From positions 1-64,000 of the forward strand of contig REAB01000071.1 in NCBI GenBank assembly GCA_004293645.1: 64,000 nt of DNA. The letters are read 5' to 3'. Below the pieces are notes generated by a model that was not told the DNA's origin, searched no databases, and was given only the letters and a program-made list of their open reading frames with translations. This document shows positions 1-64,000 of the stretch, piece by piece. Numbering within the stretch: position 1 is the first letter of the stretch; every line of letters begins with the position of its first letter. The translations under genes were made by a program, and so were the position numbers. The stretch comes from Cytophagia bacterium. GTDB taxonomy: Bacteria > Bacteroidota > Bacteroidia > Cytophagales > Spirosomataceae.

Positions 1-280
1 GGAAGAAATAGACCAAACGGGCGATGCCGACGTACTGGTGGTGTGGCCCAACCCCACCACGGGGTTGCTGCAACTCAAAACGTGGCTGGCCGAGGCGGGC
101 AAAGTAGAAGTGATGGTGCAAGATTTGACGGGTCGCACGGCCAAAAGCAACCAGTTTAGGGCGGAAGCGGGGGTATTTGAAGCCCAAATGAACCTCGAAG
201 ATTTACCGATGGGGATGTACCTGTTGCAAGTGCAAACGTCCCAAAAGCGGTTCTTGAAAAAAGTGGTACTGATGCGATAA
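1..280 (+). CDS. C-terminal end of a type IX-secreted protein (partial, 5' cut off)
   Basis: The reading frame is open from base 2 of the window, so only the last ~92 residues of a larger protein are present. They form a typical type A T9SS C-terminal sorting domain: the VWPNPTTGLLQL start, a central KVEVMVQDLTGR strand, a GVFEAQMNLEDLPMGMYLLQV strand pair and a basic tail ending KKVVLMR. In this family the domain directs export through the outer membrane by the Por machinery and is cleaved or anchored at the surface. The catalytic or binding part lies outside the window, so the function of the whole protein cannot be told. The TAA stop is also the first three bases of a dispersed repeat (copy A), an unusual junction. 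Confidence 0.85.
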   Translation, partial: EEIDQTGDADVLVVWPNPTTGLLQLKTWLAEAGKVEVMVQDLTGRTAKSNQFRAEAGVFEAQMNLEDLPMGMYLLQVQTSQKRFLKKVVLMR

Positions 281-454
281 GTAGTTGGGCAGAAATAGGC
301 GGTTCGCCGCTGCGATTATATTATTTTTGATTTGTAATAAAGGGTAATTTGGTAGTAATAAATTGACAAACAGACAATTACAAAAAATTACTATAATTAC
401 AAACAATTACAAGAAAAATTACTATAATTACAAACAATTACAAGTAAGTACTTA
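278..454 (+). repeat. Dispersed MITE-like repeat, copy A
   Basis: Non-coding repeat beginning TAAGTAGTTGGGCAGAAATA and ending CAAGTAAGTACTTA. It has a GC-rich palindromic head (ggcggttcgccgc) and an AT-rich body. Related copies lie at 28168-28392 (inverted), 46548-46725 and, as a head-only variant, 58212-58357. This copy contains a perfect 31-bp tandem duplication (383-413 and 414-444) that the other copies lack. The first three bases are the stop codon of the upstream gene. Confidence 0.85.
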
Positions 455-476
455 AAAGGGTTTAGGAAGTAGAAAA

Positions 477-523
477 AAGTGCTTGGCAGACGGGTCTTGT
501 AACCTGTTGGCCAAGCACTTTTT
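477..523 (+). terminator. Hairpin terminator upstream of tgt
   Basis: Perfect 11-bp stem aagtgcttggc (477-487) / gccaagcactt (510-520) with a ~22-nt loop, followed by a short T run. It lies beyond repeat copy A and before the tgt promoter, so it probably ends transcription from the T9SS cargo gene. The large loop makes it less typical. Confidence 0.55.
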
Positions 524-535
524 GCATGATTAAGT

Positions 536-568
536 TTTGTTAGAAAAAACTATTTTTCGCTACTTTTG
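536..568 (+). promoter_or_regulatory. Bacteroidota-type promoter for tgt
   Basis: TACTTTTG at 561-568 matches the TAnnTTTG -7 box of Bacteroidota. A TTTG at 536-539 lies 21 nt upstream in the -33 region. The tgt ATG follows 17 nt after the -7 box. Confidence 0.7.
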
Positions 569-585
569 CAATCTTAAAGCAAATT

Positions 586-1719
586 ATGAAATTTCAAAAA
601 ATAGCCAACGACCCCGCCACCAAAGCCCGCGCGGGCATCTTAGAAACCGACCACGGTACCATCGAAACACCCATTTTTATGCCCGTTGGCACGGCAGGGA
701 CTGTCAAAGCAGTGCATCAACGCGAACTGTCAGAAGATATCAAAGCCCAAATCATATTAGGAAACACCTATCATCTTTATTTACGGCCCGGGTTAGATAT
801 CATTCAACAGGCGGGCGGTTTGCACGGTTTTAATGGTTGGCAAAAACCCATCTTGACCGACAGCGGCGGCTATCAAGTATATTCGTTGGCAGGTACAGGC
901 CGCAAAATTGTGGAAGAAGGAGTGAAGTTTAAGTCGCACATTGACGGTTCTACGCACGTATTCACGCCCGAAGGCGTGATGGACATTCAGCGGCGCATCG
1001 GGGCAGACATCATCATGGCTTTTGATGAATGTACGCCCTATCCTTGTGACTATTCGTACGCGCGAACGTCTATGGAAATGACGCACCGCTGGCTCAAACG
1101 CTGCTGCGACCGTTTCGACCAAACCGAAGGCTTGTACGGCTACAGCCAAACGCTCTTTCCGATTGTGCAAGGCAGTACCTATAAAGACCTACGCAAGCAG
1201 TCGGCCGAAACCATTGCCAGTTTTGAGCGCGAAGGCAACGCCATTGGCGGGTTGTCGGTGGGCGAACCAGCGGAGGCAATGTACGAAATGGCCGAATTGG
1301 TATGTGATATTTTACCTGCCGACAAGCCACGTTACTTGATGGGCGTTGGCACGCCCGAAAATATTTTGGAGGGCATTGCGCTCGGCATTGATATGTTCGA
1401 CTGCGTAATGCCCACCCGCAACGCCCGCAACGGAATGTTGTTTACGACGCAAGGCACTATTAATATTAGAAACGAAAAATGGAAAGATGATTTTAGTGCC
1501 ATAGATAGTGAATTGGGAGGCTACGTGAGTACTTTTTATTCAAAAGCCTACTTAAAACATTTGATAAAATCGGACGAGATGTTGGGGGCGCAAATTGCCA
1601 GCGTACACAACTTAACGTTTTATCTCTGGCTGGTTGGGCAAGCCCGAATCCACATTTTAGCAGGTGATTTTGCGCAGTGGAAAACAAAAATTTTAAAAAA
1701 AATAACCGTTAGGCTTTGA
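586..1719 (+). CDS. tgt: tRNA-guanine transglycosylase (queuosine biosynthesis)
   Basis: 377 residues, close to the usual length. The enzyme exchanges G34 for preQ1 in GUN-anticodon tRNAs (Asp, Asn, His, Tyr) in the cytoplasm. Seen: LTDSGGYQVYSL around D92 (catalytic Asp of the DSGG motif), MAFDECTPYP, the QGSTYKDLR segment, GGLSVGEP, and GIDMFDCVMPTRNARNGML, which holds the second active-site Asp. The region that normally carries the C-x-C-x2-C...H zinc site (roughly residues 300-335, IDSELGGYVSTFYSKAYLKHL) has no cysteines; from memory this is usual in Bacteroidota homologues. The ATG follows a good TAnnTTTG promoter. The gene is monocistronic, with ompA after a 179-bp gap. Confidence 0.97.
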   Translation: MKFQKIANDPATKARAGILETDHGTIETPIFMPVGTAGTVKAVHQRELSEDIKAQIILGNTYHLYLRPGLDIIQQAGGLHGFNGWQKPILTDSGGYQVYSLAGTGRKIVEEGVKFKSHIDGSTHVFTPEGVMDIQRRIGADIIMAFDECTPYPCDYSYARTSMEMTHRWLKRCCDRFDQTEGLYGYSQTLFPIVQGSTYKDLRKQSAETIASFEREGNAIGGLSVGEPAEAMYEMAELVCDILPADKPRYLMGVGTPENILEGIALGIDMFDCVMPTRNARNGMLFTTQGTINIRNEKWKDDFSAIDSELGGYVSTFYSKAYLKHLIKSDEMLGAQIASVHNLTFYLWLVGQARIHILAGDFAQWKTKILKKITVRL

Positions 1720-1812
1720 AAGTACGCTCAAAAGCCGTTAATTTCGATTGTTAATCTGGCCTATTTCTAAAAATCAAGTTTTAGGTTTGTTGGCAAAGTC
1801 TATAAAGTTTCC

Positions 1813-1820
1813 TAATTTTG
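1813..1820 (+). promoter_or_regulatory. -7 box upstream of the OmpA-family gene
   Basis: TAATTTTG fits TAnnTTTG. It lies 78 nt upstream of the ATG at 1899 and implies a long 5' leader. Confidence 0.55.
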
Positions 1821-1898
1821 CGCCATAAGCACCTTTATTTTTAAATTGTACACCCCCTATTTTCGACGTAAGGTCATAAAAACAAACCCGTTTATTGT

Positions 1899-3440
1899 AT
1901 GAAAAAAGTAGCTCTGCTCGTTCTCTTTTTAGTGTCTGGATTCTTGGTGGCAGAAACAAATGCCCAAACGAAAGGTGCTGCATCTTCGCAAGATGCCACT
2001 GCTCAGTATAATCCGAAGGCCACTTACGACGGCCCCTACAAGTTAAACACTTGGTCGCTGAGTGTTTATGCGGGTCCAACCCAATTTTATGGCGACTTGC
2101 GCGAGTATGATTTCTGGCCAGTTGGCGGTCCCGCCAGCTACGATACCCGTAGCGAACGTGGAACAGGCCACTTGGGCATATCGCTCGGCAAACAACTTAC
2201 TTACCTTTTTGGCGCACGCTTGGATTTTGGTGGCGGAAACCTCCGGGGTATGAAGCGCCGCATCTACAATTCGTATTTTAATGCCAATTATTTCCAAGCT
2301 GACGTAGCAGGTACGGTCAATTTGAAAGGATTGCTGTTTGGTGCAAACAAATTGAAGCGTTGGAAAATGGATGCTTACGCTGGTTTCGGCCAAATTTGGT
2401 TTCGCTCTACGGCTTACGAATTGGGGGCAGGGCGTATTCAGCGTCGCTCAGACGACTCCCCTACCCTTCGCAACAATTTTACTGAATTGAACAAAAAAGC
2501 GTCTTCTTACACGCAAGAGTGGGTCATTCCAGTAGGATTTAGCACCAGCTACGAATTGACCAAAAATATTGATTTGGGCATTGACTTCCGCCTCAACAAC
2601 GTAAACTCTGAGAAGTTGGACGCAACTGTTGGCGGCGACAATGGCAGTATGCAATTTGGTACAGGCAGCGGTCAATTGTATGCAGGCGACGGTGCTACTC
2701 CAAAAGGTGCATCGGCACTTGACAAATACGGCTTCTTTGCAGTTACGGCTACTTATAAGTTTGGTAAGAACCCGTTGCGCGTTGAAAAGAAAAATGGCAA
2801 GTGGGCGTACGACCCAGAACAAAAAATCAATGGACAACCTGCTTTCTACAACTTGCGCTACACCGACCCACGCTTGTTGGTGAAACCACCTAAAATTCTT
2901 TCGTTGGCTGAGATTGATTCAATTGCCCAAGCCAATAAACCCAAAGAAATTGATTCACGTTTGCTCACTGATACTGACAACGACGGTGTTTCCGATTTCT
3001 TCGATAAAGAACCAAATACCCCTGCGGGTAGCATCGTAACGGGTGCAGGTCAGAAAATGGACTTTGATAAGTACGTAAAAGACGCATTGCCAGGCATGGC
3101 TTGCGGTGAGATATTTACCAACATCTTGTTTGATACCGACAAGGCCATTATCAAGCCAGAATTCTACGACGTATTGACCAAAGTGGTAGAACTAATGAAC
3201 AAAACGCAGTGCCGCTTGCAGTTGGCAGGCCACGCCGACCGCCGCGCCACCGACCGCTACAATGTAGCACTGTCAGAACGACGCGTCAATGCCGTGAAGC
3301 AATATTTAGCCCAAGCTGGTTTGAAAGACGTAAACCGTGTTATCGTTGATTCTTACGGTTCTTTCAAACCAATTGCCGACAATGGTAAGGTTGAAGGATT
3401 GAAGAAAAACCGCCGCGTGGAGCTTAAATTACTGCCATAA
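1899..3440 (+). CDS. OmpA-family outer-membrane protein with TSP3-like calcium repeat
   Basis: 513 residues. An N-terminal signal peptide (MKKVALLVLFLVSGFLVAET, cleavage near NAQ-T) precedes a ~300-residue region rich in aromatic, alternating strands, consistent with an outer-membrane barrel. A short Asp-rich DTDNDGVSDFFDKEP segment (around residue 357, a TSP3-like calcium loop) leads into a C-terminal OmpA domain (from ~407) that starts NILFDTDKAIIKPEFYDVL and carries AGHADRRATDRYNVALSERR. OmpA domains bind peptidoglycan and tie the outer membrane to the cell wall. The gene has its own promoter and a strong terminator, so it appears monocistronic. The precise role (structural anchor or adhesin) is not decided by the sequence. 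Confidence 0.9.
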   Translation: MKKVALLVLFLVSGFLVAETNAQTKGAASSQDATAQYNPKATYDGPYKLNTWSLSVYAGPTQFYGDLREYDFWPVGGPASYDTRSERGTGHLGISLGKQLTYLFGARLDFGGGNLRGMKRRIYNSYFNANYFQADVAGTVNLKGLLFGANKLKRWKMDAYAGFGQIWFRSTAYELGAGRIQRRSDDSPTLRNNFTELNKKASSYTQEWVIPVGFSTSYELTKNIDLGIDFRLNNVNSEKLDATVGGDNGSMQFGTGSGQLYAGDGATPKGASALDKYGFFAVTATYKFGKNPLRVEKKNGKWAYDPEQKINGQPAFYNLRYTDPRLLVKPPKILSLAEIDSIAQANKPKEIDSRLLTDTDNDGVSDFFDKEPNTPAGSIVTGAGQKMDFDKYVKDALPGMACGEIFTNILFDTDKAIIKPEFYDVLTKVVELMNKTQCRLQLAGHADRRATDRYNVALSERRVNAVKQYLAQAGLKDVNRVIVDSYGSFKPIADNGKVEGLKKNRRVELKLLP

Positions 3441-3464
3441 ACTCGTTTAAGTTTTTAGTGTACC

Positions 3465-3497
3465 AAAAAGACCTCGACCTAATTCGAGGTCTTTTTG
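3465..3497 (+). terminator. Intrinsic terminator after the OmpA-family gene
   Basis: Stem aaaaagacctcga / tcgaggtcttttt with a 6-nt loop and a T run; 25 nt past the TAA. Confidence 0.9.
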
Positions 3498-3517
3498 TTT
3501 CCTGGTTAGACACCTGT

Positions 3518-3525
3518 TATATTTG
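3518..3525 (+). promoter_or_regulatory. -7 box for the sugar-nucleotide operon
   Basis: TATATTTG fits TAnnTTTG and is placed directly after the ompA terminator, 80 nt before the GTG start at 3605. Confidence 0.6.
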
Positions 3526-3545
3526 CGGCCTCATTTTACTAAGCC

Positions 3546-3569
3546 GTTGCCTGTGTCTTCACAGGCAAC
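3546..3569 (+). promoter_or_regulatory. Perfect hairpin in the 5' leader of the sugar-nucleotide operon
   Basis: Inverted repeat gttgcctgtg / cacaggcaac, 10 bp with the tetraloop tctt and no T run. It lies between the predicted promoter and the GTG start. It could be an operator or an RNA control element; the sequence does not decide. Confidence 0.45.
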
Positions 3570-3604
3570 AAACTATATCTGATTTTTTTAATAACTAAAC
3601 TACC

Positions 3605-4897
3605 GTGTACCAAGAACTACTGCGAAAAGAAAAACAAATTGCCGTTGTGGGGTTAGGTTACGTAGGGCTACCCATTGCCCTCGAATTTGCCAAACATTTT
3701 CGCGTTATCGGTTTTGATATTAACCGCGAGCGCGTAGCGCTGATGCAACAAGGCCAAGACCCGTCGCGCGAACTCGAAGAAACTGCCTTTGTTGATAAAG
3801 ACATCACATTTACCGCCAATCCCGCCGATTTAAAAAATGCCCACTTCTTTGTAGTAGCCGTGCCTACTCCCGTTGATGATTATAAAGTACCCGACCTCAA
3901 ACCGCTGATAGGTGCTTCCGAAACCATTGGAAAAATGCTAAAAAAAGGCGATTACGTTATTTATGAATCAACCGTTTATCCAGGCTGTACCGAAGAAGAT
4001 TGTTTGCCGCTTTTAGAAAAATATTCGGGCCTCAAATTGGCCAACGATGACTTCAAGATTGGCTACTCGCCCGAGCGCATCAATCCAGGCGATAAAGAGC
4101 GCACCATTGACAAAATCTTGAAAATTGTGTCGGGCAACGACGACGAAGCGTTGGAAGAAATAGCGCAAGTGTATGGCCAAATCATTACGGCGGGTATTTA
4201 CAAAGCTACGTCGGTGAAAGTAGCTGAGGCTGCCAAAGTAATCGAAAACACCCAACGCGATTTGAACATCTCGTTGATGAACGAGCTGGCCATTATTTTC
4301 GATAAAATGGGCATCAGCACCAAAGATGTGATTGAAGCAGCGGCCACCAAATGGAATTTTATCAAACTGTCGCCTGGCTTAGTGGGTGGGCATTGCATTG
4401 GCATTGACCCATATTATTTGCTTTATAAAGCCAAAAAATTGGGCTACGACCCGCAGGTTATTCACAGCGGACGGCGAATCAACGACGGAATGCCCGCTTT
4501 CATTGCCAAACGTTTGGTACAGATGATTACCCAAAAAGGCAAAAGTCTGCAAAATGCCAAAGTGCTGGTGATGGGCATTACCTTCAAAGAAAACGTGTCG
4601 GACATTCGCAACTCAAAAGTAGCCGATTTAATAAAAGAACTGATGCAGTTTTCGGTCAATGTGCACATTGTAGATCCGTACGCATCGCCCAACGAAGTAG
4701 CGCACGAGTACAATTTGACCCTCTTAGACAAACCTTCCGACCAGTACGATGCCGTGCTGGTAACCGTAGCCCACGACCAATACAAAAACTTGAATATGAG
4801 CCACTTCCGCTCGCTAATGGGCGACCAGCCCATTTTGATGGATTTGAAAAGTTTATACAACAATGATGACCCTGCCATGACTTACTGGCAATTATAA
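3605..4897 (+). CDS. UDP-N-acetyl-hexosamine 6-dehydrogenase (TviB/WbpO-like nucleotide sugar dehydrogenase)
   Basis: 430 residues. The family performs the NAD-dependent two-step oxidation of a UDP-sugar to a UDP-uronic acid. Seen: Rossmann motif VVGLGYVGLPIALEF near residue 14, the PTPV segment, ESTVYPGCTE, GYSPERINPGD, and the catalytic cysteine C264 in GGHCIGIDPYYL. The C-terminal UDP-binding domain follows. The GYSPERINPGDK and NTQRDLNISLMNELA segments place it with the TviB/WbpO/WbpA branch rather than with plain UDP-glucose dehydrogenase; whether the substrate is UDP-GlcNAc or UDP-GalNAc cannot be said. Start is GTG, as no ATG is suitably placed. UDP-galactopyranose mutase follows after 1 nt, so both feed a surface polysaccharide. 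Confidence 0.9.
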   Translation: MYQELLRKEKQIAVVGLGYVGLPIALEFAKHFRVIGFDINRERVALMQQGQDPSRELEETAFVDKDITFTANPADLKNAHFFVVAVPTPVDDYKVPDLKPLIGASETIGKMLKKGDYVIYESTVYPGCTEEDCLPLLEKYSGLKLANDDFKIGYSPERINPGDKERTIDKILKIVSGNDDEALEEIAQVYGQIITAGIYKATSVKVAEAAKVIENTQRDLNISLMNELAIIFDKMGISTKDVIEAAATKWNFIKLSPGLVGGHCIGIDPYYLLYKAKKLGYDPQVIHSGRRINDGMPAFIAKRLVQMITQKGKSLQNAKVLVMGITFKENVSDIRNSKVADLIKELMQFSVNVHIVDPYASPNEVAHEYNLTLLDKPSDQYDAVLVTVAHDQYKNLNMSHFRSLMGDQPILMDLKSLYNNDDPAMTYWQL

Positions 4898-4898
4898 C

Positions 4899-6011
4899 AT
4901 GACAACAAAACAATACGATTATTTGATAGTGGGCGCGGGGCTTTTTGGAGCAGTTTTTGCGCACGAAGCCACCCAACGCGGCAAAAAATGCTTGGTCATA
5001 GACCGCCGCAAACACATTGGCGGCAATACTTACTGCGAAAACGTAGAAGGAATCAACGTCCACGCTTACGGAGCGCATATTTTTCATACCAACGACAAAG
5101 CTATTTGGGACTACGTGAACTCGTTTGTGGAGTTTAATCGCTATACCAACTCGCCCGTGGCCAATTATCAGGACGAGCTTTACAATTTGCCGTTCAATAT
5201 GAATACTTTCTACCAACTTTGGAAAGTAAAAACTCCCGCCGAAGCTCACGCCAAAATACAAGACCAGATTGCGAACCTGAACATTAAAAATCCGCAAAAT
5301 TTGGAAGAACAGGCCATTTCGTTGGTCGGAACCGATATTTATTACAAACTCATCAAAGGCTATACCGAGAAACAATGGGGCCGTAAAGCCACCGAACTCC
5401 CCGCTTTTATCATCAAGCGTTTGCCCGTTCGGTTTACTTTCGACAACAATTATTTTAACGACCGCTACCAGGGTATTCCGATGGGAGGTTACAATAAACT
5501 CAGCGAAGGACTCCTAAAAGGCAGTGAGGTGCGGCTCAACGTAGATTATTTTGAAGACTGGGCCGAATTGGACGCTTTGGCTACTCAAACGGTTTATACG
5601 GGGCAAATTGACGAATATTTTGATTTTAAAGCGGGGCATTTAGAATACCGAAGCCTGCGGTTTGAAAACCAACTACTCGATACGCCCAACTACCAGGGCA
5701 ACGCCGTGGTAAACTACACCGAGGCCGAAGTACCTTACACGCGCATCATCGAACACAAACATTTTGAGTTTGGTACGCAAGAAAAAACGGTGATTACCCA
5801 CGAGTATTCGCAAGAATGGACGCCTGGCACAGAGCCGTATTATCCCGTAAATGACGATAAAAACGACCAAGTTTTTCGGCAATATCGGCACATGAGCGAG
5901 CAAATGCCCCACGTACTTTTTGGCGGGCGGTTGGCCGAATATCGGTATTATGACATGCACCAAGTGGTAGGGTCGGCGTTGGCAAAAGTGAAAAAGCATT
6001 TTGGAGAATAA
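4899..6011 (+). CDS. glf: UDP-galactopyranose mutase
   Basis: 370 residues, normal length. The flavoenzyme interconverts UDP-galactopyranose and UDP-galactofuranose, the donor for galactofuranose in surface glycans. Seen: FAD-binding YDYLIVGAGLFGAVFAHEA at the N-terminus, IGGNTYCENVEGINVHAYGAHIFHT, the conserved FNMNTFYQLW segment, YTEKQWGRKATELPAFI, RYQGIPMGGYNKL and the C-terminal GGRLAEYRYYDMHQVVGSAL. The start lies 1 nt after the dehydrogenase stop and the stop codon shares one base with the dxr start, so the three genes are probably co-transcribed and translationally coupled. A galactofuranosyltransferase is not in the window. Confidence 0.95.
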   Translation: MTTKQYDYLIVGAGLFGAVFAHEATQRGKKCLVIDRRKHIGGNTYCENVEGINVHAYGAHIFHTNDKAIWDYVNSFVEFNRYTNSPVANYQDELYNLPFNMNTFYQLWKVKTPAEAHAKIQDQIANLNIKNPQNLEEQAISLVGTDIYYKLIKGYTEKQWGRKATELPAFIIKRLPVRFTFDNNYFNDRYQGIPMGGYNKLSEGLLKGSEVRLNVDYFEDWAELDALATQTVYTGQIDEYFDFKAGHLEYRSLRFENQLLDTPNYQGNAVVNYTEAEVPYTRIIEHKHFEFGTQEKTVITHEYSQEWTPGTEPYYPVNDDKNDQVFRQYRHMSEQMPHVLFGGRLAEYRYYDMHQVVGSALAKVKKHFGE

Positions 6012-7180
6012 TGACAGATAATCCACAAAAACGCCTCGCTATTCTGGGTTCAACAGGCTCTATTGGCACACAAGCACTCGACGTGGTGGCGGCCAATCCA
6101 GCCGCATTTGCCGTAGAAGTACTAACTGCCCAAAACAACGCCGAACTGCTCATTGAGCAAGCCGCGCAGTTTCGCCCCAATGTGGTGGTTATTGCCAACA
6201 AAGACCGCTACGATGCAGTATTTGCCGCCTTAGACCCGCTCGACATCAAGGTGTATGCGGGCGACAAAGCCATTGCCGACGTGGTGCAAATGGACAGCAT
6301 TGACACCGTATTGACCTCAATGGTAGGGTATTCGGGCCTCATTCCTACGCTCAAAGCCATTGAAGCAGGGAAGCAAATTGCGCTGGCCAACAAAGAAACA
6401 CTCGTAGTAGCGGGCGAGTTGGTAACGGGTTTGGCACGGCAAAAAGGCGTAAATATCTACCCCGTTGATTCCGAACATTCGGCTATTTTTCAATGCCTGA
6501 TGGGAGATTTCCACAACCCCATCGAAAAAATATTGCTCACTGCTTCGGGTGGGCCATTTCGTGGAAAAAGCCGCGAGCAATTGCTCCACGTAACCAAAGC
6601 CCAAGCCCTCAAACATCCCAATTGGAGCATGGGTGCCAAGATTACAATTGACTCGGCCTCGCTGATGAACAAGGGCTTGGAAGTAATTGAAGCCAAGTGG
6701 CTCTTTGGCGTAAATGCCTCCCAAATTGAGGTCGTTGTTCACCCGCAAAGTATTATTCACTCAATGGTGCAATTTGAAGACGGCAGCATCAAAGCCCAAA
6801 TGGGACTGCCCGATATGCGCCTGCCCATTCAGTTTGCGCTCACTTATCCCAACCGCCTCAAAGCCGATTTTCCGAGGTTTGATTTTACAAAATACCCTTC
6901 ACTCACCTTTGAAAAGCCTGATTTACAGACTTTTCGTAACCTACAATTTGCCTTCGATGCCCTCGAACGCGGCGGCAACATGGCTTGCATTGTCAATGCG
7001 GCCAATGAGGTGGCGGTGGCGGCTTTTTTGCGCGACGAAATTGGCTTTTTGCAAATGTCGGACTTAATAGAAACTTGTATGAGCCGCGTAACGTTTACCC
7101 AACAGCCCACGCTCGACGATTATATCGAGACCGATGCCGAAACGCGCCGAATGGCCCAAAACTTTGTGAACAAAATCTAA
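6011..7180 (+). CDS. dxr: 1-deoxy-D-xylulose 5-phosphate reductoisomerase
   Basis: 389 residues. It converts DXP to 2-C-methyl-D-erythritol 4-phosphate with NADPH, the committed step of the non-mevalonate isoprenoid pathway. Seen: NADPH-binding ILGSTGSIGTQALDVV at the N-terminus, ALANKETLVVAGELV, metal-binding YPVDSEHSAIFQCL, TASGGPFRG, HPNWSMGAKITIDSASLMNK and GLEVIEAKWLF, which carries the second acidic ligand pair. The ATG overlaps the last base of the glf stop codon. In many Bacteroidota the next gene is rseP; here two accessory genes intervene. Confidence 0.97.
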   Translation: MTDNPQKRLAILGSTGSIGTQALDVVAANPAAFAVEVLTAQNNAELLIEQAAQFRPNVVVIANKDRYDAVFAALDPLDIKVYAGDKAIADVVQMDSIDTVLTSMVGYSGLIPTLKAIEAGKQIALANKETLVVAGELVTGLARQKGVNIYPVDSEHSAIFQCLMGDFHNPIEKILLTASGGPFRGKSREQLLHVTKAQALKHPNWSMGAKITIDSASLMNKGLEVIEAKWLFGVNASQIEVVVHPQSIIHSMVQFEDGSIKAQMGLPDMRLPIQFALTYPNRLKADFPRFDFTKYPSLTFEKPDLQTFRNLQFAFDALERGGNMACIVNAANEVAVAAFLRDEIGFLQMSDLIETCMSRVTFTQQPTLDDYIETDAETRRMAQNFVNKI

Positions 7181-7181
7181 T

Positions 7182-7772
7182 ATGCCCCAAGTGCTTAACA
7201 TACCCACCATGGACACCATGAACGACGATGAGTTTTTCGCATTTTGCGAGGCCAATCGCCGCAACGGTATGCACTTTGAACGCGACAAAAACGGAAGTAT
7301 TATTTTTATGTCCCCTACTGGAAGTATTGGAGGTTCACGTGATTTGGAAATTGCGTTTGAGATAAAATTTTGGGCAAAAGAAAACAAGCAAGGTATCGCT
7401 TTTGGCTCTTCAACGGGATTTACACTGCCCGATGGCTCTGTTAAATCGCCCGATGTGGCTTGGATAAGTAGAGCACGTTGGGAGAGAGTGCCACCCGCAA
7501 TGCGACGCAAATTTGCCCCGATTTGTCCCGATTTTGTGGTAGAAGTAATCTCAGAATCAGACAATTGGTCTGAACACGAAAATAAAATGCGAGAATACAT
7601 GGCCAACGGTTGCCGCTTGGGTTGGCTGATTGACCCCGCCGAACAAACCTACATGATTTTTACGCCCAATAATACCAATCCTGAAAAACGCCCGTTTGAA
7701 GTAATCAACGGTGGCGATGTATTGGAAGGCTTGGAAATAGATTTAAGAACAGTTTTTGAAGACATTGGATAA
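7182..7772 (+). CDS. Uma2 family (DUF820) PD-(D/E)xK-type protein
   Basis: 196 residues. The sequence follows the Uma2 pattern: an N-terminal helix and ELxG-like strand region (HFERDKNGSIIFMSPTG), the first acidic motif in GSVKSPDVAWISRARW, and the PDFVVEVISESDNW strand with the conserved Glu, then a C-terminal GWLIDP strand. The fold is that of PD-(D/E)xK nucleases; a biological substrate is not established for the family. It starts 1 nt after dxr, so it rides on that transcript. It is paired with a small aspartyl protease gene. A second, divergent Uma2 gene lies at 62529-63173. Confidence 0.85.
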   Translation: MPQVLNIPTMDTMNDDEFFAFCEANRRNGMHFERDKNGSIIFMSPTGSIGGSRDLEIAFEIKFWAKENKQGIAFGSSTGFTLPDGSVKSPDVAWISRARWERVPPAMRRKFAPICPDFVVEVISESDNWSEHENKMREYMANGCRLGWLIDPAEQTYMIFTPNNTNPEKRPFEVINGGDVLEGLEIDLRTVFEDIG

Positions 7773-7785
7773 AAAATAATTGAAG

Positions 7786-8196
7786 ATGGGACTTGTACAC
7801 GCCGAAATAGAATTGTCAAATGCAATGGATAAAGCCTTGCAACGCCGCAATAAACTCAATGAAGAGGAGGTTCGTAAAATGAACGTTACTGCTTTGGTGG
7901 ACTCTGGGGCTTATATGATGGTGATACCAGATAGCGTGAGGTTACAACTTGGACTGGAAATAATTGGTTATGAACTAACCGAATTTGCCAACGGCAAACA
8001 AGAAAAAGTGGCTATTGCCGAACCCGTTGAGGTGCATTTTGAAAACCGAAAGGCTACGGTAGATGTTTTGGTGATTGGCAACGAAGTATTGCTTGGGGCA
8101 ATTCCGATGGAAGCAATGGACGTACTTGTCAATCCTCGTTTGCAAAAATTGACAGTTAATCCAGCGCACCCTACGATGCCCGTATTTAGAATTTAA
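7786..8196 (+). CDS. Small retropepsin-like (clan AA) aspartyl protease
   Basis: 136 residues from the ATG at 7786; an in-frame TTG at 7780 is possible but less likely. The active-site motif is TALVDSGAYMMVIPDSV (DSGA rather than DTGA), followed by LGLE, a flap region, and the second hydrophobic-hydrophobic-Gly motif EVLLGAIPMEAMDVLVNP. Single-domain proteins like this work as dimers. The gene starts 13 nt after Uma2 and ends 43 nt before rseP. The two-gene unit looks like an insertion between dxr and rseP. No function in the cell can be assigned from sequence. Confidence 0.8.
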   Translation: MGLVHAEIELSNAMDKALQRRNKLNEEEVRKMNVTALVDSGAYMMVIPDSVRLQLGLEIIGYELTEFANGKQEKVAIAEPVEVHFENRKATVDVLVIGNEVLLGAIPMEAMDVLVNPRLQKLTVNPAHPTMPVFRI

Positions 8197-8239
8197 TAAA
8201 AACACAACTAACTGTGCAGCAGCACACAACATACGCAGA

Positions 8240-9544
8240 ATGGAAATTTTAATCATGGCAGGACAGTTGATTTTAGGACTGTCTATTTTAGTAGGATTGC
8301 ACGAACTCGGCCACCTCCTGACGGCCAAATTGTTTGGAATGAGGGTTGAAAAATATTACATTGGGTTTCCACCCAAGGTAGTTTCGATACAACGTGGCGA
8401 AACAGAATACGGCATTGGTGCGATTCCGTTGGGCGGCTTCGTAAAAATTGCGGGCATGGTAGATGAGTCTTTGGATACCAAAAACCTGAGTGCTACCCCC
8501 GAACCCTGGGAGTTTAGAGCCAAGCCAGCCTGGCAGCGACTCATTGTAATGTTGGGCGGCATTTTTGTCAATGTCGTAACGGGCATTATTATTTTTGTGG
8601 CACTCACTTACTCAAACGGGCGTTATTATTACGACAACAGCGACTTGAAATATGGCATCGTGGCGCACCAATTGGCCCAAGAAATTGGCCTCAAAACGGG
8701 CGATAAGATTGTGGCCATCAACGGCAAGGCTTTCAACGATTTTGCCGATGTCAATAAAGTGCTGCTCGAATCGAATAGTTACTACACCGTGGAACGCAAC
8801 GGCCAACGTACGGACGTGCTGATTCCAAATAATTTTTACGAAAAAATAGCCGACAAAGCCAACGCAGGGCAGTTTATAGACCCCGTGTTTCCGTTTAAAG
8901 TGGGCGAAATAGGCGTAGGAATGCCCGCCGCAAAAGCAGGTATGAAAATGGGCGACCGCATCGTTAAAGTAAACAACACACCCATTCGGTTTTATCACGA
9001 AGTAAAAGCAGCGCTGGCCCAATACAAAAACCAACAAGTAACAATAGAAATAGACCGCGCTGGCCAAACCCTAACACTGCCCATGAAAGTAACCGAAGAA
9101 GGCACAATTGGTTTTTTCCCAGATTCAGAACTCCAACGCAGGCACCAACAATTTACGCTGGGCGAATCTTTGGTAGCGGGTACAAATCAAGCTTTTGGCG
9201 TGGTGTTTGACCAAATTAAGGCTTTTGGCAAAATTTTTAGGGGCGAAATGTCGGCTCAAAAATCGTTGGGTAGTTTCATCACCATTGGCAAAGTATATGG
9301 CCCATCGTGGGACTGGAACCGCTTTTGGAGCATTACGGGGCTACTTTCTATGGTCTTGGCGTTCATGAATTTATTGCCCATTCCTGCCCTCGACGGTGGC
9401 CACACGGTATTTTTGTTGTACGAAATTATCTCAGGTCGCAAGCCTTCCGACCAGTTTTTGGAAGGAGCCCAAAAAGTGGGCATGGTGCTGCTGTTGTGCC
9501 TCATGGTGTTTGCCATTGGCAACGATATTTTCAAATTGTTTTAA
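8240..9544 (+). CDS. rseP: Site-2 protease RseP (M50 intramembrane metalloprotease)
   Basis: 434 residues. It cuts membrane-bound anti-sigma factors and leftover signal peptides within the inner membrane. Seen: the zinc-binding HELGHLLTAKLFGM at residue ~22 in the first membrane segment, the FPPKVVSI substrate-clamp strand, a periplasmic region with PDZ features (AQEIGLKTGDKIVAINGK and GMPAAKAGMKMGDRIVKVN), and the third zinc ligand region NLLPIPALDGGHTVF near residue 382. The last helix is VGMVLLLCLMVFAIGNDI. Its length and domain order match the family. Its usual neighbour dxr is upstream, beyond the accessory Uma2/protease pair. Confidence 0.95.
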   Translation: MEILIMAGQLILGLSILVGLHELGHLLTAKLFGMRVEKYYIGFPPKVVSIQRGETEYGIGAIPLGGFVKIAGMVDESLDTKNLSATPEPWEFRAKPAWQRLIVMLGGIFVNVVTGIIIFVALTYSNGRYYYDNSDLKYGIVAHQLAQEIGLKTGDKIVAINGKAFNDFADVNKVLLESNSYYTVERNGQRTDVLIPNNFYEKIADKANAGQFIDPVFPFKVGEIGVGMPAAKAGMKMGDRIVKVNNTPIRFYHEVKAALAQYKNQQVTIEIDRAGQTLTLPMKVTEEGTIGFFPDSELQRRHQQFTLGESLVAGTNQAFGVVFDQIKAFGKIFRGEMSAQKSLGSFITIGKVYGPSWDWNRFWSITGLLSMVLAFMNLLPIPALDGGHTVFLLYEIISGRKPSDQFLEGAQKVGMVLLLCLMVFAIGNDIFKLF

Positions 9545-9548
9545 AAAA

Positions 9549-9893
9549 ATGTCATTGCTTCCGTTTGGCGAAAAAGCCATTGTTTCGCTTGAAAAATTGA
9601 CCGAATATGTATTATCAGAAACACACGAAGAAGGCAAAAATAAGGCTCGCGTTTTCAGAAATCTTTTAGAAATTACCAAAGAAGATGCTTGCAAACTTAA
9701 AGAAATGATACAAACGGCAGTATTGGTAAATGAAGCAAAAGAAGGTAAAATAGATAGATTTGGCAAACGGTATTCGGTTGATTTTGAAGTAAAAAGCCCC
9801 ACAAATGAAGTTGTAACAATTAGAACAGGCTGGATTGTTAGGAATGATAGCCCATATCCAAACTTTGTAACTTGTTTTGTCTTAAAAAATTAA
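9549..9893 (+). CDS. DUF6883-like protein (possible toxin-antitoxin-type partner)
   Basis: 114 residues from the ATG at 9549, 5 nt after rseP. The start LLPFGEKAIVSLEKLTEYVL, the KARVFRNLL segment, GKRYSVDFEV, the VVTIRTGWIVR strand and the final YPNFVTCFVL follow the pattern I associate with DUF6883. The next gene encodes a DUF4926-like protein 3 nt downstream, a pairing I recall from other bacteria. No catalytic residues are known to me. The gene is distinctly A+T-rich compared with rseP and uses AGA and ATA codons, which suggests transfer. The family name is from memory and needs an HMM check. Confidence 0.65.
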   Translation: MSLLPFGEKAIVSLEKLTEYVLSETHEEGKNKARVFRNLLEITKEDACKLKEMIQTAVLVNEAKEGKIDRFGKRYSVDFEVKSPTNEVVTIRTGWIVRNDSPYPNFVTCFVLKN

Positions 9894-9896
9894 TTC

Positions 9897-10109
9897 ATGG
9901 AAAAGATACAATTGTTGGATACGGTAGCTTTGCTAAAAAACATACCTGAAGAAAAACTCACTAAAGGGCAAGTAGGAACGATAGTAGATATTTTTGATAC
10001 GCAGCACTTTGAAGTAGAATTTGCCGATAAAAATGGTCAAACTATTGCCCTAATAGCATTGAGCAGCAAAGAGTTACTAAAATTAGTTCATGAATCTATC
10101 TATGCCTAA
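9897..10109 (+). CDS. DUF4926-like small protein
   Basis: 70 residues. The pattern LLDTVALLKNIPEEKLTKGQ VGTIVDIF, then a strand FEVEFADKNGQTIALIAL and a short helix, fits DUF4926: small all-beta (SH3-like) proteins often encoded next to DUF6883. It follows the DUF6883-like gene by 3 nt and overlaps the next gene, so the two form one unit. A toxin-antitoxin role is a guess from size, pairing and patchy occurrence, not from a known activity. Confidence 0.7.
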   Translation: MEKIQLLDTVALLKNIPEEKLTKGQVGTIVDIFDTQHFEVEFADKNGQTIALIALSSKELLKLVHESIYA

Positions 10110-10593
10110 AATAGTAATCTTAGTAACCATACTGATGATTGCTGCGGGTTTTGAGCGCCACGACTTCCACACCAGCATTACGCGCATGGATTACAACGCC
10201 AAGGAAAAGTCGTTTGAGGTGAGTTTGCGCGTTTTTACTGACGACCTCGAAAGCGCACTGAGCAAAGAAAACGGCGGCCAGAAATTTGTGGTAGTAAACA
10301 ATGACAAAAACGACGCTTTCGTAGAAAAATACGTACGTAAACGCTTCGGATTGCTGAATGCCCAAAAACAAAAAAAGGCTTACACGTACGTTGGCAAAGA
10401 GCAAGAAGCCGATGCCACTTGGATTTATATGGAGATTCCGTGCCGCGAAATGCCCAACGGATTCGCTGTTCAAAACGAAGTGTTGTTTGAACTATTTGAC
10501 GACCAAACCAACCTGCTGAACCTCAACTACCAAGCCCAAAGGAAGTCGTATATCTTCAAAGGAGAACAAAAAGTGCACGAGTTGGGAATTTGA
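10102..10593 (+). CDS. DUF6702-like exported protein
   Basis: 163 residues from the ATG at 10102; an in-frame ATG at 10090 would overlap the upstream gene further. A short hydrophobic start (PKIVILVTILMIAAGF) is followed by HDFHTSITRMDYNAKEKSFEVSLRVFTDDLE, which is the signature I associate with DUF6702 proteins of Bacteroidota. The rest is predicted mainly beta. Its place two genes after rseP is, as far as I recall, common in related genomes, which would make the DUF6883/DUF4926 pair an insertion. The role is unknown; the location is probably periplasm or membrane. Confidence 0.7.
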   Translation: MPKIVILVTILMIAAGFERHDFHTSITRMDYNAKEKSFEVSLRVFTDDLESALSKENGGQKFVVVNNDKNDAFVEKYVRKRFGLLNAQKQKKAYTYVGKEQEADATWIYMEIPCREMPNGFAVQNEVLFELFDDQTNLLNLNYQAQRKSYIFKGEQKVHELGI

Positions 10594-10613
10594 CAGAAAA
10601 AACCGTACCTTTG
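10582..10613 (+). promoter_or_regulatory. Promoter for rpmI-rplT
   Basis: TACCTTTG at 10606-10613 with TTG at 10582-10584, 21 nt apart; 44 nt before the rpmI ATG. Confidence 0.75.
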
Positions 10614-10657
10614 CGCCCCAAACTTTACATTTTTAACTACTTCAAACGTTCAGTTTC

Positions 10658-10852
10658 ATGCCAAAGATGAAGACCAATTCGAGTGCCAAGAAGCGTTTTA
10701 AGCTCACTGGCACTGGCAAAGTAAAGCGCAAACACGCTTTTCACAGCCACATTTTGACTAAAAAGTCAAACAAGCGCAAGCGCAATTTAACCTCCTTTAC
10801 GGTGGTTGACGACACCAACATGGCGCGTATCAAATTGCTCTTAGTGCTTTAA
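10658..10852 (+). CDS. rpmI: 50S ribosomal protein L35
   Basis: 64 residues, very basic, standard L35 start [20 protein letters not shown], the [14 protein letters not shown] core and a KRKRNL segment. It is a late-assembly component of the large subunit. It is paired with rplT 123 nt downstream. infC, often first in this operon, is not present here, so the transcript begins at the promoter at 10606. Spacing to rplT is long and holds a hairpin. Confidence 0.95.
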
Positions 10853-10856
10853 TGAA

Positions 10857-10892
10857 GTGAAAAATGGCCTTCAAAAAGCCAAAATTTTTCAC
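10857..10892 (+). promoter_or_regulatory. Hairpin between rpmI and rplT
   Basis: Stem gtgaaaaatggc (10857-10868) with gccaaaatttttcac (10878-10892), slightly bulged and with no T run. L20 is known to repress its own operon through RNA in several bacteria, so this may be a binding site or a processing signal. This is an inference from position. Confidence 0.4.
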
Positions 10893-10975
10893 GGTTCTAT
10901 GTTTCACCCGATTGCTGGCTTTTAAGTTCTTTTAAACAAAAATAAGACGCCAGTTGTCAAAAAACTTCAAACACA

Positions 10976-11320
10976 ATGCCACGTTCAGTAAACCACGTCG
11001 CCTCACGGGCAAGACGCAAGAAAATTTTAAAATTAGCGAAAGGCTACTACGGCCGTCGCAAAAACGTATGGACGGTTGCCAAAAACGCCGTTGAAAAAGC
11101 CTTAGGTTACGCCTACATTGGCCGTAAACAAAAGAAAAGAAATTTCCGCAGTTTGTGGATTCAGCGCATCAATGCCGCCGCTCGCCAAGAAGGATTGTCG
11201 TATTCGGCACTGATGGGCAAAGTACACGCGGCAGGCGTAGAACTGAACCGTAAAGTATTGGCCGACTTGGCGATGAACAATCCCGAGGCTTTCAAGGCCG
11301 TTGTTGAAAAAGTAAAGTAA
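10976..11320 (+). CDS. rplT: 50S ribosomal protein L20
   Basis: 114 residues, normal length. Seen: [32 protein letters not shown], the [19 protein letters not shown] core and a C-terminal [24 protein letters not shown]20 is essential for the first steps of 50S assembly and in E. coli also binds its own mRNA. It is the last gene of the unit, followed by a strong terminator. Confidence 0.97.
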
Positions 11321-11331
11321 TTTTGGTAAGT

Positions 11332-11370
11332 AAAAAAGGGTATCGAGGCATCTCGATACCCTTTTTTTTT
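11332..11370 (+). terminator. Intrinsic terminator after rplT
   Basis: Stem aaaaaagggtatcgag / ctcgataccctttttt, tetraloop gcat, long T run. Confidence 0.92.
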
Positions 11371-11493
11371 GGCATTTGCCTTCGTCAAAAACAAAACAGC
11401 CGTTTTTTTATTACTTCACAACACGGTGCAATTGGAGCGCACAAGCGTAACAGGAAACGGCGTAAGCATGGTTTGGAAATTGTAGCGAGGGGT

Positions 11494-12690
11494 CTATTTT
11501 CGTAAAATAATGCGGAACGTAGTGCCTTTGCCAACTTCCGAAGTTTTTACAAACAGTTTGCCTTCGTGGTATTGTTCAATAATGCGCTTGGCCAATGTGA
11601 GCCCCAAGCCCCAGCCGCGTTTTTTGGTGCTAAACCCTGGTCTGAACACTTTTCGCCAACTGGTTCGTGAAATGCCCTTGCCCGTGTCGCTGATGTCAAT
11701 GGCTACTTCTTGTTTGTTGAGCTGAAAGAGCCTCACTTTGATTTCGCCAATGCCGCCCATCGAATCAACGGCATTTTTGCAAAGGTTTTCGATGACCCAC
11801 TCAAACAAATTGCGGTTGAGGTACATTTCGCGGTCGGGAGGAAGCTCGTTCACAAATTCCAGTTTTACTTTGGTCGAAATCCGTCTTTTTAAGTATTCTA
11901 AGAAAGGGGCAATGGTATCGGCAATGTTCTCAAATTTTCTAATGGGCACCGAGCCAATGCTCGAAAAACGCGCCGTAATCATCTCTAATCGTTGCACATC
12001 TTTTTCGATTTCGGTGGTGTATTCGTCTGAAAATTGCGTGGGGTCGCTTCTAAAAAATGCCACCCAACCCATAAGCGACGCAATGGGTGTACCCAACTGG
12101 TGGGCAGTTTCTTTGGCCAACCCCACCCACACCCGGTTTTGCTCGGCATTGCGCGATGCACTAAACACCAAGTAGGCTAAAAACGACAAAACAATAATAC
12201 TAACAAGCTGAACATAAGGATAATAACGCATTTGCACCAATAACGACGAGTCGGCAAAATAGATGTATTGCTTGTCGCCTAACGCATCTACATCTACTTC
12301 GATGGGCGGGTGGTCGTTTTTAAGGTTAAAAAAAGCCGCTTCGAGCAGTTGTTTTTTTTGGGCGGCGGTAGCCGTGGTTGGAATTTCCAAGTTATCGCCA
12401 CCGATGGGCTTTTTGTCTTGGCCCGTCAAAATAGTCGGAATGTTGCTCTGGCGGTTATTCTCGCGCACTATTTCGAGCAGCGCGGTAAGGTCTTCGTTTC
12501 CGTCTGCGTGATTGACCGAATACTCGTAAAGCTCGGCATACAGCTCAAGCTGGCGGCGTTCGCGCTTGTCCACGTTTTCGACAATGTTGTAGGTATAAAA
12601 CAACGAAGCAATGCCGATAAGGGCTAAATTGATGCCAATAAAAATTTGGTAAAGATTTTTTTGGCTGTAAATATCTAACGAAAGCCGCAT
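11494..12690 (-). CDS. Membrane sensor histidine kinase (orphan)
   Basis: 398 residues. Two membrane helices (about residues 13-35 and 160-182) flank a ~125-residue extracytoplasmic sensor region of no recognised type. The dimerisation/phosphoacceptor helix carries KETAHQLGTPIASLMGW (His of the H-box). The ATPase domain shows the N-box NLCKNAVDSMGG, DTGKGIS and the lid KKRGWGLGLTLAKRIIEQYH. All key motifs are present, so the kinase should be active. No response regulator gene is beside it. It is divergent from hemA and has a possible promoter about 120 nt upstream (12811-12818). Confidence 0.92.
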   Translation of the reverse strand: MRLSLDIYSQKNLYQIFIGINLALIGIASLFYTYNIVENVDKRERRQLELYAELYEYSVNHADGNEDLTALLEIVRENNRQSNIPTILTGQDKKPIGGDNLEIPTTATAAQKKQLLEAAFFNLKNDHPPIEVDVDALGDKQYIYFADSSLLVQMRYYPYVQLVSIIVLSFLAYLVFSASRNAEQNRVWVGLAKETAHQLGTPIASLMGWVAFFRSDPTQFSDEYTTEIEKDVQRLEMITARFSSIGSVPIRKFENIADTIAPFLEYLKRRISTKVKLEFVNELPPDREMYLNRNLFEWVIENLCKNAVDSMGGIGEIKVRLFQLNKQEVAIDISDTGKGISRTSWRKVFRPGFSTKKRGWGLGLTLAKRIIEQYHEGKLFVKTSEVGKGTTFRIILRK

Positions 12691-12810
12691 AAAATTTGAA
12701 ATTTATGGTTTGTAGTTGTAGGGTCGGGGTCGCCCGTGCGATATGGTGTTAAGGAGTAAGTACCTCTTTTTACCCCATGTCCCTCTGTTCCCTTATTTTC
12801 TTTTTCAAGC

Positions 12811-12818
12811 CAAAACTA
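12811..12818 (-). promoter_or_regulatory. Possible -7 box for the histidine kinase
   Basis: On the minus strand TAGTTTTG fits TAnnTTTG, about 120 nt upstream of the start codon. Confidence 0.4.
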
Positions 12819-12905
12819 AAACATTAAGGTACATCAAGGAGTAATAAATGAGAAATGTTGTAACAATTTAGAATTATTATCATGTTTTTGCTTTTGTTTT
12901 TGCCT

Positions 12906-12913
12906 TAAATTTG
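12906..12913 (+). promoter_or_regulatory. -7 box for hemA
   Basis: TAAATTTG fits TAnnTTTG, 21 nt upstream of the hemA ATG, preceded by a T-rich tract containing TTTG motifs. Confidence 0.65.
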
Positions 12914-12934
12914 TAGCCAATTCTTACTTATATC

Positions 12935-14218
12935 ATGCAACCGAGTTTCTTTAACGCCATCAGTATATCATCTAAGAATGCTCCCGTGGACGTGAGAGAG
13001 CAAATAGCACTCAACGAGGGCGAAGCAAAAAACTTCATGGTGAAAGTCCAAGAAATTTTTGATGCTTCTGAAGTACTGGTGGTTTCTACTTGCAACCGCA
13101 CCGAGATTTACCACAATGCCCCCCTCCAAAGTAGCAACGAAGCTATTGCCAAGTTATTACTAATAGAAAAAGGCTTGACCGACACGGCCAATTATTTGCC
13201 TTATTTTGCTTATTATGACCAACAAACGGAGGCCGTTCTGCATTTATTTAAAGTAGCCACGGGCTTACACTCGCAAGTGGTAGGCGATATGCAAATACCC
13301 AACCAAGTGAAACAAGCCTACCAATGGTCGGCAGATATGGGTATGGCCGGGCCTTTTTTGCACCGTTTGCTGCACAGTATTTTTTTTACCAACAAGCGCG
13401 TTGCCCAAGAAACAACCTTCCGCGACGGGGCAGCCTCTACGGCTTATGCGGCCGTGGAGCTTGTCAAACAAGTGGCAGCGGCCAAAGCCAATCCCCACGT
13501 TTTGTTGCTGGGTTTGGGCGATTTGGGCACCGATGTATGCCGTAATTTAAAAGAAAAAGGGTTTACAAATATTACACTCGTGAATCGGACGCGGCAAAAA
13601 GCCGACGAATTGGCGGCTGAGTTAGAACTGACCGTTTGCGATTTTGACCAAGCTGCCAATGCCATTTTACAAGCCGACGTGGTGGTTTCGTCTATTGTGC
13701 GGCCAGAGCCGTTCATAACGCGCGAACTGCTCGAAAAACAAACTATTTTTACGTTCAAATACCTCATAGACCTCTCGGTGCCGCGCAGCATAGCCGCCAA
13801 CGCCGAGGAAGTGCCAGGGGTGGTGGTTTATAATATTGACTACATTCAACAGCGAACCAACGAGGCCACTGCCCGCCGCGTAGCTGCCATACCGCAAGTG
13901 GAAGCCTTGATTGAGGCCGCTATCGCAGAGTTTTCTGACTGGTCGAAAGAAATGGTGGTGTCGCCCACGATTCAGAAACTCAAAAATGCGTTGGAGCAAA
14001 TTCGCCAAGAAGAAATAGGGCGTTATCTGAAAAGTTTGGATGCCGAAGAAGCCGCCCGTTTGGACAAAATAACGGCCAGCATGATGCAAAAAATCTTGAA
14101 ACAACCCGTGGTGCAGCTCAAAGCCGCTTGCAAACGCGGCGATGCCGAAAACTTAGTAGAAGTGTTGAGCGATTTGTTCAACTTAGAAAAAGCGCCTTAC
14201 ACGCCAGCCGTGCATTGA
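12935..14218 (+). CDS. hemA: Glutamyl-tRNA reductase
   Basis: 427 residues. It reduces glutamyl-tRNA(Glu) to glutamate-1-semialdehyde with NADPH, the first committed step of C5 heme biosynthesis. Seen: VVSTCNRTEIYHN with the catalytic cysteine C53, GLHSQVVGDMQIPNQVKQAY (in place of the more usual GE-Q-I-L-GQ), the NADPH-binding LLLGLGDLGTDVCRNL and the DLSVPRSI segment, then a C-terminal dimerisation helix. hemC is not adjacent. A promoter precedes it and a strong terminator follows. Confidence 0.96.
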   Translation: MQPSFFNAISISSKNAPVDVREQIALNEGEAKNFMVKVQEIFDASEVLVVSTCNRTEIYHNAPLQSSNEAIAKLLLIEKGLTDTANYLPYFAYYDQQTEAVLHLFKVATGLHSQVVGDMQIPNQVKQAYQWSADMGMAGPFLHRLLHSIFFTNKRVAQETTFRDGAASTAYAAVELVKQVAAAKANPHVLLLGLGDLGTDVCRNLKEKGFTNITLVNRTRQKADELAAELELTVCDFDQAANAILQADVVVSSIVRPEPFITRELLEKQTIFTFKYLIDLSVPRSIAANAEEVPGVVVYNIDYIQQRTNEATARRVAAIPQVEALIEAAIAEFSDWSKEMVVSPTIQKLKNALEQIRQEEIGRYLKSLDAEEAARLDKITASMMQKILKQPVVQLKAACKRGDAENLVEVLSDLFNLEKAPYTPAVH

Positions 14219-14241
14219 GGCCCAAAAAAGCCGTTCAAAAC

Positions 14242-14288
14242 AAAAAAATAGAGTTGCTCCAAGTGGTGGGGCAACTCTATTTTTTTTG
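14242..14288 (+). terminator. Intrinsic terminator after hemA
   Basis: Stem aaaaaaatagagttgc / gcaactctattttttt with a 13-nt loop and a long T run. Confidence 0.92.
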
Positions 14289-14364
14289 TTTACCAAAACC
14301 ATTTGGCTCAAAAGCCTGTTTCTTTTTTAACGATTGCCCTCAAACTTAGCACTTACTTACATTC

Positions 14365-15885
14365 ATGGCCTACCGCGATTTAAAATCAAAACAGCTATTA
14401 CAAATCAAAACCCTCGGCGAACTCAAAGCGGCGGGCTATCAACCCAGAACTATCAAACAAGAACTCCGCGACAATTTGATTGTGAAACTGCGCAACAAAG
14501 AGTCGGTTTTTCCAGGTATTTGGGGCTACGAAGAAACCGTAATTCCCGAAATTGAACGCGCCATTTTGTCCATGCACCACATCAATTTGTTGGGGCTTCG
14601 TGGCCAAGCCAAAACCCGAATTGCGCGGCTGATGGTCAATTTGTTGGACGAGTACATTCCAGTCGTGGCAGGTTCTGAGCTCAACGACGACCCCATGCAG
14701 CCGCTCTCGCGCAACACCCGCGACTTGGTAGCCGAACGCGCCGACCAAACGCCTGTGGCGTGGATGCACCGCGACGACCGCTACGCCGAAAAACTCGCCA
14801 CGCCCGATGTATCGGTAGCCGACCTCATTGGCGACGTGGACCCCATCAAGGCTGCCACGCTCAAATTGCCCTATTCTGACGAGCGCGTGCTACACTTTGG
14901 GCTTATTCCGCGCTCGCACCGCTGCATTTTTGTAATCAACGAATTGCCCGATTTGCAGGCGCGAATCCAGGTGTCGCTGTTCAATATTTTGCAAGAAGGC
15001 GATATCCAAATTCGGGGCTTTAAGTTGCGATTGCCGCTCGATATTCAATTTGTATTTACGGCCAACCCCGAAGATTACACCAACCGTGGCAGCATTGTAA
15101 CGCCCCTCAAAGATCGCATAGACAGCCAAATTGTAACGCACTACCCCAAAACGCTCGAAACTGCCAAGAAAATAACGCAGCAAGAAGCGGTAGTAAAAAC
15201 CGAGCAAAAGGGCATGATTAAGACCAACGAAATAATCAAAGATTTGATTGAGCAAATTGCTTTTGAAGCCCGCGAAAGCGAGTACGTTGATTCTAAATCG
15301 GGCGTGTCGGCGCGGCTTACTATTGCGGCCTACGAAAACCTGCTGTCGTCGGCCGAGCGGCGGGCGTTGCTCAACAGCGAGCGCGAAACTTACGTGCGGC
15401 TTTCGGATTTGTACGGTGCTGTACCCGCTATTTGTGGAAAAGTAGAACTGGTTTATGAGGGCGAAGTAGAAGGACCCGTTATTGTAGCCCAGAGCTTGAT
15501 TGGGAAGGCCGTCAGAACGCAGTTTTTGAACTATTTTCCCGACCCCGAAACCCTCAAAAAGAAAAAATCGGGGCGTAATCCTTTTCAGAAAGTGCAAGAT
15601 TGGTTTGGCGAAAACAACGAAATGGACATTTTCAACGACCTCACCAACCGCGAATACGAAGCTCGCCTCAAAGCCATTGATGGCCTCGACGACCTCGTAG
15701 ATTCGTTTCATGCCAGCATGGGTCGTGAAGAAAAACTGTTTATGATGGAGTTTGCGCTGCACGGCATGGCCGAATATTCGCTCATTGGCAAGCAAGCCCT
15801 CGACCGTGGCCTGCACTTCAACGACTTGTTGAGCAGTATGTTTTCTGGTCCCGATGCCGAAGATGACGACGACGATGTTTTTTGA
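14365..15885 (+). CDS. AAA+ ATPase of the magnesium-chelatase I / MoxR type
   Basis: 506 residues. Seen: a Walker A-like INLLGLRGQAKTRIARLMV near residue 75, a Walker B-like HRCIFVINELPDL near residue 190, FVFTANPEDYTNRG (sensor 1) and TPLKDRIDSQI (arginine finger region), as in ChlI/BchI and MoxR proteins. A long C-terminal extension of ~200 residues is acidic at the very end. Cells of this type are not expected to make chlorophyll, so it is probably a chaperone-like ATPase. MoxR proteins normally work with a VWA-domain partner; none lies next to it here. The next gene overlaps or adjoins its end on the same strand. Confidence 0.85.
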   Translation: MAYRDLKSKQLLQIKTLGELKAAGYQPRTIKQELRDNLIVKLRNKESVFPGIWGYEETVIPEIERAILSMHHINLLGLRGQAKTRIARLMVNLLDEYIPVVAGSELNDDPMQPLSRNTRDLVAERADQTPVAWMHRDDRYAEKLATPDVSVADLIGDVDPIKAATLKLPYSDERVLHFGLIPRSHRCIFVINELPDLQARIQVSLFNILQEGDIQIRGFKLRLPLDIQFVFTANPEDYTNRGSIVTPLKDRIDSQIVTHYPKTLETAKKITQQEAVVKTEQKGMIKTNEIIKDLIEQIAFEARESEYVDSKSGVSARLTIAAYENLLSSAERRALLNSERETYVRLSDLYGAVPAICGKVELVYEGEVEGPVIVAQSLIGKAVRTQFLNYFPDPETLKKKKSGRNPFQKVQDWFGENNEMDIFNDLTNREYEARLKAIDGLDDLVDSFHASMGREEKLFMMEFALHGMAEYSLIGKQALDRGLHFNDLLSSMFSGPDAEDDDDDVF

Positions 15886-15889
15886 AAAA

Positions 15890-17104
15890 ATGAAAAACTT
15901 ACTGGTTGAAAATCTGCTGGTCGGGATTTGTAATCCCGACCGCAATAGCTTCGGATTTGTAATCCGATTGTTTGATTACCTGCGCTGCAAGCGCACTACT
16001 CGTGGGTTCGCGTTGCAAACGCAAACCAGCAAGCGTTTTTACATTTTACCTTTCGCCTTTCACCTTTCGCCTTACCCCTTCTGCTTTCTACCTTTCACCT
16101 TTTACCTTTTACCTTTTATCTTTTTCTCCTGTTCTGAGCAAAAAGAGAGCGAAGCGGCCCAGTTTTTTTTGAAAGGAAACTTGCAATTACAGACCCGAAA
16201 CTACGAAAACGCGATTCGGTATTACAACGAGGCCATTGAGAAAAAACCTGATTTTGCCGATGCGTATTGCAATCGAGGCATCGCGTATTTGAAACAAGAA
16301 AAAATACAAACCGCTTTTGATGATTTCAACAAAGCCATCGAAATAGACCCGAAATTTAGCGAAGCATACTACAATCGGGCGGGCATTTGGGTCGAAAAGG
16401 GCAACCCAGAAGGAGCAGAAGCCGATTTGAAACGCATCAGAGAAGTATATAAAGACTCCTCCGATTACTACTTGAAATGGGGCGATGTAAAATTTTACGG
16501 TTACAGCTACGACGAGGCCATTGCCCAATATGACCGTGCTGTTGTGCTCAACCCCAAAAATGTGCAAGCATTGGTGAACAGAGGCGTGGCTTACTTTGAG
16601 AAAAAAGACTACAAAACTGCCCAAATTGACTTTTCAACAGCTATCCAGATTGACCCGCAGCAACACTTTGCGCTCAACAATTTGGGGCTAATTATGGCCA
16701 GTCAAAACAACCTACCCAAAGCCAATCTGCTCATTGACAAAGCCCTCAGCATTGACCCCGTCAATCCGTTTTATTTGAACAACAAAGGCTACGTTTTACT
16801 ATTGGAGGGAAAATTAGAAACTGCCAAAATGTTGATAGACCGTTCGCTATACAAGAACAGTCGAAACAGTTACGCCCAAAGAAACCTCGGACTGTATTAC
16901 TTAAAAACCAATCAGAACAGCCAAGCGCTCGTGGCTTTACAAAAAGCCTATGACCTAAATGCCAATACCGCTGAGGTGCACTATTGGTTGGGAGAAGCCT
17001 TGTGGAAAAACAACCAAAAAGGCAGCGCCTGCTCCATTTGGAAACTCGGAGAACGCCTCAACGACGGGCAATCGAGCAAAATGGTGAAACAAAACTGTCG
17101 ATAA
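15890..17104 (+). CDS. TPR-repeat lipoprotein with a repeat-derived N-terminus
   Basis: 404 residues from the ATG at 15890; a TTG at 16013 would give 363 residues and a better signal peptide (MQTQTSKRF, a hydrophobic run, then the lipobox-like FIFFSC-S). From ~residue 95 a chain of TPR units follows (AIRYYNEAIEKKPDFADAYC, AFDDFNKAIEIDPKFSEAYY, AIAQYDRAVVLNPKNVQALV and others), which usually bind other proteins. The DNA at 15919-16022 is a run of short hairpin repeats and 16038-16120 is a pyrimidine-rich CCTTTT/CACC repeat; both are translated in this frame, so the N-terminus appears to be built from inserted repeats. The start is uncertain. Confidence 0.8.
   Translation: MKNLLVENLLVGICNPDRNSFGFVIRLFDYLRCKRTTRGFALQTQTSKRFYILPFAFHLSPYPFCFLPFTFYLLPFIFFSCSEQKESEAAQFFLKGNLQLQTRNYENAIRYYNEAIEKKPDFADAYCNRGIAYLKQEKIQTAFDDFNKAIEIDPKFSEAYYNRAGIWVEKGNPEGAEADLKRIREVYKDSSDYYLKWGDVKFYGYSYDEAIAQYDRAVVLNPKNVQALVNRGVAYFEKKDYKTAQIDFSTAIQIDPQQHFALNNLGLIMASQNNLPKANLLIDKALSIDPVNPFYLNNKGYVLLLEGKLETAKMLIDRSLYKNSRNSYAQRNLGLYYLKTNQNSQALVALQKAYDLNANTAEVHYWLGEALWKNNQKGSACSIWKLGERLNDGQSSKMVKQNCR
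15919..16022. repeat. Array of short palindromes at the 5' end of the TPR lipoprotein gene
   Basis: Four perfect inverted repeats in a row: ggtcgggatttgtaatcccg (15919-15941, arms of 8), 15951-15967 (tcgga/tccga), 15982-15994 (gcgc/gcgc) and 16010-16022 (gcgtt/aacgc). The same style of element is common between genes in Bacteroidota, from general knowledge. Here it is in an open reading frame. Confidence 0.7.
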
Positions 17105-17106
17105 AA

Positions 17107-17763
17107 ATGCAAAAACTGCTCATACTCGGTGCTACTGGTCGTACAGGAAAGCACCTACTTGCCGAGGCTTTGAAAGCTAATCATGAGGTACATATCTTGG
17201 TTAGAAATGCAAGAAAGGTAAATATAGATTCTCCTAAATTAGTCATTTTTGAAGGATTATCTACCGATTTGCTAACACTCGAAAAAGCAATGGAAGGCTG
17301 TGAAGTAGTGTTGAGTGCGCTCAATATTTCTCGAACTTCCGATTTTCCATGGGCGGCACTTCGAACACCAACCGATTTTTTGAGTAATACCATCAAAAAT
17401 ATCATTGCGCTAACGCCCAAGTTAGGTGTCAAACACGTGGTAGTAACTTCTGCGTGGGGCGTTTTAGAAACCAAAGCGCATATTCCGTTTTGGTTTAGGT
17501 GGCTGATAGATTACAGCAATATTGGATACGGCTACCGCGAACACGAAAACCAAGAACAGATTTTACAGCGTTCTTCTATTAATTGGACTGCCGTTCGCCC
17601 AGTGGGATTAACAAATTTTACAGAAATAAAGCCTGTTCAAGTTAGTTTTAACAACAGTCCCAAACCCAACCTACTGATTAGCAGGCTCAATGTGGCCAGA
17701 TATATGCTTGACATTGCCCAAAAGCACATTTATGTAAGGCAGGCACCCACAATTTCAGAATAA
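17107..17763 (+). CDS. NAD(P)-binding oxidoreductase of the atypical SDR (NmrA/BVR-B-like) type
   Basis: 218 residues from the ATG at 17107, 2 nt after the TPR gene. The N-terminus LLILGATGRTGKHLLAEALKAN is the GxxGxxG Rossmann motif, followed by HEVHILVRNARK and VVLSALN. The VKHVVVTSAWGVLE strand and WTAVRPVGLTN near the C-terminus match atypical SDR proteins such as biliverdin reductase B-like or NAD(P)H-binding PF13460 members. There is no YxxxK catalytic pair. The substrate is unknown. Spacing suggests co-transcription with the TPR lipoprotein, but no functional link is visible. It is convergent with the M28 peptidase, 7 nt between stops. Confidence 0.85.
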   Translation: MQKLLILGATGRTGKHLLAEALKANHEVHILVRNARKVNIDSPKLVIFEGLSTDLLTLEKAMEGCEVVLSALNISRTSDFPWAALRTPTDFLSNTIKNIIALTPKLGVKHVVVTSAWGVLETKAHIPFWFRWLIDYSNIGYGYREHENQEQILQRSSINWTAVRPVGLTNFTEIKPVQVSFNNSPKPNLLISRLNVARYMLDIAQKHIYVRQAPTISE

Positions 17764-17770
17764 AAAACGC

Positions 17771-18769
17771 TTACTCTTCTTGATACAAGGTTTGCAACAG
17801 CACCTGCCCTACTGCTTTGAGCGTGGGGCGGTCTATGTTGCGGAGGTCGTCTTCGTGGGTGTGCCAATCTTCAAAAAACGTCTTCTTGGGGTTGTTTATT
17901 TGCTGATGAATAATGTCAATCATCGGTATTTTGGCCAGCTCGTTCACGGGTAGGTGGTCGTCGGTGATGGCCCCGCCGTCTTGGTCAATAAAATACTGGT
18001 TGTAGCCCAATTGGCTGGCAATGTTCCAGATGTTACGGGTTATTTCGCCCGCATACTGCACAGAAAATCCTTCGCGCGGAAAAGTAGCCCCTTTTGCCCC
18101 CACCATGTCGAGCAAAACACCGTAATAAGCTACGTAGTTGGGCGTGTGCTTGTTGGCAGCCCAATATTGCGAACCCAAACAAAAACCGCTGTATTTGTCT
18201 TTGGCCAACTCAGAATCGCCGCCGTCTTCTACGTCAAAGAAAATAACATCTACGCCCACGGTGGGCTGGGGTTTGGCTTGGGCCAGTACCCGCATCAATT
18301 CGAGCAGTACCCCTACCCCACTCGCACCGTCGTTTGCGCCCGCGATGGGCGTTTTTTTATCAATGGGGTCTTGCTCGGCCACAGGGCGGCTGTCCCAGTG
18401 CGAAGCCAGCAAAATGCGCTTGGTAGCTTGCGGGTTTATGCTGCCCACAATGTTGCGCGCATTGAGCTTTTTGCCGTTGTAAGTGGTAGCCACAAAACGC
18501 TGCTCTACCACCGTACAGCCCCATTTTTTGAGCATTGCCACCAAGTAATCGCCGCAGCGCACGTGGGCTGTTGAGTTGGGTACGCGCGGCCCAAAAGCAA
18601 CTTGTGCAGCCACAAAAGCGTAGGCCGAATCAGCGTTAAAATCGGGTTTTTTTTTAAGCGTATTTTGCTGATTATCAGCAGTTTTTTCTGATGATTTTTT
18701 GGTATCGCAACGCCAAAACATAAACGATAGAACGGCGATAAATAAACTGTATTTTAAGGTGTTTTTCAT
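17771..18769 (-). CDS. M28-family lipoprotein, glutaminyl-peptide cyclotransferase-like
   Basis: 332 residues from the ATG at 18769; an ATG 21 nt further upstream is less likely because the chosen start gives a lipoprotein signal (MKNTLKYSLFIAVLSFMFWR-C). Seen: LLASHWDSRPVAE and GANDGASGVGVLLELMRVLA (zinc ligands), FFDVEDGGDSE, ITDDHLPVNELAKIPMIDII and DWHTHEDDLRNID. The DDHxPF-like and WHTxxDD motifs are those of glutaminyl cyclases, which form N-terminal pyroglutamate on exported proteins, rather than of plain aminopeptidases. A cyclase matters in T9SS bacteria because many periplasmic proteins start with Gln. The activity is an inference. Confidence 0.85.
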   Translation of the reverse strand: MKNTLKYSLFIAVLSFMFWRCDTKKSSEKTADNQQNTLKKKPDFNADSAYAFVAAQVAFGPRVPNSTAHVRCGDYLVAMLKKWGCTVVEQRFVATTYNGKKLNARNIVGSINPQATKRILLASHWDSRPVAEQDPIDKKTPIAGANDGASGVGVLLELMRVLAQAKPQPTVGVDVIFFDVEDGGDSELAKDKYSGFCLGSQYWAANKHTPNYVAYYGVLLDMVGAKGATFPREGFSVQYAGEITRNIWNIASQLGYNQYFIDQDGGAITDDHLPVNELAKIPMIDIIHQQINNPKKTFFEDWHTHEDDLRNIDRPTLKAVGQVLLQTLYQEE

Positions 18770-18796
18770 GAATAAAATTAAATGGCGCATTGTTTG

Positions 18797-19423
18797 CTAT
18801 TTTAAAAATTGTGTAAAAATAAGATTGGTAGCCACTCCCATAAAAACCAATCCCGTGGCCACGTTGATAATACGAACCACGCGCACCGTCAAAAAACGGC
18901 GCAACCGATGCGCAAAAATGGCCAACGCGGCTTCGGTTAGCCCCACGCCTACTAAGCTAAAACCAAAGAAAAACAGCATTTCGTTCAGGTCGTATTTGCC
19001 CGTGGTGCGCAGGTAAGTGGCTATTGTTACCCACGACACAAAATTGATGGGATTGAGGGCATTGAGGGCAACTCCTTTGAAAAAATATTTCCAGCGAGTC
19101 AGTCGGCGGCTTTTGTATTCGAGGGGGGCTTGGGTTTGCAAAACGGGCATTTTAAATAAGTTACGAACGCCCAAAATGAGCAAAAAAACAATGCCCGCGC
19201 CCGCCATCCACTGGTTGAAGCCCGTAACCTGTGGCAAAAAAGAAGTACCAAATACGGCACAAAAAACAAAGAAAGCATCGCTCGCCACTACGCCCATCGC
19301 AATGCTGATTCCGCTTTGATAACCGCGTTGCAAACTGGTTTGGATAAGCGCAAAAAAGACTGTTCCAAAAGTGAGGCAAAGCAAAACACCCGTAAAAAAC
19401 CCGTAAAGACCCGCAACAAGCAT
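18797..19423 (-). CDS. LysE/RhtB-family exporter
   Basis: 208 residues with five to six hydrophobic segments. The N-terminal GFFTGVLLCLTFGTVFFALIQTSLQRGY keeps the family pattern GxxxGxxxxxxxGPxFxxxxxxxxxxG in relaxed form, followed by GISIAMGVVASDAFFVFCAVFG and a central ALNPINFVSWV motif (the NP-x3-F-W signature of the family). Members export amino acids or similar small molecules. Substrate is not predictable. It lies 27 nt upstream of the peptidase gene on the same strand and may share its transcript. Confidence 0.85.
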   Translation of the reverse strand: MLVAGLYGFFTGVLLCLTFGTVFFALIQTSLQRGYQSGISIAMGVVASDAFFVFCAVFGTSFLPQVTGFNQWMAGAGIVFLLILGVRNLFKMPVLQTQAPLEYKSRRLTRWKYFFKGVALNALNPINFVSWVTIATYLRTTGKYDLNEMLFFFGFSLVGVGLTEAALAIFAHRLRRFLTVRVVRIINVATGLVFMGVATNLIFTQFLK

Positions 19424-19464
19424 AAAGTAAATAAGTAATGTGAATCAAGGGTTGAATCCTAAAA

Positions 19465-19583
19465 CGCCAGCCTTTAGGCTGGTGGATAAGAAAACCTATA
19501 TTGGTTGGGCTTTAGCCCTAAATTTCAGGGCTAAAGCCCAGATACGTGTGTGTTTTTTATTTACACCAGCCTAAAGGCTGGCA
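19465..19583. repeat. REP-like composite palindrome
   Basis: Outer units cgccagcctttaggctggtg (19465-19484) and caccagcctaaaggctggca (19564-19583) are inverted copies of each other, and each is itself a palindrome. Between them is a 14-bp-arm hairpin at 19506-19540 (tgggctttagccct / agggctaaagccca). It lies between the start of the LysE gene and the end of the Nudix gene. The shape fits a REP/BIME element moved by a RAYT-type transposase, though no such gene is in the window. Confidence 0.8.
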
Positions 19584-19667
19584 TTTTTAGCATTTTTTCA
19601 ACTGCACGGGTAACCCCGCCTTGATTCGCACAAGTATTAAAGCGTAATTAATTGACCATGGACTATT

Positions 19668-20219
19668 TCACAAATTGCGAAGCCGTGCCACTTTGAGCAA
19701 GCCCATCACACTGAGCGAGTCGGTTATTTGGCTTTGCATCACCAATTCGATGGCATCGGTGAGCAATATTTTTTTGACCACCAACTGTTCCGTTTCTTCG
19801 GGTTCTTGCTCGGCTTGGGTGAGGTCTTCGGCCAAAAACAAAAAACCCTCCTCGTCGCCTACCGAGTTGGAGAGGTGCACCCGTGCTATATTAGTCCAGC
19901 GGGCGGCGATTAGGCCCGTTTCTTCTTTGAGTTCGCGTTGGGCCGCCGCCAGCACATCGTCGCCAATGGGGCCACCGCCTTCGGGTATTTCCCAGGAGTA
20001 TTCGTTGAGCGGGTAGCGGTATTGCCCCACCAAATACGTAAACCCTTCATTATCAATGGGTATAACACCAATGGCTTTGTTTTTGTAACGCACTACGCCA
20101 TAAATGCCTTCGCCACCGCTGGGGTTTATTACTTCTTCGTGGCGTACTTCAATCCACTTGTTGTCATATACTACTTGGCTGCTGCGGGTTTGCCAAGGAT
20201 TGTGCGCTTCGGGGTTCAT
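19668..20219 (-). CDS. Nudix hydrolase (ADP-ribose pyrophosphatase-like)
   Basis: 183 residues. The Nudix box is GGGPIGDDVLAAAQRELKEE followed by TGL (from about residue 80), with Asp in the position of the first conserved Glu; the REx2EE metal-binding core is intact. The flanking sequence YRYPLNEYSWEIPEGGGPIG is typical of ADP-ribose/NDP-sugar hydrolases, which clear reactive ADP-ribose. The C-terminal helix LVVKKILLTDAIELVMQSQI completes the domain. It stands alone, divergent from the cation efflux gene. Confidence 0.88.
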   Translation of the reverse strand: MNPEAHNPWQTRSSQVVYDNKWIEVRHEEVINPSGGEGIYGVVRYKNKAIGVIPIDNEGFTYLVGQYRYPLNEYSWEIPEGGGPIGDDVLAAAQRELKEETGLIAARWTNIARVHLSNSVGDEEGFLFLAEDLTQAEQEPEETEQLVVKKILLTDAIELVMQSQITDSLSVMGLLKVARLRNL

Positions 20220-20313
20220 ATTTTTAGTAAATGAAAGTATAAATAATGCGTTCTTTTAAAAAATTGAGTTGAAAGTTTTAGCCCAAAAACAGCAACTAAA
20301 AATGGGAAACCCC

Positions 20314-20321
20314 TATCTTTG
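20314..20321 (+). promoter_or_regulatory. -7 box for the cation efflux gene
   Basis: TATCTTTG fits TAnnTTTG. It lies only 11 nt before the ATG at 20333, so the message would be almost leaderless from that ATG. A GTG at about 20381 is the alternative start. Confidence 0.55.
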
Positions 20322-20332
20322 CTCAGACCCAA

Positions 20333-21385
20333 ATGTACGAGGCATTTGGGCTGGCCAAAAATCTAAATTTCGTAAAAGCCGTGCAAAGTAACCAAAAATC
20401 TAAATTCAAATGGATAAGTATCTCATTTGGAGTGAGCGTGGTGCTTTTGATAATTAAGTTTACGGCCTACTACTTGACGCGCTCCAACGCCATTTTGAGC
20501 GATGCCCTGGAGTCTATTATCAACGTCATTGCCAGCGGATTTGCTTTTTACAGCATTTATCTATCGGCTCAACCGCGCGACCCCAACCACCCTTACGGCC
20601 ACGGCAAAATCGAATATTTTTCGTCGGGTTTTGAGGGTGCTTTGATTGTAATTGCGGGTATTTTGATTGTAATTGAAGCGGTGTTACGCCTCCTCACGCC
20701 ACAGCCTATTGTACACCTGGAATGGGGTTTTGGCTTATTGCTACTCACCGTGCTGGTAAATGGTGCGTTGGGTTATTATTTGCAAAAAATAGGCAAACAG
20801 ACCACCTCAGAAGCACTCATGGCCGACGGAAAGCACCTCCAAACCGACAGTTACAGCAGTATTCTTATTTTGGCTGGCTTGGTTTTGATAAGCCTCACGG
20901 GGTTTCAGTGGCTCGATAGCGTGGTTTCTTTGGTGCTTTCTGTGCTTATTTTTTACAATGGCTACGCGCTCATTCGGCGGTCGGTGGCCGCGTTGATGGA
21001 CGAAACCGACCCCGACTTGCTCGAAAACGTGGTAGCGACCATCAAAACCAGCAAACGCGACCATTGGATAGACGTACACAACCTGCGCATTCAACGTTAT
21101 GGTTCAGATTTGCACATTGATTGCCACCTTACGCTGCCCCACTATTGGGACTTGCGGCAAGTGCACGATGCCGTACACGAGTTTGAAGAAGATTTGGAAC
21201 AAACAACCACGGGCGGCGTCGAAATTTTTGTTCACTCCGACCCTTGTCTGCCCAACTGTTGCCATTATTGTCGTTTGAGTAATTGCCAAGTACGCTCAGA
21301 AAGTTTTAGCCGCGACATTGTTTGGAATGTAAACAACCTGTCCAAAAACCAGAAACATTTTGTAGAAACCAACCCAATCGTTTAA
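20333..21385 (+). CDS. Cation diffusion facilitator family transporter
   Basis: 350 residues from the first ATG. Seen: membrane segments starting at WISISFGVSVVLLIIKF, the metal site SNAILSDALESIINVIASG on helix 2, the DPNHPYGHGKIEYFSS loop, and the second metal site ALMADGKHLQTDSYSSI on helix 5. A cytoplasmic C-terminal domain follows (VHNLRIQRYGSDLHIDCHL with HDAVHEFEEDL). These carriers exchange Zn, Fe, Co or Mn for protons. Oddly, the tail carries a cysteine/histidine cluster, HSDPCLPNCCHYCRLSNCQV, that could bind metal and sense load. The start could be ~16 residues shorter. Confidence 0.92.
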   Translation: MYEAFGLAKNLNFVKAVQSNQKSKFKWISISFGVSVVLLIIKFTAYYLTRSNAILSDALESIINVIASGFAFYSIYLSAQPRDPNHPYGHGKIEYFSSGFEGALIVIAGILIVIEAVLRLLTPQPIVHLEWGFGLLLLTVLVNGALGYYLQKIGKQTTSEALMADGKHLQTDSYSSILILAGLVLISLTGFQWLDSVVSLVLSVLIFYNGYALIRRSVAALMDETDPDLLENVVATIKTSKRDHWIDVHNLRIQRYGSDLHIDCHLTLPHYWDLRQVHDAVHEFEEDLEQTTTGGVEIFVHSDPCLPNCCHYCRLSNCQVRSESFSRDIVWNVNNLSKNQKHFVETNPIV

Positions 21386-21404
21386 CCAAAACCCTTTTTT
21401 TAAG

Positions 21405-22334
21405 ATGCAAACCAACCGCCGTACTTTCGTAAAACAACTGGGCGCACTGGCCGCTACTGCTGCCGTTGTACCCGCTGCCCTGGCCACGCCACCCAAACTT
21501 TGGTTTGATATTTCGCTGGCCGAGTGGTCGTTGCACAAAACCATTTTCAACGAGAAAAAACTTACCAATTTAGATTTTCCAGCCGTGGCTCGCAAGGAGT
21601 TTGGAATAGGAATTGTGGAATACGTGGACCAAATGTTTAAAGACAAAGCCCGCGACACGGCGTATCTCAACGACCTACTGACCCGCTGCAAAGACAATGA
21701 CGTAAAAAACCACCTCATTATGGTAGATACAGCGGGCAACTTGGGCGAAGCCGACGCTAAAAAGCGCATGGAAGCTGTCGAAAAACACCATCAGTGGGTG
21801 GACTGCGCCAAGTATTTGGGCTGTGCTACCATTCGGGTAAATGCCCGTGGAGCAGGCACCCGCGAAGAACAAGCCAAACAAGCTGCCGACGGACTGGCCA
21901 AACTCAGCGAATATGCGGCCAAACAAAACATCAACGTCATTGTTGAAAACCACGGCGGCAACTCCTCAGATGGTAGTTGGCTGGCAAGTGTCATGAAAAT
22001 GGTGAATATGCCCAACTGCGGCACGCTTCCCGATTTGGGCAACTTTTGCATAGAAGGCATTTATGCCAACAACACTTACACCTGCAAATCTGAGTACGAC
22101 CGCTACGTGGGTACGCAAGAACTAATGCCCTTTGCCAAAGGCGTAAGTGCCAAAACCAACGGTTTTGACGACGCGGGCAACGAAGCCAAAATGGATTACC
22201 CGCGTTTATTTAAAATTATCAAAGAAAGCGGTTTTCGGGGCATTGTGGGCATCGAATACGAAGGAGCAAAACTATCGGAATACGATGGCATCAAAGCCAC
22301 CAAAAAACTCCTCGAAAAAGTAGGCGCGGTGTAA
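21405..22334 (+). CDS. Tat-exported TIM-barrel sugar isomerase/epimerase (hydroxypyruvate isomerase-like)
   Basis: 309 residues. The start MQTNRRTFVKQLGALAATAA is a twin-arginine signal, with cleavage near ALA-TPP. The rest matches the AP-endonuclease-2-type TIM barrel of sugar phosphate isomerases: ISLAEWSLHKTIF, DQMFKDK, CATIRVNARG, NVIVENHGGNSSDGSW, TLPDLGNFCIEG and GIVGIEYEGAKLSEYDGIKA, with Glu/Asp/His positions for a metal centre. Export to the periplasm suggests action on free sugars or glycan breakdown products. It follows the cation efflux gene by 19 nt. Substrate unknown. Confidence 0.88.
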   Translation: MQTNRRTFVKQLGALAATAAVVPAALATPPKLWFDISLAEWSLHKTIFNEKKLTNLDFPAVARKEFGIGIVEYVDQMFKDKARDTAYLNDLLTRCKDNDVKNHLIMVDTAGNLGEADAKKRMEAVEKHHQWVDCAKYLGCATIRVNARGAGTREEQAKQAADGLAKLSEYAAKQNINVIVENHGGNSSDGSWLASVMKMVNMPNCGTLPDLGNFCIEGIYANNTYTCKSEYDRYVGTQELMPFAKGVSAKTNGFDDAGNEAKMDYPRLFKIIKESGFRGIVGIEYEGAKLSEYDGIKATKKLLEKVGAV

Positions 22335-22358
22335 AAAGGGGGGGCGTGGTTTAGCAGG

Positions 22359-22442
22359 TGTATGATGTAGGGTGTATGATGTAGGGTGTATGATGTAGGG
22401 TGTATGATGTAGGGTGTATGATGTAGGGTGTATGATGTCATA
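22359..22442. repeat. 14-bp tandem repeat array
   Basis: Five perfect copies of tgtatgatgtaggg (22359-22428) plus a partial sixth, in the gap between the convergent isomerase and SDR genes. It is followed by a related two-fold repeat acctgttacaccata. There are no unique spacers, so it is not a CRISPR. Copy number could vary between strains. Confidence 0.9.
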
Positions 22443-22497
22443 CCCCCATTATACCCTAAAACCTGTTACACCATACACCTGTTACACCATAAAACCC

Positions 22498-23202
22498 CTA
22501 TTTCAATTTCCCCATTCCGCCGTCTATGCCAATTACTTGGCCAGTTACCCAGCTTCCATCGTCAGAAAGCAACAATTTGGCAAAAGCGGCCATGTCGTGG
22601 CTGGTACCTACGCGCCCCAGCGGGTGGCGTTTGGCACTGGCCTCGCGCTTTTCGTCCGATGCCAGCAACTGCCCCGCCAATGGTGTGTCGGTGAGCGACG
22701 GCGCGATGGCGTTGCAGCGAATTTTGAGCGGGGCCAACTCCGCCGCCAACGATACCGTCAAACCTTCTACTGCGCCTTTGGCCGTGGCAATGGAAGCGTG
22801 AAAACCCATGCCCGTGCGCGCTGCTACCGTACTAAACAACACAATAGACGCACCATTTGCCCTGCGCAAACGCAATAAATTGGCCTGAATAGCAGCAACC
22901 GCGCCCAACACGTTTACCTGAAAGTCTTGCTGAAACTCGGCCATACTCAACCGCTGAAATGGCCTCAAATTGATGGTGCCAGGTGCATACACAATGCCGT
23001 GCAGCGCGTCGGGGAGTTGGTCAAAAAGGCCATCGGCGGGCAGATTTACGTCCCAAGTAATGTGGGTGCTCACAATTCCTTCGGGTGCGCGGCGCGATGC
23101 CGTAAAAAGGTTTGCGCCCTCGGCTTGCAACAACTCGGCCAAAGCGTAGCCAATGCCAGAACTGGCCCCAATTATTAAAATGTTTTTTTCGCGGAAAGAC
23201 AT
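22498..23202 (-). CDS. Short-chain dehydrogenase/reductase family protein lacking the catalytic Tyr
   Basis: 234 residues. The NAD(P)-binding motif ILIIGASSGIGYALAELLQA and the YAPGTINLRPF strand (NAG-like position) are present, as is the C-terminal DGSWVTGQVIGIDGGMG. The active-site segment reads VLFSTVAARTGMGFHASIAT followed by AKGAVEGL: Lys is present, but the residue four before it is Ile, not Tyr, while His stands two further upstream. Such 'HAS-x3-AKGA' variants exist in other SDRs, from memory. It may use another residue or not be a classical dehydrogenase. No operon partner. Confidence 0.88.
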   Translation of the reverse strand: MSFREKNILIIGASSGIGYALAELLQAEGANLFTASRRAPEGIVSTHITWDVNLPADGLFDQLPDALHGIVYAPGTINLRPFQRLSMAEFQQDFQVNVLGAVAAIQANLLRLRRANGASIVLFSTVAARTGMGFHASIATAKGAVEGLTVSLAAELAPLKIRCNAIAPSLTDTPLAGQLLASDEKREASAKRHPLGRVGTSHDMAAFAKLLLSDDGSWVTGQVIGIDGGMGKLK

Positions 23203-23687
23203 GGATAATCTAAAATGAATAGTGTAAAATGTATGGTTGTTTGAACGTCAGTTATTTTTAGCCACTTATTGGGTTGAATCTAAGTGAACAAACGTACATT
23301 CATACAACTATGCTACTGGCTAAATGTTATGGTGAAGGTGTTTTAATTATCCAGTCTGGTTGCCAAAAAAACAAAACCAATCTACTGATTAACTGCGAGT
23401 TAGGGCAAAAATAACTTTAAAAGTTTCACAAAAAACAAAACCATAAAAAACGAATAAATCAACAAAATCACTACTCTCAAAACTCCTCATTTGCTTGAAA
23501 GAGCAATATAGATATTGGCAATACTAAATAGTAATTATTTGATTATCAATACATTATGGATTAAAATTCAACTTTTCCTAAGTCCCCAAAGTTATGCCAA
23601 TTTATTTTTGTAGTTTACCCAATTTACTGGTTTCAAAAACGTTCGATTGTGCGTAGATTTGCCCCCTTACTTCAAAATTTTTATTTC
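23203..23687. other. Long A+T-rich intergenic region
   Basis: 485 bp between the divergent SDR and NTP-pyrophosphohydrolase genes. I see no convincing gene on either strand; the longest ATG frame I noticed is 34 codons without a ribosome site. It contains a weak inverted pair tagcca/tggcta (around 23260 and 23320) and a TATTTTTG motif near 23605. Confidence 0.5.
23654..23661 (+). promoter_or_regulatory. -7 box for the NTP pyrophosphohydrolase gene
   Basis: TAGATTTG fits TAnnTTTG. Its position 27 nt before the ATG at 23688 argues for that start over an upstream GTG-type start at 23649. Confidence 0.65.
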
Positions 23688-24158
23688 ATGCAATCGTTAG
23701 ATGCCCTCAATCAAGTAGCCGAATTTCACCGCACGTTCAAACACCCCATTTTGCCTTCGCCCCAAGTACCTGCGCCCGAGCGTTCTGCCCTGCGGGTGTC
23801 GCTGTTGGCCGAAGAACTCAAAGAACTCGAAGAAGCCATTGCCCAAAACGACTTAGTAGAAATAGCTGACGCGCTCTGCGACTTGCAGTATGTGTTGGCG
23901 GGCGCAGTACTCGAATTTGGCCTGGGCGAGTCGTTCGGGGAGTTGTTTAACGAAGTGCAACGCTCCAACATGAGCAAAGCCTGCAACACCGAAGCCGAAG
24001 CCGAAGCTACCGTGGCCCACTACAACGCCAAAGGCACCGAATGTTATTTTAAAGCAGACAACGGCAAATACTTGGTTTATCGCACTGCCGACAACAAAAC
24101 CCTCAAATCGGTGTTTTATTCGCCCGCCAACTTAGCGGGAATATTGACCCAAAAATAG
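23688..24158 (+). CDS. All-alpha NTP pyrophosphohydrolase (HisE/MazG-like)
   Basis: 156 residues. Metal-binding acidic motifs of the all-alpha NTP-PPase fold are visible: LLAEELKELEEAIAQND (ExxE helix) and EIADALCDLQYVLAGAV (ExxD helix), then the RSNMSKACNTEAEA segment of this subfamily. These enzymes cleave nucleoside triphosphates to monophosphates and pyrophosphate, usually for pool cleaning. The C-terminal ~45 residues form a YFKADNGKYLVYRTADNKTL strand pair. The start was chosen because the promoter box lies between it and the next upstream candidate. Confidence 0.85.
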   Translation: MQSLDALNQVAEFHRTFKHPILPSPQVPAPERSALRVSLLAEELKELEEAIAQNDLVEIADALCDLQYVLAGAVLEFGLGESFGELFNEVQRSNMSKACNTEAEAEATVAHYNAKGTECYFKADNGKYLVYRTADNKTLKSVFYSPANLAGILTQK

Positions 24159-24255
24159 GGCAGTAAAGAAAAGTGGTTTGTTGTTTTTTTACAAAAAACT
24201 ATCCTTTAGGTTGAATCACAAAACCACTTTCTTGTACGTACATAACCAAAAAACA

Positions 24256-24284
24256 CTAAACCCACGCCGAGGCGTGGGTTTGGT
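24256..24284. terminator. Bidirectional terminator
   Basis: Stem aacccacgcc (24259-24268) / ggcgtgggtt (24271-24280) with a 2-nt gap and A/T flanks. It separates two convergent genes. Confidence 0.7.
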
Positions 24285-24309
24285 GCAACAAGCCAATATA
24301 TTCGCTGAT

Positions 24310-25101
24310 TTACAGCTTATTGTCGGCTTTCAAATAAGTTTTGTTACCGTTTGAGTTGATGTAATACTGTCCGCCGCGTGGCCCTTCGTAAATGGTACGG
24401 CCTTTGTCATCTTTACCCATCGCTTTGTCAGCGCCAGCCACTTTGGTACGGGTAGAGGGAGCGGCTTCGGGGCTATTGTCGTTTTTGTTCGACTTAAAAG
24501 TCGTTGCTTTCTTTTCGGTTTTTTCTTCTTTTTCTTTCTTTGGTTTCTCGCTTACGCGGTCGGCTACTTTTTCTTGCTTGGTTTTTTTGTCAGTTTTTTC
24601 TTCGTCTTTCTTTACTTTTTTATCGGCTTTGTCGGCTTTTTCTTCGTCCTTTTCTTTCTTGGTTTTTTTGTCAGCTTTTTCTTCGTCTTTTTCTTTCTTG
24701 GTTTTTTTGTCGGCTTTTTCTTCGTCTTTCTTTACTTTTTTATCGGCTTTGTCAGCTTTTTCTTCGTCTTTTTCTTTCTTGGTTTTTTTGTCGGCTTTTT
24801 CTTCGTCTTTCTTTACTTTTTTATCGGCTTTGTCGGCTTTTTCTTCGTCCTTTTCTTTCTTGGTTTTTTTGTCAGCTTTTTCCTTTTTGTCGTCCTTGTC
24901 TTCTTTCACTTTTTTGGCGGCATCTTTCTCGGCCTTTTTGGCTGCCTTGGCGGCATCTTTTTCAGCTTTCTTGGCTGCTTTGTCGGCATCGTCGGCTTTG
25001 GCTTTTTTCTCTTTTTTGGGTTGGGCTTCTTGTTGAGCAACGGCCTCAAACCAGATGCCAGCACTCAAAAATGCTACGAGTAGAATGAATACTTTTTTCA
25101 T
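24310..25101 (-). CDS. Exported Lys/Glu/Asp-rich repeat protein with a C-terminal PBCV-type basic adaptor motif
   Basis: 263 residues. An N-terminal signal peptide (MKKVFILLVAFLSAGIWFEA, cleavage near VAQ-Q) leads into an Ala/Lys-rich segment, then residues ~75-178 are a tandem of two units, KADKKTKKEKDEE (A) and KADKADKKVKKDEE (B), in the order A-B-A-B-A-A-B-A'. The last ~30 residues, RTIYEGPRGGQYYINSNGN-KTYL, match the short 'GPRGG.YY.N..G.KTY' motif seen in phycodnavirus basic adaptor proteins and many bacterial surface proteins. The highly charged helix may be a flexible spacer in the periplasm or wall. Repeat number may vary by slippage. Function unknown. Confidence 0.8.
   Translation of the reverse strand: MKKVFILLVAFLSAGIWFEAVAQQEAQPKKEKKAKADDADKAAKKAEKDAAKAAKKAEKDAAKKVKEDKDDKKEKADKKTKKEKDEEKADKADKKVKKDEEKADKKTKKEKDEEKADKADKKVKKDEEKADKKTKKEKDEEKADKKTKKEKDEEKADKADKKVKKDEEKTDKKTKQEKVADRVSEKPKKEKEEKTEKKATTFKSNKNDNSPEAAPSTRTKVAGADKAMGKDDKGRTIYEGPRGGQYYINSNGNKTYLKADNKL
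24568..24880. repeat. Tandem coding repeat (39-42 bp units)
   Basis: The DNA behind the A/B units of the Lys-rich protein; units are near-identical at the base level (ttttttgtcggctttttctt and variants), alternating 39 and 42 bp. Recent duplication is likely. Confidence 0.85.
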
Positions 25102-25129
25102 TGTTTTTTAGAATAGTTTTGATTTTCGA

Positions 25130-25137
25130 TAACTTTG
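25130..25137 (+). promoter_or_regulatory. -7 box for the hydroxyacid dehydrogenase gene
   Basis: TAACTTTG fits TAnnTTTG; 73 nt before the ATG at 25211. Confidence 0.5.
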
Positions 25138-25210
25138 ACTCAAATAACGACAAAATGTAACAATAAAAGACAATAAATTGCTGGTTTGTTTCAATTTTTT
25201 TCAAAAAACA

Positions 25211-26146
25211 ATGAAAATTGTATTTCTTGATTCTCGTACGCTGGGAGAAACGCCCAATCTTAACCAACTCAACGCACTGGGAGAAGTGGTTTTTTACTCA
25301 GATACCCAAACAAGCCAAGTGCAAGAGCGCATCAGCACAGCAGAAGTGGTAATTACCAATAAGGTAAAAATAACCCACGACACAATGGCCACTTGCCCTC
25401 AATTGCAGCTCATTTGCGTGGCCGCCACGGGCACCAACAACGTAGATTTGGCAGCAGCGGCCAAGCTGGGTATTGCCGTAAAAAACGTAAAGGGCTACTC
25501 AACCGATAGCGTGGCACAGCTCACTTTTACACTTTTGTTGGCCATTCTCAACTCGCCCGTCTATTACGACCGCTACGTCAAATCGGGAATGTATTCGCAG
25601 GAAACCATTTTTACGCACCTCGGCAGGCCATTTTGGGAACTGCGCGGCAAGCGGTTTGGCATTGTGGGGCTGGGCGAAATTGGCCGACAAGTAGCCACAA
25701 TAGCCGATGCTTTTGGGGCAAAAGTAGTTTATTTTTCGGCTTCGGGTGTATCGCAAAATGTTGGTTATCAAAGACTTGACTTGCCTGAATTTATAAAAAC
25801 CTGTGATATTATTTCGATTCATGCGCCACTAAACAACCAAACCGACGGACTGCTTAACTACGCGCAATTGTGCCAAATGAAACCATCGGCAGTTTTGCTC
25901 AATACCAGTCGCGGGGGCATTGTGGTTGAGGCCGATTTGGCCCGCGCCCTCAACGAAAACCGCATTGCAGCGGCGGGGATTGACGTATTTACGCAAGAAC
26001 CCATTGCCGCCAATCACCCTTATTTAAACCTTCAAAATCCTGACAAACTCCTGCTAGCTCCGCACGTGGGCTGGTCGAGCATAGAAGCGCGTATCAGGCT
26101 CATGGACGGCGTTTTTGAGAATATTCGTCAATTTATCAATTCTTAA
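25211..26146 (+). CDS. D-2-hydroxyacid dehydrogenase (glycerate dehydrogenase-like)
   Basis: 311 residues from ATG 25211. Seen: VAATGTNNVDLAAAAKLGIAV (catalytic domain), NAD-binding FGIVGLGEIGRQVATIADAF, LNTSRGGIVVEADLARAL with the active-site Arg region, GIDVFTQEPI with the Glu, and LLAPHVGWSS with the catalytic His (His followed by VGW as in HprA-type enzymes). The family reduces hydroxypyruvate or other 2-oxoacids with NADH. Exact substrate cannot be given. An XRE regulator gene follows after a short gap. Confidence 0.92.
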   Translation: MKIVFLDSRTLGETPNLNQLNALGEVVFYSDTQTSQVQERISTAEVVITNKVKITHDTMATCPQLQLICVAATGTNNVDLAAAAKLGIAVKNVKGYSTDSVAQLTFTLLLAILNSPVYYDRYVKSGMYSQETIFTHLGRPFWELRGKRFGIVGLGEIGRQVATIADAFGAKVVYFSASGVSQNVGYQRLDLPEFIKTCDIISIHAPLNNQTDGLLNYAQLCQMKPSAVLLNTSRGGIVVEADLARALNENRIAAAGIDVFTQEPIAANHPYLNLQNPDKLLLAPHVGWSSIEARIRLMDGVFENIRQFINS

Positions 26147-26169
26147 ATTCTAATAATCAAGTGATACTG

Positions 26170-26565
26170 ATGAATAAAGCAAGAAAAGTGCGCCTTAATT
26201 TTGTTGATGATTTGCGGCAAGAAACCTCGCCTCAAATGAGCGAACAAATAACAAAGCGAATGCAATTAGCGGCTCAAATTGACGACGCGCTGCGTCAGCG
26301 TGGACTCACAAATCAGGAGTTTGCTTTTATGATGGGCAAGAAGCCGTCGGAAGTAACGCGGTGGTTGAGTGGTACGCATAATTTTACAACCGAAACGCTT
26401 TGGGAAATAGAACGAGTCCTGAAAATTCAAATTTTGACCAGCTCACCTCTTAAAGAATTGGTTTTGGAAGAGCAGGAAGATTTGAAAAATTTTGTGGTTA
26501 ATGAAGTACAAAAAGCATTGACCAAATACCTCAATCGCAAAAATAGAGTATCCATTATTTCCTAA
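26170..26565 (+). CDS. XRE-family helix-turn-helix protein (HigA-like)
   Basis: 131 residues from ATG 26170; an in-frame GTG at 26161 would add three. The HTH spans ALRQRGLTNQEFAFMMGKKP to VTRWLSGTHNFTTETLWEIE and continues RVLKIQIL, typical of Cro/C1-type proteins and close to antitoxins of the HigA type. N- and C-terminal extensions are charged helices. No toxin gene is next to it: the flanks are a dehydrogenase and purN. It may be an orphan antitoxin or a local regulator. Confidence 0.85.
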   Translation: MNKARKVRLNFVDDLRQETSPQMSEQITKRMQLAAQIDDALRQRGLTNQEFAFMMGKKPSEVTRWLSGTHNFTTETLWEIERVLKIQILTSSPLKELVLEEQEDLKNFVVNEVQKALTKYLNRKNRVSIIS

Positions 26566-26572
26566 TTTTAAC

Positions 26573-27139
26573 GTGCAAAAAATCGCCATTTTCGCTTCTG
26601 GTTCTGGCTCAAATGCCGAACAAATTGCCACTTATTTTGCCAATAGCACAACGGTAGAAATAGCCTTGATTTTGTCGAACAATCCGCAGGCAGGAGTCAT
26701 TGCGCGGGCGCGGCAGCTGCAAATTCCCGTGGTTTTGTTTGACAAAAAAACTTTTTACAACACTTCTAAAATAACTCAAATACTTCAAAATGAACAAATT
26801 AACCTTGTTGTATTGGCGGGTTTTATGATGCTCATTCCCGAAGCATTGGTACGGGCGTTTCCCAACAAAATAATCAATATTCACCCCGCACTATTGCCCA
26901 AATTTGGCGGACAAGGAATGTACGGGCATTTTGTACACGAGGCCGTGGTAGCCGCCCAAGAAAGCGAGTCGGGCGTTACGATTCATTTTGTAAACGAGCA
27001 TTACGACGAAGGGACAATTATTTTCCAAGCTACTTGCCCCATTTTACCAGCCGATACGCCAGCCGATGTAGCCCAAAAAGTGCAAGCGTTAGAACACAAA
27101 CATTACCCCGCAATTATTGCCAAAGTATTAAATTCTTGA
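26573..27139 (+). CDS. purN: Phosphoribosylglycinamide formyltransferase
   Basis: 188 residues; GTG start at 26573, 7 nt after the XRE gene. It transfers a formyl group from 10-formyl-THF to GAR in purine synthesis. Seen: IAIFASGSGSNAEQIATYF (phosphate loop), LAGFMMLIPEALV, the catalytic NIHPALLPKFGGQGMYG (Asn, His) and HYDEGTIIFQ with the catalytic Asp. All key residues are present. Length matches the family. It is followed after 1 nt by a small transporter gene. Confidence 0.95.
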   Translation: MQKIAIFASGSGSNAEQIATYFANSTTVEIALILSNNPQAGVIARARQLQIPVVLFDKKTFYNTSKITQILQNEQINLVVLAGFMMLIPEALVRAFPNKIINIHPALLPKFGGQGMYGHFVHEAVVAAQESESGVTIHFVNEHYDEGTIIFQATCPILPADTPADVAQKVQALEHKHYPAIIAKVLNS

Positions 27140-27140
27140 T

Positions 27141-27590
27141 ATGCCTTTACTCCTCTATTTTTTGCTTGCGCTGCTTTGTGGGGCAGTTTTTCCTGTTCAA
27201 GCCGCGCTCAATGGCCGAATGTCGAAGCTCATAGGACACCCCATTTGGGCGGCTTTTTTGTCTTTTTTGACGGGTATCATCGCGTTGCTGATAGCTACCC
27301 AAACCACCAAAGTGCCTATTAGTCAAGTAATTGCATCGGCCAAAACTGCACCTTGGCATTTGTGGTTGGGTGGACTTTTGGGTGCTTATTACGTGAGCAC
27401 AGTTATTGTCATTATGCCACGTTTGGGCGTTGCGCTCACGTTTGGTTTGGTCATTGCGGGGCAAATGTCCGTATCGTTACTTTTAGACCATTTTGGCTGG
27501 CTGGGCGTTCCAATTAAACCCATTTCGTGGGGAAAAATCACGGGTGCGTTGCTCTTGATTGCGGGTGTAGTTGTAATTCGCAAGTTTTAA
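27141..27590 (+). CDS. DMT-type small membrane protein (YdcZ/DUF606 family)
   Basis: 149 residues with five hydrophobic segments (PLLLYFLLALLCGAVFPVQA, HPIWAAFLSFLTGIIALLIA, WHLWLGGLLGAYYVSTVIVI, LTFGLVIAGQMSVSLLLD, GALLLIAGVVVI). The opening GAVFPVQAALNGRMSKLIGH and the LGAYYVSTVIVIMPRLGVA region are the DUF606/YdcZ signature. It belongs to the drug/metabolite transporter superfamily and is half-sized, so it should dimerise. Substrate unknown. It lies 1 nt after purN. Confidence 0.88.
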   Translation: MPLLLYFLLALLCGAVFPVQAALNGRMSKLIGHPIWAAFLSFLTGIIALLIATQTTKVPISQVIASAKTAPWHLWLGGLLGAYYVSTVIVIMPRLGVALTFGLVIAGQMSVSLLLDHFGWLGVPIKPISWGKITGALLLIAGVVVIRKF

Positions 27591-27593
27591 GCC

Positions 27594-27630
27594 CACAAAA
27601 AGCCAATTTCATTTTGAAATCAGCTTTTTG
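27594..27630 (+). terminator. Terminator after the purN unit
   Basis: Stem caaaaagc / gctttttg with an inner aatttca / tgaaat pairing. It ends just before the thioesterase promoter. Confidence 0.6.
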
Positions 27631-27657
27631 CTCACAGCTTATTGATTGAAAATTTGG

Positions 27658-27665
27658 TATCTTTG
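27658..27665 (+). promoter_or_regulatory. -7 box for the thioesterase gene
   Basis: TATCTTTG fits TAnnTTTG; 29 nt before the ATG at 27695. Confidence 0.65.
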
Positions 27666-27694
27666 CGCCCCGTTTACAAAAACCTGCAAAAAAG

Positions 27695-28150
27695 ATGGAA
27701 TCAAACATTGAAAGCAATCCACGCCTTGATTTTTTTCGTTCACAAATTGGTAGTTCGTTGAGCCAAAGCTTGTCGCCGATGGGCCGCTGGTTAGATGGCA
27801 AATTAACCGCCGTAACCAACCATTCAATGACGGTGGAGATGCTCGTGCGCGAAGAAATGAGCAACCCCATGGGAACCCTGCACGGGGGAGCAGCGGCAGC
27901 CATCATGGACGATACCGTGGGAGCGATGGTTTTTGCGTTGGGCCGCGAGTTTGCATATACATCGGTCAATCTCAACTGCGATTTTTTGAATGTTGCCCGC
28001 ATTGGCGACCTCCTCAGTGTACAAGCGCAGGTAATTAGAGCGGGCAAAAACGTGATTCACTGCGAATGTCGAATACTGCACCAAGACGGCAAAATTGTGG
28101 CCAAGTGCAGCACCAACATGATTCAGACGGGCGTTAAACTGCCTTTTTAA
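27695..28150 (+). CDS. PaaI-type hotdog-fold thioesterase
   Basis: 151 residues. Seen: NPMGTLHGGAAAAIMDDTVGAMV, the HGG...D motif of PaaI/YbgC-like acyl-CoA thioesterases, then SVNLNCDFLNVARIGDLLSV and VIHCECRILHQDGKIVAKCS strands of the hotdog fold. It hydrolyses acyl-CoA esters in the cytoplasm; the acyl group is not predictable. It has its own promoter. The convergent acyl-CoA dehydrogenase gene lies across a repeat-filled gap, so a shared role in acyl-CoA metabolism is possible but not shown. Confidence 0.88.
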   Translation: MESNIESNPRLDFFRSQIGSSLSQSLSPMGRWLDGKLTAVTNHSMTVEMLVREEMSNPMGTLHGGAAAAIMDDTVGAMVFALGREFAYTSVNLNCDFLNVARIGDLLSVQAQVIRAGKNVIHCECRILHQDGKIVAKCSTNMIQTGVKLPF

Positions 28151-28167
28151 CGCCGCTCATTCATACA

Positions 28168-28392
28168 TAAGTACTTACTTGTAATTGTTTGTAATTATAG
28201 TAATTTTTTGTAATTGTCTGTTTATCAATTTATTACTACCAAATTACCCTTTATTACAAATCAAACCGTCGCAGCGGCGAACCGCCTATTTCTGCCCAAC
28301 TACTTATTATTATTGGTCGGCTGATTTAATACGCTCAATAAAAGCATCTTAAGTAAGAGTTGTGCCACCAATTAAATATGCGCAACTACTTA
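28168..28392 (-). repeat. Dispersed MITE-like repeat, copy B (two modules)
   Basis: Read on the minus strand: module 2 (28392-28307) starts TAAGTAGTTGCGCATATTTA, contains a long inverted repeat around ggtggcacaact, and is joined at 28306 to module 1, which starts TAAGTAGTTGGGCAGAAATA and runs through the AT-rich body to GTACTTA at 28168. It fills the gap between two convergent genes, 18 bp beyond the thioesterase stop. Confidence 0.85.
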
Positions 28393-28432
28393 TTCCCATT
28401 TTGGGCATCGCTACTGTCTCAGCAACAACCAT

Positions 28433-28466
28433 AAAAAAAGCCGACTCCAAGATGGAATCGGCTTTC
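28433..28466 (-). terminator. Terminator of the acyl-CoA dehydrogenase gene
   Basis: On the minus strand, agccgattcca / tggagtcggct stem (one G-T pair) with a 4-nt loop, followed by a run of T. Confidence 0.85.
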
Positions 28467-28503
28467 TGCTCAAAATTTAGTTGTTGATTGAAATTTAATA
28501 TTT

Positions 28504-30303
28504 TTAGAATACAAACTTATTTTCCTCAATCATTGCGTCGGCAATGCGGCGGCGGGCGTTTTTGGTGTTCATGGGTTCAATTTTTGTAAAACGCTTCAAG
28601 CCCATCAGCATCACGCGCAGCTCGTCGCCCTCGGCAAACGACGTAATGGCCGTGCGTCCCGCGCTGTTGGCTTTGTCCACGGCTTCGTGCAAATAGCAAA
28701 GCGCCATGTCTTTTTGCAAAGCACAGGCCGCTTCGCCGCGCACGCCAATTAGTTTCTCAACGCGCAGCAGCACCGATTCGGCCACGTAAACCTCGATGGC
28801 TATGTCGGCCACGTTCATCAATATTTCTTGCTCTTCCGAAAGTTTCATCATAAACTTCTGCACGCCCGCTCCCGCTATCATCAACGCCGCTTTTTTGAGG
28901 TTTTTGATGACTATTTTCTCGGCGGCAAACAACTCATCGCTGCCGTCCATGTTGAAATCGGGAATAGACATAATTTCTTTGCCCACAGCCAATGCTGGCC
29001 CCATGATGTCCAATTCGCCTTTCATGGCGCGTTTGAGGAGCATATCTACCGTCAAAAGGCGGTTTATTTCGTTCGTTCCTTCAAACAAACGGTTGATGCG
29101 GGCATCGCGGTAAGCGCGGTCCATGGGCGCATCGGCCGAGAAACCCATACCGCCATACACTTGCACACCTTCGTCGGCCACGTAATCGAGTACTTCTGAG
29201 GCGTGTACCTTCATCATGGCGCACTCAATGGCAAATTGTTCCAATGCCTTCAATTTGGCGGCGGCGTCGGTCATGCCTTGTTCTTTGTGGTCTTCGATGA
29301 GGTCGTCAATATTTTGACCAGCGCGGTAAGAAGCCGACTCAGAAGCATAGATTTTGATGGCCATTTCGGCCAATTTGTGCTTGATGGCCCCAAAATTGGC
29401 GATGGCCGTGCCAAATTGCTTGCGCTCGTTGGCGTATTTCACAGCCTGCTCGGCCACTTGTTTGGCCCCACCCAATGTGGCCGCCGCCAACTTAATGCGA
29501 CCAATGTTCAAAACATTGACCGCAATCTTAAAGCCATTTCCGCGCTCCGAGAGCATATTTTCGACGGGAACTTGGCAATCGTTAAAAAATACTTGGCGCG
29601 TGTCCGAGCCTTTGATGCCCATTTTCTTTTCGGGTTCGTTCATCGTAATGCCCCCAAAAGTTTTCTCGACAATAAAAGCGGTGAGGTTTTTGTCGTTTTC
29701 AATTTTGGCAAACACAATAAACAAATCGGCAAAGCCGCCGTTGGTTATCCACATCTTTTGGCCGTTAATGACGTAGTGCTTTCCGTCTTCGGTCAGTGCG
29801 GCTTTGGTTTTGGCCGAATTGGCATCTGAACCTGAATCAGGTTCGGTGAGGCAATAAGCAGCTTTCCACTCGCCCGAAGCCAATTTGGACAAATAACGGC
29901 TTTTGAGGTCGTCGTTGCCGTAATACAAGATGGGCAATGTGCCAATGCCCGTGTGCGCCGACAACGCCACCGAAAACGAATTGCCCGCGCCAGTAGCCTC
30001 GGCCACCAGCATTGACGTGTTAAAATTCATGCCAAAACCACCGTATTCTTCGGGAACGGCCGTGCCAAGTAAGCCGAGCGCGCCCGCTTTATCCATCAAC
30101 GACGACATGAGCGCGGGGCTTTTGGCTTGGTCTATTTCGTCCAAACGTGGCCACACTTCGGCCATCAAAAAATCGCGGCACGACTGCGCAATCATCTGCT
30201 GCTCTTCGGTAAACTCTTCAGGAATAAACACCTGCGAAGCCTCGGTTTCTTTGATTAAAAATTCGCCTCCTTTGATAGAAGCACGGTTTTGGGTGGCAAT
30301 CAT
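28504..30303 (-). CDS. Acyl-CoA dehydrogenase (599-residue form)
   Basis: The first ~400 residues are a standard FAD acyl-CoA dehydrogenase, oxidising acyl-CoA to enoyl-CoA in fatty-acid breakdown. Seen: CLTEPDSGSDANSAKT and MWITNGGFAD (FAD/substrate loops), ERKQFGTAIANFGAIKHKLA, VQVYGGMGFSADAPMDRAYR and RLFEGTNEINRLL, whose Glu is in the position of the catalytic base. A ~190-residue helical C-terminal extension follows, as in the larger long-chain types. The promoter region carries two identical palindromic operators, pointing to repression by a TetR/FadR-type protein. Electron-transfer partners are not in the window. Confidence 0.95.
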   Translation of the reverse strand: MIATQNRASIKGGEFLIKETEASQVFIPEEFTEEQQMIAQSCRDFLMAEVWPRLDEIDQAKSPALMSSLMDKAGALGLLGTAVPEEYGGFGMNFNTSMLVAEATGAGNSFSVALSAHTGIGTLPILYYGNDDLKSRYLSKLASGEWKAAYCLTEPDSGSDANSAKTKAALTEDGKHYVINGQKMWITNGGFADLFIVFAKIENDKNLTAFIVEKTFGGITMNEPEKKMGIKGSDTRQVFFNDCQVPVENMLSERGNGFKIAVNVLNIGRIKLAAATLGGAKQVAEQAVKYANERKQFGTAIANFGAIKHKLAEMAIKIYASESASYRAGQNIDDLIEDHKEQGMTDAAAKLKALEQFAIECAMMKVHASEVLDYVADEGVQVYGGMGFSADAPMDRAYRDARINRLFEGTNEINRLLTVDMLLKRAMKGELDIMGPALAVGKEIMSIPDFNMDGSDELFAAEKIVIKNLKKAALMIAGAGVQKFMMKLSEEQEILMNVADIAIEVYVAESVLLRVEKLIGVRGEAACALQKDMALCYLHEAVDKANSAGRTAITSFAEGDELRVMLMGLKRFTKIEPMNTKNARRRIADAMIEENKFVF

Positions 30304-30345
30304 GTCTGTATATTGGTTATAAGTGAATCAATTTTTTTGCTTTAT

Positions 30346-30363
30346 TAGTATGCACGCATACTA
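30346..30363. promoter_or_regulatory. Palindromic operator 1
   Basis: tagtatgcacgcatacta: arms TAGTATGC/GCATACTA around a 2-bp centre. It lies ~14 nt downstream of the predicted -7 box of the acyl-CoA dehydrogenase gene, at or after its transcription start. Confidence 0.8.
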
Positions 30364-30376
30364 TTTTAAAGGCCAG

Positions 30377-30384
30377 CAAAATTA
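30377..30384 (-). promoter_or_regulatory. -7 box for the acyl-CoA dehydrogenase gene
   Basis: On the minus strand TAATTTTG fits TAnnTTTG. It sits between the two operators. Confidence 0.6.
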
Positions 30385-30396
30385 AGATTCTAATTA

Positions 30397-30416
30397 ATAG
30401 TATGCAAGCATACTAT
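30397..30416. promoter_or_regulatory. Palindromic operator 2
   Basis: atagtatgcaagcatactat: same core AGTATGC-nn-GCATACT as operator 1, centre to centre 52 bp (about five helix turns). It covers the -33 region of the leftward promoter and lies about 25-45 nt upstream of the rightward -7 box (30441-30448), so one repressor could control both directions. Confidence 0.82.
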
Positions 30417-30440
30417 TAATTTTTTTATTTGTATAATAGC

Positions 30441-30448
30441 TATCTTTG
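30441..30448 (+). promoter_or_regulatory. -7 box for the rightward small gene
   Basis: TATCTTTG fits TAnnTTTG; 18 nt before the ATG at 30467, with an AGGA ribosome site between. Confidence 0.6.
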
Positions 30449-30466
30449 TAAAAAAAAGGAACGAAC

Positions 30467-30637
30467 ATGGAAGCAATCGAAAAAACCGAAGAACTGATTC
30501 GCCAAGAAAGGGCGGTTGTTTGGGCTAAGCGGCTGTTAGAAAGCAAACGCGAATTAGAAAAAAAAATGGAGTTTGACTATCAAAATAGCCCCAAAATTAG
30601 GGCAATAGTCAAAAAACTTAATACGTCAATACCTTAA
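30467..30637 (+). CDS. Small basic helical protein, 56 residues
   Basis: A short frame with a purine-rich ribosome site (aaaggaacgaac) and a promoter. The protein (MEAIEKTEELIRQERAVVWA start, then KRLLESKRELEKKMEF) should be one or two charged helices. The next gene follows after 5 nt, so they form a unit divergent from the acyl-CoA dehydrogenase and possibly share operator 2. I do not recognise a family. Confidence 0.6.
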   Translation: MEAIEKTEELIRQERAVVWAKRLLESKRELEKKMEFDYQNSPKIRAIVKKLNTSIP

Positions 30638-30642
30638 ATAAA

Positions 30643-31155
30643 ATGCCACTATCACAGCATTACGAGTTTTATTCTTCAACTGAGGATTATATTTATTACT
30701 TTTTTAAAACAAGCAATGGTGTAATTTATGAGGTCAGTTTTAAACCAACGCCTTATTTGTTCGATTCAAGGTTTCCTTTTGCAGAGCAAGTGTATGAATC
30801 AGTAATCAAGGTAGCAGAAAGCCCCCCTCAAGTCCCCATTCCACTTGACATAAAGGTAAAAAAAACGATTGCCCAAATCTTCTATGATTTTTTTTCTGAT
30901 AAAGAACGAGTTATAATATACATCTGCGATACCGCCGACTCACGACACCGCGCTCGTTTTCGTAAGTTCAGTTCTTGGTTTGAAGAATTTAAATTGAATC
31001 AATTTGTAACGGTGAATACTTCCATTTCGGACCCACTCCATCCATTACAACTGGTTTATCTCAATGCCCTCATTTTACATCGTAATAACCCTCATTTTGT
31101 TGAAATTATTGACGCATTCCGTAAAGTAACGGGAGGCTACTCCGAAGAAAAATAA
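30643..31155 (+). CDS. Hypothetical protein, possibly DUF6169-like
   Basis: 170 residues. A strand-rich N-terminal half (YEFYSSTEDYIYYFFKTSNG, VIYEVSFKPTPYLF) is followed by VKKTIAQIFYDFFSDKERVIIYICDTADSRHRARFRKFSSWF and a C-terminal FVEIIDAFRKVTGGYSEEK helix. The IYICDT-x-D-x-R-H-RxRxRKF pattern recalls proteins labelled DUF6169 in Bacteroidota, from memory only. A+T-rich and with short intergenic distances to the small gene before and gatB after. No function can be given. Confidence 0.6.
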   Translation: MPLSQHYEFYSSTEDYIYYFFKTSNGVIYEVSFKPTPYLFDSRFPFAEQVYESVIKVAESPPQVPIPLDIKVKKTIAQIFYDFFSDKERVIIYICDTADSRHRARFRKFSSWFEEFKLNQFVTVNTSISDPLHPLQLVYLNALILHRNNPHFVEIIDAFRKVTGGYSEEK

Positions 31156-31164
31156 CCCCAAAAC

Positions 31165-32643
31165 ATGACCGAACTCTCTCCCGATATTCTCTCTAAATAC
31201 GAAATGGTGATTGGCTTAGAAGTGCATTGCCAATTGCAAACGCAAACCAAGATTTTTGCGACCGACACCAATCAATTTGGGGCAGAACCCAACACCAACG
31301 TAAGCGTTTTGACCCTGGCACACCCTGGCACACTGCCCAAACTCAACAAAAAAGCGGTAGAATACGCCATCAGAATGGGTTTGGCTTGCGGTTGCGACAT
31401 TACACGGCACACCATTTTTGACCGCAAAAACTACTTTTATCCCGATTTGCCCAAGGGCTTTCAGACTTCGCAAGACAAATTTCCGATTTGTGTGGGCGGG
31501 GGCGTGGCTGTCAAGTTTAAGGACAAAAACGGCCAAACCTGCGAAAGAACAGTGAAAGTACACCACATTCATTTGGAAGAAGACGCGGGCAAATCGGTGC
31601 ACGACGGCGCGGCCACCGATACGCTTTTAGACTACAATCGCGCGGGAACGCCGCTCATCGAGATGGTGTCTGACCCCGACTTGCACTCTGCCGAAGAAAC
31701 GGGCGCGTACCTCACGGAGGTGCGCCGCTTGGTACGTTATTTGGACATCTGCGACGGCAACATGGAAGAAGGCTCACTGCGCTGCGATTTGAATATTTCG
31801 GTGCGGCTGCACGGGGCAAAACAACTGGGCGTAAAAGTAGAAGTCAAAAACATGAACTCCATTCGCAATGTGATGCGGGCGGTGGAGGTGGAGTTTCGGC
31901 GGCAGGTAGAAATGGTTGAAAATAACGAAACGATTTTGATGGAAACCCGCTCTTATGACCCCGAAACCAACCAAACGCAGGGAATGAGGCTCAAAGAAAC
32001 CATGAACGATTACCGCTATTTTCCCGAACCCGACTTAGCTCCCGTTGTCATTTCGGACGAATGGCTGGCGCGTATTGAAAACGAAATGCCACCGCTGCCG
32101 CGCCAATTGTTCGATAAATTTACCAATGAATATGGCCTCTCCAACAACCACGCGGCGGTTTTGACCGACAGCAAAGACGTGGCGCTGTATTTTGAACAAC
32201 TCGGCCAAGCCGTGGGCAACTACCAAGCCGCCGCCAACTGGACGATTGGTCCCGTAAAAACGTATTTGAACGAAAATAACGACCTCACGGCCAATCAATT
32301 TCCCGTTTCGATTCAAACATTGGCCAATTTGATTCAATTGGTAGAACAAAATAAAGTGAGTAATTCGACGGCAACGCAGAAAATTTTGCCGCTCTTGTTG
32401 CAAGACTCCACGCAAAGCCCGCTCGAATTGGCACAGCAAAACAACTGGTTGCAAAACAGCGACGCGGGGGCATTGGAACAAATAATAGACCAAGTGCTGG
32501 CGGCCATGCCCGACAAAGTGAAGGAGTACCAAAAAGGCAAAAAAGGGCTAATGGGGCTTTTTGTGGGCGAAATCATGAAGCAATCTAAAGGCAGTGCCGA
32601 CCCAAAAATGGTCAATCAATTGCTGGCGCAGAAGCTGGGTTGA
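31165..32643 (+). CDS. gatB: Asp-tRNA(Asn)/Glu-tRNA(Gln) amidotransferase subunit B
   Basis: 492 residues. GatB is the kinase/tRNA-binding subunit of GatCAB, which turns misacylated Glu-tRNA(Gln) or Asp-tRNA(Asn) into the correct form. Seen: VIGLEVHCQLQTQTKIF, CLALPGTLP-like LAHPGTLPKLN, KNYFYPDLPKGFQTSQ, HLEEDAGKSVHD, DYNRAGTPLIEMVSDPDL, EEGSLRCDLNISVR, and VEVKNMNSIRNVMRAVEVE, then MRLKETMNDYRYFPEPDL. The C-terminal helical and YqeY-type domains complete it. gatA and gatC are elsewhere. Confidence 0.97.
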   Translation: MTELSPDILSKYEMVIGLEVHCQLQTQTKIFATDTNQFGAEPNTNVSVLTLAHPGTLPKLNKKAVEYAIRMGLACGCDITRHTIFDRKNYFYPDLPKGFQTSQDKFPICVGGGVAVKFKDKNGQTCERTVKVHHIHLEEDAGKSVHDGAATDTLLDYNRAGTPLIEMVSDPDLHSAEETGAYLTEVRRLVRYLDICDGNMEEGSLRCDLNISVRLHGAKQLGVKVEVKNMNSIRNVMRAVEVEFRRQVEMVENNETILMETRSYDPETNQTQGMRLKETMNDYRYFPEPDLAPVVISDEWLARIENEMPPLPRQLFDKFTNEYGLSNNHAAVLTDSKDVALYFEQLGQAVGNYQAAANWTIGPVKTYLNENNDLTANQFPVSIQTLANLIQLVEQNKVSNSTATQKILPLLLQDSTQSPLELAQQNNWLQNSDAGALEQIIDQVLAAMPDKVKEYQKGKKGLMGLFVGEIMKQSKGSADPKMVNQLLAQKLG

Positions 32644-32659
32644 GTGATATCAAGACAAC

Positions 32660-32692
32660 AAAAGCTCACTGACGTGCCAGCGAGCCTTTATT
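32660..32692 (+). terminator. Terminator after gatB
   Basis: Stem gctcactg / cagcgagc (one mismatch) followed by ctttatt. Confidence 0.5.
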
Positions 32693-32868
32693 AAAAACAG
32701 CTTACAAAACATGCTCAATCGTAACCCGTTTTAATTGTGATGGTCAAGTTTTCTTTTTCACTACCATCATTTTTACCGTTATTCAAGTTACTTTTGGGAA
32801 TATAGATGAGTTATTTTTCGCAGTTCTGAACAGCCTATTTGTAATCTGATATTTGACTTATAATGCCA

Positions 32869-32903
32869 AAAGCTGATTTACCTTTTTTGGGGCAAATCAG
32901 CTT
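32869..32903 (-). terminator. Hairpin after the larger phasin-like gene
   Basis: Perfect 10-bp pairing aagctgattt / aaatcagctt with an inner acc/ggc loop. On the minus strand it follows the stop codon by about 20 nt. Confidence 0.6.
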
Positions 32904-32924
32904 CGGATATTTGGTGCAAGAAAA

Positions 32925-33710
32925 TTAGTTGTTGGTGAACAACTTCTTCAAACGACTGGCACTGTTGATGGCTTGTCCTTTTACTGTTTCTAAGGTTGAG
33001 AACACAATTTCTTGTTGTTTTTCGGCCAACTGCAAGCCACCTTTTACGGCTTTGTTGGTGATTTTCTGCCATTTTTCGCCGTTGGCTATTGCACCTTCTA
33101 CCAATACGTCGGCAGTTTCTAAGGCTACTTCGTTGGCATTTTTGGCTGCTTTTTTTGCATTTTCAATGCGCTCCGACAAGTTCAAATCGGCAATGGCTTT
33201 TTGGGCAGTTTTCATGATATTGCTGCGAAACTTGCTGGTGTTTTCTACGGCTTCGTCCACCATTTCAACGGCAGTGGCTTTTACTTTCAAATTCATTTTA
33301 TTGGCAGTTTCTTTGGCATCGTTCAACCGCTCGTTGATTTCCATGTTTTTCATGGCATCTTTGGCCAGTTTGGCACTCACGGTCTTGGCTTTTTTACCCG
33401 TCTTTTTTACGTCTTTCATCACTTCGGTAGCGGTTTTGGCTACTTGTTTGTTTACGTTTTTGGCGGTGGCTTTTATTTTACTCACGTTTTCTTCAATGTC
33501 GAGCGTTTCTACTACTTCTTTCACGCCTGTCATTACCGAATCTTTCAAGTTTTGGCTTGTTTCGGTTACTTCGGCCATTACTTCGTTGGCCGTTTCTACT
33601 ACTTCTGCTTGGATTTCTTTGGCAGTTTCGTTTACAGAATCCATGATTGTTTTACTTTTTTTGGTGGTAGTTTTTACTACTTTGTTCGATTTTTTGCTGG
33701 TCTTTTCCAT
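32925..33710 (-). CDS. Large phasin-like amphipathic helical protein
   Basis: 261 residues, almost all helix, no signal peptide. The N-terminal two thirds is a run of apolipoprotein-like heptads (ETAKEIQAEVVETANEVMAE, NVNKQVAKTATEVMKDVKKT, NKMNLKVKATAVEMVDEAVE). The C-terminal part, ALETADVLVEGAIANGEKWQ to GGLQLAEKQQEIVFSTLETV, clearly resembles the small neighbouring protein at 33795-34172 and phasins, which coat polyester or lipid granules. It has its own promoter with SARP-like direct repeats. An alternative reading is a LEA-like stress protein. Granule binding is inferred from sequence type and context. Confidence 0.7.
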   Translation of the reverse strand: MEKTSKKSNKVVKTTTKKSKTIMDSVNETAKEIQAEVVETANEVMAEVTETSQNLKDSVMTGVKEVVETLDIEENVSKIKATAKNVNKQVAKTATEVMKDVKKTGKKAKTVSAKLAKDAMKNMEINERLNDAKETANKMNLKVKATAVEMVDEAVENTSKFRSNIMKTAQKAIADLNLSERIENAKKAAKNANEVALETADVLVEGAIANGEKWQKITNKAVKGGLQLAEKQQEIVFSTLETVKGQAINSASRLKKLFTNN

Positions 33711-33754
33711 TGTATTATGAAGTTATGAAGTTTTTGTTTTTTGTTTTGATGATG

Positions 33755-33791
33755 CAAAGGTAAATGCGGCGAGTTACAACTCAGTTACAAC
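33755..33791 (-). promoter_or_regulatory. Promoter with 11-bp-spaced direct repeats (large phasin-like gene)
   Basis: Minus-strand -7 box TACCTTTG (33762-33755). Upstream are two copies of TGTAACT, seen as agttaca at 33772-33778 and 33783-33789 on the + strand. They are 11 bp apart, and the nearer one is 9 nt from the -7 box. The arrangement is the same as at 34202-34236. Confidence 0.8.
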
Positions 33792-33794
33792 TAT

Positions 33795-34172
33795 TTAGGC
33801 GGTTGCTTTTTTGGTTTTAGGACCTCTTTTCTTGGCTACTACGGGGGTAGCTTCGGTCAACTCTACGGCCATACTTTCGGCTTTGTTGGCCACAGGTTGG
33901 CGGTTTACAATTTTCTGTATGCGTCCGCTGCTTTTCAACAAATGTGCTTTGATGGCTTCCAAGGTAGTAAATGCCATATCCTGTTGTTTTCCTAAGATGG
34001 CAACACCGCCCTTCATGGCTTTCTCAAACACATTTTGCCACTGCTGGGCTACGGCCAACGTACCATCTACCAAACCTTCGGTGGCTTGGAGGGCGTTGCT
34101 GTTTAATGTGGCTACTTGATTTTTGATTGTTTCTACCCGATTGGCTTTATTTTTTGAAGTATTAGCTTTCAT
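33795..34172 (-). CDS. Small phasin-like protein
   Basis: 125 residues. The central region NSNALQATEGLVDGTLAVAQ, then QWQNVFEKAMKGGVAILGKQ and QDMAFTTLEAIKAHLLKSSG, has the phasin pattern and aligns with the C-terminus of the larger neighbour, so the two are paralogues. The C-terminal tail VVAKKRGPKTKKATA is basic and resembles the Lys/Ala-rich or AT-hook-like tails of granule proteins that also bind DNA. It has its own direct-repeat promoter directly after the regulator gene. Phasin function is inferred. Confidence 0.7.
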   Translation of the reverse strand: MKANTSKNKANRVETIKNQVATLNSNALQATEGLVDGTLAVAQQWQNVFEKAMKGGVAILGKQQDMAFTTLEAIKAHLLKSSGRIQKIVNRQPVANKAESMAVELTEATPVVAKKRGPKTKKATA

Positions 34173-34201
34173 CTTTTTCGTGTTTTTTAAATTTGATGAT
34201 G

Positions 34202-34236
34202 CAAAGCTAAGGCGACTGAGTTACAGCTCAGTTACA
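34202..34236 (-). promoter_or_regulatory. Promoter with 11-bp-spaced direct repeats (small phasin-like gene)
   Basis: Minus-strand -7 box TAGCTTTG (34209-34202). Copies of TGTAACT (agttaca on +) at 34219-34225 and 34230-34236, 11 bp apart, the nearer one 9 nt from the -7 box. The downstream leader gatgatg is also shared with the other promoter. Confidence 0.8.
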
Positions 34237-34241
34237 AATTT

Positions 34242-35054
34242 CTACACGCTCGAAATTTTCTGAAAAAGTTGTTTGGTTTCGGGAAGTGGGGCTACGCCAA
34301 ACTCGGCTTTGAGCATTTTTTCGCACTGTTGGTACGTTTTGATGGCCATGGGGCGGTTGCCTTTCTGAAAATACGCCTGCATCTGAATGCGGTAGGCATC
34401 TTCCCAGGTAGGGTCTATGAGAAGGGCTTGCTGCGTAAGGCGTACGCTTTCCATGGGGTTTTCGGTAATAATTAGCTCGCTGAGGGTAACAATAGCGCCC
34501 AGCGTAAGTACTTGCAAACGCTCGCGCTCGTCGCAGGGCCAATCTTCGTAGAGGCGGTCGGGTAGATATACGCCTCGGTGCAACTCAATGGCCTCTCTAA
34601 AAGCCAGTTGCGCCATTTTAGGAGCATCATTCAAGAGTTGATTTCCGAGGGCAATGTATGCTTCAAGGGCATCGGCATCTATCCAAATGGCATCGGCGTT
34701 GAGTTGATAAGCCAGCCCTTGCCGCGTAATGTATTGCGTGTCGGCGTGGCTTTTGCGGGCGGGTTCGAGCACTTTGTTGATGCCGTGCAGGGCTACTTTA
34801 AAATACGAGTCGCCGCTGTCGAGGTCTTCTTCCCAAAGTCGGTCTAAGATTTGCTCTTTGTGTTGGGCTTTTCGGTGGCGCGAGGTTATCAAAAACTCAA
34901 ACAATTCGACGGTTTTGCTGCGGCCCCATTCTTTGGGGGCTACTACTGCACCGTGGCGGCGTACTTGAAAATTGCCCAGCGTTTGTACCCAAACGTGCGT
35001 GTTTTCTTTTTTTGCCGCAATTGCCCGCATTTTTTCCTCAAAAAAGGCTTTCAT
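34242..35054 (-). CDS. SARP/BTAD-type transcriptional activator
   Basis: 270 residues. The N-terminal ~110 residues (VQTLGNFQVRRHGAVVAPKE, WGRSKTVELFEFLITSRHRK, KEQILDRLWEEDLDSGDSYF) form an OmpR-like winged helix as in AfsR/SARP proteins. Residues ~120-270 are a BTAD, a TPR-like domain (DADALEAYIALGNQLLND, AFREAIELHRGVYLPDRLYE, DAYRIQMQAYFQKGNRPMAI). There is no ATPase or sensor domain, so it is a small SARP-like activator. Its start overlaps the stop of the upstream gene (ATGA), implying coupling. Its 3' end abuts a promoter carrying SARP-style direct repeats, so the phasin-like genes are its likely targets. Confidence 0.85.
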   Translation of the reverse strand: MKAFFEEKMRAIAAKKENTHVWVQTLGNFQVRRHGAVVAPKEWGRSKTVELFEFLITSRHRKAQHKEQILDRLWEEDLDSGDSYFKVALHGINKVLEPARKSHADTQYITRQGLAYQLNADAIWIDADALEAYIALGNQLLNDAPKMAQLAFREAIELHRGVYLPDRLYEDWPCDERERLQVLTLGAIVTLSELIITENPMESVRLTQQALLIDPTWEDAYRIQMQAYFQKGNRPMAIKTYQQCEKMLKAEFGVAPLPETKQLFQKISSV

Positions 35055-35584
35055 TTGGTCTTTTTTGACAATTTATCTACTTTCTGATTGAGGGCTTTTA
35101 TTTCACTCGCCATGTTTTCGAGCAGCCCCATCATTTGCCGAAAATCTGATTTGGAGGAACTACGCCATTCGTCAATTTCTAGGTTTTTGCCAATGGTATC
35201 TTCTATTTTTTGGTTGATGCTATCGCTTACGTACTGAATCTGGTCTTGAATCTGCGCCACCTGCTTTTTGGGGTCTTTGATGGAGTCCATTACGAGTTTG
35301 GGCGTTACGGCGGCGGCTTTTTTCCAGAGGTCGAGGCTCTTGGCCAAAATCCCTTTTTGCTCTTCTGGCGACTTGTCTTCGACGGCCTGCGTGGTGAGTT
35401 CGGCCAGTTTTTCTTGCACAAATTTCACAAACTCATCGGGTTCAGAAAATCGTTTTTCATCGCCGCCTTGCACGTGCCTGATGTTGCCCCGCCACTGGAT
35501 TTGCGGTTCGCCTTGCTCATTATTATAAATTTTCTGGGTAAATCTTAGCACAAAAGAGGCAGTTTCTTCTTTTTTTGCAGCCAT
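35051..35584 (-). CDS. Coiled-coil protein upstream of the SARP-like regulator
   Basis: 177 residues, no signal peptide. An N-terminal strand segment (SFVLRFTQKIYNNEQGEPQI, WRGNIRHVQGGDEKRFSEPD) gives way to helices and a C-terminal coiled coil (FRQMMGLLENMASEIKALNQKVDKLSKKTK region). LWKKAAAVTPKLVMDSIKDP recalls granule-associated or PHA-synthase accessory proteins in a loose way only. It overlaps the regulator by 4 nt (ATGA). It may act on the regulator or on the same granule. Not assigned to a named family by me. Confidence 0.6.
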   Translation of the reverse strand: MAAKKEETASFVLRFTQKIYNNEQGEPQIQWRGNIRHVQGGDEKRFSEPDEFVKFVQEKLAELTTQAVEDKSPEEQKGILAKSLDLWKKAAAVTPKLVMDSIKDPKKQVAQIQDQIQYVSDSINQKIEDTIGKNLEIDEWRSSSKSDFRQMMGLLENMASEIKALNQKVDKLSKKTK

Positions 35585-35674
35585 TGTATTATGTTGCTAA
35601 ATGTTTGAAATATTTGGGTAAATATAGGGAATAAAAGATGCCCCAAACTTGCAGCAAAAAAATAACCAAAAAAT

Positions 35675-36769
35675 ATGTCTTACTACCACAAAATTAGAGC
35701 ATTAACAAAGCAAGTTCCTATTGAGTTGGTTGATTTTGAACAGCCACGAGACCAAGCAAGAACCCCAACCCAAGCATCTTCCAATTTTATTACGAACAAA
35801 GAACAGGGCGATTGGGCTGAGAATTTAATAACGAGGGCTATCAATGCCGCTTCAAACAATTTGGTTGCAGTAAAATATGGTAAATCGGACGATTTGGTGG
35901 CAGGCGAAGATGGATTCGATATCTTTTACCAAGATTTTCAACATGAATTAGACACAATAGACAAACGTCCTGACTTACTTATTTTTAAACGAGATGATTT
36001 TGACCCAGATTTAGGGTTCGATATTAGCCAAGTGCCGCATCATCAAATCACCGCATATGTTAGAAAAGCAATAGCTGGTATTGAGGTACGTTCAAGTGCT
36101 TTTTTGATTGACCGTTATGAACAAGCCATGCAAGCGCGAACTGAAAAATTTGTAAAAATGGCTATAGAAACCAAGAACAGAATTTTGAGCGATTACTTAG
36201 ATATTTTACAGCACCCCGCCAGAGAAAACTACATTGAATTGCTGAACGGAATTAATGCTAAAACCTTGGCTGTTACTGATTTTAGAGTGCCGAGTTGGAG
36301 TTCGTCGGCTCGACTTGTTGAACTCAAAGATTTGTTTAGAACCCTCAAAACGTCAATTAGAGAGATACAAAAAAGAGATTACCTTTCTATTACCCCCAAA
36401 GTAGAAGACATCAAGGTTGTTTATAAATGGATAGAAACTTTTCATGTTCCTCATTTTTATTTTCAGGTATTTTTCGATAAAGTGTATGGAATTTCTTTTG
36501 AGCAAATTCTTCAAATTATTTCTAATCCAGACAATGACGGGGGCGTATTTTCGGTTGAAACAGACCCAAAAAATCAGAACAAAACAACCATAAAAATAAA
36601 TTCTAAATCTGGATTACTCATTGCCACAAAAGTAGACGAACCGTTGCACGAGAGCGTTAAGAAAGAAATGGACAGGGGTAGGCTATTGTTTTACGTAACT
36701 TTTAAAGGCGGAACGGCCTATCTCGACCTCACTACTTTGAACACCATGCTGAACACCCATTTTGAATGA
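35675..36769 (+). CDS. AccI-like type II restriction endonuclease
   Basis: 364 residues. Candidate PD-(D/E)xK catalytic residues are in [17 protein letters not shown] (Asp) and [20 protein letters not shown] (Glu ... with a following basic residue). The overall pattern recalls the AccI family (target GTMKAC), from memory. It precedes and overlaps by 4 nt (ATGA) an adenine methyltransferase, the usual type II pair. The two genes are visibly more A+T-rich than their neighbours, indicating horizontal transfer between the regulator cluster and the WS/DGAT gene. Confidence 0.75.
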
Positions 36770-38424
36770 GTACATCAAAACTACATACAAGCCTCATTTT
36801 GAGAGATACCATTGAATTGAATTATAAACATTCAGTTTCAATAGCACACCGCAAAAAATTTGCGCAATTTTTTACCCCATTTCCCATTGCCGACCTGATG
36901 GCTAAGTGGATTTTGGGAAATAATGATTTGAAAACTGTTTTAGAACCTGCTTTTGGACTTGGTGTGTTTTCGAGGGCATTGATGGCTCAAAAAGACGATA
37001 TTACGGTGGAAGGTTTTGAAATAGACACAACCATTTTTGACAATGCCAATCGTTATTTTGGCGATTTTGAAAACGTAAAAATCCAATTACAAGATTATAT
37101 ATACAGCAACTGGCAAAATAAATACGACGGCATTATTTGCAATCCTCCCTATTTTAAGTTTCACGATTATGACAGCAAGAGTGTACTCAGAGAAATTGAA
37201 ACACATCTCAAATACAAACTGAACGGCTTCACAAACCTTTACACGTTGTTTTTGTTGAAATCAATTCATCAATTGAAACCAAATGGTCGGTGCGCGTACA
37301 TTATTCCATCGGAGTTTCTAAACGCTGATTATGGTAAGTTAGTGAAGGCTTATTTACTGAAAACGAACGTACTACGACACATTATTGTCATTAATTTTGA
37401 TTCAAATCTTTTTGACGATGCCCTGACAACTGCCTCTATTATTTTGTGTGCCAACGACAATCTAACCAACAAAGTACAGTTTAGTAATGTGCAAGATGTG
37501 CAAGATTTAACCAAAATAGAGCAACTCATTGCCAACTATCCTCATCTTGAAGACTTCCAAACCTTTCTTTGTGCAGACTTAAAGCCCGACATTAAATGGA
37601 AAACATATTATCAACCACAAAATGGTATTCATTTCAAAAATCTTGTTCCATTTTCTAATTATGCCAAAGTAGTGAGAGGTATTGCGACTGGTTCAAACGA
37701 GTTTTTTACGTTCAATGAATCGAAAGCCCAAGCATTTTCAATTCCTGAGCAATGTCTTTTACCTTGCATTTGCAAGGCCACCGATACTAAAAAGCCATTT
37801 TTTACCAAAGCAGATTTTGAACTATTAAAATCAAGCAATAAAAACGTTTTCCTACTCAATGCACTTGGCTCAACCAACCAAAACGTGATTGAATATTTGA
37901 AAAAAGGTGAATTGGAAGCAATAGATAAGAAATTTTTAACCGCCAGCAGAACACCTTGGTACGCCTTAGAAAACCGCCCACCTGCCCCTATTTGGGTTTC
38001 GGTTTTTAATCGAACAGGCTTGCGATTTATCCGAAATGAGGCAAATATTTCAAATCTAACTTCGTACCACTGCATTTACCCAAAGCAACAAAATTTATTT
38101 TTTCAAGTAGAACCCGATTTATTATTTGCTTACCTTTTGACCGAAACAGCCAAACAAATTTTTGAAGACAATAGCCGTGAATACGGCAATGGGCTTCAAA
38201 AATTTGAACCCAATGACATCAACAAAGGGCTAATGCTTGATTTGGGACTATTGAACGAAGAAACAATAGCAAAAATATTGAGTTTATACAACCAATACAG
38301 GTTGGCAGTACTTGAAAATAAAAACAGCGAAGCCATCATTGATGCCATAAATCAACTATTTATTGAGCATTATGCCGAAAACAAGAAACCTAAAAATAGT
38401 TTTACGATGCTTGAAATGGCTTAA
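36766..38424 (+). CDS. Type II DNA adenine methyltransferase (TaqI/Eco57I-like)
   Basis: 552 residues. S-adenosylmethionine motif I is [20 protein letters not shown] near residue 60; the catalytic motif IV is [13 protein letters not shown] near 125 (NPPY, N6-adenine type). [20 protein letters not shown] follows. The C-terminal half, with [17 protein letters not shown] and the later [20 protein letters not shown] region, is the TaqI-like target-recognition domain. It protects the host from the endonuclease encoded just before it. The second subunit (specificity) is not needed in this type. A+T-rich, likely acquired. Confidence 0.9.
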
Positions 38425-38482
38425 TTCATAAAATGGCGTTCACCTAAAATTAAATATCAATCCATTCCCTAACAATACCAAA

Positions 38483-40324
38483 ATGGCAGAAAAAAACAGT
38501 AAAAAAGAGAAAAAAAACGATTTGCAATCCATCAGCGGCATGGATGCTACATTTTTATACGCCGAAACCCCCACCAGCCCCATGCACGTAGGCTCGGTGG
38601 TGGTCATTGAAGGCTCATTAAAATACGAAATCTTTCGCGCTATTATCAGCTCGCGGCTGCACCTTATTCCCAAACTTCGGCAACGGCTGCTGTACGTGCC
38701 TTTGAGTATTGACTATCCGTATTGGGTGGACGACCCCAACTTCGACCTCGACTTGCACACCAACCACATTGCACTACCGCAGCCAGGCGGCTGGAAACAA
38801 CTCCGCGACGTGGCTTCGCAGGTTTTTAGCGAACCATTGGAGCAAAGTCGCCCACTTTGGTCTATGACATTTATAGAAGGTCTCAATAATATTCCGCAAG
38901 TGCCGCCAGGCTCGGTGGCCATTGTCAGCCGCATTCACCACGTGGCCATTGACGGCATGGCGGGGGCCAGTTTGTTGAGTGTTTTGTTCGATTTGTCGAA
39001 TAGCAAGGGCGAAATACCTGCCCCTAAACCGTTCAATCCCAAGCCTTTGCCCAACGATTTGCAGCTGATTATGAACAGCACCATGAGCTTTGCCAAAGAC
39101 CCGTTCAAGTTTCCGCGCTTGCTCACCGACACGCTCACGGCTACCGTTAAGGCAGGTTTCTTGACCCGCGTGCAGCGGTCGGCGTTGCCCACGGTGCCTT
39201 TCACGGCACCACCCACGCCCTTCAACGGGCTGGTGTCGTCGCGGCGCAAGTGGAACTCGGCCATTTTGGCACTCGACCGCATTTTGAACCTCAAAAACCT
39301 CATGGGAACTACCATGAACGACATCATGCTCGCTATTTGTGCGGGAGCGTTGCGGCGGTATTTGCTCGAAAAAGGTAAACTTCCCCAAAAACCGCTCGTA
39401 GCCATGGTACCCATTTCGACCCGTACCGCTGCCGAAGCCAACGACGTGGACAATCAAATTGCGGCCATGCTTGTGCAGCTCGCCACCAACGTAGCCGACC
39501 CAATTGAGCGGTTGGAGAAAATCAGTGAGAATACCAATCGGGGCAAAACGTACCAGGGAGCAGTGGGGGCCAAAACGCTCGCTCAAATGGCCGAAGCGGT
39601 GCCGTTTGGCGTGGCCAACCAAGCCGCGCGGCTCTACTCTCGGTTTCATTTGGCCGAAAAGCACACACCCGCGCTCAACGTTACAATTACCAACGTGCCT
39701 GGCCCCAAAATTCCGCTTTTTATTCACGGGCATCAGTTGCTGTCGGTGATGGGTATGGCGCCCGTTATAGATGGTATGGGCTTGATTATCACCATTTTTA
39801 GTTACAATGGCTTGGTTACGGTTAGCCCCACTTCCGATGCGAAATCAATGCCCGATATTGATGATTTTACGCGCTACATCAGGGAGTCGGCCAACGAATT
39901 GGAAGCGGTGATTTTGGAACACGTAGCAAAAAAAGAACCAAAAACCGCCAAAAAAGTCGCCAAAGCGAAGTCGGATGTGGTATTTGAAACCATGAAAAAA
40001 CACCTTAAAAAGCAGCCCGAACTCATTTGGCCAGGTACGGGGATGTTTCAGTTTAAGGTAAAAGGCGACGTGGAAACCCTCTGGAAATTAGATTTTAACG
40101 CTGTTCCCGTCAAAATATCGAAAGGAAAAGCCGAAAACCCCGACGCGACCTTTATCGTTGAAGACGAGCATTTGTTGAAAATAGCCATGGGCAAATTGGA
40201 CGTTCAGACGGCCTTTATTCAAGGGCGACTCAAAGTAGAAGGCAATTTTGAAAAAGCAATGCGCGTGGGTAAACTCATTGGCAAATTGCCTAAAATAGAA
40301 GAAAAAACGGACGTTGTTACTTAG
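38483..40324 (+). CDS. Wax ester synthase / diacylglycerol acyltransferase fused to a C-terminal SCP2 domain
   Basis: 613 residues. The N-terminal ~480 residues are a WS/DGAT: ISGMDATFLYAETPTSPMHV, the catalytic IHHVAIDGMAGASLL (HHxxxDG at residues 152-158), and LNVTITNVPGPKIPLFIHGH with the PLW and ND-type motifs. It makes wax esters and/or triacylglycerol from acyl-CoA at the membrane or on granules. A Lys/Ala linker then leads to an SCP2/sterol-carrier domain (~505-600: GTGMFQFKVKGDVETLWKLD, DATFIVEDEHLLKIAMGKLD, AFIQGRLKVEGNFEKAMRVG), which binds lipids. The fusion could hand substrate to the enzyme. The phasin-like genes lie 5 kb to the left. Confidence 0.92.
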   Translation: MAEKNSKKEKKNDLQSISGMDATFLYAETPTSPMHVGSVVVIEGSLKYEIFRAIISSRLHLIPKLRQRLLYVPLSIDYPYWVDDPNFDLDLHTNHIALPQPGGWKQLRDVASQVFSEPLEQSRPLWSMTFIEGLNNIPQVPPGSVAIVSRIHHVAIDGMAGASLLSVLFDLSNSKGEIPAPKPFNPKPLPNDLQLIMNSTMSFAKDPFKFPRLLTDTLTATVKAGFLTRVQRSALPTVPFTAPPTPFNGLVSSRRKWNSAILALDRILNLKNLMGTTMNDIMLAICAGALRRYLLEKGKLPQKPLVAMVPISTRTAAEANDVDNQIAAMLVQLATNVADPIERLEKISENTNRGKTYQGAVGAKTLAQMAEAVPFGVANQAARLYSRFHLAEKHTPALNVTITNVPGPKIPLFIHGHQLLSVMGMAPVIDGMGLIITIFSYNGLVTVSPTSDAKSMPDIDDFTRYIRESANELEAVILEHVAKKEPKTAKKVAKAKSDVVFETMKKHLKKQPELIWPGTGMFQFKVKGDVETLWKLDFNAVPVKISKGKAENPDATFIVEDEHLLKIAMGKLDVQTAFIQGRLKVEGNFEKAMRVGKLIGKLPKIEEKTDVVT

Positions 40325-40370
40325 GAATGTAAAAACAATAAAGTATCATTCTACAAAAGAAAAAACCTTT

Positions 40371-40434
40371 TGTCATGCCGACGAAGGAGGCATCTAAGTC
40401 CATTTGTTTAGATGCTTCCTTCGTCAGCATGACA
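40371..40434. repeat. Large palindrome with 26-bp arms
   Basis: Left arm tgtcatgccgacgaaggagg... (40371-40396) and right arm ...ccttcgtcagcatgaca (40409-40434), near-perfect, with a 12-nt loop. It lies between convergent WS/DGAT and gpsA genes and is probably transcribed as a hairpin terminator or is a dispersed repeat; this 'gtcatgctgacgaaggaagc' type is known to me from other Bacteroidota intergenic regions. Confidence 0.8.
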
Positions 40435-40495
40435 AACATTTTCTTTATTTAACTCTCATTCCGTTTCAATTATAGTCATTTTAAAATTAGTGTTG

Positions 40496-41500
40496 TTAAC
40501 CAGGGTCGGATTCGGCCCTGGTTTTTACTCTTAAAAGTCCTTTGAAAGCCTCAGAGGGCGTTTTTTGCCCCGTTATTACACAATAAACTTCTTGGGTAAT
40601 GGGCATTTCAACTCCGTACGTTTTGGCCAGTTCCAGCACTACTCCCGATGTTTTGACTCCTTCGGCAACCATCGACATTTCTTTAATAATTTCGTCAATG
40701 GAGCGGCCTTTGCCCAACTGAACGCCCACGTGTCGGTTGCGGCTCAGGGGGCTCGTACAAGTGGCGATGAGGTCGCCCATACCCGCCAAACCCGCAAAAG
40801 TGGGGTATTTTCCGCCCATTGCCACGCCCAAGCGCGTGAGCTCGGCCAAGCCGCGCGTAATGAGCGCCGCGCGGGTATTGTCGCCCGCGCCCATGCCGTC
40901 GCCCATGCCTACGGCAATGGCAATGACGTTTTTGAGCGCGCCCGCTATTTCACAGCCAATCACGTCGTCGTTGGTATAAACCCGAAACAAGCCCGACCTA
41001 AAAATACCCTGCAAAGCCGTGGCTACGTTGCTGTCTATCATGGCAATAACGCTGGCGGCGGCCTGTCCCGCCATGATTTCGCGGGCCAAGTTGGGACCCG
41101 TCAAAATACCCGTGGGGTGGCCGGGCATTACGTTTTCAATGATTTGAGTCATGCGCATCATAGTGCCTTGCTCAATGCCTTTGGTCAAACTCACAATGGG
41201 AACCCACGGCCTAATAAACGGCTTTACGTCTTGCAGCACGCTCCGAAAACACTGCGAAGGCACGCCCATCACCACTACATCGGCGTTTTGTACGGCTTCG
41301 GCCACCGAGGTAGTGGCGCGGAGCGAATCGGGTAGTTTAGCTCCTGGCAAATATTTTTCGTTGCGGTGGTGCGTGTTGATTTCGTTCACGGTGTGGGCAT
41401 CTCTGGCCCACAAAACGGCGGGGCTGTTGCGAGCTGTGATGGCCGCTACGGTTGTGCCCCACGAGCCTCCTCCAATGATTCCAACTTTGAGCGTATTCAT
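40496..41500 (-). CDS. gpsA: Glycerol-3-phosphate dehydrogenase (NAD(P)+)
   Basis: 334 residues from ATG 41500; an ATG 39 nt upstream would give a poor extra N-terminus. It reduces DHAP to sn-glycerol-3-phosphate, the backbone of phospholipids (and of triacylglycerol). Seen: VGIIGGGSWGTTVAAITARN (NAD-binding), VVMGVPSQCFRSVL, VSLTKGIEQGTM with the catalytic Lys region, ILTGPNLAREIMAGQ, GCEIAGALKNVIAIAVGMGD with a second Lys, and GLAGMGDLIATCTSPLSRNR. Convergent with WS/DGAT; glycerol-3-phosphate supply and lipid synthesis are thus next to each other. Confidence 0.97.
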   Translation of the reverse strand: MNTLKVGIIGGGSWGTTVAAITARNSPAVLWARDAHTVNEINTHHRNEKYLPGAKLPDSLRATTSVAEAVQNADVVVMGVPSQCFRSVLQDVKPFIRPWVPIVSLTKGIEQGTMMRMTQIIENVMPGHPTGILTGPNLAREIMAGQAAASVIAMIDSNVATALQGIFRSGLFRVYTNDDVIGCEIAGALKNVIAIAVGMGDGMGAGDNTRAALITRGLAELTRLGVAMGGKYPTFAGLAGMGDLIATCTSPLSRNRHVGVQLGKGRSIDEIIKEMSMVAEGVKTSGVVLELAKTYGVEMPITQEVYCVITGQKTPSEAFKGLLRVKTRAESDPG

Positions 41501-41588
41501 AATTTTGGGTGGGTTTAGTTGTATTCTTCGCAAAGACACCGCAAGTTACGGGATTCTGCACAATTCATTTGAAAATGGTCGCATGAAT

Positions 41589-42545
41589 CTATTCCACAAC
41601 AAAAGCGTCGGCAGCGGCGCGGCGGAGGCGGTCGTTGATGGCACGGCCTAAGTCTTCGTTGGGAAATAGCTCGGCATAAATACCCGCAATGGGCAGCGCG
41701 TCCAATTGGCGCAAGTAGCCAAATAAGTGCTTGGCAGCTTCGGTATATTGGCGAGTGGGCGATAAAATACGTTGGTATTGGGGAAAAATATGCGCATTGG
41801 GCTGCGAAAAAGCCAAATATCCCCAGTTATCAGCTGGTTTTTCGGGGCAACCCAGCAGCAGTTTTTTACGCGGTGCGTAGTGGCTTTGCAACATTCCAGG
41901 TGCATTTGGATTGGACGAAGAATGGGTTTGAACCCGCACTTTTCCTACCACGCTTTCGAGGGCTTCTACCGAAATCCCCCCCAATCTATACACCACTACT
42001 TCTGTGCCTTCAAAGCCCACAATGGTAGATTCGATGCCAACTTTACACGCGCCACCGTCCAAAATATACGGAATTTTTGTCCCCAATTGTGCGGCTACGT
42101 GCGCCGCCGAAGTGGGGCTAATGTAACCAAACGGATTGGCACTGGGTGCGGCCAAAGGAAAATCTAACGCCGCCAGCAGCTCCAACATAACGGGGTGCTG
42201 CGGAATACGAACGGCCACTGTGTTTAACCCTGCCGTAATGAGGTCGGAGATGAGCGGCGACTTGGGCAACAGCAACGTGAGTGGGCCAGGCCAAAAAACC
42301 TCCGCCAGTTGCTGCGCAACGGCGGGAAAACTGGCCACAAAAGCCGTTAGTTTTTCGAGCGAGTTGGTATGCACAATAAGCGGGTCGAAGTGCGGGCGAT
42401 TTTTGACCTGAAAAATCTTCAAAACGGCATCTTCATTGAAGGCGTTGCCCGCCAGCCCATACACCGTTTCGGTGGGTACGCCCACCACATTGCCCGCCAG
42501 TAGCCACGCTTTGGCTTGCGCTATGTCAGTATCAATAATTGCCAT
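41589..42545 (-). CDS. L-threonylcarbamoyladenylate synthase (Sua5/YrdC/YciO type)
   Basis: 318 residues: the YrdC domain plus a C-terminal Sua5 domain, so the long Sua5 form. It makes threonylcarbamoyl-AMP for t6A37 of ANN-decoding tRNAs. Seen: NVVGVPTETVYGLAGNAFNE, KIFQVKNRPHFDPLIVH, PLTLLLPKSP, TVAVRIPQHP, LAAPSANPFGYISPTSAAHV, and ILDGGACKVGIESTIVGFEG, then SPGMLQSHYAP-like NPNAPGMLQSHYAPRKKL at the domain border. The upstream AraC gene ends 6 nt before its start. Confidence 0.93.
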   Translation of the reverse strand: MAIIDTDIAQAKAWLLAGNVVGVPTETVYGLAGNAFNEDAVLKIFQVKNRPHFDPLIVHTNSLEKLTAFVASFPAVAQQLAEVFWPGPLTLLLPKSPLISDLITAGLNTVAVRIPQHPVMLELLAALDFPLAAPSANPFGYISPTSAAHVAAQLGTKIPYILDGGACKVGIESTIVGFEGTEVVVYRLGGISVEALESVVGKVRVQTHSSSNPNAPGMLQSHYAPRKKLLLGCPEKPADNWGYLAFSQPNAHIFPQYQRILSPTRQYTEAAKHLFGYLRQLDALPIAGIYAELFPNEDLGRAINDRLRRAAADAFVVE

Positions 42546-42551
42546 TTGTAG

Positions 42552-43400
42552 TTAAAAACGCCGCACTTCTGCGCGGTAATCGCGCGGATTTTTGCCCGTT
42601 ATGTGCTTAAAAGTTTTGGTAAAATGCGACTCATTGTTGAAGCCACTGGCGTAGCAGCTTTCGGCCACAGTTTGATTTTGGGTCAATAGTTTACAAGCCT
42701 GATTGATGCGGTATTCATTTACAAAATCGGTAAAGGTCATCTGCATCATTTTCTTAAAAAACCGACAAAACGACGGCACAGTCAAATTGGCCAAATCGGC
42801 TACGTGCTGCAGGTTAATGTCTTGCTGGTAATGTGCCTCCACGTAAGCATAAATGCGCCCAATGCGCTCCTCGTCGCGGTGTGAATACTCAAAACGGGCA
42901 TCAATGGTGTTGAGTAGTTCAAAATCGGGGGTAAGTGCCAATTTTCGAAACACCATCAACAGCTCAACAAGTCGCTCAAATTCAGATAATTGAGGTAGAT
43001 TTAGCATCATATTGGCTACCTGTTTTCGGGTTTCTCCAAAAAACTTGATACCTTGTTTGGAGCGTTCAAACAATTGCTTTACCGCCTGCATTTCGGGTTT
43101 TTGCAAAAATTCTGTACCCATAAAATCATCGCGCAACTGCACCACAATCTCCTCGTGGGCATCGTCTGCGCCGTAACCAAAATTAAGGTGCGGCACATTG
43201 GGACCAATAAACATCAGTTCGCCTTCTTCAAAATACGACAAATGCGCGCCAATGTGGCGTTTTCCTGAACCTTTATGAATGTAAACAATCTCGTGTTCGG
43301 GGTGTTGGTGCCAAAAAAAACGGTCTTGGTGCGAGCGCCAATGAAGCACTTTAAACGAACTACCTTGGTCTGGAACAATTTTTTCGTATTCTATTTTCAT
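42552..43400 (-). CDS. AraC-family transcriptional regulator
   Basis: 282 residues from ATG 43400; a further ATG 27 nt upstream is possible. The N-terminal cupin domain (HWRSHQDRFFWHQHPEHEIV, GSGKRHIGAHLSYFEEGELM, FIGPNVPHLNFGYGADDAHE) binds an unknown ligand. The C-terminal two-HTH AraC domain spans IYAYVEAHYQQDINLQHVAD, LANLTVPSFCRFFKKMMQMT and AESCYASGFNNESHFTKTFK with the final GKNPRDYRAEVRR. It is probably a sugar- or metabolite-linked regulator. Its target is not shown; the 43401-43753 region upstream is a candidate. Confidence 0.92.
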   Translation of the reverse strand: MKIEYEKIVPDQGSSFKVLHWRSHQDRFFWHQHPEHEIVYIHKGSGKRHIGAHLSYFEEGELMFIGPNVPHLNFGYGADDAHEEIVVQLRDDFMGTEFLQKPEMQAVKQLFERSKQGIKFFGETRKQVANMMLNLPQLSEFERLVELLMVFRKLALTPDFELLNTIDARFEYSHRDEERIGRIYAYVEAHYQQDINLQHVADLANLTVPSFCRFFKKMMQMTFTDFVNEYRINQACKLLTQNQTVAESCYASGFNNESHFTKTFKHITGKNPRDYRAEVRRF

Positions 43401-43753
43401 AATTGCGTGGCCAATATTACCAATCAATAAACAATATTAAGCAACAAAATGTTAATACAGCACAAAAAGTAGCAAAAGCGGCGTTTTTTTTAAAATAAAT
43501 GTGGTTACAAATTTGTACCCATCAAAGCGGCTCATTTTTCGCGGCTTTTTCCTTGCACAAACAACAAACCTATGATGAACAAAAGGCAGCCTCGGCTGCC
43601 TTTTGTCGTGTTGTGGATTTGGGTATTACAAACGTATATTGAGCCGTTCAAATATTTGAGCAACCGTGTAACGCCAAAATCTTGCACCGTATTTACCAAA
43701 ATGGTAAGTTTGGACGTTCTGTAATTATTTACCTGTTCAAACAGCCGCCATTT
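43401..43753. other. Divergent intergenic region with an orphan terminator-like hairpin
   Basis: 353 bp between the AraC gene (-) and the DUF5686 gene (+). It contains two caatatta motifs near the AraC start and a perfect hairpin caaaaggcagc-ctcg-gctgccttttg at 43580-43605, which looks like an intrinsic terminator on either strand. No gene ends here, so a small RNA from ~43500-43605 is possible. I see no protein gene. Confidence 0.5.
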
Positions 43754-46369
43754 ATGTTAAAAATCTGCTCATTCTTCGTTCTCTTCATCGTTCATTTTTC
43801 TGTTTTAGCCACTGGCATCAGGGGCGTTGTCAAAACCAGCAAGGGCGACCCACTTCCTTACGCCACCGTGGCCGTAAAAGGAAGCCCCAACGGCACCATG
43901 GCCAACGCCGAAGGCCGCTACGAACTTCCGCTGGCGGCGGGCAAATACGAAATTGTGGTGCAGTATTTGGGTTTCAAAACCTTTTCCAAAACCATTGAAA
44001 TAGAAAAAGAGTGGCTCACGCTTGATGTAGCCATGGAAGAGCAAGCCCTCAATATCGACGAAGTACGCGTAGGTTCTAAGGCCGAAGACCCCGCCTATAC
44101 CATCATGCGGCGGGCCATTGGCAAGGCGCGTTTTCATGAGTTGCAGGTGCAAAGCTACACCGCCCGCGCCTACATCAAAGGCACGGGAACAGCCACGCAG
44201 ATTCCGTTTTTTGTGCGCTCGCAACTCAAAAAAGAAGGCATCGAAGTGGGTAAAGCTATCTTCAACGAAAGCGTGAACGAGATTACGTTCAAACAGCCAA
44301 ATAACTACAAAATGCGGGTAATTTCGACCCGCAACAGCCTCGACAACAGCGCGCCCAGCCCCAACGCTTATCTGGTAACGAGCCTTTACAACCCCAGTCC
44401 TGCGGGGACAGTTTCGCCGCTTTCGCCCCGCGCTTTGGGCTATTATAAATTTGAATACCAAGGTTCTTTTCAAGAAAATGGCGTTGAAATCAACAAAATA
44501 AAAGTCATTCCGCGCTCTTACGGCGAGGGCGTGTATCGGGGCATTATTTATATCATCGAAAACACTTGGGCCATTTACAGTGCCAACCTCGAAACCACCA
44601 ACCAGGGTTTTGACATTGAAATTAAACAGATTTACGCCCCGCGCGAGGACGTGTGGCTGCCTGTCAATCAGCAGTTTAAGATAGCGGGCAGCTTGATGGG
44701 CTTTGCGGGGAATTTTCGCTACGTGGTGTCGCTCAATTACCAAAGTTTGAAAATTAACCCCGCTTTTAAAGAGACCGTAACCGTGCTGGATGAGAAATTT
44801 ACGCCACCGCCCACCAAAATTAGCAAAAGCGACCTGCGCACCAAAAAACTGGAAGACTTGGCGGTGCAACAAAAAGAATTTTCGACCAAACAGCTCCGTC
44901 AATTGGTGCGGGAGTACGAAAAACAAGATTTGAAAGCCCGCAAACAGAAAAAAGAAGATGTGAACGTATCGCGTAGCGACTCGGTAACGATAGACTCGCT
45001 GGCCAATAAACGCAGCGACGATTTCTGGAAAGACCTCCGCACTATTCCGCTCACCGACGTAGAAACCAAGAGTTTTCGCCAGTTTGACAGCATCAGGGTA
45101 GTAAAAGAATTGAAGGTAAAATCTGACAGCACCAAAGCCAAGCGCGACTCATCGGGGCGTTTTGGATTAGGAACTATCTTGTCAGGTCAAACTTTTAAAC
45201 TGAGCAAAAAAACCACGCTGGCTTTTGAAGGCCCGCTCCAACCTCAGTATTTTACCTACAACACTGTGGAAGGCTACGCCCTGCAAGCTGCTTTGGCACT
45301 CAATTATAAACCCAACAAAAACAACACTTTCTATCTCAAACCGCTGGGTAGATACGCTTCTGAGCGGCGGTTGTTTTCGGGTACGGTGGCCACGGGCTGG
45401 ACTGGCCAACGGCGCGGATTTGCGCTCACGGGTGGCCGATACGTGGCGCAATTGAACGCCAATAACCCCATTGGACCTGACCTAAACACCACCACTTCGT
45501 TGTTTTTTGAACGAAATTTTATGAAGATTTACGAAAAACAGTTTGGCCAACTCTCGTTCTATTATAACCGCTTGGCCGACGTACTGAGCTTGTCGGGTAG
45601 CGTAGAATACGCCCAACGAACCGAACTACTGAACGCCGAAAACGCCAAGTCGTTTATAGACTGGCGGCGGTACCAATTTACGCCCAACCGCCCCGACAAC
45701 TTAACGCTGCCCAATACGGGCTTTGCGCAGCACCGCGCTTTAACCTTCAACGTAGCTTTGACTTGGCGACCTGGGCAGCAATACCGACTTTATAACGGCC
45801 AAAAACGTTATAATTTCAACCGAAAACCTGCCCTGAGCTTGTCATATACCAAAGGAGTTCCGAACGTAGGCGAGAGCGCGACCGACTTTGATAGGCTTGA
45901 TTTTGGAATGCAACACAGCGTAGAAACGGGCATCAAAAGCGAGCTACAATATAGCCTCAAAGCAGGTGCTTTTCTGAACAATCGCCAAGCCTATTTCATG
46001 GATTTTAAGCATTTTATGGGCAACGAGTTTTTTTTACAAAACGGCGATGCACTCAACACTTTTCGTGCTTTGCCTTATTATTGGCACAGCACCAATCAAC
46101 GTTATGTAGAAGTCCACGCCCTCAACAGCACGCGGCGGCTGCTGCTCACGCGCCTGCCGTTTGTGCGACTGGCTGGTATCAAAGAAAATCTCATGGTACA
46201 TTATCTCTGGACTCCCGCCACCGCCCACTATACCGAAGTAGGCTACGGCCTCGACGGACTTGTTCCTGGGTTTCCGTTTTTTAGGCTCGAAGTAGTGCCG
46301 ACGTTTTTAGATTGGAAATATCAAAACACTGTTATTAGAATTGGTACTACCTATCGGTTTGGGCGGTGA
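43754..46369 (+). CDS. Carboxypeptidase-regulatory-like / DUF5686 outer-membrane protein
   Basis: 871 residues from ATG 43754 (signal MLKICSFFVLFIVHFSVLAT). An N-terminal CarboxypepD_reg-like beta-sandwich (GIRGVVKTSKGDPLPYATVA, GTMANAEGRYELPLAAGKYE, VVQYLGFKTFSKTIEI) precedes a DUF5686 region, AYTIMRRAIGKARFHELQVQ onward, and a C-terminal strand-rich half ending TVIRIGTTYRFGR, consistent with an outer-membrane barrel. This domain pair is typical of Bacteroidota and resembles the N-terminal part of SusC/TonB-dependent proteins without a plug. Substrate unknown. An upstream in-frame start at 43682 adds 24 residues before the signal and is unlikely. Confidence 0.88.
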   Translation: MLKICSFFVLFIVHFSVLATGIRGVVKTSKGDPLPYATVAVKGSPNGTMANAEGRYELPLAAGKYEIVVQYLGFKTFSKTIEIEKEWLTLDVAMEEQALNIDEVRVGSKAEDPAYTIMRRAIGKARFHELQVQSYTARAYIKGTGTATQIPFFVRSQLKKEGIEVGKAIFNESVNEITFKQPNNYKMRVISTRNSLDNSAPSPNAYLVTSLYNPSPAGTVSPLSPRALGYYKFEYQGSFQENGVEINKIKVIPRSYGEGVYRGIIYIIENTWAIYSANLETTNQGFDIEIKQIYAPREDVWLPVNQQFKIAGSLMGFAGNFRYVVSLNYQSLKINPAFKETVTVLDEKFTPPPTKISKSDLRTKKLEDLAVQQKEFSTKQLRQLVREYEKQDLKARKQKKEDVNVSRSDSVTIDSLANKRSDDFWKDLRTIPLTDVETKSFRQFDSIRVVKELKVKSDSTKAKRDSSGRFGLGTILSGQTFKLSKKTTLAFEGPLQPQYFTYNTVEGYALQAALALNYKPNKNNTFYLKPLGRYASERRLFSGTVATGWTGQRRGFALTGGRYVAQLNANNPIGPDLNTTTSLFFERNFMKIYEKQFGQLSFYYNRLADVLSLSGSVEYAQRTELLNAENAKSFIDWRRYQFTPNRPDNLTLPNTGFAQHRALTFNVALTWRPGQQYRLYNGQKRYNFNRKPALSLSYTKGVPNVGESATDFDRLDFGMQHSVETGIKSELQYSLKAGAFLNNRQAYFMDFKHFMGNEFFLQNGDALNTFRALPYYWHSTNQRYVEVHALNSTRRLLLTRLPFVRLAGIKENLMVHYLWTPATAHYTEVGYGLDGLVPGFPFFRLEVVPTFLDWKYQNTVIRIGTTYRFGR

Positions 46370-46547
46370 GATTTTTGAGGCAGCAGCAGAGTTGGTCTAT
46401 GCCCGCAATTGAGGCAGCTGAATTGCCCATACAATGTCTGTTTTGGGCGCTCCTTTTCTGACAAGTTCTTGCGCCATTTTTATTTTGGTGCTATTTTCTT
46501 GTATCCAAATTAGCGTTGCAAAAAACATAGATTGGCATTTGTGCTGT
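46370..46547. other. Intergenic stretch next to repeat copy C
   Basis: No supported gene. On the minus strand a 43-codon ATG frame (46528-46397) encodes MAQELVRKGAPKTDIVWAIQ and neighbours, protein-like in composition; it could be a relic, but there is no ribosome site or family match. Confidence 0.3.
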
Positions 46548-46725
46548 TAAGTAGTTGGGCAGAAATAGGCGGTTCGCCGCTGCGACGCGGGGCCGCCCGT
46601 GCGGTTGGCCGCCGCCATTATATTATTTTTGATTTGTAATAAAAGGTAATTTAGTAATAACAAATTGATAAATAGACAATTACAACGAATTACTGTAATT
46701 ACAAACAATTACGAATAAGTACTTA
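46548..46725 (+). repeat. Dispersed MITE-like repeat, copy C
   Basis: Starts TAAGTAGTTGGGCAGAAATA and ends ACTTA. Compared with copy A it has an extra GC-rich insert (about 46587-46617) between the head and the AT-rich body. Its last three bases are, on the minus strand, the TAA stop of rluD. It lies between convergent DUF5686 and rluD genes. Confidence 0.85.
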
Positions 46726-47745
46726 TTTTTGAACTTGGTACATTTCCCATTTGTCCAACACTGCCCTAAAATCGGCGGGTAGTTCGGAGTCAAATTGTAG
46801 CCATTCTTTGGTGCGTGGATGCACAAATCCCAGCGACTTGGCGTGCAAGGCTTGGCGTGGCATAAGTGCAAAACAGTTTTCGACAAAAGCCCGATAGCTT
46901 CCACTGGTTGTACCGCGCAGTATTTTGTCGCCGCCGTAGGTGGCATCGCTAAAAAGTGGGTGGCCTACGTGCCGAAAATGCGCCCTAATTTGGTGCGTAC
47001 GCCCCGTTTCTAAGTTGCACTGCACCAACGAAACATACCGAAAAGATTGCAGCGTTTGGTAATGTGTAACGGCGTGTTTGCCCTGGCTACCGTCGGCAAA
47101 TACGTCCATGATGCGGCGGTCGCGGGCGCTGCGGCCTACGTGGCCTGTGATAGTACCCGCTTCTTGTTTGGGTTCGCCCCACACCAACGCCCAATAAGTG
47201 CGCTCAATGGAGTGGTCAAAAAACTGCCGTGCCAAGTGCGCCATGGCGTAGTCGGTTTTGGCAATTACAATCAGCCCTGAGGTATCTTTGTCAATGCGGT
47301 GAACCAAGCCAGGCCGCGCTTCGCCGTTTTTGGCAGTTGGCAAATTTTCAAAATAATACAGCAGCGCATTAATCAACGTCCCCGACCAGTTGCCGTGCGC
47401 GGGGTGTACTACCATGCCTGCGGGCTTGTTAATAATCAACAACTCAGCGTCTTCGTACACAATTTGCAGCGGAATATTCTCGGGCAAGATGTCGTTTTGA
47501 CGCGGTGGATGCGGCAGCGACAGCGTAACGACATCAAAAGGCTTTACTTTATAACTTGATTTGGCTGTCTTGTCGTTTACTTTTACGGCATCTACTTCAA
47601 TGGCGTTTTGGAGTTTGGTGCGCGTGGCGTTGGGAATGTGGTGTTTGAGATAATGGTCCAAACGCATCAATCCTTGCCCTTTATCTACCACAATGCGGTG
47701 GTGTTCGTACAATTCGTCGTCTTCTTCTTCCTGGTTATGCTGCAT
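46723..47745 (-). CDS. RluD-type 23S rRNA pseudouridine synthase
   Basis: 340 residues. An S4 domain (GLMRLDHYLKHHIPNATRTK, VKVNDKTAKSSYKVKPFD) precedes the RluA/RluC/RluD catalytic domain with NKPAGMVVHPAHGNWSGTLI, GLVHRIDKDTSGLIVIAKTD (catalytic Asp), SIERTYWALVWG and LETGRTHQIRAHFRHVGHPL. RluD-type enzymes modify U1911/1915/1917 of 23S rRNA helix 69; the exact target is inferred. The stop codon falls exactly on the end of repeat copy C. The short acidic N-terminal extension (HNQEEEDDELYEHH) is lineage-specific. Confidence 0.93.
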   Translation of the reverse strand: MQHNQEEEDDELYEHHRIVVDKGQGLMRLDHYLKHHIPNATRTKLQNAIEVDAVKVNDKTAKSSYKVKPFDVVTLSLPHPPRQNDILPENIPLQIVYEDAELLIINKPAGMVVHPAHGNWSGTLINALLYYFENLPTAKNGEARPGLVHRIDKDTSGLIVIAKTDYAMAHLARQFFDHSIERTYWALVWGEPKQEAGTITGHVGRSARDRRIMDVFADGSQGKHAVTHYQTLQSFRYVSLVQCNLETGRTHQIRAHFRHVGHPLFSDATYGGDKILRGTTSGSYRAFVENCFALMPRQALHAKSLGFVHPRTKEWLQFDSELPADFRAVLDKWEMYQVQK

Positions 47746-48037
47746 TGATTGGGTTTTTGGTTTTGAGTTGTTGAGTTTTGAGTTTTACAGCGTATTTTTG
47801 CTAAAAAACAAAAAAAGTGAATGGGTACTTGAAAGTAATAAATTGATAAATTTGAACTTTGTAACTTACTAAAAATCAGCACTTTATTTTACCGTGGACT
47901 ATTGACTATTGACCGTGGACTACTTATTTGCATCGTTACGGGTTGGATTTGAGGCCATTTTTAATTTTTTGGGCAATAACTTCAAAGCCAATTCGTTGAG
48001 AGTGCGTATCTTTTAAACTAACCAATATCATCTTAAC
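47746..48037. other. Intergenic region
   Basis: 292 bp between the divergent rluD and coiled-coil genes. A direct repeat ccgtggacta occurs at about 47892 and 47912 (spaced 20 bp); attgaccatggacta near 19650 is similar. No gene seen. Confidence 0.4.
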
Positions 48038-48991
48038 ATGGACTCAAATCAAGGACAAAAGAAAGACCGCAAAAGCCTACTTTTGGCTGCATTGGCTATC
48101 TTAGCTCTACTCAACGTAGTACTGATTTATTTTTTTTACAAAGAACGCGAAAAGAATAAACAACAAGAAACGGTTATTACGGCCAAAAATGAAGAAATTA
48201 TTTCGGCCCGTATGAAATTAGACTCGATTTCGATGCAATTAGACGCTAAAATTGCCGAAATTCAGCAGTTGGGAGGCCAAGTAGAATCGTTGGTGGCCAT
48301 CAAAGCAGAGTTAGAACGCGACAAAGCAGCGTTGAAAAATACGGCTTCGGTTGATATCTCGAAGTACAAACAAAAGATTGCCAACTACGAAACCATGCTC
48401 GCCCAACGAGACCAAGAAATTGCCAAACTCAAAGAAGAACTGGGCATTGTAACGACTCAAAACCAAGAACTGACCCAAAAAGTGGGCGGCTTGGAGAGCG
48501 AAAAACAAAATTTGCAACGAACGTTCGACGATTCGGTGGTGAGTTTGAGTGCTCGCAACCGCGAACTGAGCGAAAAAGTTACGATTGCTTCTGCTCTCAA
48601 AGCCGAGAATGTTACGGCCAACGCCATTTCGTCGAGGGGTAAAGAGCGCGATGGTGGCACTTACAAGGCCAAACGAATTGACAAAATTAAAATTGACTTT
48701 AATTTAGCCCCCAACCCTATTTCTAAAAACGGTAGCCGCGAGGTTTATCTGCGAATGTTGGACCCCGAAGGAGCCGTTATTGCCGACATGGCTACTGGTT
48801 CAGGCACGTTTGTATCGGGTGGCCGCGAAACAGTTTATACCGCCAAACAAACCATTGATTATAGCAACGACGGCACACCAGCCACATTTATTTACAGTCG
48901 GGGCGGTATTCCGTTGAAAAAAGGTGAGCACAGCATCGAATTGCACTGCGACGGTTTCCGCATCGGAACGGGCGTTTTTAAGGTGAAATAA
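48038..48991 (+). CDS. Membrane-anchored coiled-coil protein with a C-terminal beta domain
   Basis: 317 residues. A short charged N-terminus is followed by one membrane helix (SLLLAALAILALLNVVLIYF, residues ~13-32). Residues ~35-195 are a long coiled coil (KIAEIQQLGGQVESLVAIKA, EIAKLKEELGIVTTQNQELT, GGLESEKQNLQRTF). The last ~110 residues are beta-rich, KIKIDFNLAPNPISKNGSRE to HSIELHCDGFRIGTGVFKVK. Such proteins are common in Bacteroidota and of unknown role, probably envelope or cell-division scaffolds. Single gene with a terminator shared with coaE. Confidence 0.75.
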   Translation: MDSNQGQKKDRKSLLLAALAILALLNVVLIYFFYKEREKNKQQETVITAKNEEIISARMKLDSISMQLDAKIAEIQQLGGQVESLVAIKAELERDKAALKNTASVDISKYKQKIANYETMLAQRDQEIAKLKEELGIVTTQNQELTQKVGGLESEKQNLQRTFDDSVVSLSARNRELSEKVTIASALKAENVTANAISSRGKERDGGTYKAKRIDKIKIDFNLAPNPISKNGSREVYLRMLDPEGAVIADMATGSGTFVSGGRETVYTAKQTIDYSNDGTPATFIYSRGGIPLKKGEHSIELHCDGFRIGTGVFKVK

Positions 48992-49009
48992 AAACCGCTA
49001 AAAATGAAC

Positions 49010-49047
49010 AAAAAAGCGCGATTGGGTTATCCCAGTCGCGCTTTTTT
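49010..49047. terminator. Bidirectional terminator
   Basis: Stem acaaaaaagcgcgattggg / cccagtcgcgcttttttgt with a short loop; A run on one side and T run on the other. It serves both convergent genes. Confidence 0.88.
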
Positions 49048-49051
49048 GTGT

Positions 49052-49633
49052 TTATAAAGAACAAAATACGGCGTGCAATTCTTGAACCCGCAGAATCAGC
49101 AATTGGGTGTCGTCGTTGGTAATGACGTAATCGGCCATTTGAAGTTGTTCTGCGTCGGTAGGTTGGCGGGCTATGATGTTTCTAATTTCGATTTCGGTGC
49201 GGTGCGGGTCGCGTTGTTTGATTCTGGCCACGCGCAAGTCGAGCGGTGCGCTCACAACCAGCACTTTATCAATATTTGCGCCCTTAGTGGCCAAGGCCGA
49301 CTCGCGTAGCACGTAGGGTGCGTTTTGGTGCTGTTGTAGCCAAATTGCGCTGTCGAAAAATACGCGCGGGTGAACAACTGCGTTGAGTTGTTGGAGCAGC
49401 GTTGGGTTGTCAAAAACCTGCGCGGCCACCCACGGGCGGTTGTACTGCCCGTTTACAAAGGCATTTGTTCCTAACAAATCAATGATGTCGCTTTGGAGGG
49501 CAACTTGATGGTTGATGAGCCATTTGGCGCGGCTGTCGGCATCGTAAATGGGTACGCCCAGGGTACTAAAAATGCGACAAACGATGCTTTTGCCCGAGCC
49601 AATGCCCCCCGTTATGCCAATTTGCAGCGGCAT
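49052..49633 (-). CDS. coaE: Dephospho-CoA kinase
   Basis: 193 residues. It phosphorylates dephospho-CoA in the last step of CoA synthesis. Seen: P-loop IGITGGIGSGKSIVCRIF, VPIYDADSRAKWL with the catalytic Asp, HPRVF, LRESALATKGANIDKVLVVSAP and RIKQRDPHRTEIEIRNIIARQP. It is the last gene of the nusB-DUF1573-yajC-ybbR-coaE run and starts 2 nt after the ybbR gene end. Confidence 0.95.
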   Translation of the reverse strand: MPLQIGITGGIGSGKSIVCRIFSTLGVPIYDADSRAKWLINHQVALQSDIIDLLGTNAFVNGQYNRPWVAAQVFDNPTLLQQLNAVVHPRVFFDSAIWLQQHQNAPYVLRESALATKGANIDKVLVVSAPLDLRVARIKQRDPHRTEIEIRNIIARQPTDAEQLQMADYVITNDDTQLLILRVQELHAVFCSL

Positions 49634-49634
49634 T

Positions 49635-50360
49635 TTAACGTTTTTTGGTTTTGGTAGAAACGGCAGGTTTTTCGTTTTGGGGTGGCATAGGCCGCAGTAG
49701 TTCTGCTACTTCAAAACTCACAAACACGCGCTCGGCAGAGGCTTTGACAGATGCCGAATGGAGGTATTTGATGGGCAATTCTTCGTCGTAATTGGCCCGA
49801 ATATTTTTGGTTGGTATTTTAACCAGAATCGTATCTTTTAAATTATCAACCAACAAGGCAGGGCCTTTGAAGGTTACAGTTTGTGGATTAAGATTGACGA
49901 AGCTGGAAATAACAAAGCGTTTTTCTAACTGAACCCCCACGCTATCTAATCGAAGTATGGAGGTTTTGGTGATAAAACGGTCAAAATCCAAGTTCACGGT
50001 GTCGGCCACCACGCTACTTATTACCACATCTTTGACCTGCTCAGTCATCATGGCTGCCACCGATTCCGTGTTGAGGGTGCGGTTGTGGAGCGGGTCGGTG
50101 AGTTCATATACCACGGGTGCCACCGTAAACGACAACGACTTACGCAGCAGAGCCCAGCCCGTACCGTTCAAAATGGCCGTTACTTTTTTGGGCAACGGTG
50201 CCACTGGAACGTACAGCGAATCGTTGTAGGTGAGCTTAATGGGGTAGTTTACTTTGAGCGTGTAGCCGTCTTTGTTGAGTTCATTAAAAAACCAAATAAT
50301 GACAGCTCCCGACAAGCTCAGCAACAACGTGCGGGTTTTGAAAGGGCGAATAACAGCCAT
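49635..50360 (-). CDS. YbbR-like domain protein
   Basis: 241 residues. One N-terminal membrane helix (TLLLSLSGAVIIWFFNELNK) anchors an extracytoplasmic part of YbbR-like repeats (VNYPIKLTYNDSLYVPVAPL, PKKVTAILNGTGWALLRKSL, VNLNPQTVTFKGPALLVDNL). In Firmicutes the YbbR (CdaR) protein regulates the diadenylate cyclase, but in Bacteroidota it stands between yajC and coaE with no cyclase nearby. Role unknown here. It lies within the same-strand run and starts 7 nt after yajC. Confidence 0.85.
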   Translation of the reverse strand: MAVIRPFKTRTLLLSLSGAVIIWFFNELNKDGYTLKVNYPIKLTYNDSLYVPVAPLPKKVTAILNGTGWALLRKSLSFTVAPVVYELTDPLHNRTLNTESVAAMMTEQVKDVVISSVVADTVNLDFDRFITKTSILRLDSVGVQLEKRFVISSFVNLNPQTVTFKGPALLVDNLKDTILVKIPTKNIRANYDEELPIKYLHSASVKASAERVFVSFEVAELLRPMPPQNEKPAVSTKTKKR

Positions 50361-50367
50361 GGGTACG

Positions 50368-50676
50368 CTAAGCGGCGGTTGGAACTGCCCGCGAAATAGA
50401 CGACCGCTCGAAGGTGAGTTTGGTGCCTTTGTTATCTACTTCGATGGTAATGGTGGCATCATTGAGCGACGATACTTTGCCGTGTAAACCACCAATCGTA
50501 ACTACTTCGTCGCCTTTTTTGAGATTTTCTAAAAACTTTTTTTGCTCTTTTTGTTTTTGTTGCTGCGGACGAATCATGAAGAAATAGGCCACGCCCAGCA
50601 GACCGACCCACAACAAAACTTGGTAAATCATGGCCGACTGGCCACCTGCGGCTGCTTGCAAAAGAATAGATTTCAT
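50368..50676 (-). CDS. yajC: Preprotein translocase subunit YajC
   Basis: 102 residues. A single membrane helix ([20 protein letters not shown]) followed by [20 protein letters not shown] and [20 protein letters not shown], the family signature. YajC associates with SecDF and the Sec translocon. The gene overlaps no neighbour; a 144-bp gap to the DUF1573 gene holds a GC-rich block that resembles the insert in repeat copy C. Confidence 0.93.
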
Positions 50677-50820
50677 AATTTGGGGTTAGTGATTTGTAGT
50701 TTGGGGTTTGAGTTTTAGGATGGATTTAAAAAGTGGGATAGTGCAATTGGAAATGGGGCATCACGAATGTCAAACCGCGCGGGCGGCGGTCGGCCGCTGC
50801 CGCTCCGCACCAATTTCAAA

Positions 50821-51255
50821 TTACAAACCTGCTTTGGGCGCTACCTCTGCTCGAAATGTGATTTCGGTTACGGCGGGGTCGGTGTTGGCATAAATACTGA
50901 CAGCTTTGGCCTGCGAACCTACTTTGCCTCGGCTGTTAAATTTGACCACTATTGAGGCACTTTCGCCCGGGGCAATGGGGTCGCGGGGCCACTGTGGCAC
51001 GGTGCAACCGCAAGAAGTACTCACGTTGTTGATAATGAGCGGAAACTCGCCCGCATTGCTGAATTTAAAGTTGCGCTGCACAGTGTCGCCTTCTACAAGT
51101 GCGCCAAAATCAACGTTTTTTACGCTGTCTTCAAACACAATTTTGGGCATTTTGTCCGAAAGTGAGCTGGCCGTGGCGGCTTTGTCTTGATTGCTGCCAC
51201 AACAGGCCAAACCCACTGCCAAACACACCCACAAAAAGCTTTTGAGGTAACTCAT
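50821..51255 (-). CDS. DUF1573 lipoprotein
   Basis: 144 residues with a lipoprotein signal (MSYLKSFLWVCLAVGLA-CCGS). The mature part is an Ig-like/ASH-type beta domain: FGALVEGDTVQRNFKFSNAG, FPLIINNVSTSCGCTVPQWP (the SCGCT-P motif) and PGESASIVVKFNSRGK. This family is widespread in Bacteroidota, in the periplasm, of unknown function. It lies inside the nusB-coaE run. Confidence 0.9.
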   Translation of the reverse strand: MSYLKSFLWVCLAVGLACCGSNQDKAATASSLSDKMPKIVFEDSVKNVDFGALVEGDTVQRNFKFSNAGEFPLIINNVSTSCGCTVPQWPRDPIAPGESASIVVKFNSRGKVGSQAKAVSIYANTDPAVTEITFRAEVAPKAGL

Positions 51256-51282
51256 TATTTGTAATTTGATATTTGTAATTTG

Positions 51283-51585
51283 TTAAGCTGGTTCGCCTTT
51301 AATTTGCGACATGAGCCTGTCCACGTCTTCCAGTAATTTTTCGGCTTTTTCGCGGGCATCGTTCACCACTTTTTGACCTTCGGTTTTGGCCAAACTTTCG
51401 GGCAAATTTTGACCATCTACGAGGTCGTTGACGAGTTTTTGAAGCTGGTCGCGGTATTTGGAAAGCTGATACGACAACTTGTCGCGGGTAATTTCGCCTT
51501 TTTCGGGGGCGTACAAAATGCCGATGGCCGTGCCAGTAGCCACGCCAGCCAAAAATCCTACCAATACTTTTGATGAACTGTTCAT
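51283..51585 (-). CDS. YtxH-like membrane-anchored small protein
   Basis: 100 residues. The start KVLVGFLAGVATGTAIGILYAPEKGEITRD is the YtxH (PF12732) pattern of a Gly-rich membrane helix followed by APxxG. The rest is a charged helix (LSKYRDQLQKLVNDLVDG, DAREKAEKLLEDVDRLMSQI). In other bacteria the family is linked to general stress; here it is encoded between nusB and DUF1573. Confidence 0.85.
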   Translation of the reverse strand: MNSSSKVLVGFLAGVATGTAIGILYAPEKGEITRDKLSYQLSKYRDQLQKLVNDLVDGQNLPESLAKTEGQKVVNDAREKAEKLLEDVDRLMSQIKGEPA

Positions 51586-51615
51586 GTTTTGATTTGTTTA
51601 AAGGTGCTGTACTAC

Positions 51616-52791
51616 TTATTGATTGTCTAAAAGGCCGCGCCCACTTTTACGGATTTTCCCGTCTTTGAGCATGCTTTTGGACAACGTGTCTAAAATTCCA
51701 TTCACAAACTTACCACTTTTTGGCGTACTATATTGTTTTGCCAGCTCAATTGCTTCGTTGATGGTTACTTTTATGGGAATGCCGCTAAAATGAGTCATTT
51801 CGGCCAAACTCATTTTCAGAATCAGGTAATCGGTAGAAGCGAGGCGTTCTAAGTCCCAATTTTTGAGCGGTTCGCCAATTATTTCTTCGTAAACAAGTTC
51901 ATTGTCAATGGTTTGCTTAAACAGCTCTTCCATAAAATACTGGTCTTCGTCCCAAGCATCGGTGAGCGCAGATAACTCCAATTCGTTGGTGCTTTGGACT
52001 AATTTGAGTGTTTTTACGGCCATTTTACGGACAATATCGCTCGTTTCATTCCAACACAAATCGGCTTGTTCAAAAAATGCAATGCAATCTTCGTGCTTAA
52101 ACAATACCGTTTTGAGGGCGTAATCCAAGAGTGCTTGGTCTTCTTGCGGCGTGTGGGTACGAGCGGCGCAGTAAGTTTGGTACGTTTCGTCGTGGCGAAG
52201 AATATCGCGGAATAACTTGCGCACAAACGTATTTTGGGCATCGCTCCAGCCAGCACCGCGCCTAATTAACTCCGTTTGGAGGGGCGCGTGTTGCGCAAGC
52301 ATAACCACAATTTGGTTGGTGTCAAAGCCCGAAAGACGGGCTAATTGTGGGCCGTCGGGGTCTTCGTACTGGCGGCTGCGCTCGGTTTTAGACAAAACAC
52401 CCATTTGTACAAATAGCTGTAAAACAAACAGATACGTGTCGTAAATGGCATCTATTTCGGGTATCATTTTGTGGCCAATGCGCGAGCGGTCTTCGTTTAC
52501 CCGTTGCAAATATTGCGTAAGTGCATTTTTGGCAACCACGGCAACGCGGGGCGGGGTTTGGTCGTCGGGGGCTATTTTACCGCTGCGATAGTTGGTTTCA
52601 AGCACCGCTGCGGCTGCTTTGCGAAAGGCTTCCAATTGAACCAAATCTTGGGGTTCCATGGAGTTCAAATCAGGTTTGAAACATTCGGCAATAAAATCCA
52701 ATGCCAATTCGTAGTTGGCTTCGCGGGCTACTTGGAGCGCGTAAAGGGCTTGGAATACTTTAATTCGTAGGTGTCTTCTACTCAGCATCAA
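51616..52791 (-). CDS. nusB: Transcription antitermination protein NusB (long form)
   Basis: 391 residues, against about 140 in E. coli. The C-terminal ~140 residues hold the NusB fold (SALTDAWDEDQYFMEELFKQ, RLASTDYLILKMSLAEMTHF, PIKVTINEAIELAKQYSTPK, GKFVNGILDTLSKSM). The N-terminal part (SRRHLRIKVFQALYALQVAR) also resembles the NusB start, so the molecule is stretched by inserted helices, as is normal in Bacteroidota. NusB with NusE binds boxA RNA in rRNA antitermination. It is the first gene of the run and has a promoter. Confidence 0.92.
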   Translation of the reverse strand: MMLSRRHLRIKVFQALYALQVAREANYELALDFIAECFKPDLNSMEPQDLVQLEAFRKAAAAVLETNYRSGKIAPDDQTPPRVAVVAKNALTQYLQRVNEDRSRIGHKMIPEIDAIYDTYLFVLQLFVQMGVLSKTERSRQYEDPDGPQLARLSGFDTNQIVVMLAQHAPLQTELIRRGAGWSDAQNTFVRKLFRDILRHDETYQTYCAARTHTPQEDQALLDYALKTVLFKHEDCIAFFEQADLCWNETSDIVRKMAVKTLKLVQSTNELELSALTDAWDEDQYFMEELFKQTIDNELVYEEIIGEPLKNWDLERLASTDYLILKMSLAEMTHFSGIPIKVTINEAIELAKQYSTPKSGKFVNGILDTLSKSMLKDGKIRKSGRGLLDNQ

Positions 52792-52837
52792 TCAAAAATT
52801 AGTCGGCAAGACAAAGAACTATGTGCGTTTGTAACGG

Positions 52838-52845
52838 CAAAGTTA
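52838..52845 (-). promoter_or_regulatory. -7 box for nusB
   Basis: On the minus strand TAACTTTG fits TAnnTTTG; 47 nt upstream of the start codon. Confidence 0.6.
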
Positions 52846-52989
52846 GGAGAAAAAACCTGTTCAACGCATATTATTTTGTGATATTACTTTCTTTTTTGTG
52901 GTAAAATACGCAAAAACAAGGGCTATTTGTTGGAGAACAGAGTGCGAATAGCAGCCACTTTGGCGGCCAAAAAGCAGGCAAAACAAGGA

Positions 52990-53166
52990 TTACTTTACCA
53001 CCGCTATTGAGTCAGACTCTTCGACTGGAATGGCCCGCATAATTTGCTTTTTCTTGTTCCAGGGTGCGGTGGTGCGGCGGCCCATGTCAACGGCCAGCAA
53101 AATAGCGGCGGCGGTAAAAACCAGAAAAACAACGATGAATATTTTACGATTGCGGTTGGGTTGCAT
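52990..53166 (-). CDS. Small single-helix membrane protein, 58 residues
   Basis: Basic N-terminus MQPNRNRK, then one membrane helix (IFIVVFLVFTAAAILLAVDM), then a basic tail RRTTAPWNKKKQIMRAIPVE. The frame fills the gap between sixA and nusB on the same strand, 42 nt after sixA. It is too short for a reliable family call, but the protein-like layout (basic-TM-basic, positive-inside) supports it being real. Unknown role. Confidence 0.5.
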   Translation of the reverse strand: MQPNRNRKIFIVVFLVFTAAAILLAVDMGRRTTAPWNKKKQIMRAIPVEESDSIAVVK

Positions 53167-53208
53167 GAGTTTGAATTTGGTGGTGGGTCTTGGGGGTTGA
53201 AGGGTCGT

Positions 53209-53709
53209 TCAGTCGCGGAATGTTTTGGGAATGTGGTAGCCCGCAAATTTACCCGTTCGCGCTGATATTTCCGACCAAGATAGGTCTTCAAAATCAACCA
53301 CTACTACCGCTCCTTTCGACATAGAACCAAGGTGGTGTTGGGTAAGGTATTCGGCAAAATAGCTGATGTCGGGATTGTGGCCAAAAATCAAAGCCAACTG
53401 ACTGTCGGCGGGAACGTTGCCGAGGGCGTTGAGATAAGCCTTGGGGCCTTCGTCGTAGAGTTGGCGGGTACTTTGTATTTGGGTTGGGTCGAAGCCCAAC
53501 TGCTCGGCCATGAGTTGGGCGGTGTATAAAGCCCGTGGGGCCAAACTGCTCACCATGTAGTCGGGTTTGAAGCCTTGTTCAAACAAAAACTTGCCCATTC
53601 TGCTGGCATCTATGATTCCTGAGGCGGTAAGTTGGCGGTCAAAGTCGTTGAGAAGTGAAAAACCGTCTTCGGCTTTGGCGTGGCGGACAATCAAGAGTTG
53701 GCGTTTCAT
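53209..53709 (-). CDS. SixA-type histidine phosphatase
   Basis: 166 residues, close to SixA (about 160). Seen: LIVRHAKAEDGFSLLNDFDR with the RHG-variant motif RHA, LAPRALYTAQLMAEQLG with the second Arg, and LIFGHNPDISYFAEYL with the catalytic His. SixA removes phosphate from His-phosphorylated proteins such as ArcB. Whether this protein acts on the orphan histidine kinase at 11494-12690 is not known. Same strand as the small TM gene and nusB, with no clear shared promoter. Confidence 0.9.
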   Translation of the reverse strand: MKRQLLIVRHAKAEDGFSLLNDFDRQLTASGIIDASRMGKFLFEQGFKPDYMVSSLAPRALYTAQLMAEQLGFDPTQIQSTRQLYDEGPKAYLNALGNVPADSQLALIFGHNPDISYFAEYLTQHHLGSMSKGAVVVVDFEDLSWSEISARTGKFAGYHIPKTFRD

Positions 53710-53798
53710 AGCAGGTTTACTTTTTTTGCAAAAATATTAAAAAGTGGTGGATACTGACTCGATTTTAACCACAAAACCGCCTGTGTTGTTTAAAATAC

Positions 53799-53806
53799 TA
53801 TCTTTG
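53799..53806 (+). promoter_or_regulatory. -7 box for the polytopic membrane protein gene
   Basis: TATCTTTG fits TAnnTTTG; 46 nt before the ATG at 53853. Confidence 0.6.
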
Positions 53807-53852
53807 TGGCGGTTCGTTAAACACCACCAATTGCCGATTTTACGTTGTTTTT

Positions 53853-55553
53853 ATGAAAGTTCTCAACATTGTTGCTGCTGTTTTACTGATTGTACTGGCC
53901 TCGTTTTTCTATTATTTTGTCAATCAAAATGCCATCAACGTTCCATTTTTCGACGATTTTTCGTACCTCAAATACGTTTTAGACCTGCAAAGTGCGCCCA
54001 ACTTACCCGAATTTTTGCGGCTTTTAGAATCAAAACACAACGGCCACGGGGTAGGATTGGCCAAGTTTGTTTTTTGGCTAACAACGCTCATCGAAGGCCA
54101 ACTCAATTTTCGGACGCTCACGCTCGTAGGCAGTTTGATGGTGCTGGGCTTAGTGGTTTATTTTGGGCAAATCATACGCGCCAATCAATTGCCTTTTGCT
54201 TATTTGTTGCCCGTTGGTTTGTTTCTTTTTACGCCCGCCTACTACGAAAATGTTTTTTGGGCTGCCGCGCTTTGGCAATATACAGCTTCGTTTGTAATGG
54301 GTGTTTTGACTTATTATATGTTGGCCAAATCCACGCGCTGGACGCTGGCTCTGGCGGCATTTTTTGGGCTTTTGCTCACCTATACCAACGGCAACGGCCT
54401 CTTGGGAATGTACGTGGGGGCTTTGATTCCACTGGTGCAGCACCGCTACAAGCGCACAGTTGGCTGGTTGTTGGCGTGTGTGGTAGCTACTGCCATTTAC
54501 TACTACTTTCCGTCTGGTTTTAGCTCCGAAAACAAGCCTGTTTCGTTGGTTAATATACTACTCACCGTTGTTTCGTTTTTTGGGTCGGCGGCTTATTATT
54601 TGCGGGGAAGCATGCTTGATGTCGCCATTTTTGGAGGCCTTTGTACGTTTGTTTTGCTGGGAGGGCTGTTGGGGTTGGGCGGTATTTTTTTGGCGCAATT
54701 TTGGAAAAAAAACAAAGCCGAGTCTTTTCTGCGTCTTTTTACCGATTCAAATGCCAACTTGTCTTTGTTGGCATTGTTGGCTTGGTTGGCACTGACGGGG
54801 CTGGCGGTGGCCATTACCCGCACCAACGATACCATAGGCACGGCCTTGCGCTACATGATTTACTCCGTTATGACGTTTGCGGGGCTGTACGTGGCCGTTT
54901 TGCTGGTTTTGCCGCGCCGAGGGCGGTTTGTGTTGGGGCTAGCTGCTTCGGCTTTGGGTGTTTTGTTTGCGGTTGGCACGTACCTTTTTGCGGGGCCAAC
55001 GGTGGTCAATTTTCGTAAATCGCTGCAAGCCGATGCATACTCGCTGCGCCAACACCGCCGCCTAAGTGGCAAACTCGAACTGCTCCTCAACCCCATTATG
55101 TTGAACAATTTTGAGCAGGCCATTAACCAAAAATTGTACGTTATTCCAACCACGCTCTTTGATGGCATAGACAAATTGCCCGCCGACACAAGCCAAATTC
55201 AATTCAAAATAACCAACGAAATTCGGGCGGTTTATGGCGGCGTGTGGGTTGATAAAATCCAAAACGCGGATTTGTCTTTTGACCAAAATAACCCCAACAA
55301 TGGCGTTTATGTTATCCTGAAAAACCAACAATCGGGACGGCTGTACGTCAATGCACCCGTACAAAGCCCCAACCGCAATCGGCGGTTTTTTTTGCAATCA
55401 GGCCATTTTTTTAATCCAGGTTTTGAAGCGCAAATTTACCAACAAAACCTGCCAGATGGCATTTATCAGATTGGCGTTTTGTATTGTAATGGCACGAACC
55501 AACGGCTGGTTTACGGCAAGCAAAGGCTCGAAATCAAGGAGAAACGGCGTTAA
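53853..55553 (+). CDS. Polytopic membrane protein, possible GT-C-type glycosyltransferase
   Basis: 566 residues with about ten hydrophobic segments to residue ~390, then a ~180-residue soluble C-terminal region. The first extracytoplasmic loop carries NVPFFDDFSYLKYVLDL, an acidic pair in the place where GT-C lipid-linked glycosyltransferases have their catalytic DD/DE, and there is a Trp/Tyr-rich loop (PAYYENVFWAAALWQYTASF). It therefore may transfer sugars from a lipid carrier in the periplasm. The C-terminal segment (FKITNEIRAVYGGVWVDKIQ, LPDGIYQIGVLYCNGTNQRL) is beta-rich. Not assigned to a family by name. Confidence 0.65.
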   Translation: MKVLNIVAAVLLIVLASFFYYFVNQNAINVPFFDDFSYLKYVLDLQSAPNLPEFLRLLESKHNGHGVGLAKFVFWLTTLIEGQLNFRTLTLVGSLMVLGLVVYFGQIIRANQLPFAYLLPVGLFLFTPAYYENVFWAAALWQYTASFVMGVLTYYMLAKSTRWTLALAAFFGLLLTYTNGNGLLGMYVGALIPLVQHRYKRTVGWLLACVVATAIYYYFPSGFSSENKPVSLVNILLTVVSFFGSAAYYLRGSMLDVAIFGGLCTFVLLGGLLGLGGIFLAQFWKKNKAESFLRLFTDSNANLSLLALLAWLALTGLAVAITRTNDTIGTALRYMIYSVMTFAGLYVAVLLVLPRRGRFVLGLAASALGVLFAVGTYLFAGPTVVNFRKSLQADAYSLRQHRRLSGKLELLLNPIMLNNFEQAINQKLYVIPTTLFDGIDKLPADTSQIQFKITNEIRAVYGGVWVDKIQNADLSFDQNNPNNGVYVILKNQQSGRLYVNAPVQSPNRNRRFFLQSGHFFNPGFEAQIYQQNLPDGIYQIGVLYCNGTNQRLVYGKQRLEIKEKRR

Positions 55554-55569
55554 ATCGGGCATTTGTGCC

Positions 55570-55577
55570 TATCTTTG
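55570..55577 (+). promoter_or_regulatory. -7 box for prfC
   Basis: TATCTTTG fits TAnnTTTG; 49 nt before the ATG. Confidence 0.6.
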
Positions 55578-55626
55578 TGCCTTATTTGGGTTGTGAAACA
55601 CCAACCTACTTCAACCACTTTTTACC

Positions 55627-57216
55627 ATGACCATCAGTCAAGAAATAGCCAAGCGGCGTACGTTTGCCATTATTAGCCACCCCGATGCGGGCAAAACCAC
55701 CCTCACCGAAAAACTGCTGCTCTTTGGCGGGGCTATTCAAACGGCGGGAGCGGTAAAATCGAATAAAATCAAAAAAACGGCTACTTCCGATTTTATGGAA
55801 ATAGAAAAACAGCGCGGTATTTCGGTGGCTACGTCGGTGATGACTTTTGGATACAACGACCTCATTATCAATATTCTCGATACACCTGGCCACAAAGATT
55901 TTGCCGAAGATACCTACCGAACGCTCACGGCCGTGGACAGCGTGATTTTGGTGATTGACTGCGTAAAAGGCGTGGAAGCCCAAACCGAACGCCTCATGGA
56001 AGTATGCCGAATGCGCGATACCCCCGTGATTGTGTTTATCAATAAACTCGACCGCGAAGGCCAAAATCCGTTTGATTTGATTGACGAACTCGAACAAAAA
56101 CTCAACATCAACGTGCGCCCGCTGACGTGGCCCGTCAATATGGGGGCCGATTTTAAGGGTGTTTATAGTTTGCTTGAACAAAAACTGTATTTTTTTAAAG
56201 CCAACAAAACAAAAGTAGAAGAAGACGTACTCGAAATAAACCTGCAAGACCCCGTTCTTGACCAAAAAGTGGGGCAGCGCGATGCCCGCCAACTGCGCGA
56301 AGACGTGGAACTAATTGAAGGCGTTTACGGCGATTTCGACCGCCAAGATTATTTGTCGGGCAAAATTGCACCCGTTTTTTTTGGGAGTGCCTCCAACAAT
56401 TTTGGCGTGCGCGAATTGCTCGAAGCCTTCTGCGATATTTCGCCCGAACCCATCGAACGCAACACCAGCGTGCGCATAGTGCGGCCCGAAGAACCCAAGT
56501 TTACGGGTTTTGTCTTTAAAATTCACGCCAACCTCGACCCCCGCCACCGCGACCGCATCGCGTTTTTGCGCATTTGCTCGGGCAAGTTTGAGCGCGGCAA
56601 GTTTTATCACCACGTGCGGCTCGACAAAAACCTGCGTTTTTCAAACCCCGTTAGTTTTATGGCCGACAGCAAAAACGTGGTAGAAGATGGTTTTCCTGGC
56701 GATGTGATTGGCCTTTACGATACGGGGACGTTTAAAATAGGCGATACGCTCACCGAAGGCGAAGATTTGCAATACGTGGGTATTCCGAGTTTTTCGCCCG
56801 AAATTTTCAAAGAACTCATCAACCTCGACCCCATGAAGTCGAAGCAGCTTGAAAAGGGCGTGCAGCAACTCACCGACGAAGGTGTGGCGCAGTTGTTTAC
56901 GCTGCAACCTGGCAACCGAAAAGTAGTAGGCACGGTGGGCGAATTGCAGTTTGACGTGATTCAGTACCGCCTCGAACACGAATACGGGGCCAAATGTCGG
57001 TGGGTAACGATGTCCACCTCGCGGGCGTGTTGGATTACGGCCGAAGACCCCAAAAAGCTGCAAGAGTTTATTCGTTTGAAGGGCAACCAAGTGGGTTTTG
57101 ACAAAGACGCAAACCCCGTATTTTTTGCCGATTCAGACTGGATGCTGCGCATGAACCAAACCAACAATCCTGATATTCAATTTCACATTACTTCGGAGTT
57201 TAAGGTGTTGGCCTAA
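55627..57216 (+). CDS. prfC: Peptide chain release factor 3
   Basis: 529 residues, the same as E. coli RF3. This GTPase removes RF1/RF2 from the ribosome after termination. Seen: P-loop [45 protein letters not shown] (switch I), [17 protein letters not shown] (G3), [20 protein letters not shown] (G4) and the C-terminal domain with [20 protein letters not shown]. All GTPase motifs are intact. Own promoter; hairpin after the stop. Confidence 0.97.
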
Positions 57217-57224
57217 AAAAGAAA

Positions 57225-57253
57225 AAAGCTGCTCGAGAGTCTCGCACAGCTTT
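57225..57253 (+). terminator. Hairpin after prfC
   Basis: aaagctg / cagcttt with an inner cgaga / tctcg pairing; T run weak. Confidence 0.45.
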
Positions 57254-57463
57254 CCGACTATATCCACACCATTATTAGTTGCGCAAATATATGAATATAA
57301 CAATTAATTCCAAATAAATTTCTAAAAAAGCCAGTATTTAAATGCACCCCAGTTTTTGGATAGAGGTTATAATTGGAGGCTTATTGTCTTCATCTTAAAA
57401 TTATACAAAAACGGCAGAACTTATTAGGCGTACTCTCATCCATACTCCATACCCCATACCCTA

Positions 57464-58144
57464 ATGCCTAATTCTCCCAAGCCTTCGTGGTTTTTGTACA
57501 TCACCGAACTCGCCCGCACGGTTGTTGACATTGCGCGGGGTTTGTTTTTTAAATGGTCGCACAAGCGGCAACATCGAGCCAATCCGCACCCCGTTATGGT
57601 GGTGCCAGGTTTTTTGGGGTCGGATTTGTCCACGTTTTTTTTGCGCAAATTTATCGCAGATTTAGGCTACCCCGTTCAAAAATGGGGCTTGGGCCGCAAC
57701 CTCGCCGATTTGAACGATTTGACCCTGCTTGCCCAAAAATTGGCGGCACTTCACGCCCAATATCAGCAAAAAGTAACGCTCATTGGGTGGAGTTTGGGCG
57801 GGGTCTATGTACGCGAACTGGCCAAACAAAATCCCGAAGCCGTGCGGCAGGTTATTACGATGGGGTCGCCGTTTAAAAATATTGAAGCGCCCAACCACGC
57901 CCGCTGGATTTTTGATTTGATTGGCAAAAAAAACCAACTCGACCCTGCTTTTATTGCCAAATTGCCCGCGCCCGCGCCCGTGCCAACGGTGGCCATTTAT
58001 ACCAAGCAAGACGGTGTGGTAGCATGGACTACTTGCATGGAAACCCCCAGCGCCCTACACCGCAACGTAGAAGTGTGGGGCAGCCACTGCGGCTTGGTTT
58101 TTAACCCACAAGTTTGCCAAGTAATTGAGGAAAGTTTGGCTTAG
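57464..58144 (+). CDS. Alpha/beta-hydrolase, lipase-like
   Basis: 226 residues. The opening strand PHPVMVVPGFLGSDLSTFFL, then VTLIGWSLGGVYVRELAKQN with the nucleophile Ser in G-W-S-L-G, AIYTKQDGVVAWTTC with the Asp, and VWGSHCGLVFNPQVC with the His form a full catalytic triad. This layout is of the PGAP1/lipase class. There is no signal peptide, although the N-terminal helix could touch the membrane. Possible role in lipid turnover; substrate unknown. Alone on its strand between prfC and repeat copy D. Confidence 0.85.
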   Translation: MPNSPKPSWFLYITELARTVVDIARGLFFKWSHKRQHRANPHPVMVVPGFLGSDLSTFFLRKFIADLGYPVQKWGLGRNLADLNDLTLLAQKLAALHAQYQQKVTLIGWSLGGVYVRELAKQNPEAVRQVITMGSPFKNIEAPNHARWIFDLIGKKNQLDPAFIAKLPAPAPVPTVAIYTKQDGVVAWTTCMETPSALHRNVEVWGSHCGLVFNPQVCQVIEESLA

Positions 58145-58211
58145 CTAAGCTGCCCGCTTTGTTGGGTGTTTTTGCTAAATCTTCTTCTTTTTTTGGCAAA
58201 TTGTCTAAACT

Positions 58212-58357
58212 TAAGTAGTTGCGCATATTTAATTGATGGCACGACTATTACTTAAGACGCTTTTATTCAGCGTATTAAATCAGTCGTGCCACCAATAATC
58301 ATAGCATGGCGGCGGCCCGTCGCAGCGGCGAACCGCCTATTTCTGCCCAACTACTTA
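58212..58357. repeat. Dispersed MITE-like repeat, copy D (two heads facing inwards)
   Basis: Starts TAAGTAGTTGCGCATATTTA and ends TGCCCAACTACTTA, i.e. inverted terminal repeats TAAGTAGTTG(C/G)GC. Module 2 contains a 15-bp-arm inverted repeat (attgatggcacgact / agtcgtgccaccaat). It lacks the AT-rich body of copies A-C. It lies between the lipase and tRNA-Ala, which are convergent. Confidence 0.85.
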
Positions 58358-58491
58358 TTTTAAGCGTCAGTACCCGATGAATCTTTTTCGAGTGTACTCA
58401 TTTCCATGTCTCTTACCTTTTTTTGCCAAAATTCTACCCCACAGAAAAATTGCCCCCGCATAATACTTGGTGGCAAGCGAAATTAGAATGC

Positions 58492-58533
58492 CTAAAAAAC
58501 AAAAACGAGTTACAGAAATTTCTGTAACTCGTT
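58492..58533 (-). terminator. Terminator of tRNA-Ala
   Basis: Perfect 30-nt palindrome aacgagttacagaaa/tttctgtaactcgtt at 58504-58533; on the minus strand it is followed by TTTTTGTTTTTT. Confidence 0.85.
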
Positions 58534-58559
58534 ACGGGCGGCGTACCGCATTTTAAGGG

Positions 58560-58633
<74 letters not shown>

Positions 58634-58745
58634 ATAAAATACAAAATCCCAACTTCTTATTGTTTTTGGGAGTGCAAAAGTGCGGCTTTCTTTTTACTTT
58701 TACAAATACTATTTCTATTTTTTTGCAAAAAATAACAACAATATC

Positions 58746-59756
58746 TTAGCGCGAGAGCCGCCCTGAGGCATCGCCCGCTACCAAGCGGCTTACTTCGGCT
58801 ACGCTCACCAAATTAAAATCGCCTTCGATGGTGTGTTTGAGTGCGGCGGCAGCTGTGCCAAAATCCAAGGCTTTTTGAACGTCGTTGGTTTGGTCAATTT
58901 GGTACAAATAACCCGCTATAAAAGCGTCGCCACTGCCTATTCTGTCCACAATATGATGAAGGTCGTGCACGATGGTTTTGTAGGTTTTAGTGCCGTCAAA
59001 AGCGCGCCCCCTGAGCTGGTTGTGCGACGCACTGATGGAGTCGCGCTTGGTGTCTACAATGGTTTTGACAGAAGGATACCGCTCCATGACTTGCGCCGAA
59101 GCCGAAGCCCAATTGCTTTTGGCGTCTGGTTCGGGCAATATATCAAAAAGGTCTTCGGCGTTGCTGGTGCCGCACACAATGAGGTCGCAGTGGCTCACCA
59201 ATTCGGGCATTATTTCTTTGGGGGTTTTGCCCCAACGCCACAAGCCTTGGCGGTAATTCACGTCAGCCGATATTTTAACGCCCAGCCGTTTGGCGGTTCT
59301 GACGGCTTCCAAACACGCCTCGGCAGCGGCCTCAGACAACGCGGGCGCGATGCCCGTAAAATGAAACCAGCTGGCTCCCGTTAAAATGGCCTCCCAGTCA
59401 AAATCGGCAGGATTGAGCGTACAAAAAGAATCATTGAGGCGGTCGTAAACTACTTGGCTCGCGCGACTGTTGGCCCCGTTTTCTACAAAATAAAGCCCCA
59501 AACGCTCGCCTCCGTACTGAATCTGGGCAGTATCTAAGCCAAATTTGCGGAGATACATGGTAGCCGCCCGCCCCATGTCGTTGTCAGGAAAACGCGTAAC
59601 GTGTACCGCCGCCACTCCCCACTGCGCCAACGCAATGGCTACGTTGGCCTCGCCACCCGCGTAGGTAATATCAAAACTGTGGGCTTGCCCAAAGCGCGCA
59701 AAAGCGGGCGGTGAAAGCCGCATCATAATTTGCCCGAAAGTAACAATTTTCTGCAT
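58746..59756 (-). CDS. PfkB-family sugar kinase (2-dehydro-3-deoxygluconate kinase-like)
   Basis: 336 residues. Seen: ITYAGGEANVAIALAQWGVA (substrate-side Gly motif), RFPDNDMGRAATMYLRKFGL, ISADVNYRQGLWRWGKTPKE, CGTSNAEDLFDIL and the ATP-site VDRIGSGDAFIAGYLYQID with the catalytic Asp. The DVNYRxGLWRWG segment is typical of KDG kinases, which phosphorylate KDG from uronate breakdown. No aldolase gene (KDPG aldolase) is adjacent in the window. Confidence 0.9.
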   Translation of the reverse strand: MQKIVTFGQIMMRLSPPAFARFGQAHSFDITYAGGEANVAIALAQWGVAAVHVTRFPDNDMGRAATMYLRKFGLDTAQIQYGGERLGLYFVENGANSRASQVVYDRLNDSFCTLNPADFDWEAILTGASWFHFTGIAPALSEAAAEACLEAVRTAKRLGVKISADVNYRQGLWRWGKTPKEIMPELVSHCDLIVCGTSNAEDLFDILPEPDAKSNWASASAQVMERYPSVKTIVDTKRDSISASHNQLRGRAFDGTKTYKTIVHDLHHIVDRIGSGDAFIAGYLYQIDQTNDVQKALDFGTAAAALKHTIEGDFNLVSVAEVSRLVAGDASGRLSR

Positions 59757-59774
59757 CTGTATTGGAGGTCGGTT

Positions 59775-60488
59775 TTAGGATTTTTGTTTGTGTTTATTCA
59801 ATTGTTTTTTTGCCCACTTGTACGAATCAACAAATAAGGGTTTTTCCAACGAAATACCAAAACTGTAATAAGCACCGTTGTAATTGGTGGGCGTATTTTG
59901 TTGATAAATAGCGTGCCGGTAGCCGCCTTGCACCGAAAAACCTACCCAACGGGTGGCTTTCCATTTGAGATAAACGCCCATTTGAGCGGGCAAAAAAAAG
60001 TCAGTTCTTCGCCAAATCATAATATCGTTCAAAAGCTGGCGGTCGGCACTTTGGGTTGCACCAATGCCCAGTTCGAGCGGAATACTGAGCCGCCAGCGTT
60101 GGTTTTCAATGACATTGGGCCAGTACATGAGGTTGAAATAATAGAGGTCGGTTCTGGTATAATAGCCCAAATTGATGAGCCGCGCCGCATCTTTCCGAAA
60201 ATCAATGAGCCGCAGCAGCGAGTTAAAGGTGAGCCAATAATAGCCAAAAGTAATTTCGTGCCGATTTTTACCAAACTGAACACCCGTATTGATGCCCCAA
60301 ATATTGACGAACTTGCGGTCAATAAACGAGCTGCGCGCGTCCCAGTTGATGGCATAAGTCAATTTACTGCGGCGAATTTTGGTGGTATCTTTGGCAACGA
60401 GGCTATCAGCTAAAAAAAAACATTGGGCTTGGGTTGGCATTAGCACCACAAACGCCATTAGAAGTAGATATTTCTTGCCCGTAGCCAT
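59775..60488 (-). CDS. Predicted outer-membrane beta-barrel protein
   Basis: 237 residues from ATG 60488 (signal MATGKKYLLLMAFVVLMPTQAQC); the first ATG at 60509 overlaps the DUF3108 gene. The rest shows amphipathic aromatic strands (RHEITFGYYWLTFNSLLRLI, TDLYYFNLMYWPNVIENQRW, AYYSFGISLEKPLF). No family recognised. Encoded just after the DUF3108 gene, 11 nt from its stop, so both probably belong to one envelope unit. Confidence 0.7.
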   Translation of the reverse strand: MATGKKYLLLMAFVVLMPTQAQCFFLADSLVAKDTTKIRRSKLTYAINWDARSSFIDRKFVNIWGINTGVQFGKNRHEITFGYYWLTFNSLLRLIDFRKDAARLINLGYYTRTDLYYFNLMYWPNVIENQRWRLSIPLELGIGATQSADRQLLNDIMIWRRTDFFLPAQMGVYLKWKATRWVGFSVQGGYRHAIYQQNTPTNYNGAYYSFGISLEKPLFVDSYKWAKKQLNKHKQKS

Positions 60489-60499
60489 TATATGCCGTC

Positions 60500-61285
60500 T
60501 CAAAACCATTTAAAATCTTGCTTCGTATTGCGGTAGTTGCGTATTTCCATCACCAACGAACCCACCCACAAATCTACTTCTACTTTTACGGGTACTTTGT
60601 TAGAATCGTCCGACATCCAAATTCTGATGGAGTTTTCGCCCTTAAAAAGCTGATTATCAGGAATAATGGGGTTGATTTTTAAGACGTTTAGTTTGCCGTA
60701 TTTGGTTTTTATTACTTCTTTGCCTCGGTAGCGTACTTTGAGCGGATAAACGGCGTTTTCAAAAAAAGTGGGTACGCTCACCACGTCGTTGGGGTTGAGT
60801 TTGGAATAGTCGATGGTGCGCAGAAAAAAATACCCGCTTATGGCATCTTGCACGTTGTTGGGTACGGCGTGTTGCTTGGTGCCGTTTTCGTCGGTAACAA
60901 AGGCCGCATCGTTGGGGTGATTAAAAACCACGGTTTCGGTTTTTCGGTAGTCGTTTTCGCGGACATTTCTATAAAATTTTTGCGACACAATGGCCGAGGT
61001 GTCAATCCACGACACCCATTGATTGCGAATTTTGGCAAACCAACTAAACGCCCCCAGCGTTTTGCCTACCACATTGACTTGATAGCAAGGCCGACCATTG
61101 ACCGCCTGCACCTCTGGGGCTATCTCAACGGTGGCATCGGCGGCATTGAAGAGTCCATAATGCACCCGATATTCAAAATATTCGCCCGAATCAAAACTGG
61201 TATTGACTACGCGGCGGTAAGAATCTTTGGCGTGAAAAGCCATTCCAAAAAATAATAAACCAACCAACAACAAACGTAAGAGCAT
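60500..61285 (-). CDS. DUF3108 protein
   Basis: 261 residues, signal-like start (LLRLLLVGLLFFGMAFHAKD). Seen: SGEYFEYRVHYGLFNAADAT, VNVVGKTLGAFSWFAKIRNQ, WVSWIDTSAIVSQKFYRNVR, ENSIRIWMSDDSNKVPVKVE and VDLWVGSLVMEIRNY, the DUF3108 pattern. A periplasmic role is likely; function unknown. Members often lie near envelope-lipid genes, from memory. Followed by the barrel protein on the same strand. Confidence 0.85.
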   Translation of the reverse strand: MLLRLLLVGLLFFGMAFHAKDSYRRVVNTSFDSGEYFEYRVHYGLFNAADATVEIAPEVQAVNGRPCYQVNVVGKTLGAFSWFAKIRNQWVSWIDTSAIVSQKFYRNVRENDYRKTETVVFNHPNDAAFVTDENGTKQHAVPNNVQDAISGYFFLRTIDYSKLNPNDVVSVPTFFENAVYPLKVRYRGKEVIKTKYGKLNVLKINPIIPDNQLFKGENSIRIWMSDDSNKVPVKVEVDLWVGSLVMEIRNYRNTKQDFKWF

Positions 61286-61408
61286 AACTTAGTGATGTGT
61301 AAAAAATAAACGGGGCCCGCAACAGCGGATAAATCCATGAATGTAAAGTACTGGTAATGAAACACTTCCTTGTTCATTATCATCAAATTGCCCACTACTT
61401 TTTCTTGC

Positions 61409-62413
61409 TCAAAACGAAGTAGGATATTTTGTTTTTAGATAACGCAAATAAGCCGAAAAATTGCCTTTAAAACGAGTTTCAAATTCGGTTCTGAATTGAT
61501 TTTGGCGGGCGTGGTAAGTAAGGTAGCCAATAAAAAAAGCATTATTGAGGGTTTTTTGGGGCCGCCAAGGGTATTTTTGCCCTACCAGTCCACCCAAAAG
61601 CGTATCCGACCGACTGACAATTTGCCGAATCAAGGCTGTTTTGAGGCTGTCTTTTTGTTTATCTAAAAAGCTGGCTGTGAACGTATTATAGAGGCTATCG
61701 AGCTGTTTTGCGCCTATTAGCACGTGCTGGCTAAAAGCGTCGTTGTAACGTTTTCTAAATTCGTAGCGTTGCAATTGCGGCGACTTTGCCCCGTAGCGGT
61801 TTTGCATGAAGCGCGTGGCCCCGTAGTCGCCCACAAAGTTGGCCAAGTTTTCGTTGAGTTCGAGGTTGTCTTTTACAAACAGCGTGCCGTGGGTCATTTC
61901 GTGCATGATCAAATTGGCCAAACTACCCTCGCCCCGATACAGCATAGACGACAGCACGGGGTCTTTCAAAAAACCCAACGTACTCCACGCCGACACCTCG
62001 CCAATCTGGGTGTCAAAGCCCACCGCGATGAGCATTTTTTGTTCGGTTTGGGCGCGGGTGGTGTCAAAAAAACCTTTGTAAGCAAACTTTCCAATCACTG
62101 GAAACGCCCATTCTTTGGCCACCAAACGGTATTTTTCGGAAGCCGTGATGACCCACAAAATGGGCTTGCCTTGTTGGTCGTAAAGTTGGGTATAACTGCC
62201 CGAGTCGTCTAAGCCAAGCGAATCAACGGCGAAGCGTTTGATGTCGGCAATGAGCCTGAGTTGTTTTTTAAGCGAGTCGGGAAAAGTGGCATCTTGCAGC
62301 ACGTCGGCGATGGGGCGGGTGTTGGTCAAAATGCGCAATTGCCCCCGCGCCTGCGCCAAACCATAATCCAGCAACTCCCGATAAACCACGGCCAGTGCCA
62401 CCAAGACGAGCAA
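61409..62413 (-). CDS. Predicted metallo-aminopeptidase (PF10023-like)
   Basis: About 334 residues. The zinc motif NLIMHEMTHGTLFVKDNLEL (HExxH with a downstream acidic ligand) and LNENLANFVGDYGATRF place it in the predicted-aminopeptidase family PF10023. Upstream of TTG 62413 the frame stays open only to a stop at 62441-62443, with no ATG or GTG in it; homologues start about ten residues earlier (M-LK-type), where this sequence has AAC-CTC-AAA-CGC. The start is therefore uncertain and may use TTG or an unusual codon, or be damaged. The N-terminal segment (LVLVALAVVYRELLDYGLAQ) is a membrane anchor. Confidence 0.75.
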   Translation of the reverse strand: MLVLVALAVVYRELLDYGLAQARGQLRILTNTRPIADVLQDATFPDSLKKQLRLIADIKRFAVDSLGLDDSGSYTQLYDQQGKPILWVITASEKYRLVAKEWAFPVIGKFAYKGFFDTTRAQTEQKMLIAVGFDTQIGEVSAWSTLGFLKDPVLSSMLYRGEGSLANLIMHEMTHGTLFVKDNLELNENLANFVGDYGATRFMQNRYGAKSPQLQRYEFRKRYNDAFSQHVLIGAKQLDSLYNTFTASFLDKQKDSLKTALIRQIVSRSDTLLGGLVGQKYPWRPQKTLNNAFFIGYLTYHARQNQFRTEFETRFKGNFSAYLRYLKTKYPTSF

Positions 62414-62528
62414 AAAACCGATAAAAATGCGTTTGAGGTTTCAAGGAGTCGGCAAAGATTAATAACAAACGCCACAAAATTGGGATTTTTTTTGCGATAT
62501 TTACCCAATAAAAACAAAACTACAAAAA

Positions 62529-63173
62529 ATGGAATTAGTGGCCACGCTTTCCGAAACCATCAGAGAACGCCTCAAAACAGAGCGCATTGTGTGCGTGGAG
62601 GCTACGCTCGACGAATATTTTGATGAGCTCGACGGGATTGAAAAAGAAAATTTCAAAATAGAATACGCCTTCGAAACCATATTTGCCAGCATGAGCCAAG
62701 CCAGCGAACCCCACGAAACAATTGTAGCCAATTTGATTTGGGCTTTAAACAATCATTATCGCCTAAAAGACGATTTTAGGGTCTTGGCCAGTGGCCGCAT
62801 TGTGTTTTCGCCCGACTGCAAACAAGCCTACAACCCCGATGCCATTGTGGTAAAAGGTGAAACGGAGTTGTTTCCGCGCCGCAAAAAAATAGCCGCCATG
62901 ACCAATCCTTACCTGATTGTGGAGGTGCAGTCTGACTCTACCAACGACATTGATATTTTTGAGAAACTACCCTGCTACAAATCTTTCGACTCCGTAACGC
63001 AGATTGTGTACGTAGCCCAGCGTCGGCCTTTTGTTTCGGTTTATACCAAAAACCAAGATCAACTGCACTGGATTAACGAAGACTACCGCTCGATGGAAAC
63101 CACCGTCAAAGTTGATGGTTTTGAAATAGCCATGAAAGACATTTATCGTAAAATTGCCTTTCCCAAAAAATAG
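62529..63173 (+). CDS. Uma2 family protein (second copy)
   Basis: 214 residues. It follows the same pattern as the gene at 7182: a strand region ENFKIEYAFETIFASMSQAS, acidic motif AYNPDAIVVKGE, and PYLIVEVQSDSTNDID with the conserved Glu, then KLPCYKSFDSVTQIVYVAQR. The two are clearly diverged and not recent duplicates. It has no protease partner. It is divergent from the aminopeptidase gene with an 85-bp gap. Function unknown. Confidence 0.85.
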   Translation: MELVATLSETIRERLKTERIVCVEATLDEYFDELDGIEKENFKIEYAFETIFASMSQASEPHETIVANLIWALNNHYRLKDDFRVLASGRIVFSPDCKQAYNPDAIVVKGETELFPRRKKIAAMTNPYLIVEVQSDSTNDIDIFEKLPCYKSFDSVTQIVYVAQRRPFVSVYTKNQDQLHWINEDYRSMETTVKVDGFEIAMKDIYRKIAFPKK

Positions 63174-63199
63174 ATTTATCCGCTTTTTCTTGTAAGTAC

Positions 63200-64000
63200 A
63201 TGTTGATAGTAAAAAGAACCTCAGTCAAATGGTGTTTATGTGTTGGGTTTGCTCTTTTAGTGGCCAACGCTGCTGCGCAAAAATCCTATCTAAAAGGCTA
63301 CATTGTTGATATAAAAGGAGATACCACGCGAGGTTGGGTCAGAGAGGAACTGCCAAAATCAAGAAAGCTACAAACCTGCCATTTTAGAGGTGAAAACTCA
63401 GGCGTTTATGCAGATTATTCGGCTTCTCAACTGAAAGCCTATGGCTACGAAAATGGTCGAAGTTTGGTGGCGATTAGCTATCGTAAAGACAGTTTGGCTG
63501 CTCCAAAAATGATTTTTATGGAGTACTTGGTGAGCAGTAAACTATCGCTTTTGCGCAACAAAGATGCTTTTTTTCTCTTCAAATCAGCTCAGTTGTATCC
63601 GCTCGTTACTAAGGACAAAGAAGTACAGAGCCAAGGTCGCCGTTATATCAAAACTACGCTCGTTTTTCAAGATGTGATTCACAACTTAATAAAACCCGAA
63701 TGTCCCGATTTGTTGTATCGGAAATCTCAAATGATTAAAGATGAGCTTATTGATGTGGTAAAAGCGTACAATGAATGCATAAAATCGCCCTATAAAGTGC
63801 ATCTTTCGTCGCCTATCAAATCTAAAAACAGGTTGCATTTTTATGTGCAAGCGGGTTTTCAGCAAATCAATTTAACACTCCCTACTTATGGCCAAAAAAT
63901 AGACCCAACGGGTACATATTTTAATGTGCCATACCTCGCAACTACCGACAATCGGGCATATCGCCTTTTCATTCCTGCTGTTGGAGTGGAGTGGCGTTTG
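63200..64000 (+). CDS. Exported protein, 3' cut off by the window end (possible barrel)
   Basis: Reading frame open from ATG 63200 to the last base, 267 residues seen. Signal peptide WCLCVGFALLVANAAA-Q. The next ~190 residues (YLKGYIVDIKGDTTRGWVRE, CHFRGENSGVYADYSASQLK, AISYRKDSLAAPKMIFMEYL) resemble proteins of Bacteroidota in which a small N-terminal domain precedes an outer-membrane barrel. From ~residue 213 (KNRLHFYVQAGFQQINLTLP) barrel-like strands begin. The rest lies outside the window. 26 nt after the second Uma2 gene. Confidence 0.75.
   Translation, partial: MLIVKRTSVKWCLCVGFALLVANAAAQKSYLKGYIVDIKGDTTRGWVREELPKSRKLQTCHFRGENSGVYADYSASQLKAYGYENGRSLVAISYRKDSLAAPKMIFMEYLVSSKLSLLRNKDAFFLFKSAQLYPLVTKDKEVQSQGRRYIKTTLVFQDVIHNLIKPECPDLLYRKSQMIKDELIDVVKAYNECIKSPYKVHLSSPIKSKNRLHFYVQAGFQQINLTLPTYGQKIDPTGTYFNVPYLATTDNRAYRLFIPAVGVEWRL

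What the first reader, a model, noticed from the sequence alone, without database searches (positions are those of the whole stretch)
33755..35054. SARP/BTAD-type regulator with two matching direct-repeat promoters on adjacent phasin-like genes
Both phasin-like genes carry, upstream of a TAnnTTTG box, two copies of TGTAACT 11 bp apart, and in both the nearer copy is exactly 9 nt from the box (33755-33789 and 34202-34236). Actinobacterial SARP proteins are known to bind heptamer direct repeats with 11-bp spacing placed about 8 bp from the -10 box, so the arrangement here is the same although the phylum and promoter type differ. The regulator gene lies directly upstream, with the first operator 2-40 bp past its stop. 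The -33 region is replaced by the repeats, as expected for an activator. The gene pair plus regulator plus coiled-coil protein would be a compact regulon not described to me in Bacteroidota.
Basis: partly seen in the sequence, partly recalled or inferred. Interest (0 to 1): 0.82.

Follow-up and report, generated by a model that had tools for sequence, protein, structure and literature searches.

The report
SARP switch for storage-granule coat genes
In Bacteroidota, a small DNA-binding protein of a type best known for switching on antibiotic genes in Streptomyces appears to switch on coat-protein genes for carbon-storage granules, through a two-repeat DNA landmark found in all eight genomes where the regulator was detected.

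Summary
TGTAACT-N4-TGTAACT-N9-TAnnTTTG occurs exactly twice in the 4.63-Mb genome, at the two reported places. A Markov model expects about 1e-5.

The 270-aa regulator has a BTAD domain and is collinear with the Streptomyces activator AfsR. Orthologs (35-70% identical) were found in seven other genomes, two of them MAGs. Across all eight genomes, TGTAACY-N4-TGTAACY-N9-YAnnTTYG with up to 1 mismatch gives exactly ten sites, all perfect and all directly 5' of storage-coat-like genes; the reversed pattern gives none. In two genomes the site is on a different contig from the regulator.

In three genomes of another class, the site heads a PHA operon (coiled-coil gene, phasin-like gene, phaE, phaC, phaB, phaA in the one read fully). 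The window's genome and four relatives lack a detectable PHA synthase. In the window and two relatives the operon instead lies divergent to a wax-ester/TAG synthase gene, in the window separated by an AccI restriction-modification cassette.

Best reading: a small SARP-type activator docks on tandem 11-bp repeats next to a Bacteroidota -7 promoter and drives granule/droplet coat genes. Binding, activation and droplet localisation are inferred, not shown. Novelty: new variant of a known kind.

The parts
34242..35054 (-). Small SARP-type regulator: OmpR-like winged helix plus BTAD, 270 aa
   Evidence: BTAD 66.1 bits (cut-off 22.1), Trans_reg_C 19.9 bits, below cut-off; Foldseek best hits AfsR 8k60/8hvr and EmbR 2fez
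34202..34236 (-). Operator/promoter 1: TGTAACT-gagc-TGTAACT-N9-TAGCTTTG, 5' of the 125-aa coat-like gene
33755..33789 (-). Operator/promoter 2: TGTAACT-gagt-TGTAACT-N9-TACCTTTG, 5' of the 261-aa coat-like gene
33795..34172 (-). Phasin-like coat protein, 125 aa (Lys/Ala-rich)
   Evidence: 33% identical over 101 aa to the 261-aa paralogue; no Pfam hit; related to genes 3' of the site in other genomes
32925..33710 (-). Phasin-/apolipoprotein-like coat protein, 261 aa
   Evidence: weak PF01442 Apolipoprotein, 20.4 bits, below cut-off; orthologs in L018 and L019, 39-45% identical
35051..35584 (-). Coiled-coil partner, translationally coupled (overlaps the regulator start codon); conserved N-terminal beta-hairpin motif RGNIRHVQ
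   Evidence: orthologs next to the regulator in every genome examined; overlap seen
38483..40324 (+). WS/DGAT-SCP2 wax-ester/TAG synthase; divergent neighbour of the coiled-coil/SARP operon in L018 and L019
   Evidence: PF03007 183 bits, PF06974, PF02036
40496..41539 (-). GpsA glycerol-3-phosphate dehydrogenase, also near the locus in Lacihabitans
   Evidence: PF07479/PF01210; L018 4667-5668
35675..38424 (+). AccI-type restriction-modification cassette between the two divergent operons; not part of the regulon
   Evidence: PF09545 684.7 bits; type II methyltransferase

Best explanation
The 270-aa protein is a stand-alone SARP-type transcription activator. Two protomers bind side by side, one on each TGTAACY half-site of an 11-bp direct repeat. 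This places them just upstream of the Bacteroidota -7 box (TAnnTTTG), where they hold the primary sigma factor and RNA polymerase on a promoter with a weak or badly spaced -33 element, as AfsR does in Streptomyces. Its targets are coat proteins of carbon-storage inclusions: PHA granules, as part of a whole pha operon, in one lineage, and most likely wax-ester/triacylglycerol droplets in the window's lineage. Shown here: the sites, their fixed geometry, their restriction to these genes, the co-occurrence with the regulator, the domain make-up and the genomic context. Inferred: DNA binding, activation, droplet localisation and the signal, perhaps relayed by the coupled coiled-coil protein.
For: Ten perfect sites in eight regulator-bearing genomes, none elsewhere at up to 1 mismatch, reversed-pattern control zero; about 0.002 exact matches expected in 52 Mb. 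Pairwise identity is 0.94 at motif positions against 0.38 in flanks and 0.40 in spacers, a clear footprint. Site and regulator are on different contigs in G505 and G418, so this is not mere linkage. A 395-genome class scan found the exact pattern only in G000 and G418, both with the regulator. BTAD in 7 of 7 aligned orthologs. AfsR residues D71 (RNAP contact) and W74 (DNA contact) are conserved in the window protein, while base-contact positions T88/R92 are V87/G91, consistent with a different heptamer. PHA operon under the site in G515; phaC in G515/G531/G604. WS/DGAT in 4 of 5 PHA-less genomes and divergent to the operon in L018 and L019.
Against: No binding or expression data. The winged-helix half scores below Pfam's cut-off (19.9 against 26.2 bits) and its predicted structure is low confidence, residues 44-118. 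G418 has neither WS/DGAT nor a PHA synthase detected, so its coat-like protein has no known core. The PHA-lineage phasin-like protein is not recognisably homologous to the window coat proteins (hhalign E 0.32). One of ten sites has CACCTTTG and two have TTCG in place of TTTG.
Confidence: 0.78

Rival explanations
1. The regulator binds these repeats but represses, being released when lipid or polymer accumulates, like PhaR on phaP1 in Ralstonia.
For: Known granule-coat regulators can be repressors (PhaR) or dual (MLDSR). The repeats lie inside the core promoter, where a bound protein could also block polymerase.
Against: Characterised BTAD/SARP proteins are activators. Repeats upstream of and in fixed register with the -7 box, with a TTTG at the long 25-nt spacing, match SARP-activated promoters (PMC10936776). 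A repressor would not need the invariant 9-nt gap seen in 10 of 10 sites.
Confidence: 0.1
2. The repeats are the site of another, unidentified regulator or are an alternative -33 element; the SARP-like gene is only a neighbour.
For: No binding data; an HTH_3-like ORF sits between regulator and coat gene in Lacihabitans.
Against: Site and regulator co-occur even when unlinked; the HTH_3-like ORF is not in the other loci read; the class scan found no site outside regulator-bearing genomes.
Confidence: 0.07
3. The window organism makes PHA by a divergent or missing synthase, and the targets are ordinary PHA phasins.
For: The same regulator heads a real pha operon in G515; G000 is 90.8% complete.
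Against: No class I or class III synthase match in any of the five Bacteroidia genomes beyond two weak E~3e-4 hits; WS/DGAT is divergently adjacent in two and present in four; Kennedy-pathway genes (GPAT-HAD-acyltransferase fusion, GpsA) flank the Lacihabitans locus.
Confidence: 0.15
4. The paired promoters are only a recent duplication of one gene and its upstream region, without regulatory meaning.
For: The two window genes are paralogous (33% over 101 aa) and share GCATCATCAAA after the box.
Against: Flanks of the two sites are only 47% identical while the motif is 100%; the same motif is kept in seven other genomes.
Confidence: 0.01

Closest known systems
SARP family (AfsR SARP domain, ActII-ORF4, DnrI; EmbR) of Actinobacteria
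   Same: Winged helix plus BTAD order; two heptamer direct repeats of 11-bp period just upstream of the core promoter element; AfsR D71 and W74 conserved
   Different: Different phylum and promoter class (TAnnTTTG -7 box); heptamer TGTAACY; AfsR base-contact residues T88/R92 replaced by V87/G91; targets are storage-coat genes, not antibiotic clusters; 9 rather than 8 nt to the core box
PhaR-phaP phasin regulation (Ralstonia, Bradyrhizobium)
   Same: A dedicated regulator controls granule-coat genes
   Different: PhaR is an unrelated protein that associates with PHB and represses phaP1; here a BTAD protein with direct repeats, and no PHA synthase in the window lineage
MLDSR-MLDS of Rhodococcus jostii
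   Same: A regulator dedicated to a major lipid-droplet coat protein that also binds DNA
   Different: MLDSR is an XRE-HTH protein on a 16-bp palindrome in its own operon (PMC5504291)
Bacteroidota WS/DGAT-SCP2 neutral-lipid loci
   Same: Window WS/DGAT is 613 aa with SCP2, the length and domain reported for Bacteroidota (613+/-15 aa; PMC10351704)
   Different: No coat protein or regulator is mentioned for these Bacteroidota loci in the passages read

Membership tests
SARP (BTAD) transcription activators | C-terminal BTAD domain | tested here: met
   PF03704 66.1 bits against 22.1; 7 of 7 aligned orthologs
SARP (BTAD) transcription activators | N-terminal OmpR-type winged helix | tested here: inconclusive
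   PF00486 19.9 bits, below cut-off 26.2; 4 of 7 orthologs match at E<0.1; collinear Foldseek match to AfsR E 3e-6, but the winged-helix region has low pLDDT
SARP (BTAD) transcription activators | Heptameric direct repeats with 11-bp period in target promoters | tested here: met
   10 of 10 sites
SARP (BTAD) transcription activators | 3' repeat about 8 bp from the -10 element | tested here: met
   Constant 9 nt to the -7 box YAnnTTYG, 10 of 10; literature value
SARP (BTAD) transcription activators | Protein binds the repeats and activates transcription | not testable with these tools
   Needs EMSA and in vitro transcription
Phasin families (Pfam) / PHA coat | Match to a Pfam phasin model | tested here: not met
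   No phasin model hit for either window protein, nor for the L059 phasin-like protein in the pha operon
Phasin families (Pfam) / PHA coat | PHA synthase in the genome | tested here: not met
   PF07167 and TIGR01836 absent in G000; met only in G515/G531/G604
MLDSR-type droplet regulator | XRE-HTH protein on a palindrome in its own operon | tested here: not met
   BTAD protein, direct repeats

The most novel reading that the evidence does not exclude
One SARP-type regulator and its operator have been kept while the storage compound changed: the pair drives a complete PHA operon in one class of Bacteroidota and the coat genes of wax-ester/TAG droplets in Bacteroidia, making it a storage-core-independent coat switch, possibly gated by the coupled coiled-coil protein that senses the inclusion surface.
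Probability: 0.45. Interest if true: 0.75.

Novelty: new variant of a known kind. Interest (0 to 1): 0.64.

Why it matters
SARPs are studied as actinobacterial antibiotic activators. A regulator with the same operator geometry on the quite different Bacteroidota -7 promoter would show that sigma adaptation by side-by-side BTAD proteins is not tied to actinobacterial promoters or to RbpA/CarD. It also gives Bacteroidota a candidate dedicated regulator, a candidate coat protein and a marker motif for storage inclusions, where WS/DGAT genes are known but no coat or regulator turned up in the papers searched here. The 35-bp motif is specific enough to find such regulons by pattern search alone: in G418 it did.

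Tried and rejected
Chance: rejected by genome-wide counts and the reversed-pattern control. Other 1-2-mismatch repeat pairs in G000 are no commoner than reversed-pattern controls and lack the box; rejected as regulon members. Pfam phasin families: no match. Coiled-coil protein structure: poor model, pLDDT 53, no structural match with E<0.001; led nowhere. VIA-align of the regulator model was filled by TPR proteins because BTAD dominates; AfsR is not among the rows shown there. Homology of window coat proteins with the PHA-lineage phasin-like protein: not detected. The Saprospiraceae MAG (L021) at first looked like a counter-example, with no repeats beside its regulator, but its site lies on another contig 5' of a coat-like gene. 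Literature searches for SARP family plus Bacteroidetes plus BTAD, and for PHA, Bacteroidetes, phasin and lipid droplet together, returned nothing; the library holds only open-licence papers.

Full report
OBSERVATION. On the minus strand the window carries TGTAACT-N4-TGTAACT-N9-TAnnTTTG at 33789-33755 and 34236-34202, exactly as reported. These are the only two exact matches in the 4.63-Mb genome; a first-order Markov model expects about 1e-5 for the full pattern and 0.02 for the repeat pair. Of 97 TAnnTTTG boxes in the window, only these two have a perfect 7-mer repeat of 11-bp period 6-12 nt upstream. The first operator starts 5 nt after the regulator stop codon.

REGULATOR. The 270-aa product of 34242-35054(-) has BTAD (66.1 bits, cut-off 22.1) after a winged-helix-like region that matches Trans_reg_C at 19.9 bits, below the 26.2 cut-off. 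Orthologs were found in seven other genomes: Lacihabitans sp. LS3-19 (58% identical), a Chitinophagales MAG (70%), a Saprospiraceae MAG (53%), G418 of another family in the same class (58%), and three genomes of one genus in another class, two of which were aligned at 35-37%. The gene is rare: in 119 relatives only the window genome and Lacihabitans have a close match, and a profile found it in 4 of 395 phylum-wide genomes including the window's. The predicted model has its best Foldseek hits in AfsR (8k60, 8hvr) and then EmbR (2fez), spanning both domains; the winged-helix half of the model is of low confidence. In the profile alignment to AfsR, residues D71 (contacts the RNAP beta flap) and W74 (DNA contact) are conserved in the window protein, whereas AfsR T88 and R92, which contact bases (PMC10936776), are V87 and G91. 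The recognition helix FKVALHGINK is nearly invariant among the five Bacteroidia orthologs and becomes FKVALNGLQQ/FKVALNGIQQ in the other class, where the first or both heptamers read TGTAACC. This fits, but does not prove, recognition of the heptamer by this helix.

FOOTPRINT. In the eight regulator-bearing genomes, TGTAACY-N4-TGTAACY-N9-YAnnTTYG with up to one mismatch gives exactly ten sites, all perfect: window 2, Lacihabitans 2, the two MAGs 1 each, G418 1, and G515/G531/G604 1 each. The reversed-pattern control gives zero. Every site lies directly 5' of a coat-like gene, or of the coiled-coil gene that heads the coat/PHA operon. Pairwise identity is 0.94 at motif positions, 0.40 in the spacers and 0.38 in the flanks. 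In the Saprospiraceae MAG and G418 the site and the regulator are on different contigs, so genetic linkage alone does not explain the association. G418 was found by pattern alone in a 395-genome class scan, and its regulator was found afterwards.

PROMOTER LOGIC. Reported SARP sites are direct repeats with an 11- or 22-bp period, the 3' repeat 8 bp from the -10; AfsR binds as a side-by-side dimer contacting sigma region 4, beta flap, beta' and alpha-CTD (PMC10936776). Here the period is 11 bp and the gap to the -7 box is 9 nt in 10 of 10 sites. In 8 of 10, a TTTG overlaps the start of the upstream repeat, 25 nt from the -7 box. By general knowledge of Bacteroidota promoters that is a long spacing for a -33 element, so 'overlapped and badly spaced' is a better description than 'replaced'.

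WHAT IS CONTROLLED. In G515, the site lies 12 nt after the regulator stop and heads: coiled-coil gene, 130-aa phasin-like gene, phaE (PF09712, 95 bits), class III phaC (TIGR01836, 490 bits), phaB, a small coiled-coil-like gene, phaA. The same start of the operon is seen in G531 and G604, which also carry phaC nearby. In the five Bacteroidia genomes, PhaC_N and TIGR01836 searches give nothing beyond two weak E~3e-4 hits. Instead, WS/DGAT is present in four of five. It stands head to head with the coiled-coil/SARP operon in Lacihabitans (87 bp apart) and in the Chitinophagales MAG (145 bp apart). In the window the same divergent pair is split by an AccI-type restriction-modification cassette at 35675-38424. 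Lacihabitans also has a GPAT-HAD-acyltransferase fusion, gpsA and two alpha/beta-hydrolase genes beside the sites, and the window has gpsA next to WS/DGAT. The targets are Lys/Ala/Thr-rich proteins; some match the Apolipoprotein model weakly and below cut-off. They match no Pfam phasin model, and 'phasin-like' is a resemblance. The neutral-lipid reading is an inference from context.

MECHANISM (most likely). Shown: sites, geometry, specificity, co-occurrence, domains and context. Inferred: two SARP protomers occupy the repeats, hold sigma region 4 in place of good -33 contacts, and activate coat transcription when storage begins. The protein has no sensor domain. The coiled-coil protein is coupled to it in the window (overlapping start and stop) and adjacent in all genomes examined, so it is a candidate for the signal relay, perhaps by partitioning to the inclusion surface, as MLDSR is sequestered on Rhodococcus droplets (PMC5504291). 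There is no direct evidence for that step.

LIMITS. Two of the eight genomes came through MAG contigs and the window genome is 90.8% complete. Genome names behind G handles are hidden, so the other class is unnamed. The three PHA-lineage genomes are congeners and count as little more than one independent case. The paired window promoters may share ancestry, although their flanks are only 47% identical.

VERDICT. The finding holds and is stronger than its author could know: a SARP-type regulon outside its usual setting, tied to storage inclusions rather than antibiotics. It is a new variant of a known kind.

Noticed in passing
L013 (and L014, L015), 718-2298 and 2314-2350: In three congeneric genomes of the same family, a MEDS-BTAD protein (526 aa) is followed by ACCAAAG-N4-ACCAAAG-N10-TACATTTG and a cytochrome P450 gene: a second BTAD regulator with an 11-bp repeat beside a -7 box, different heptamer. 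A-rich sequence makes chance harder to exclude.
   Followed up: partly
35675-38424: AccI-type restriction endonuclease and methyltransferase cassette lying between the divergent coiled-coil/SARP operon and WS/DGAT, which are adjacent in two relatives.
   Followed up: yes
L018 10015-10374: In Lacihabitans a 119-aa HTH_3-like ORF sits between the SARP gene and the coat-gene site; absent from the other loci read.
   Followed up: no
L018 10905-12402 and L033 4834-6325: The coat gene is followed by two alpha/beta-hydrolase genes (one Hydrolase_4, monoacylglycerol-lipase-like) in both Lacihabitans and the Saprospiraceae MAG.
   Followed up: partly
24310-25101 (-): 263-aa secreted-looking protein with Lys/Asp/Glu repeats (KKTKKEKDEEKADK) and a C-terminal GPRGGQYYINSNGNKTYLK motif; no Pfam match.
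   Followed up: no
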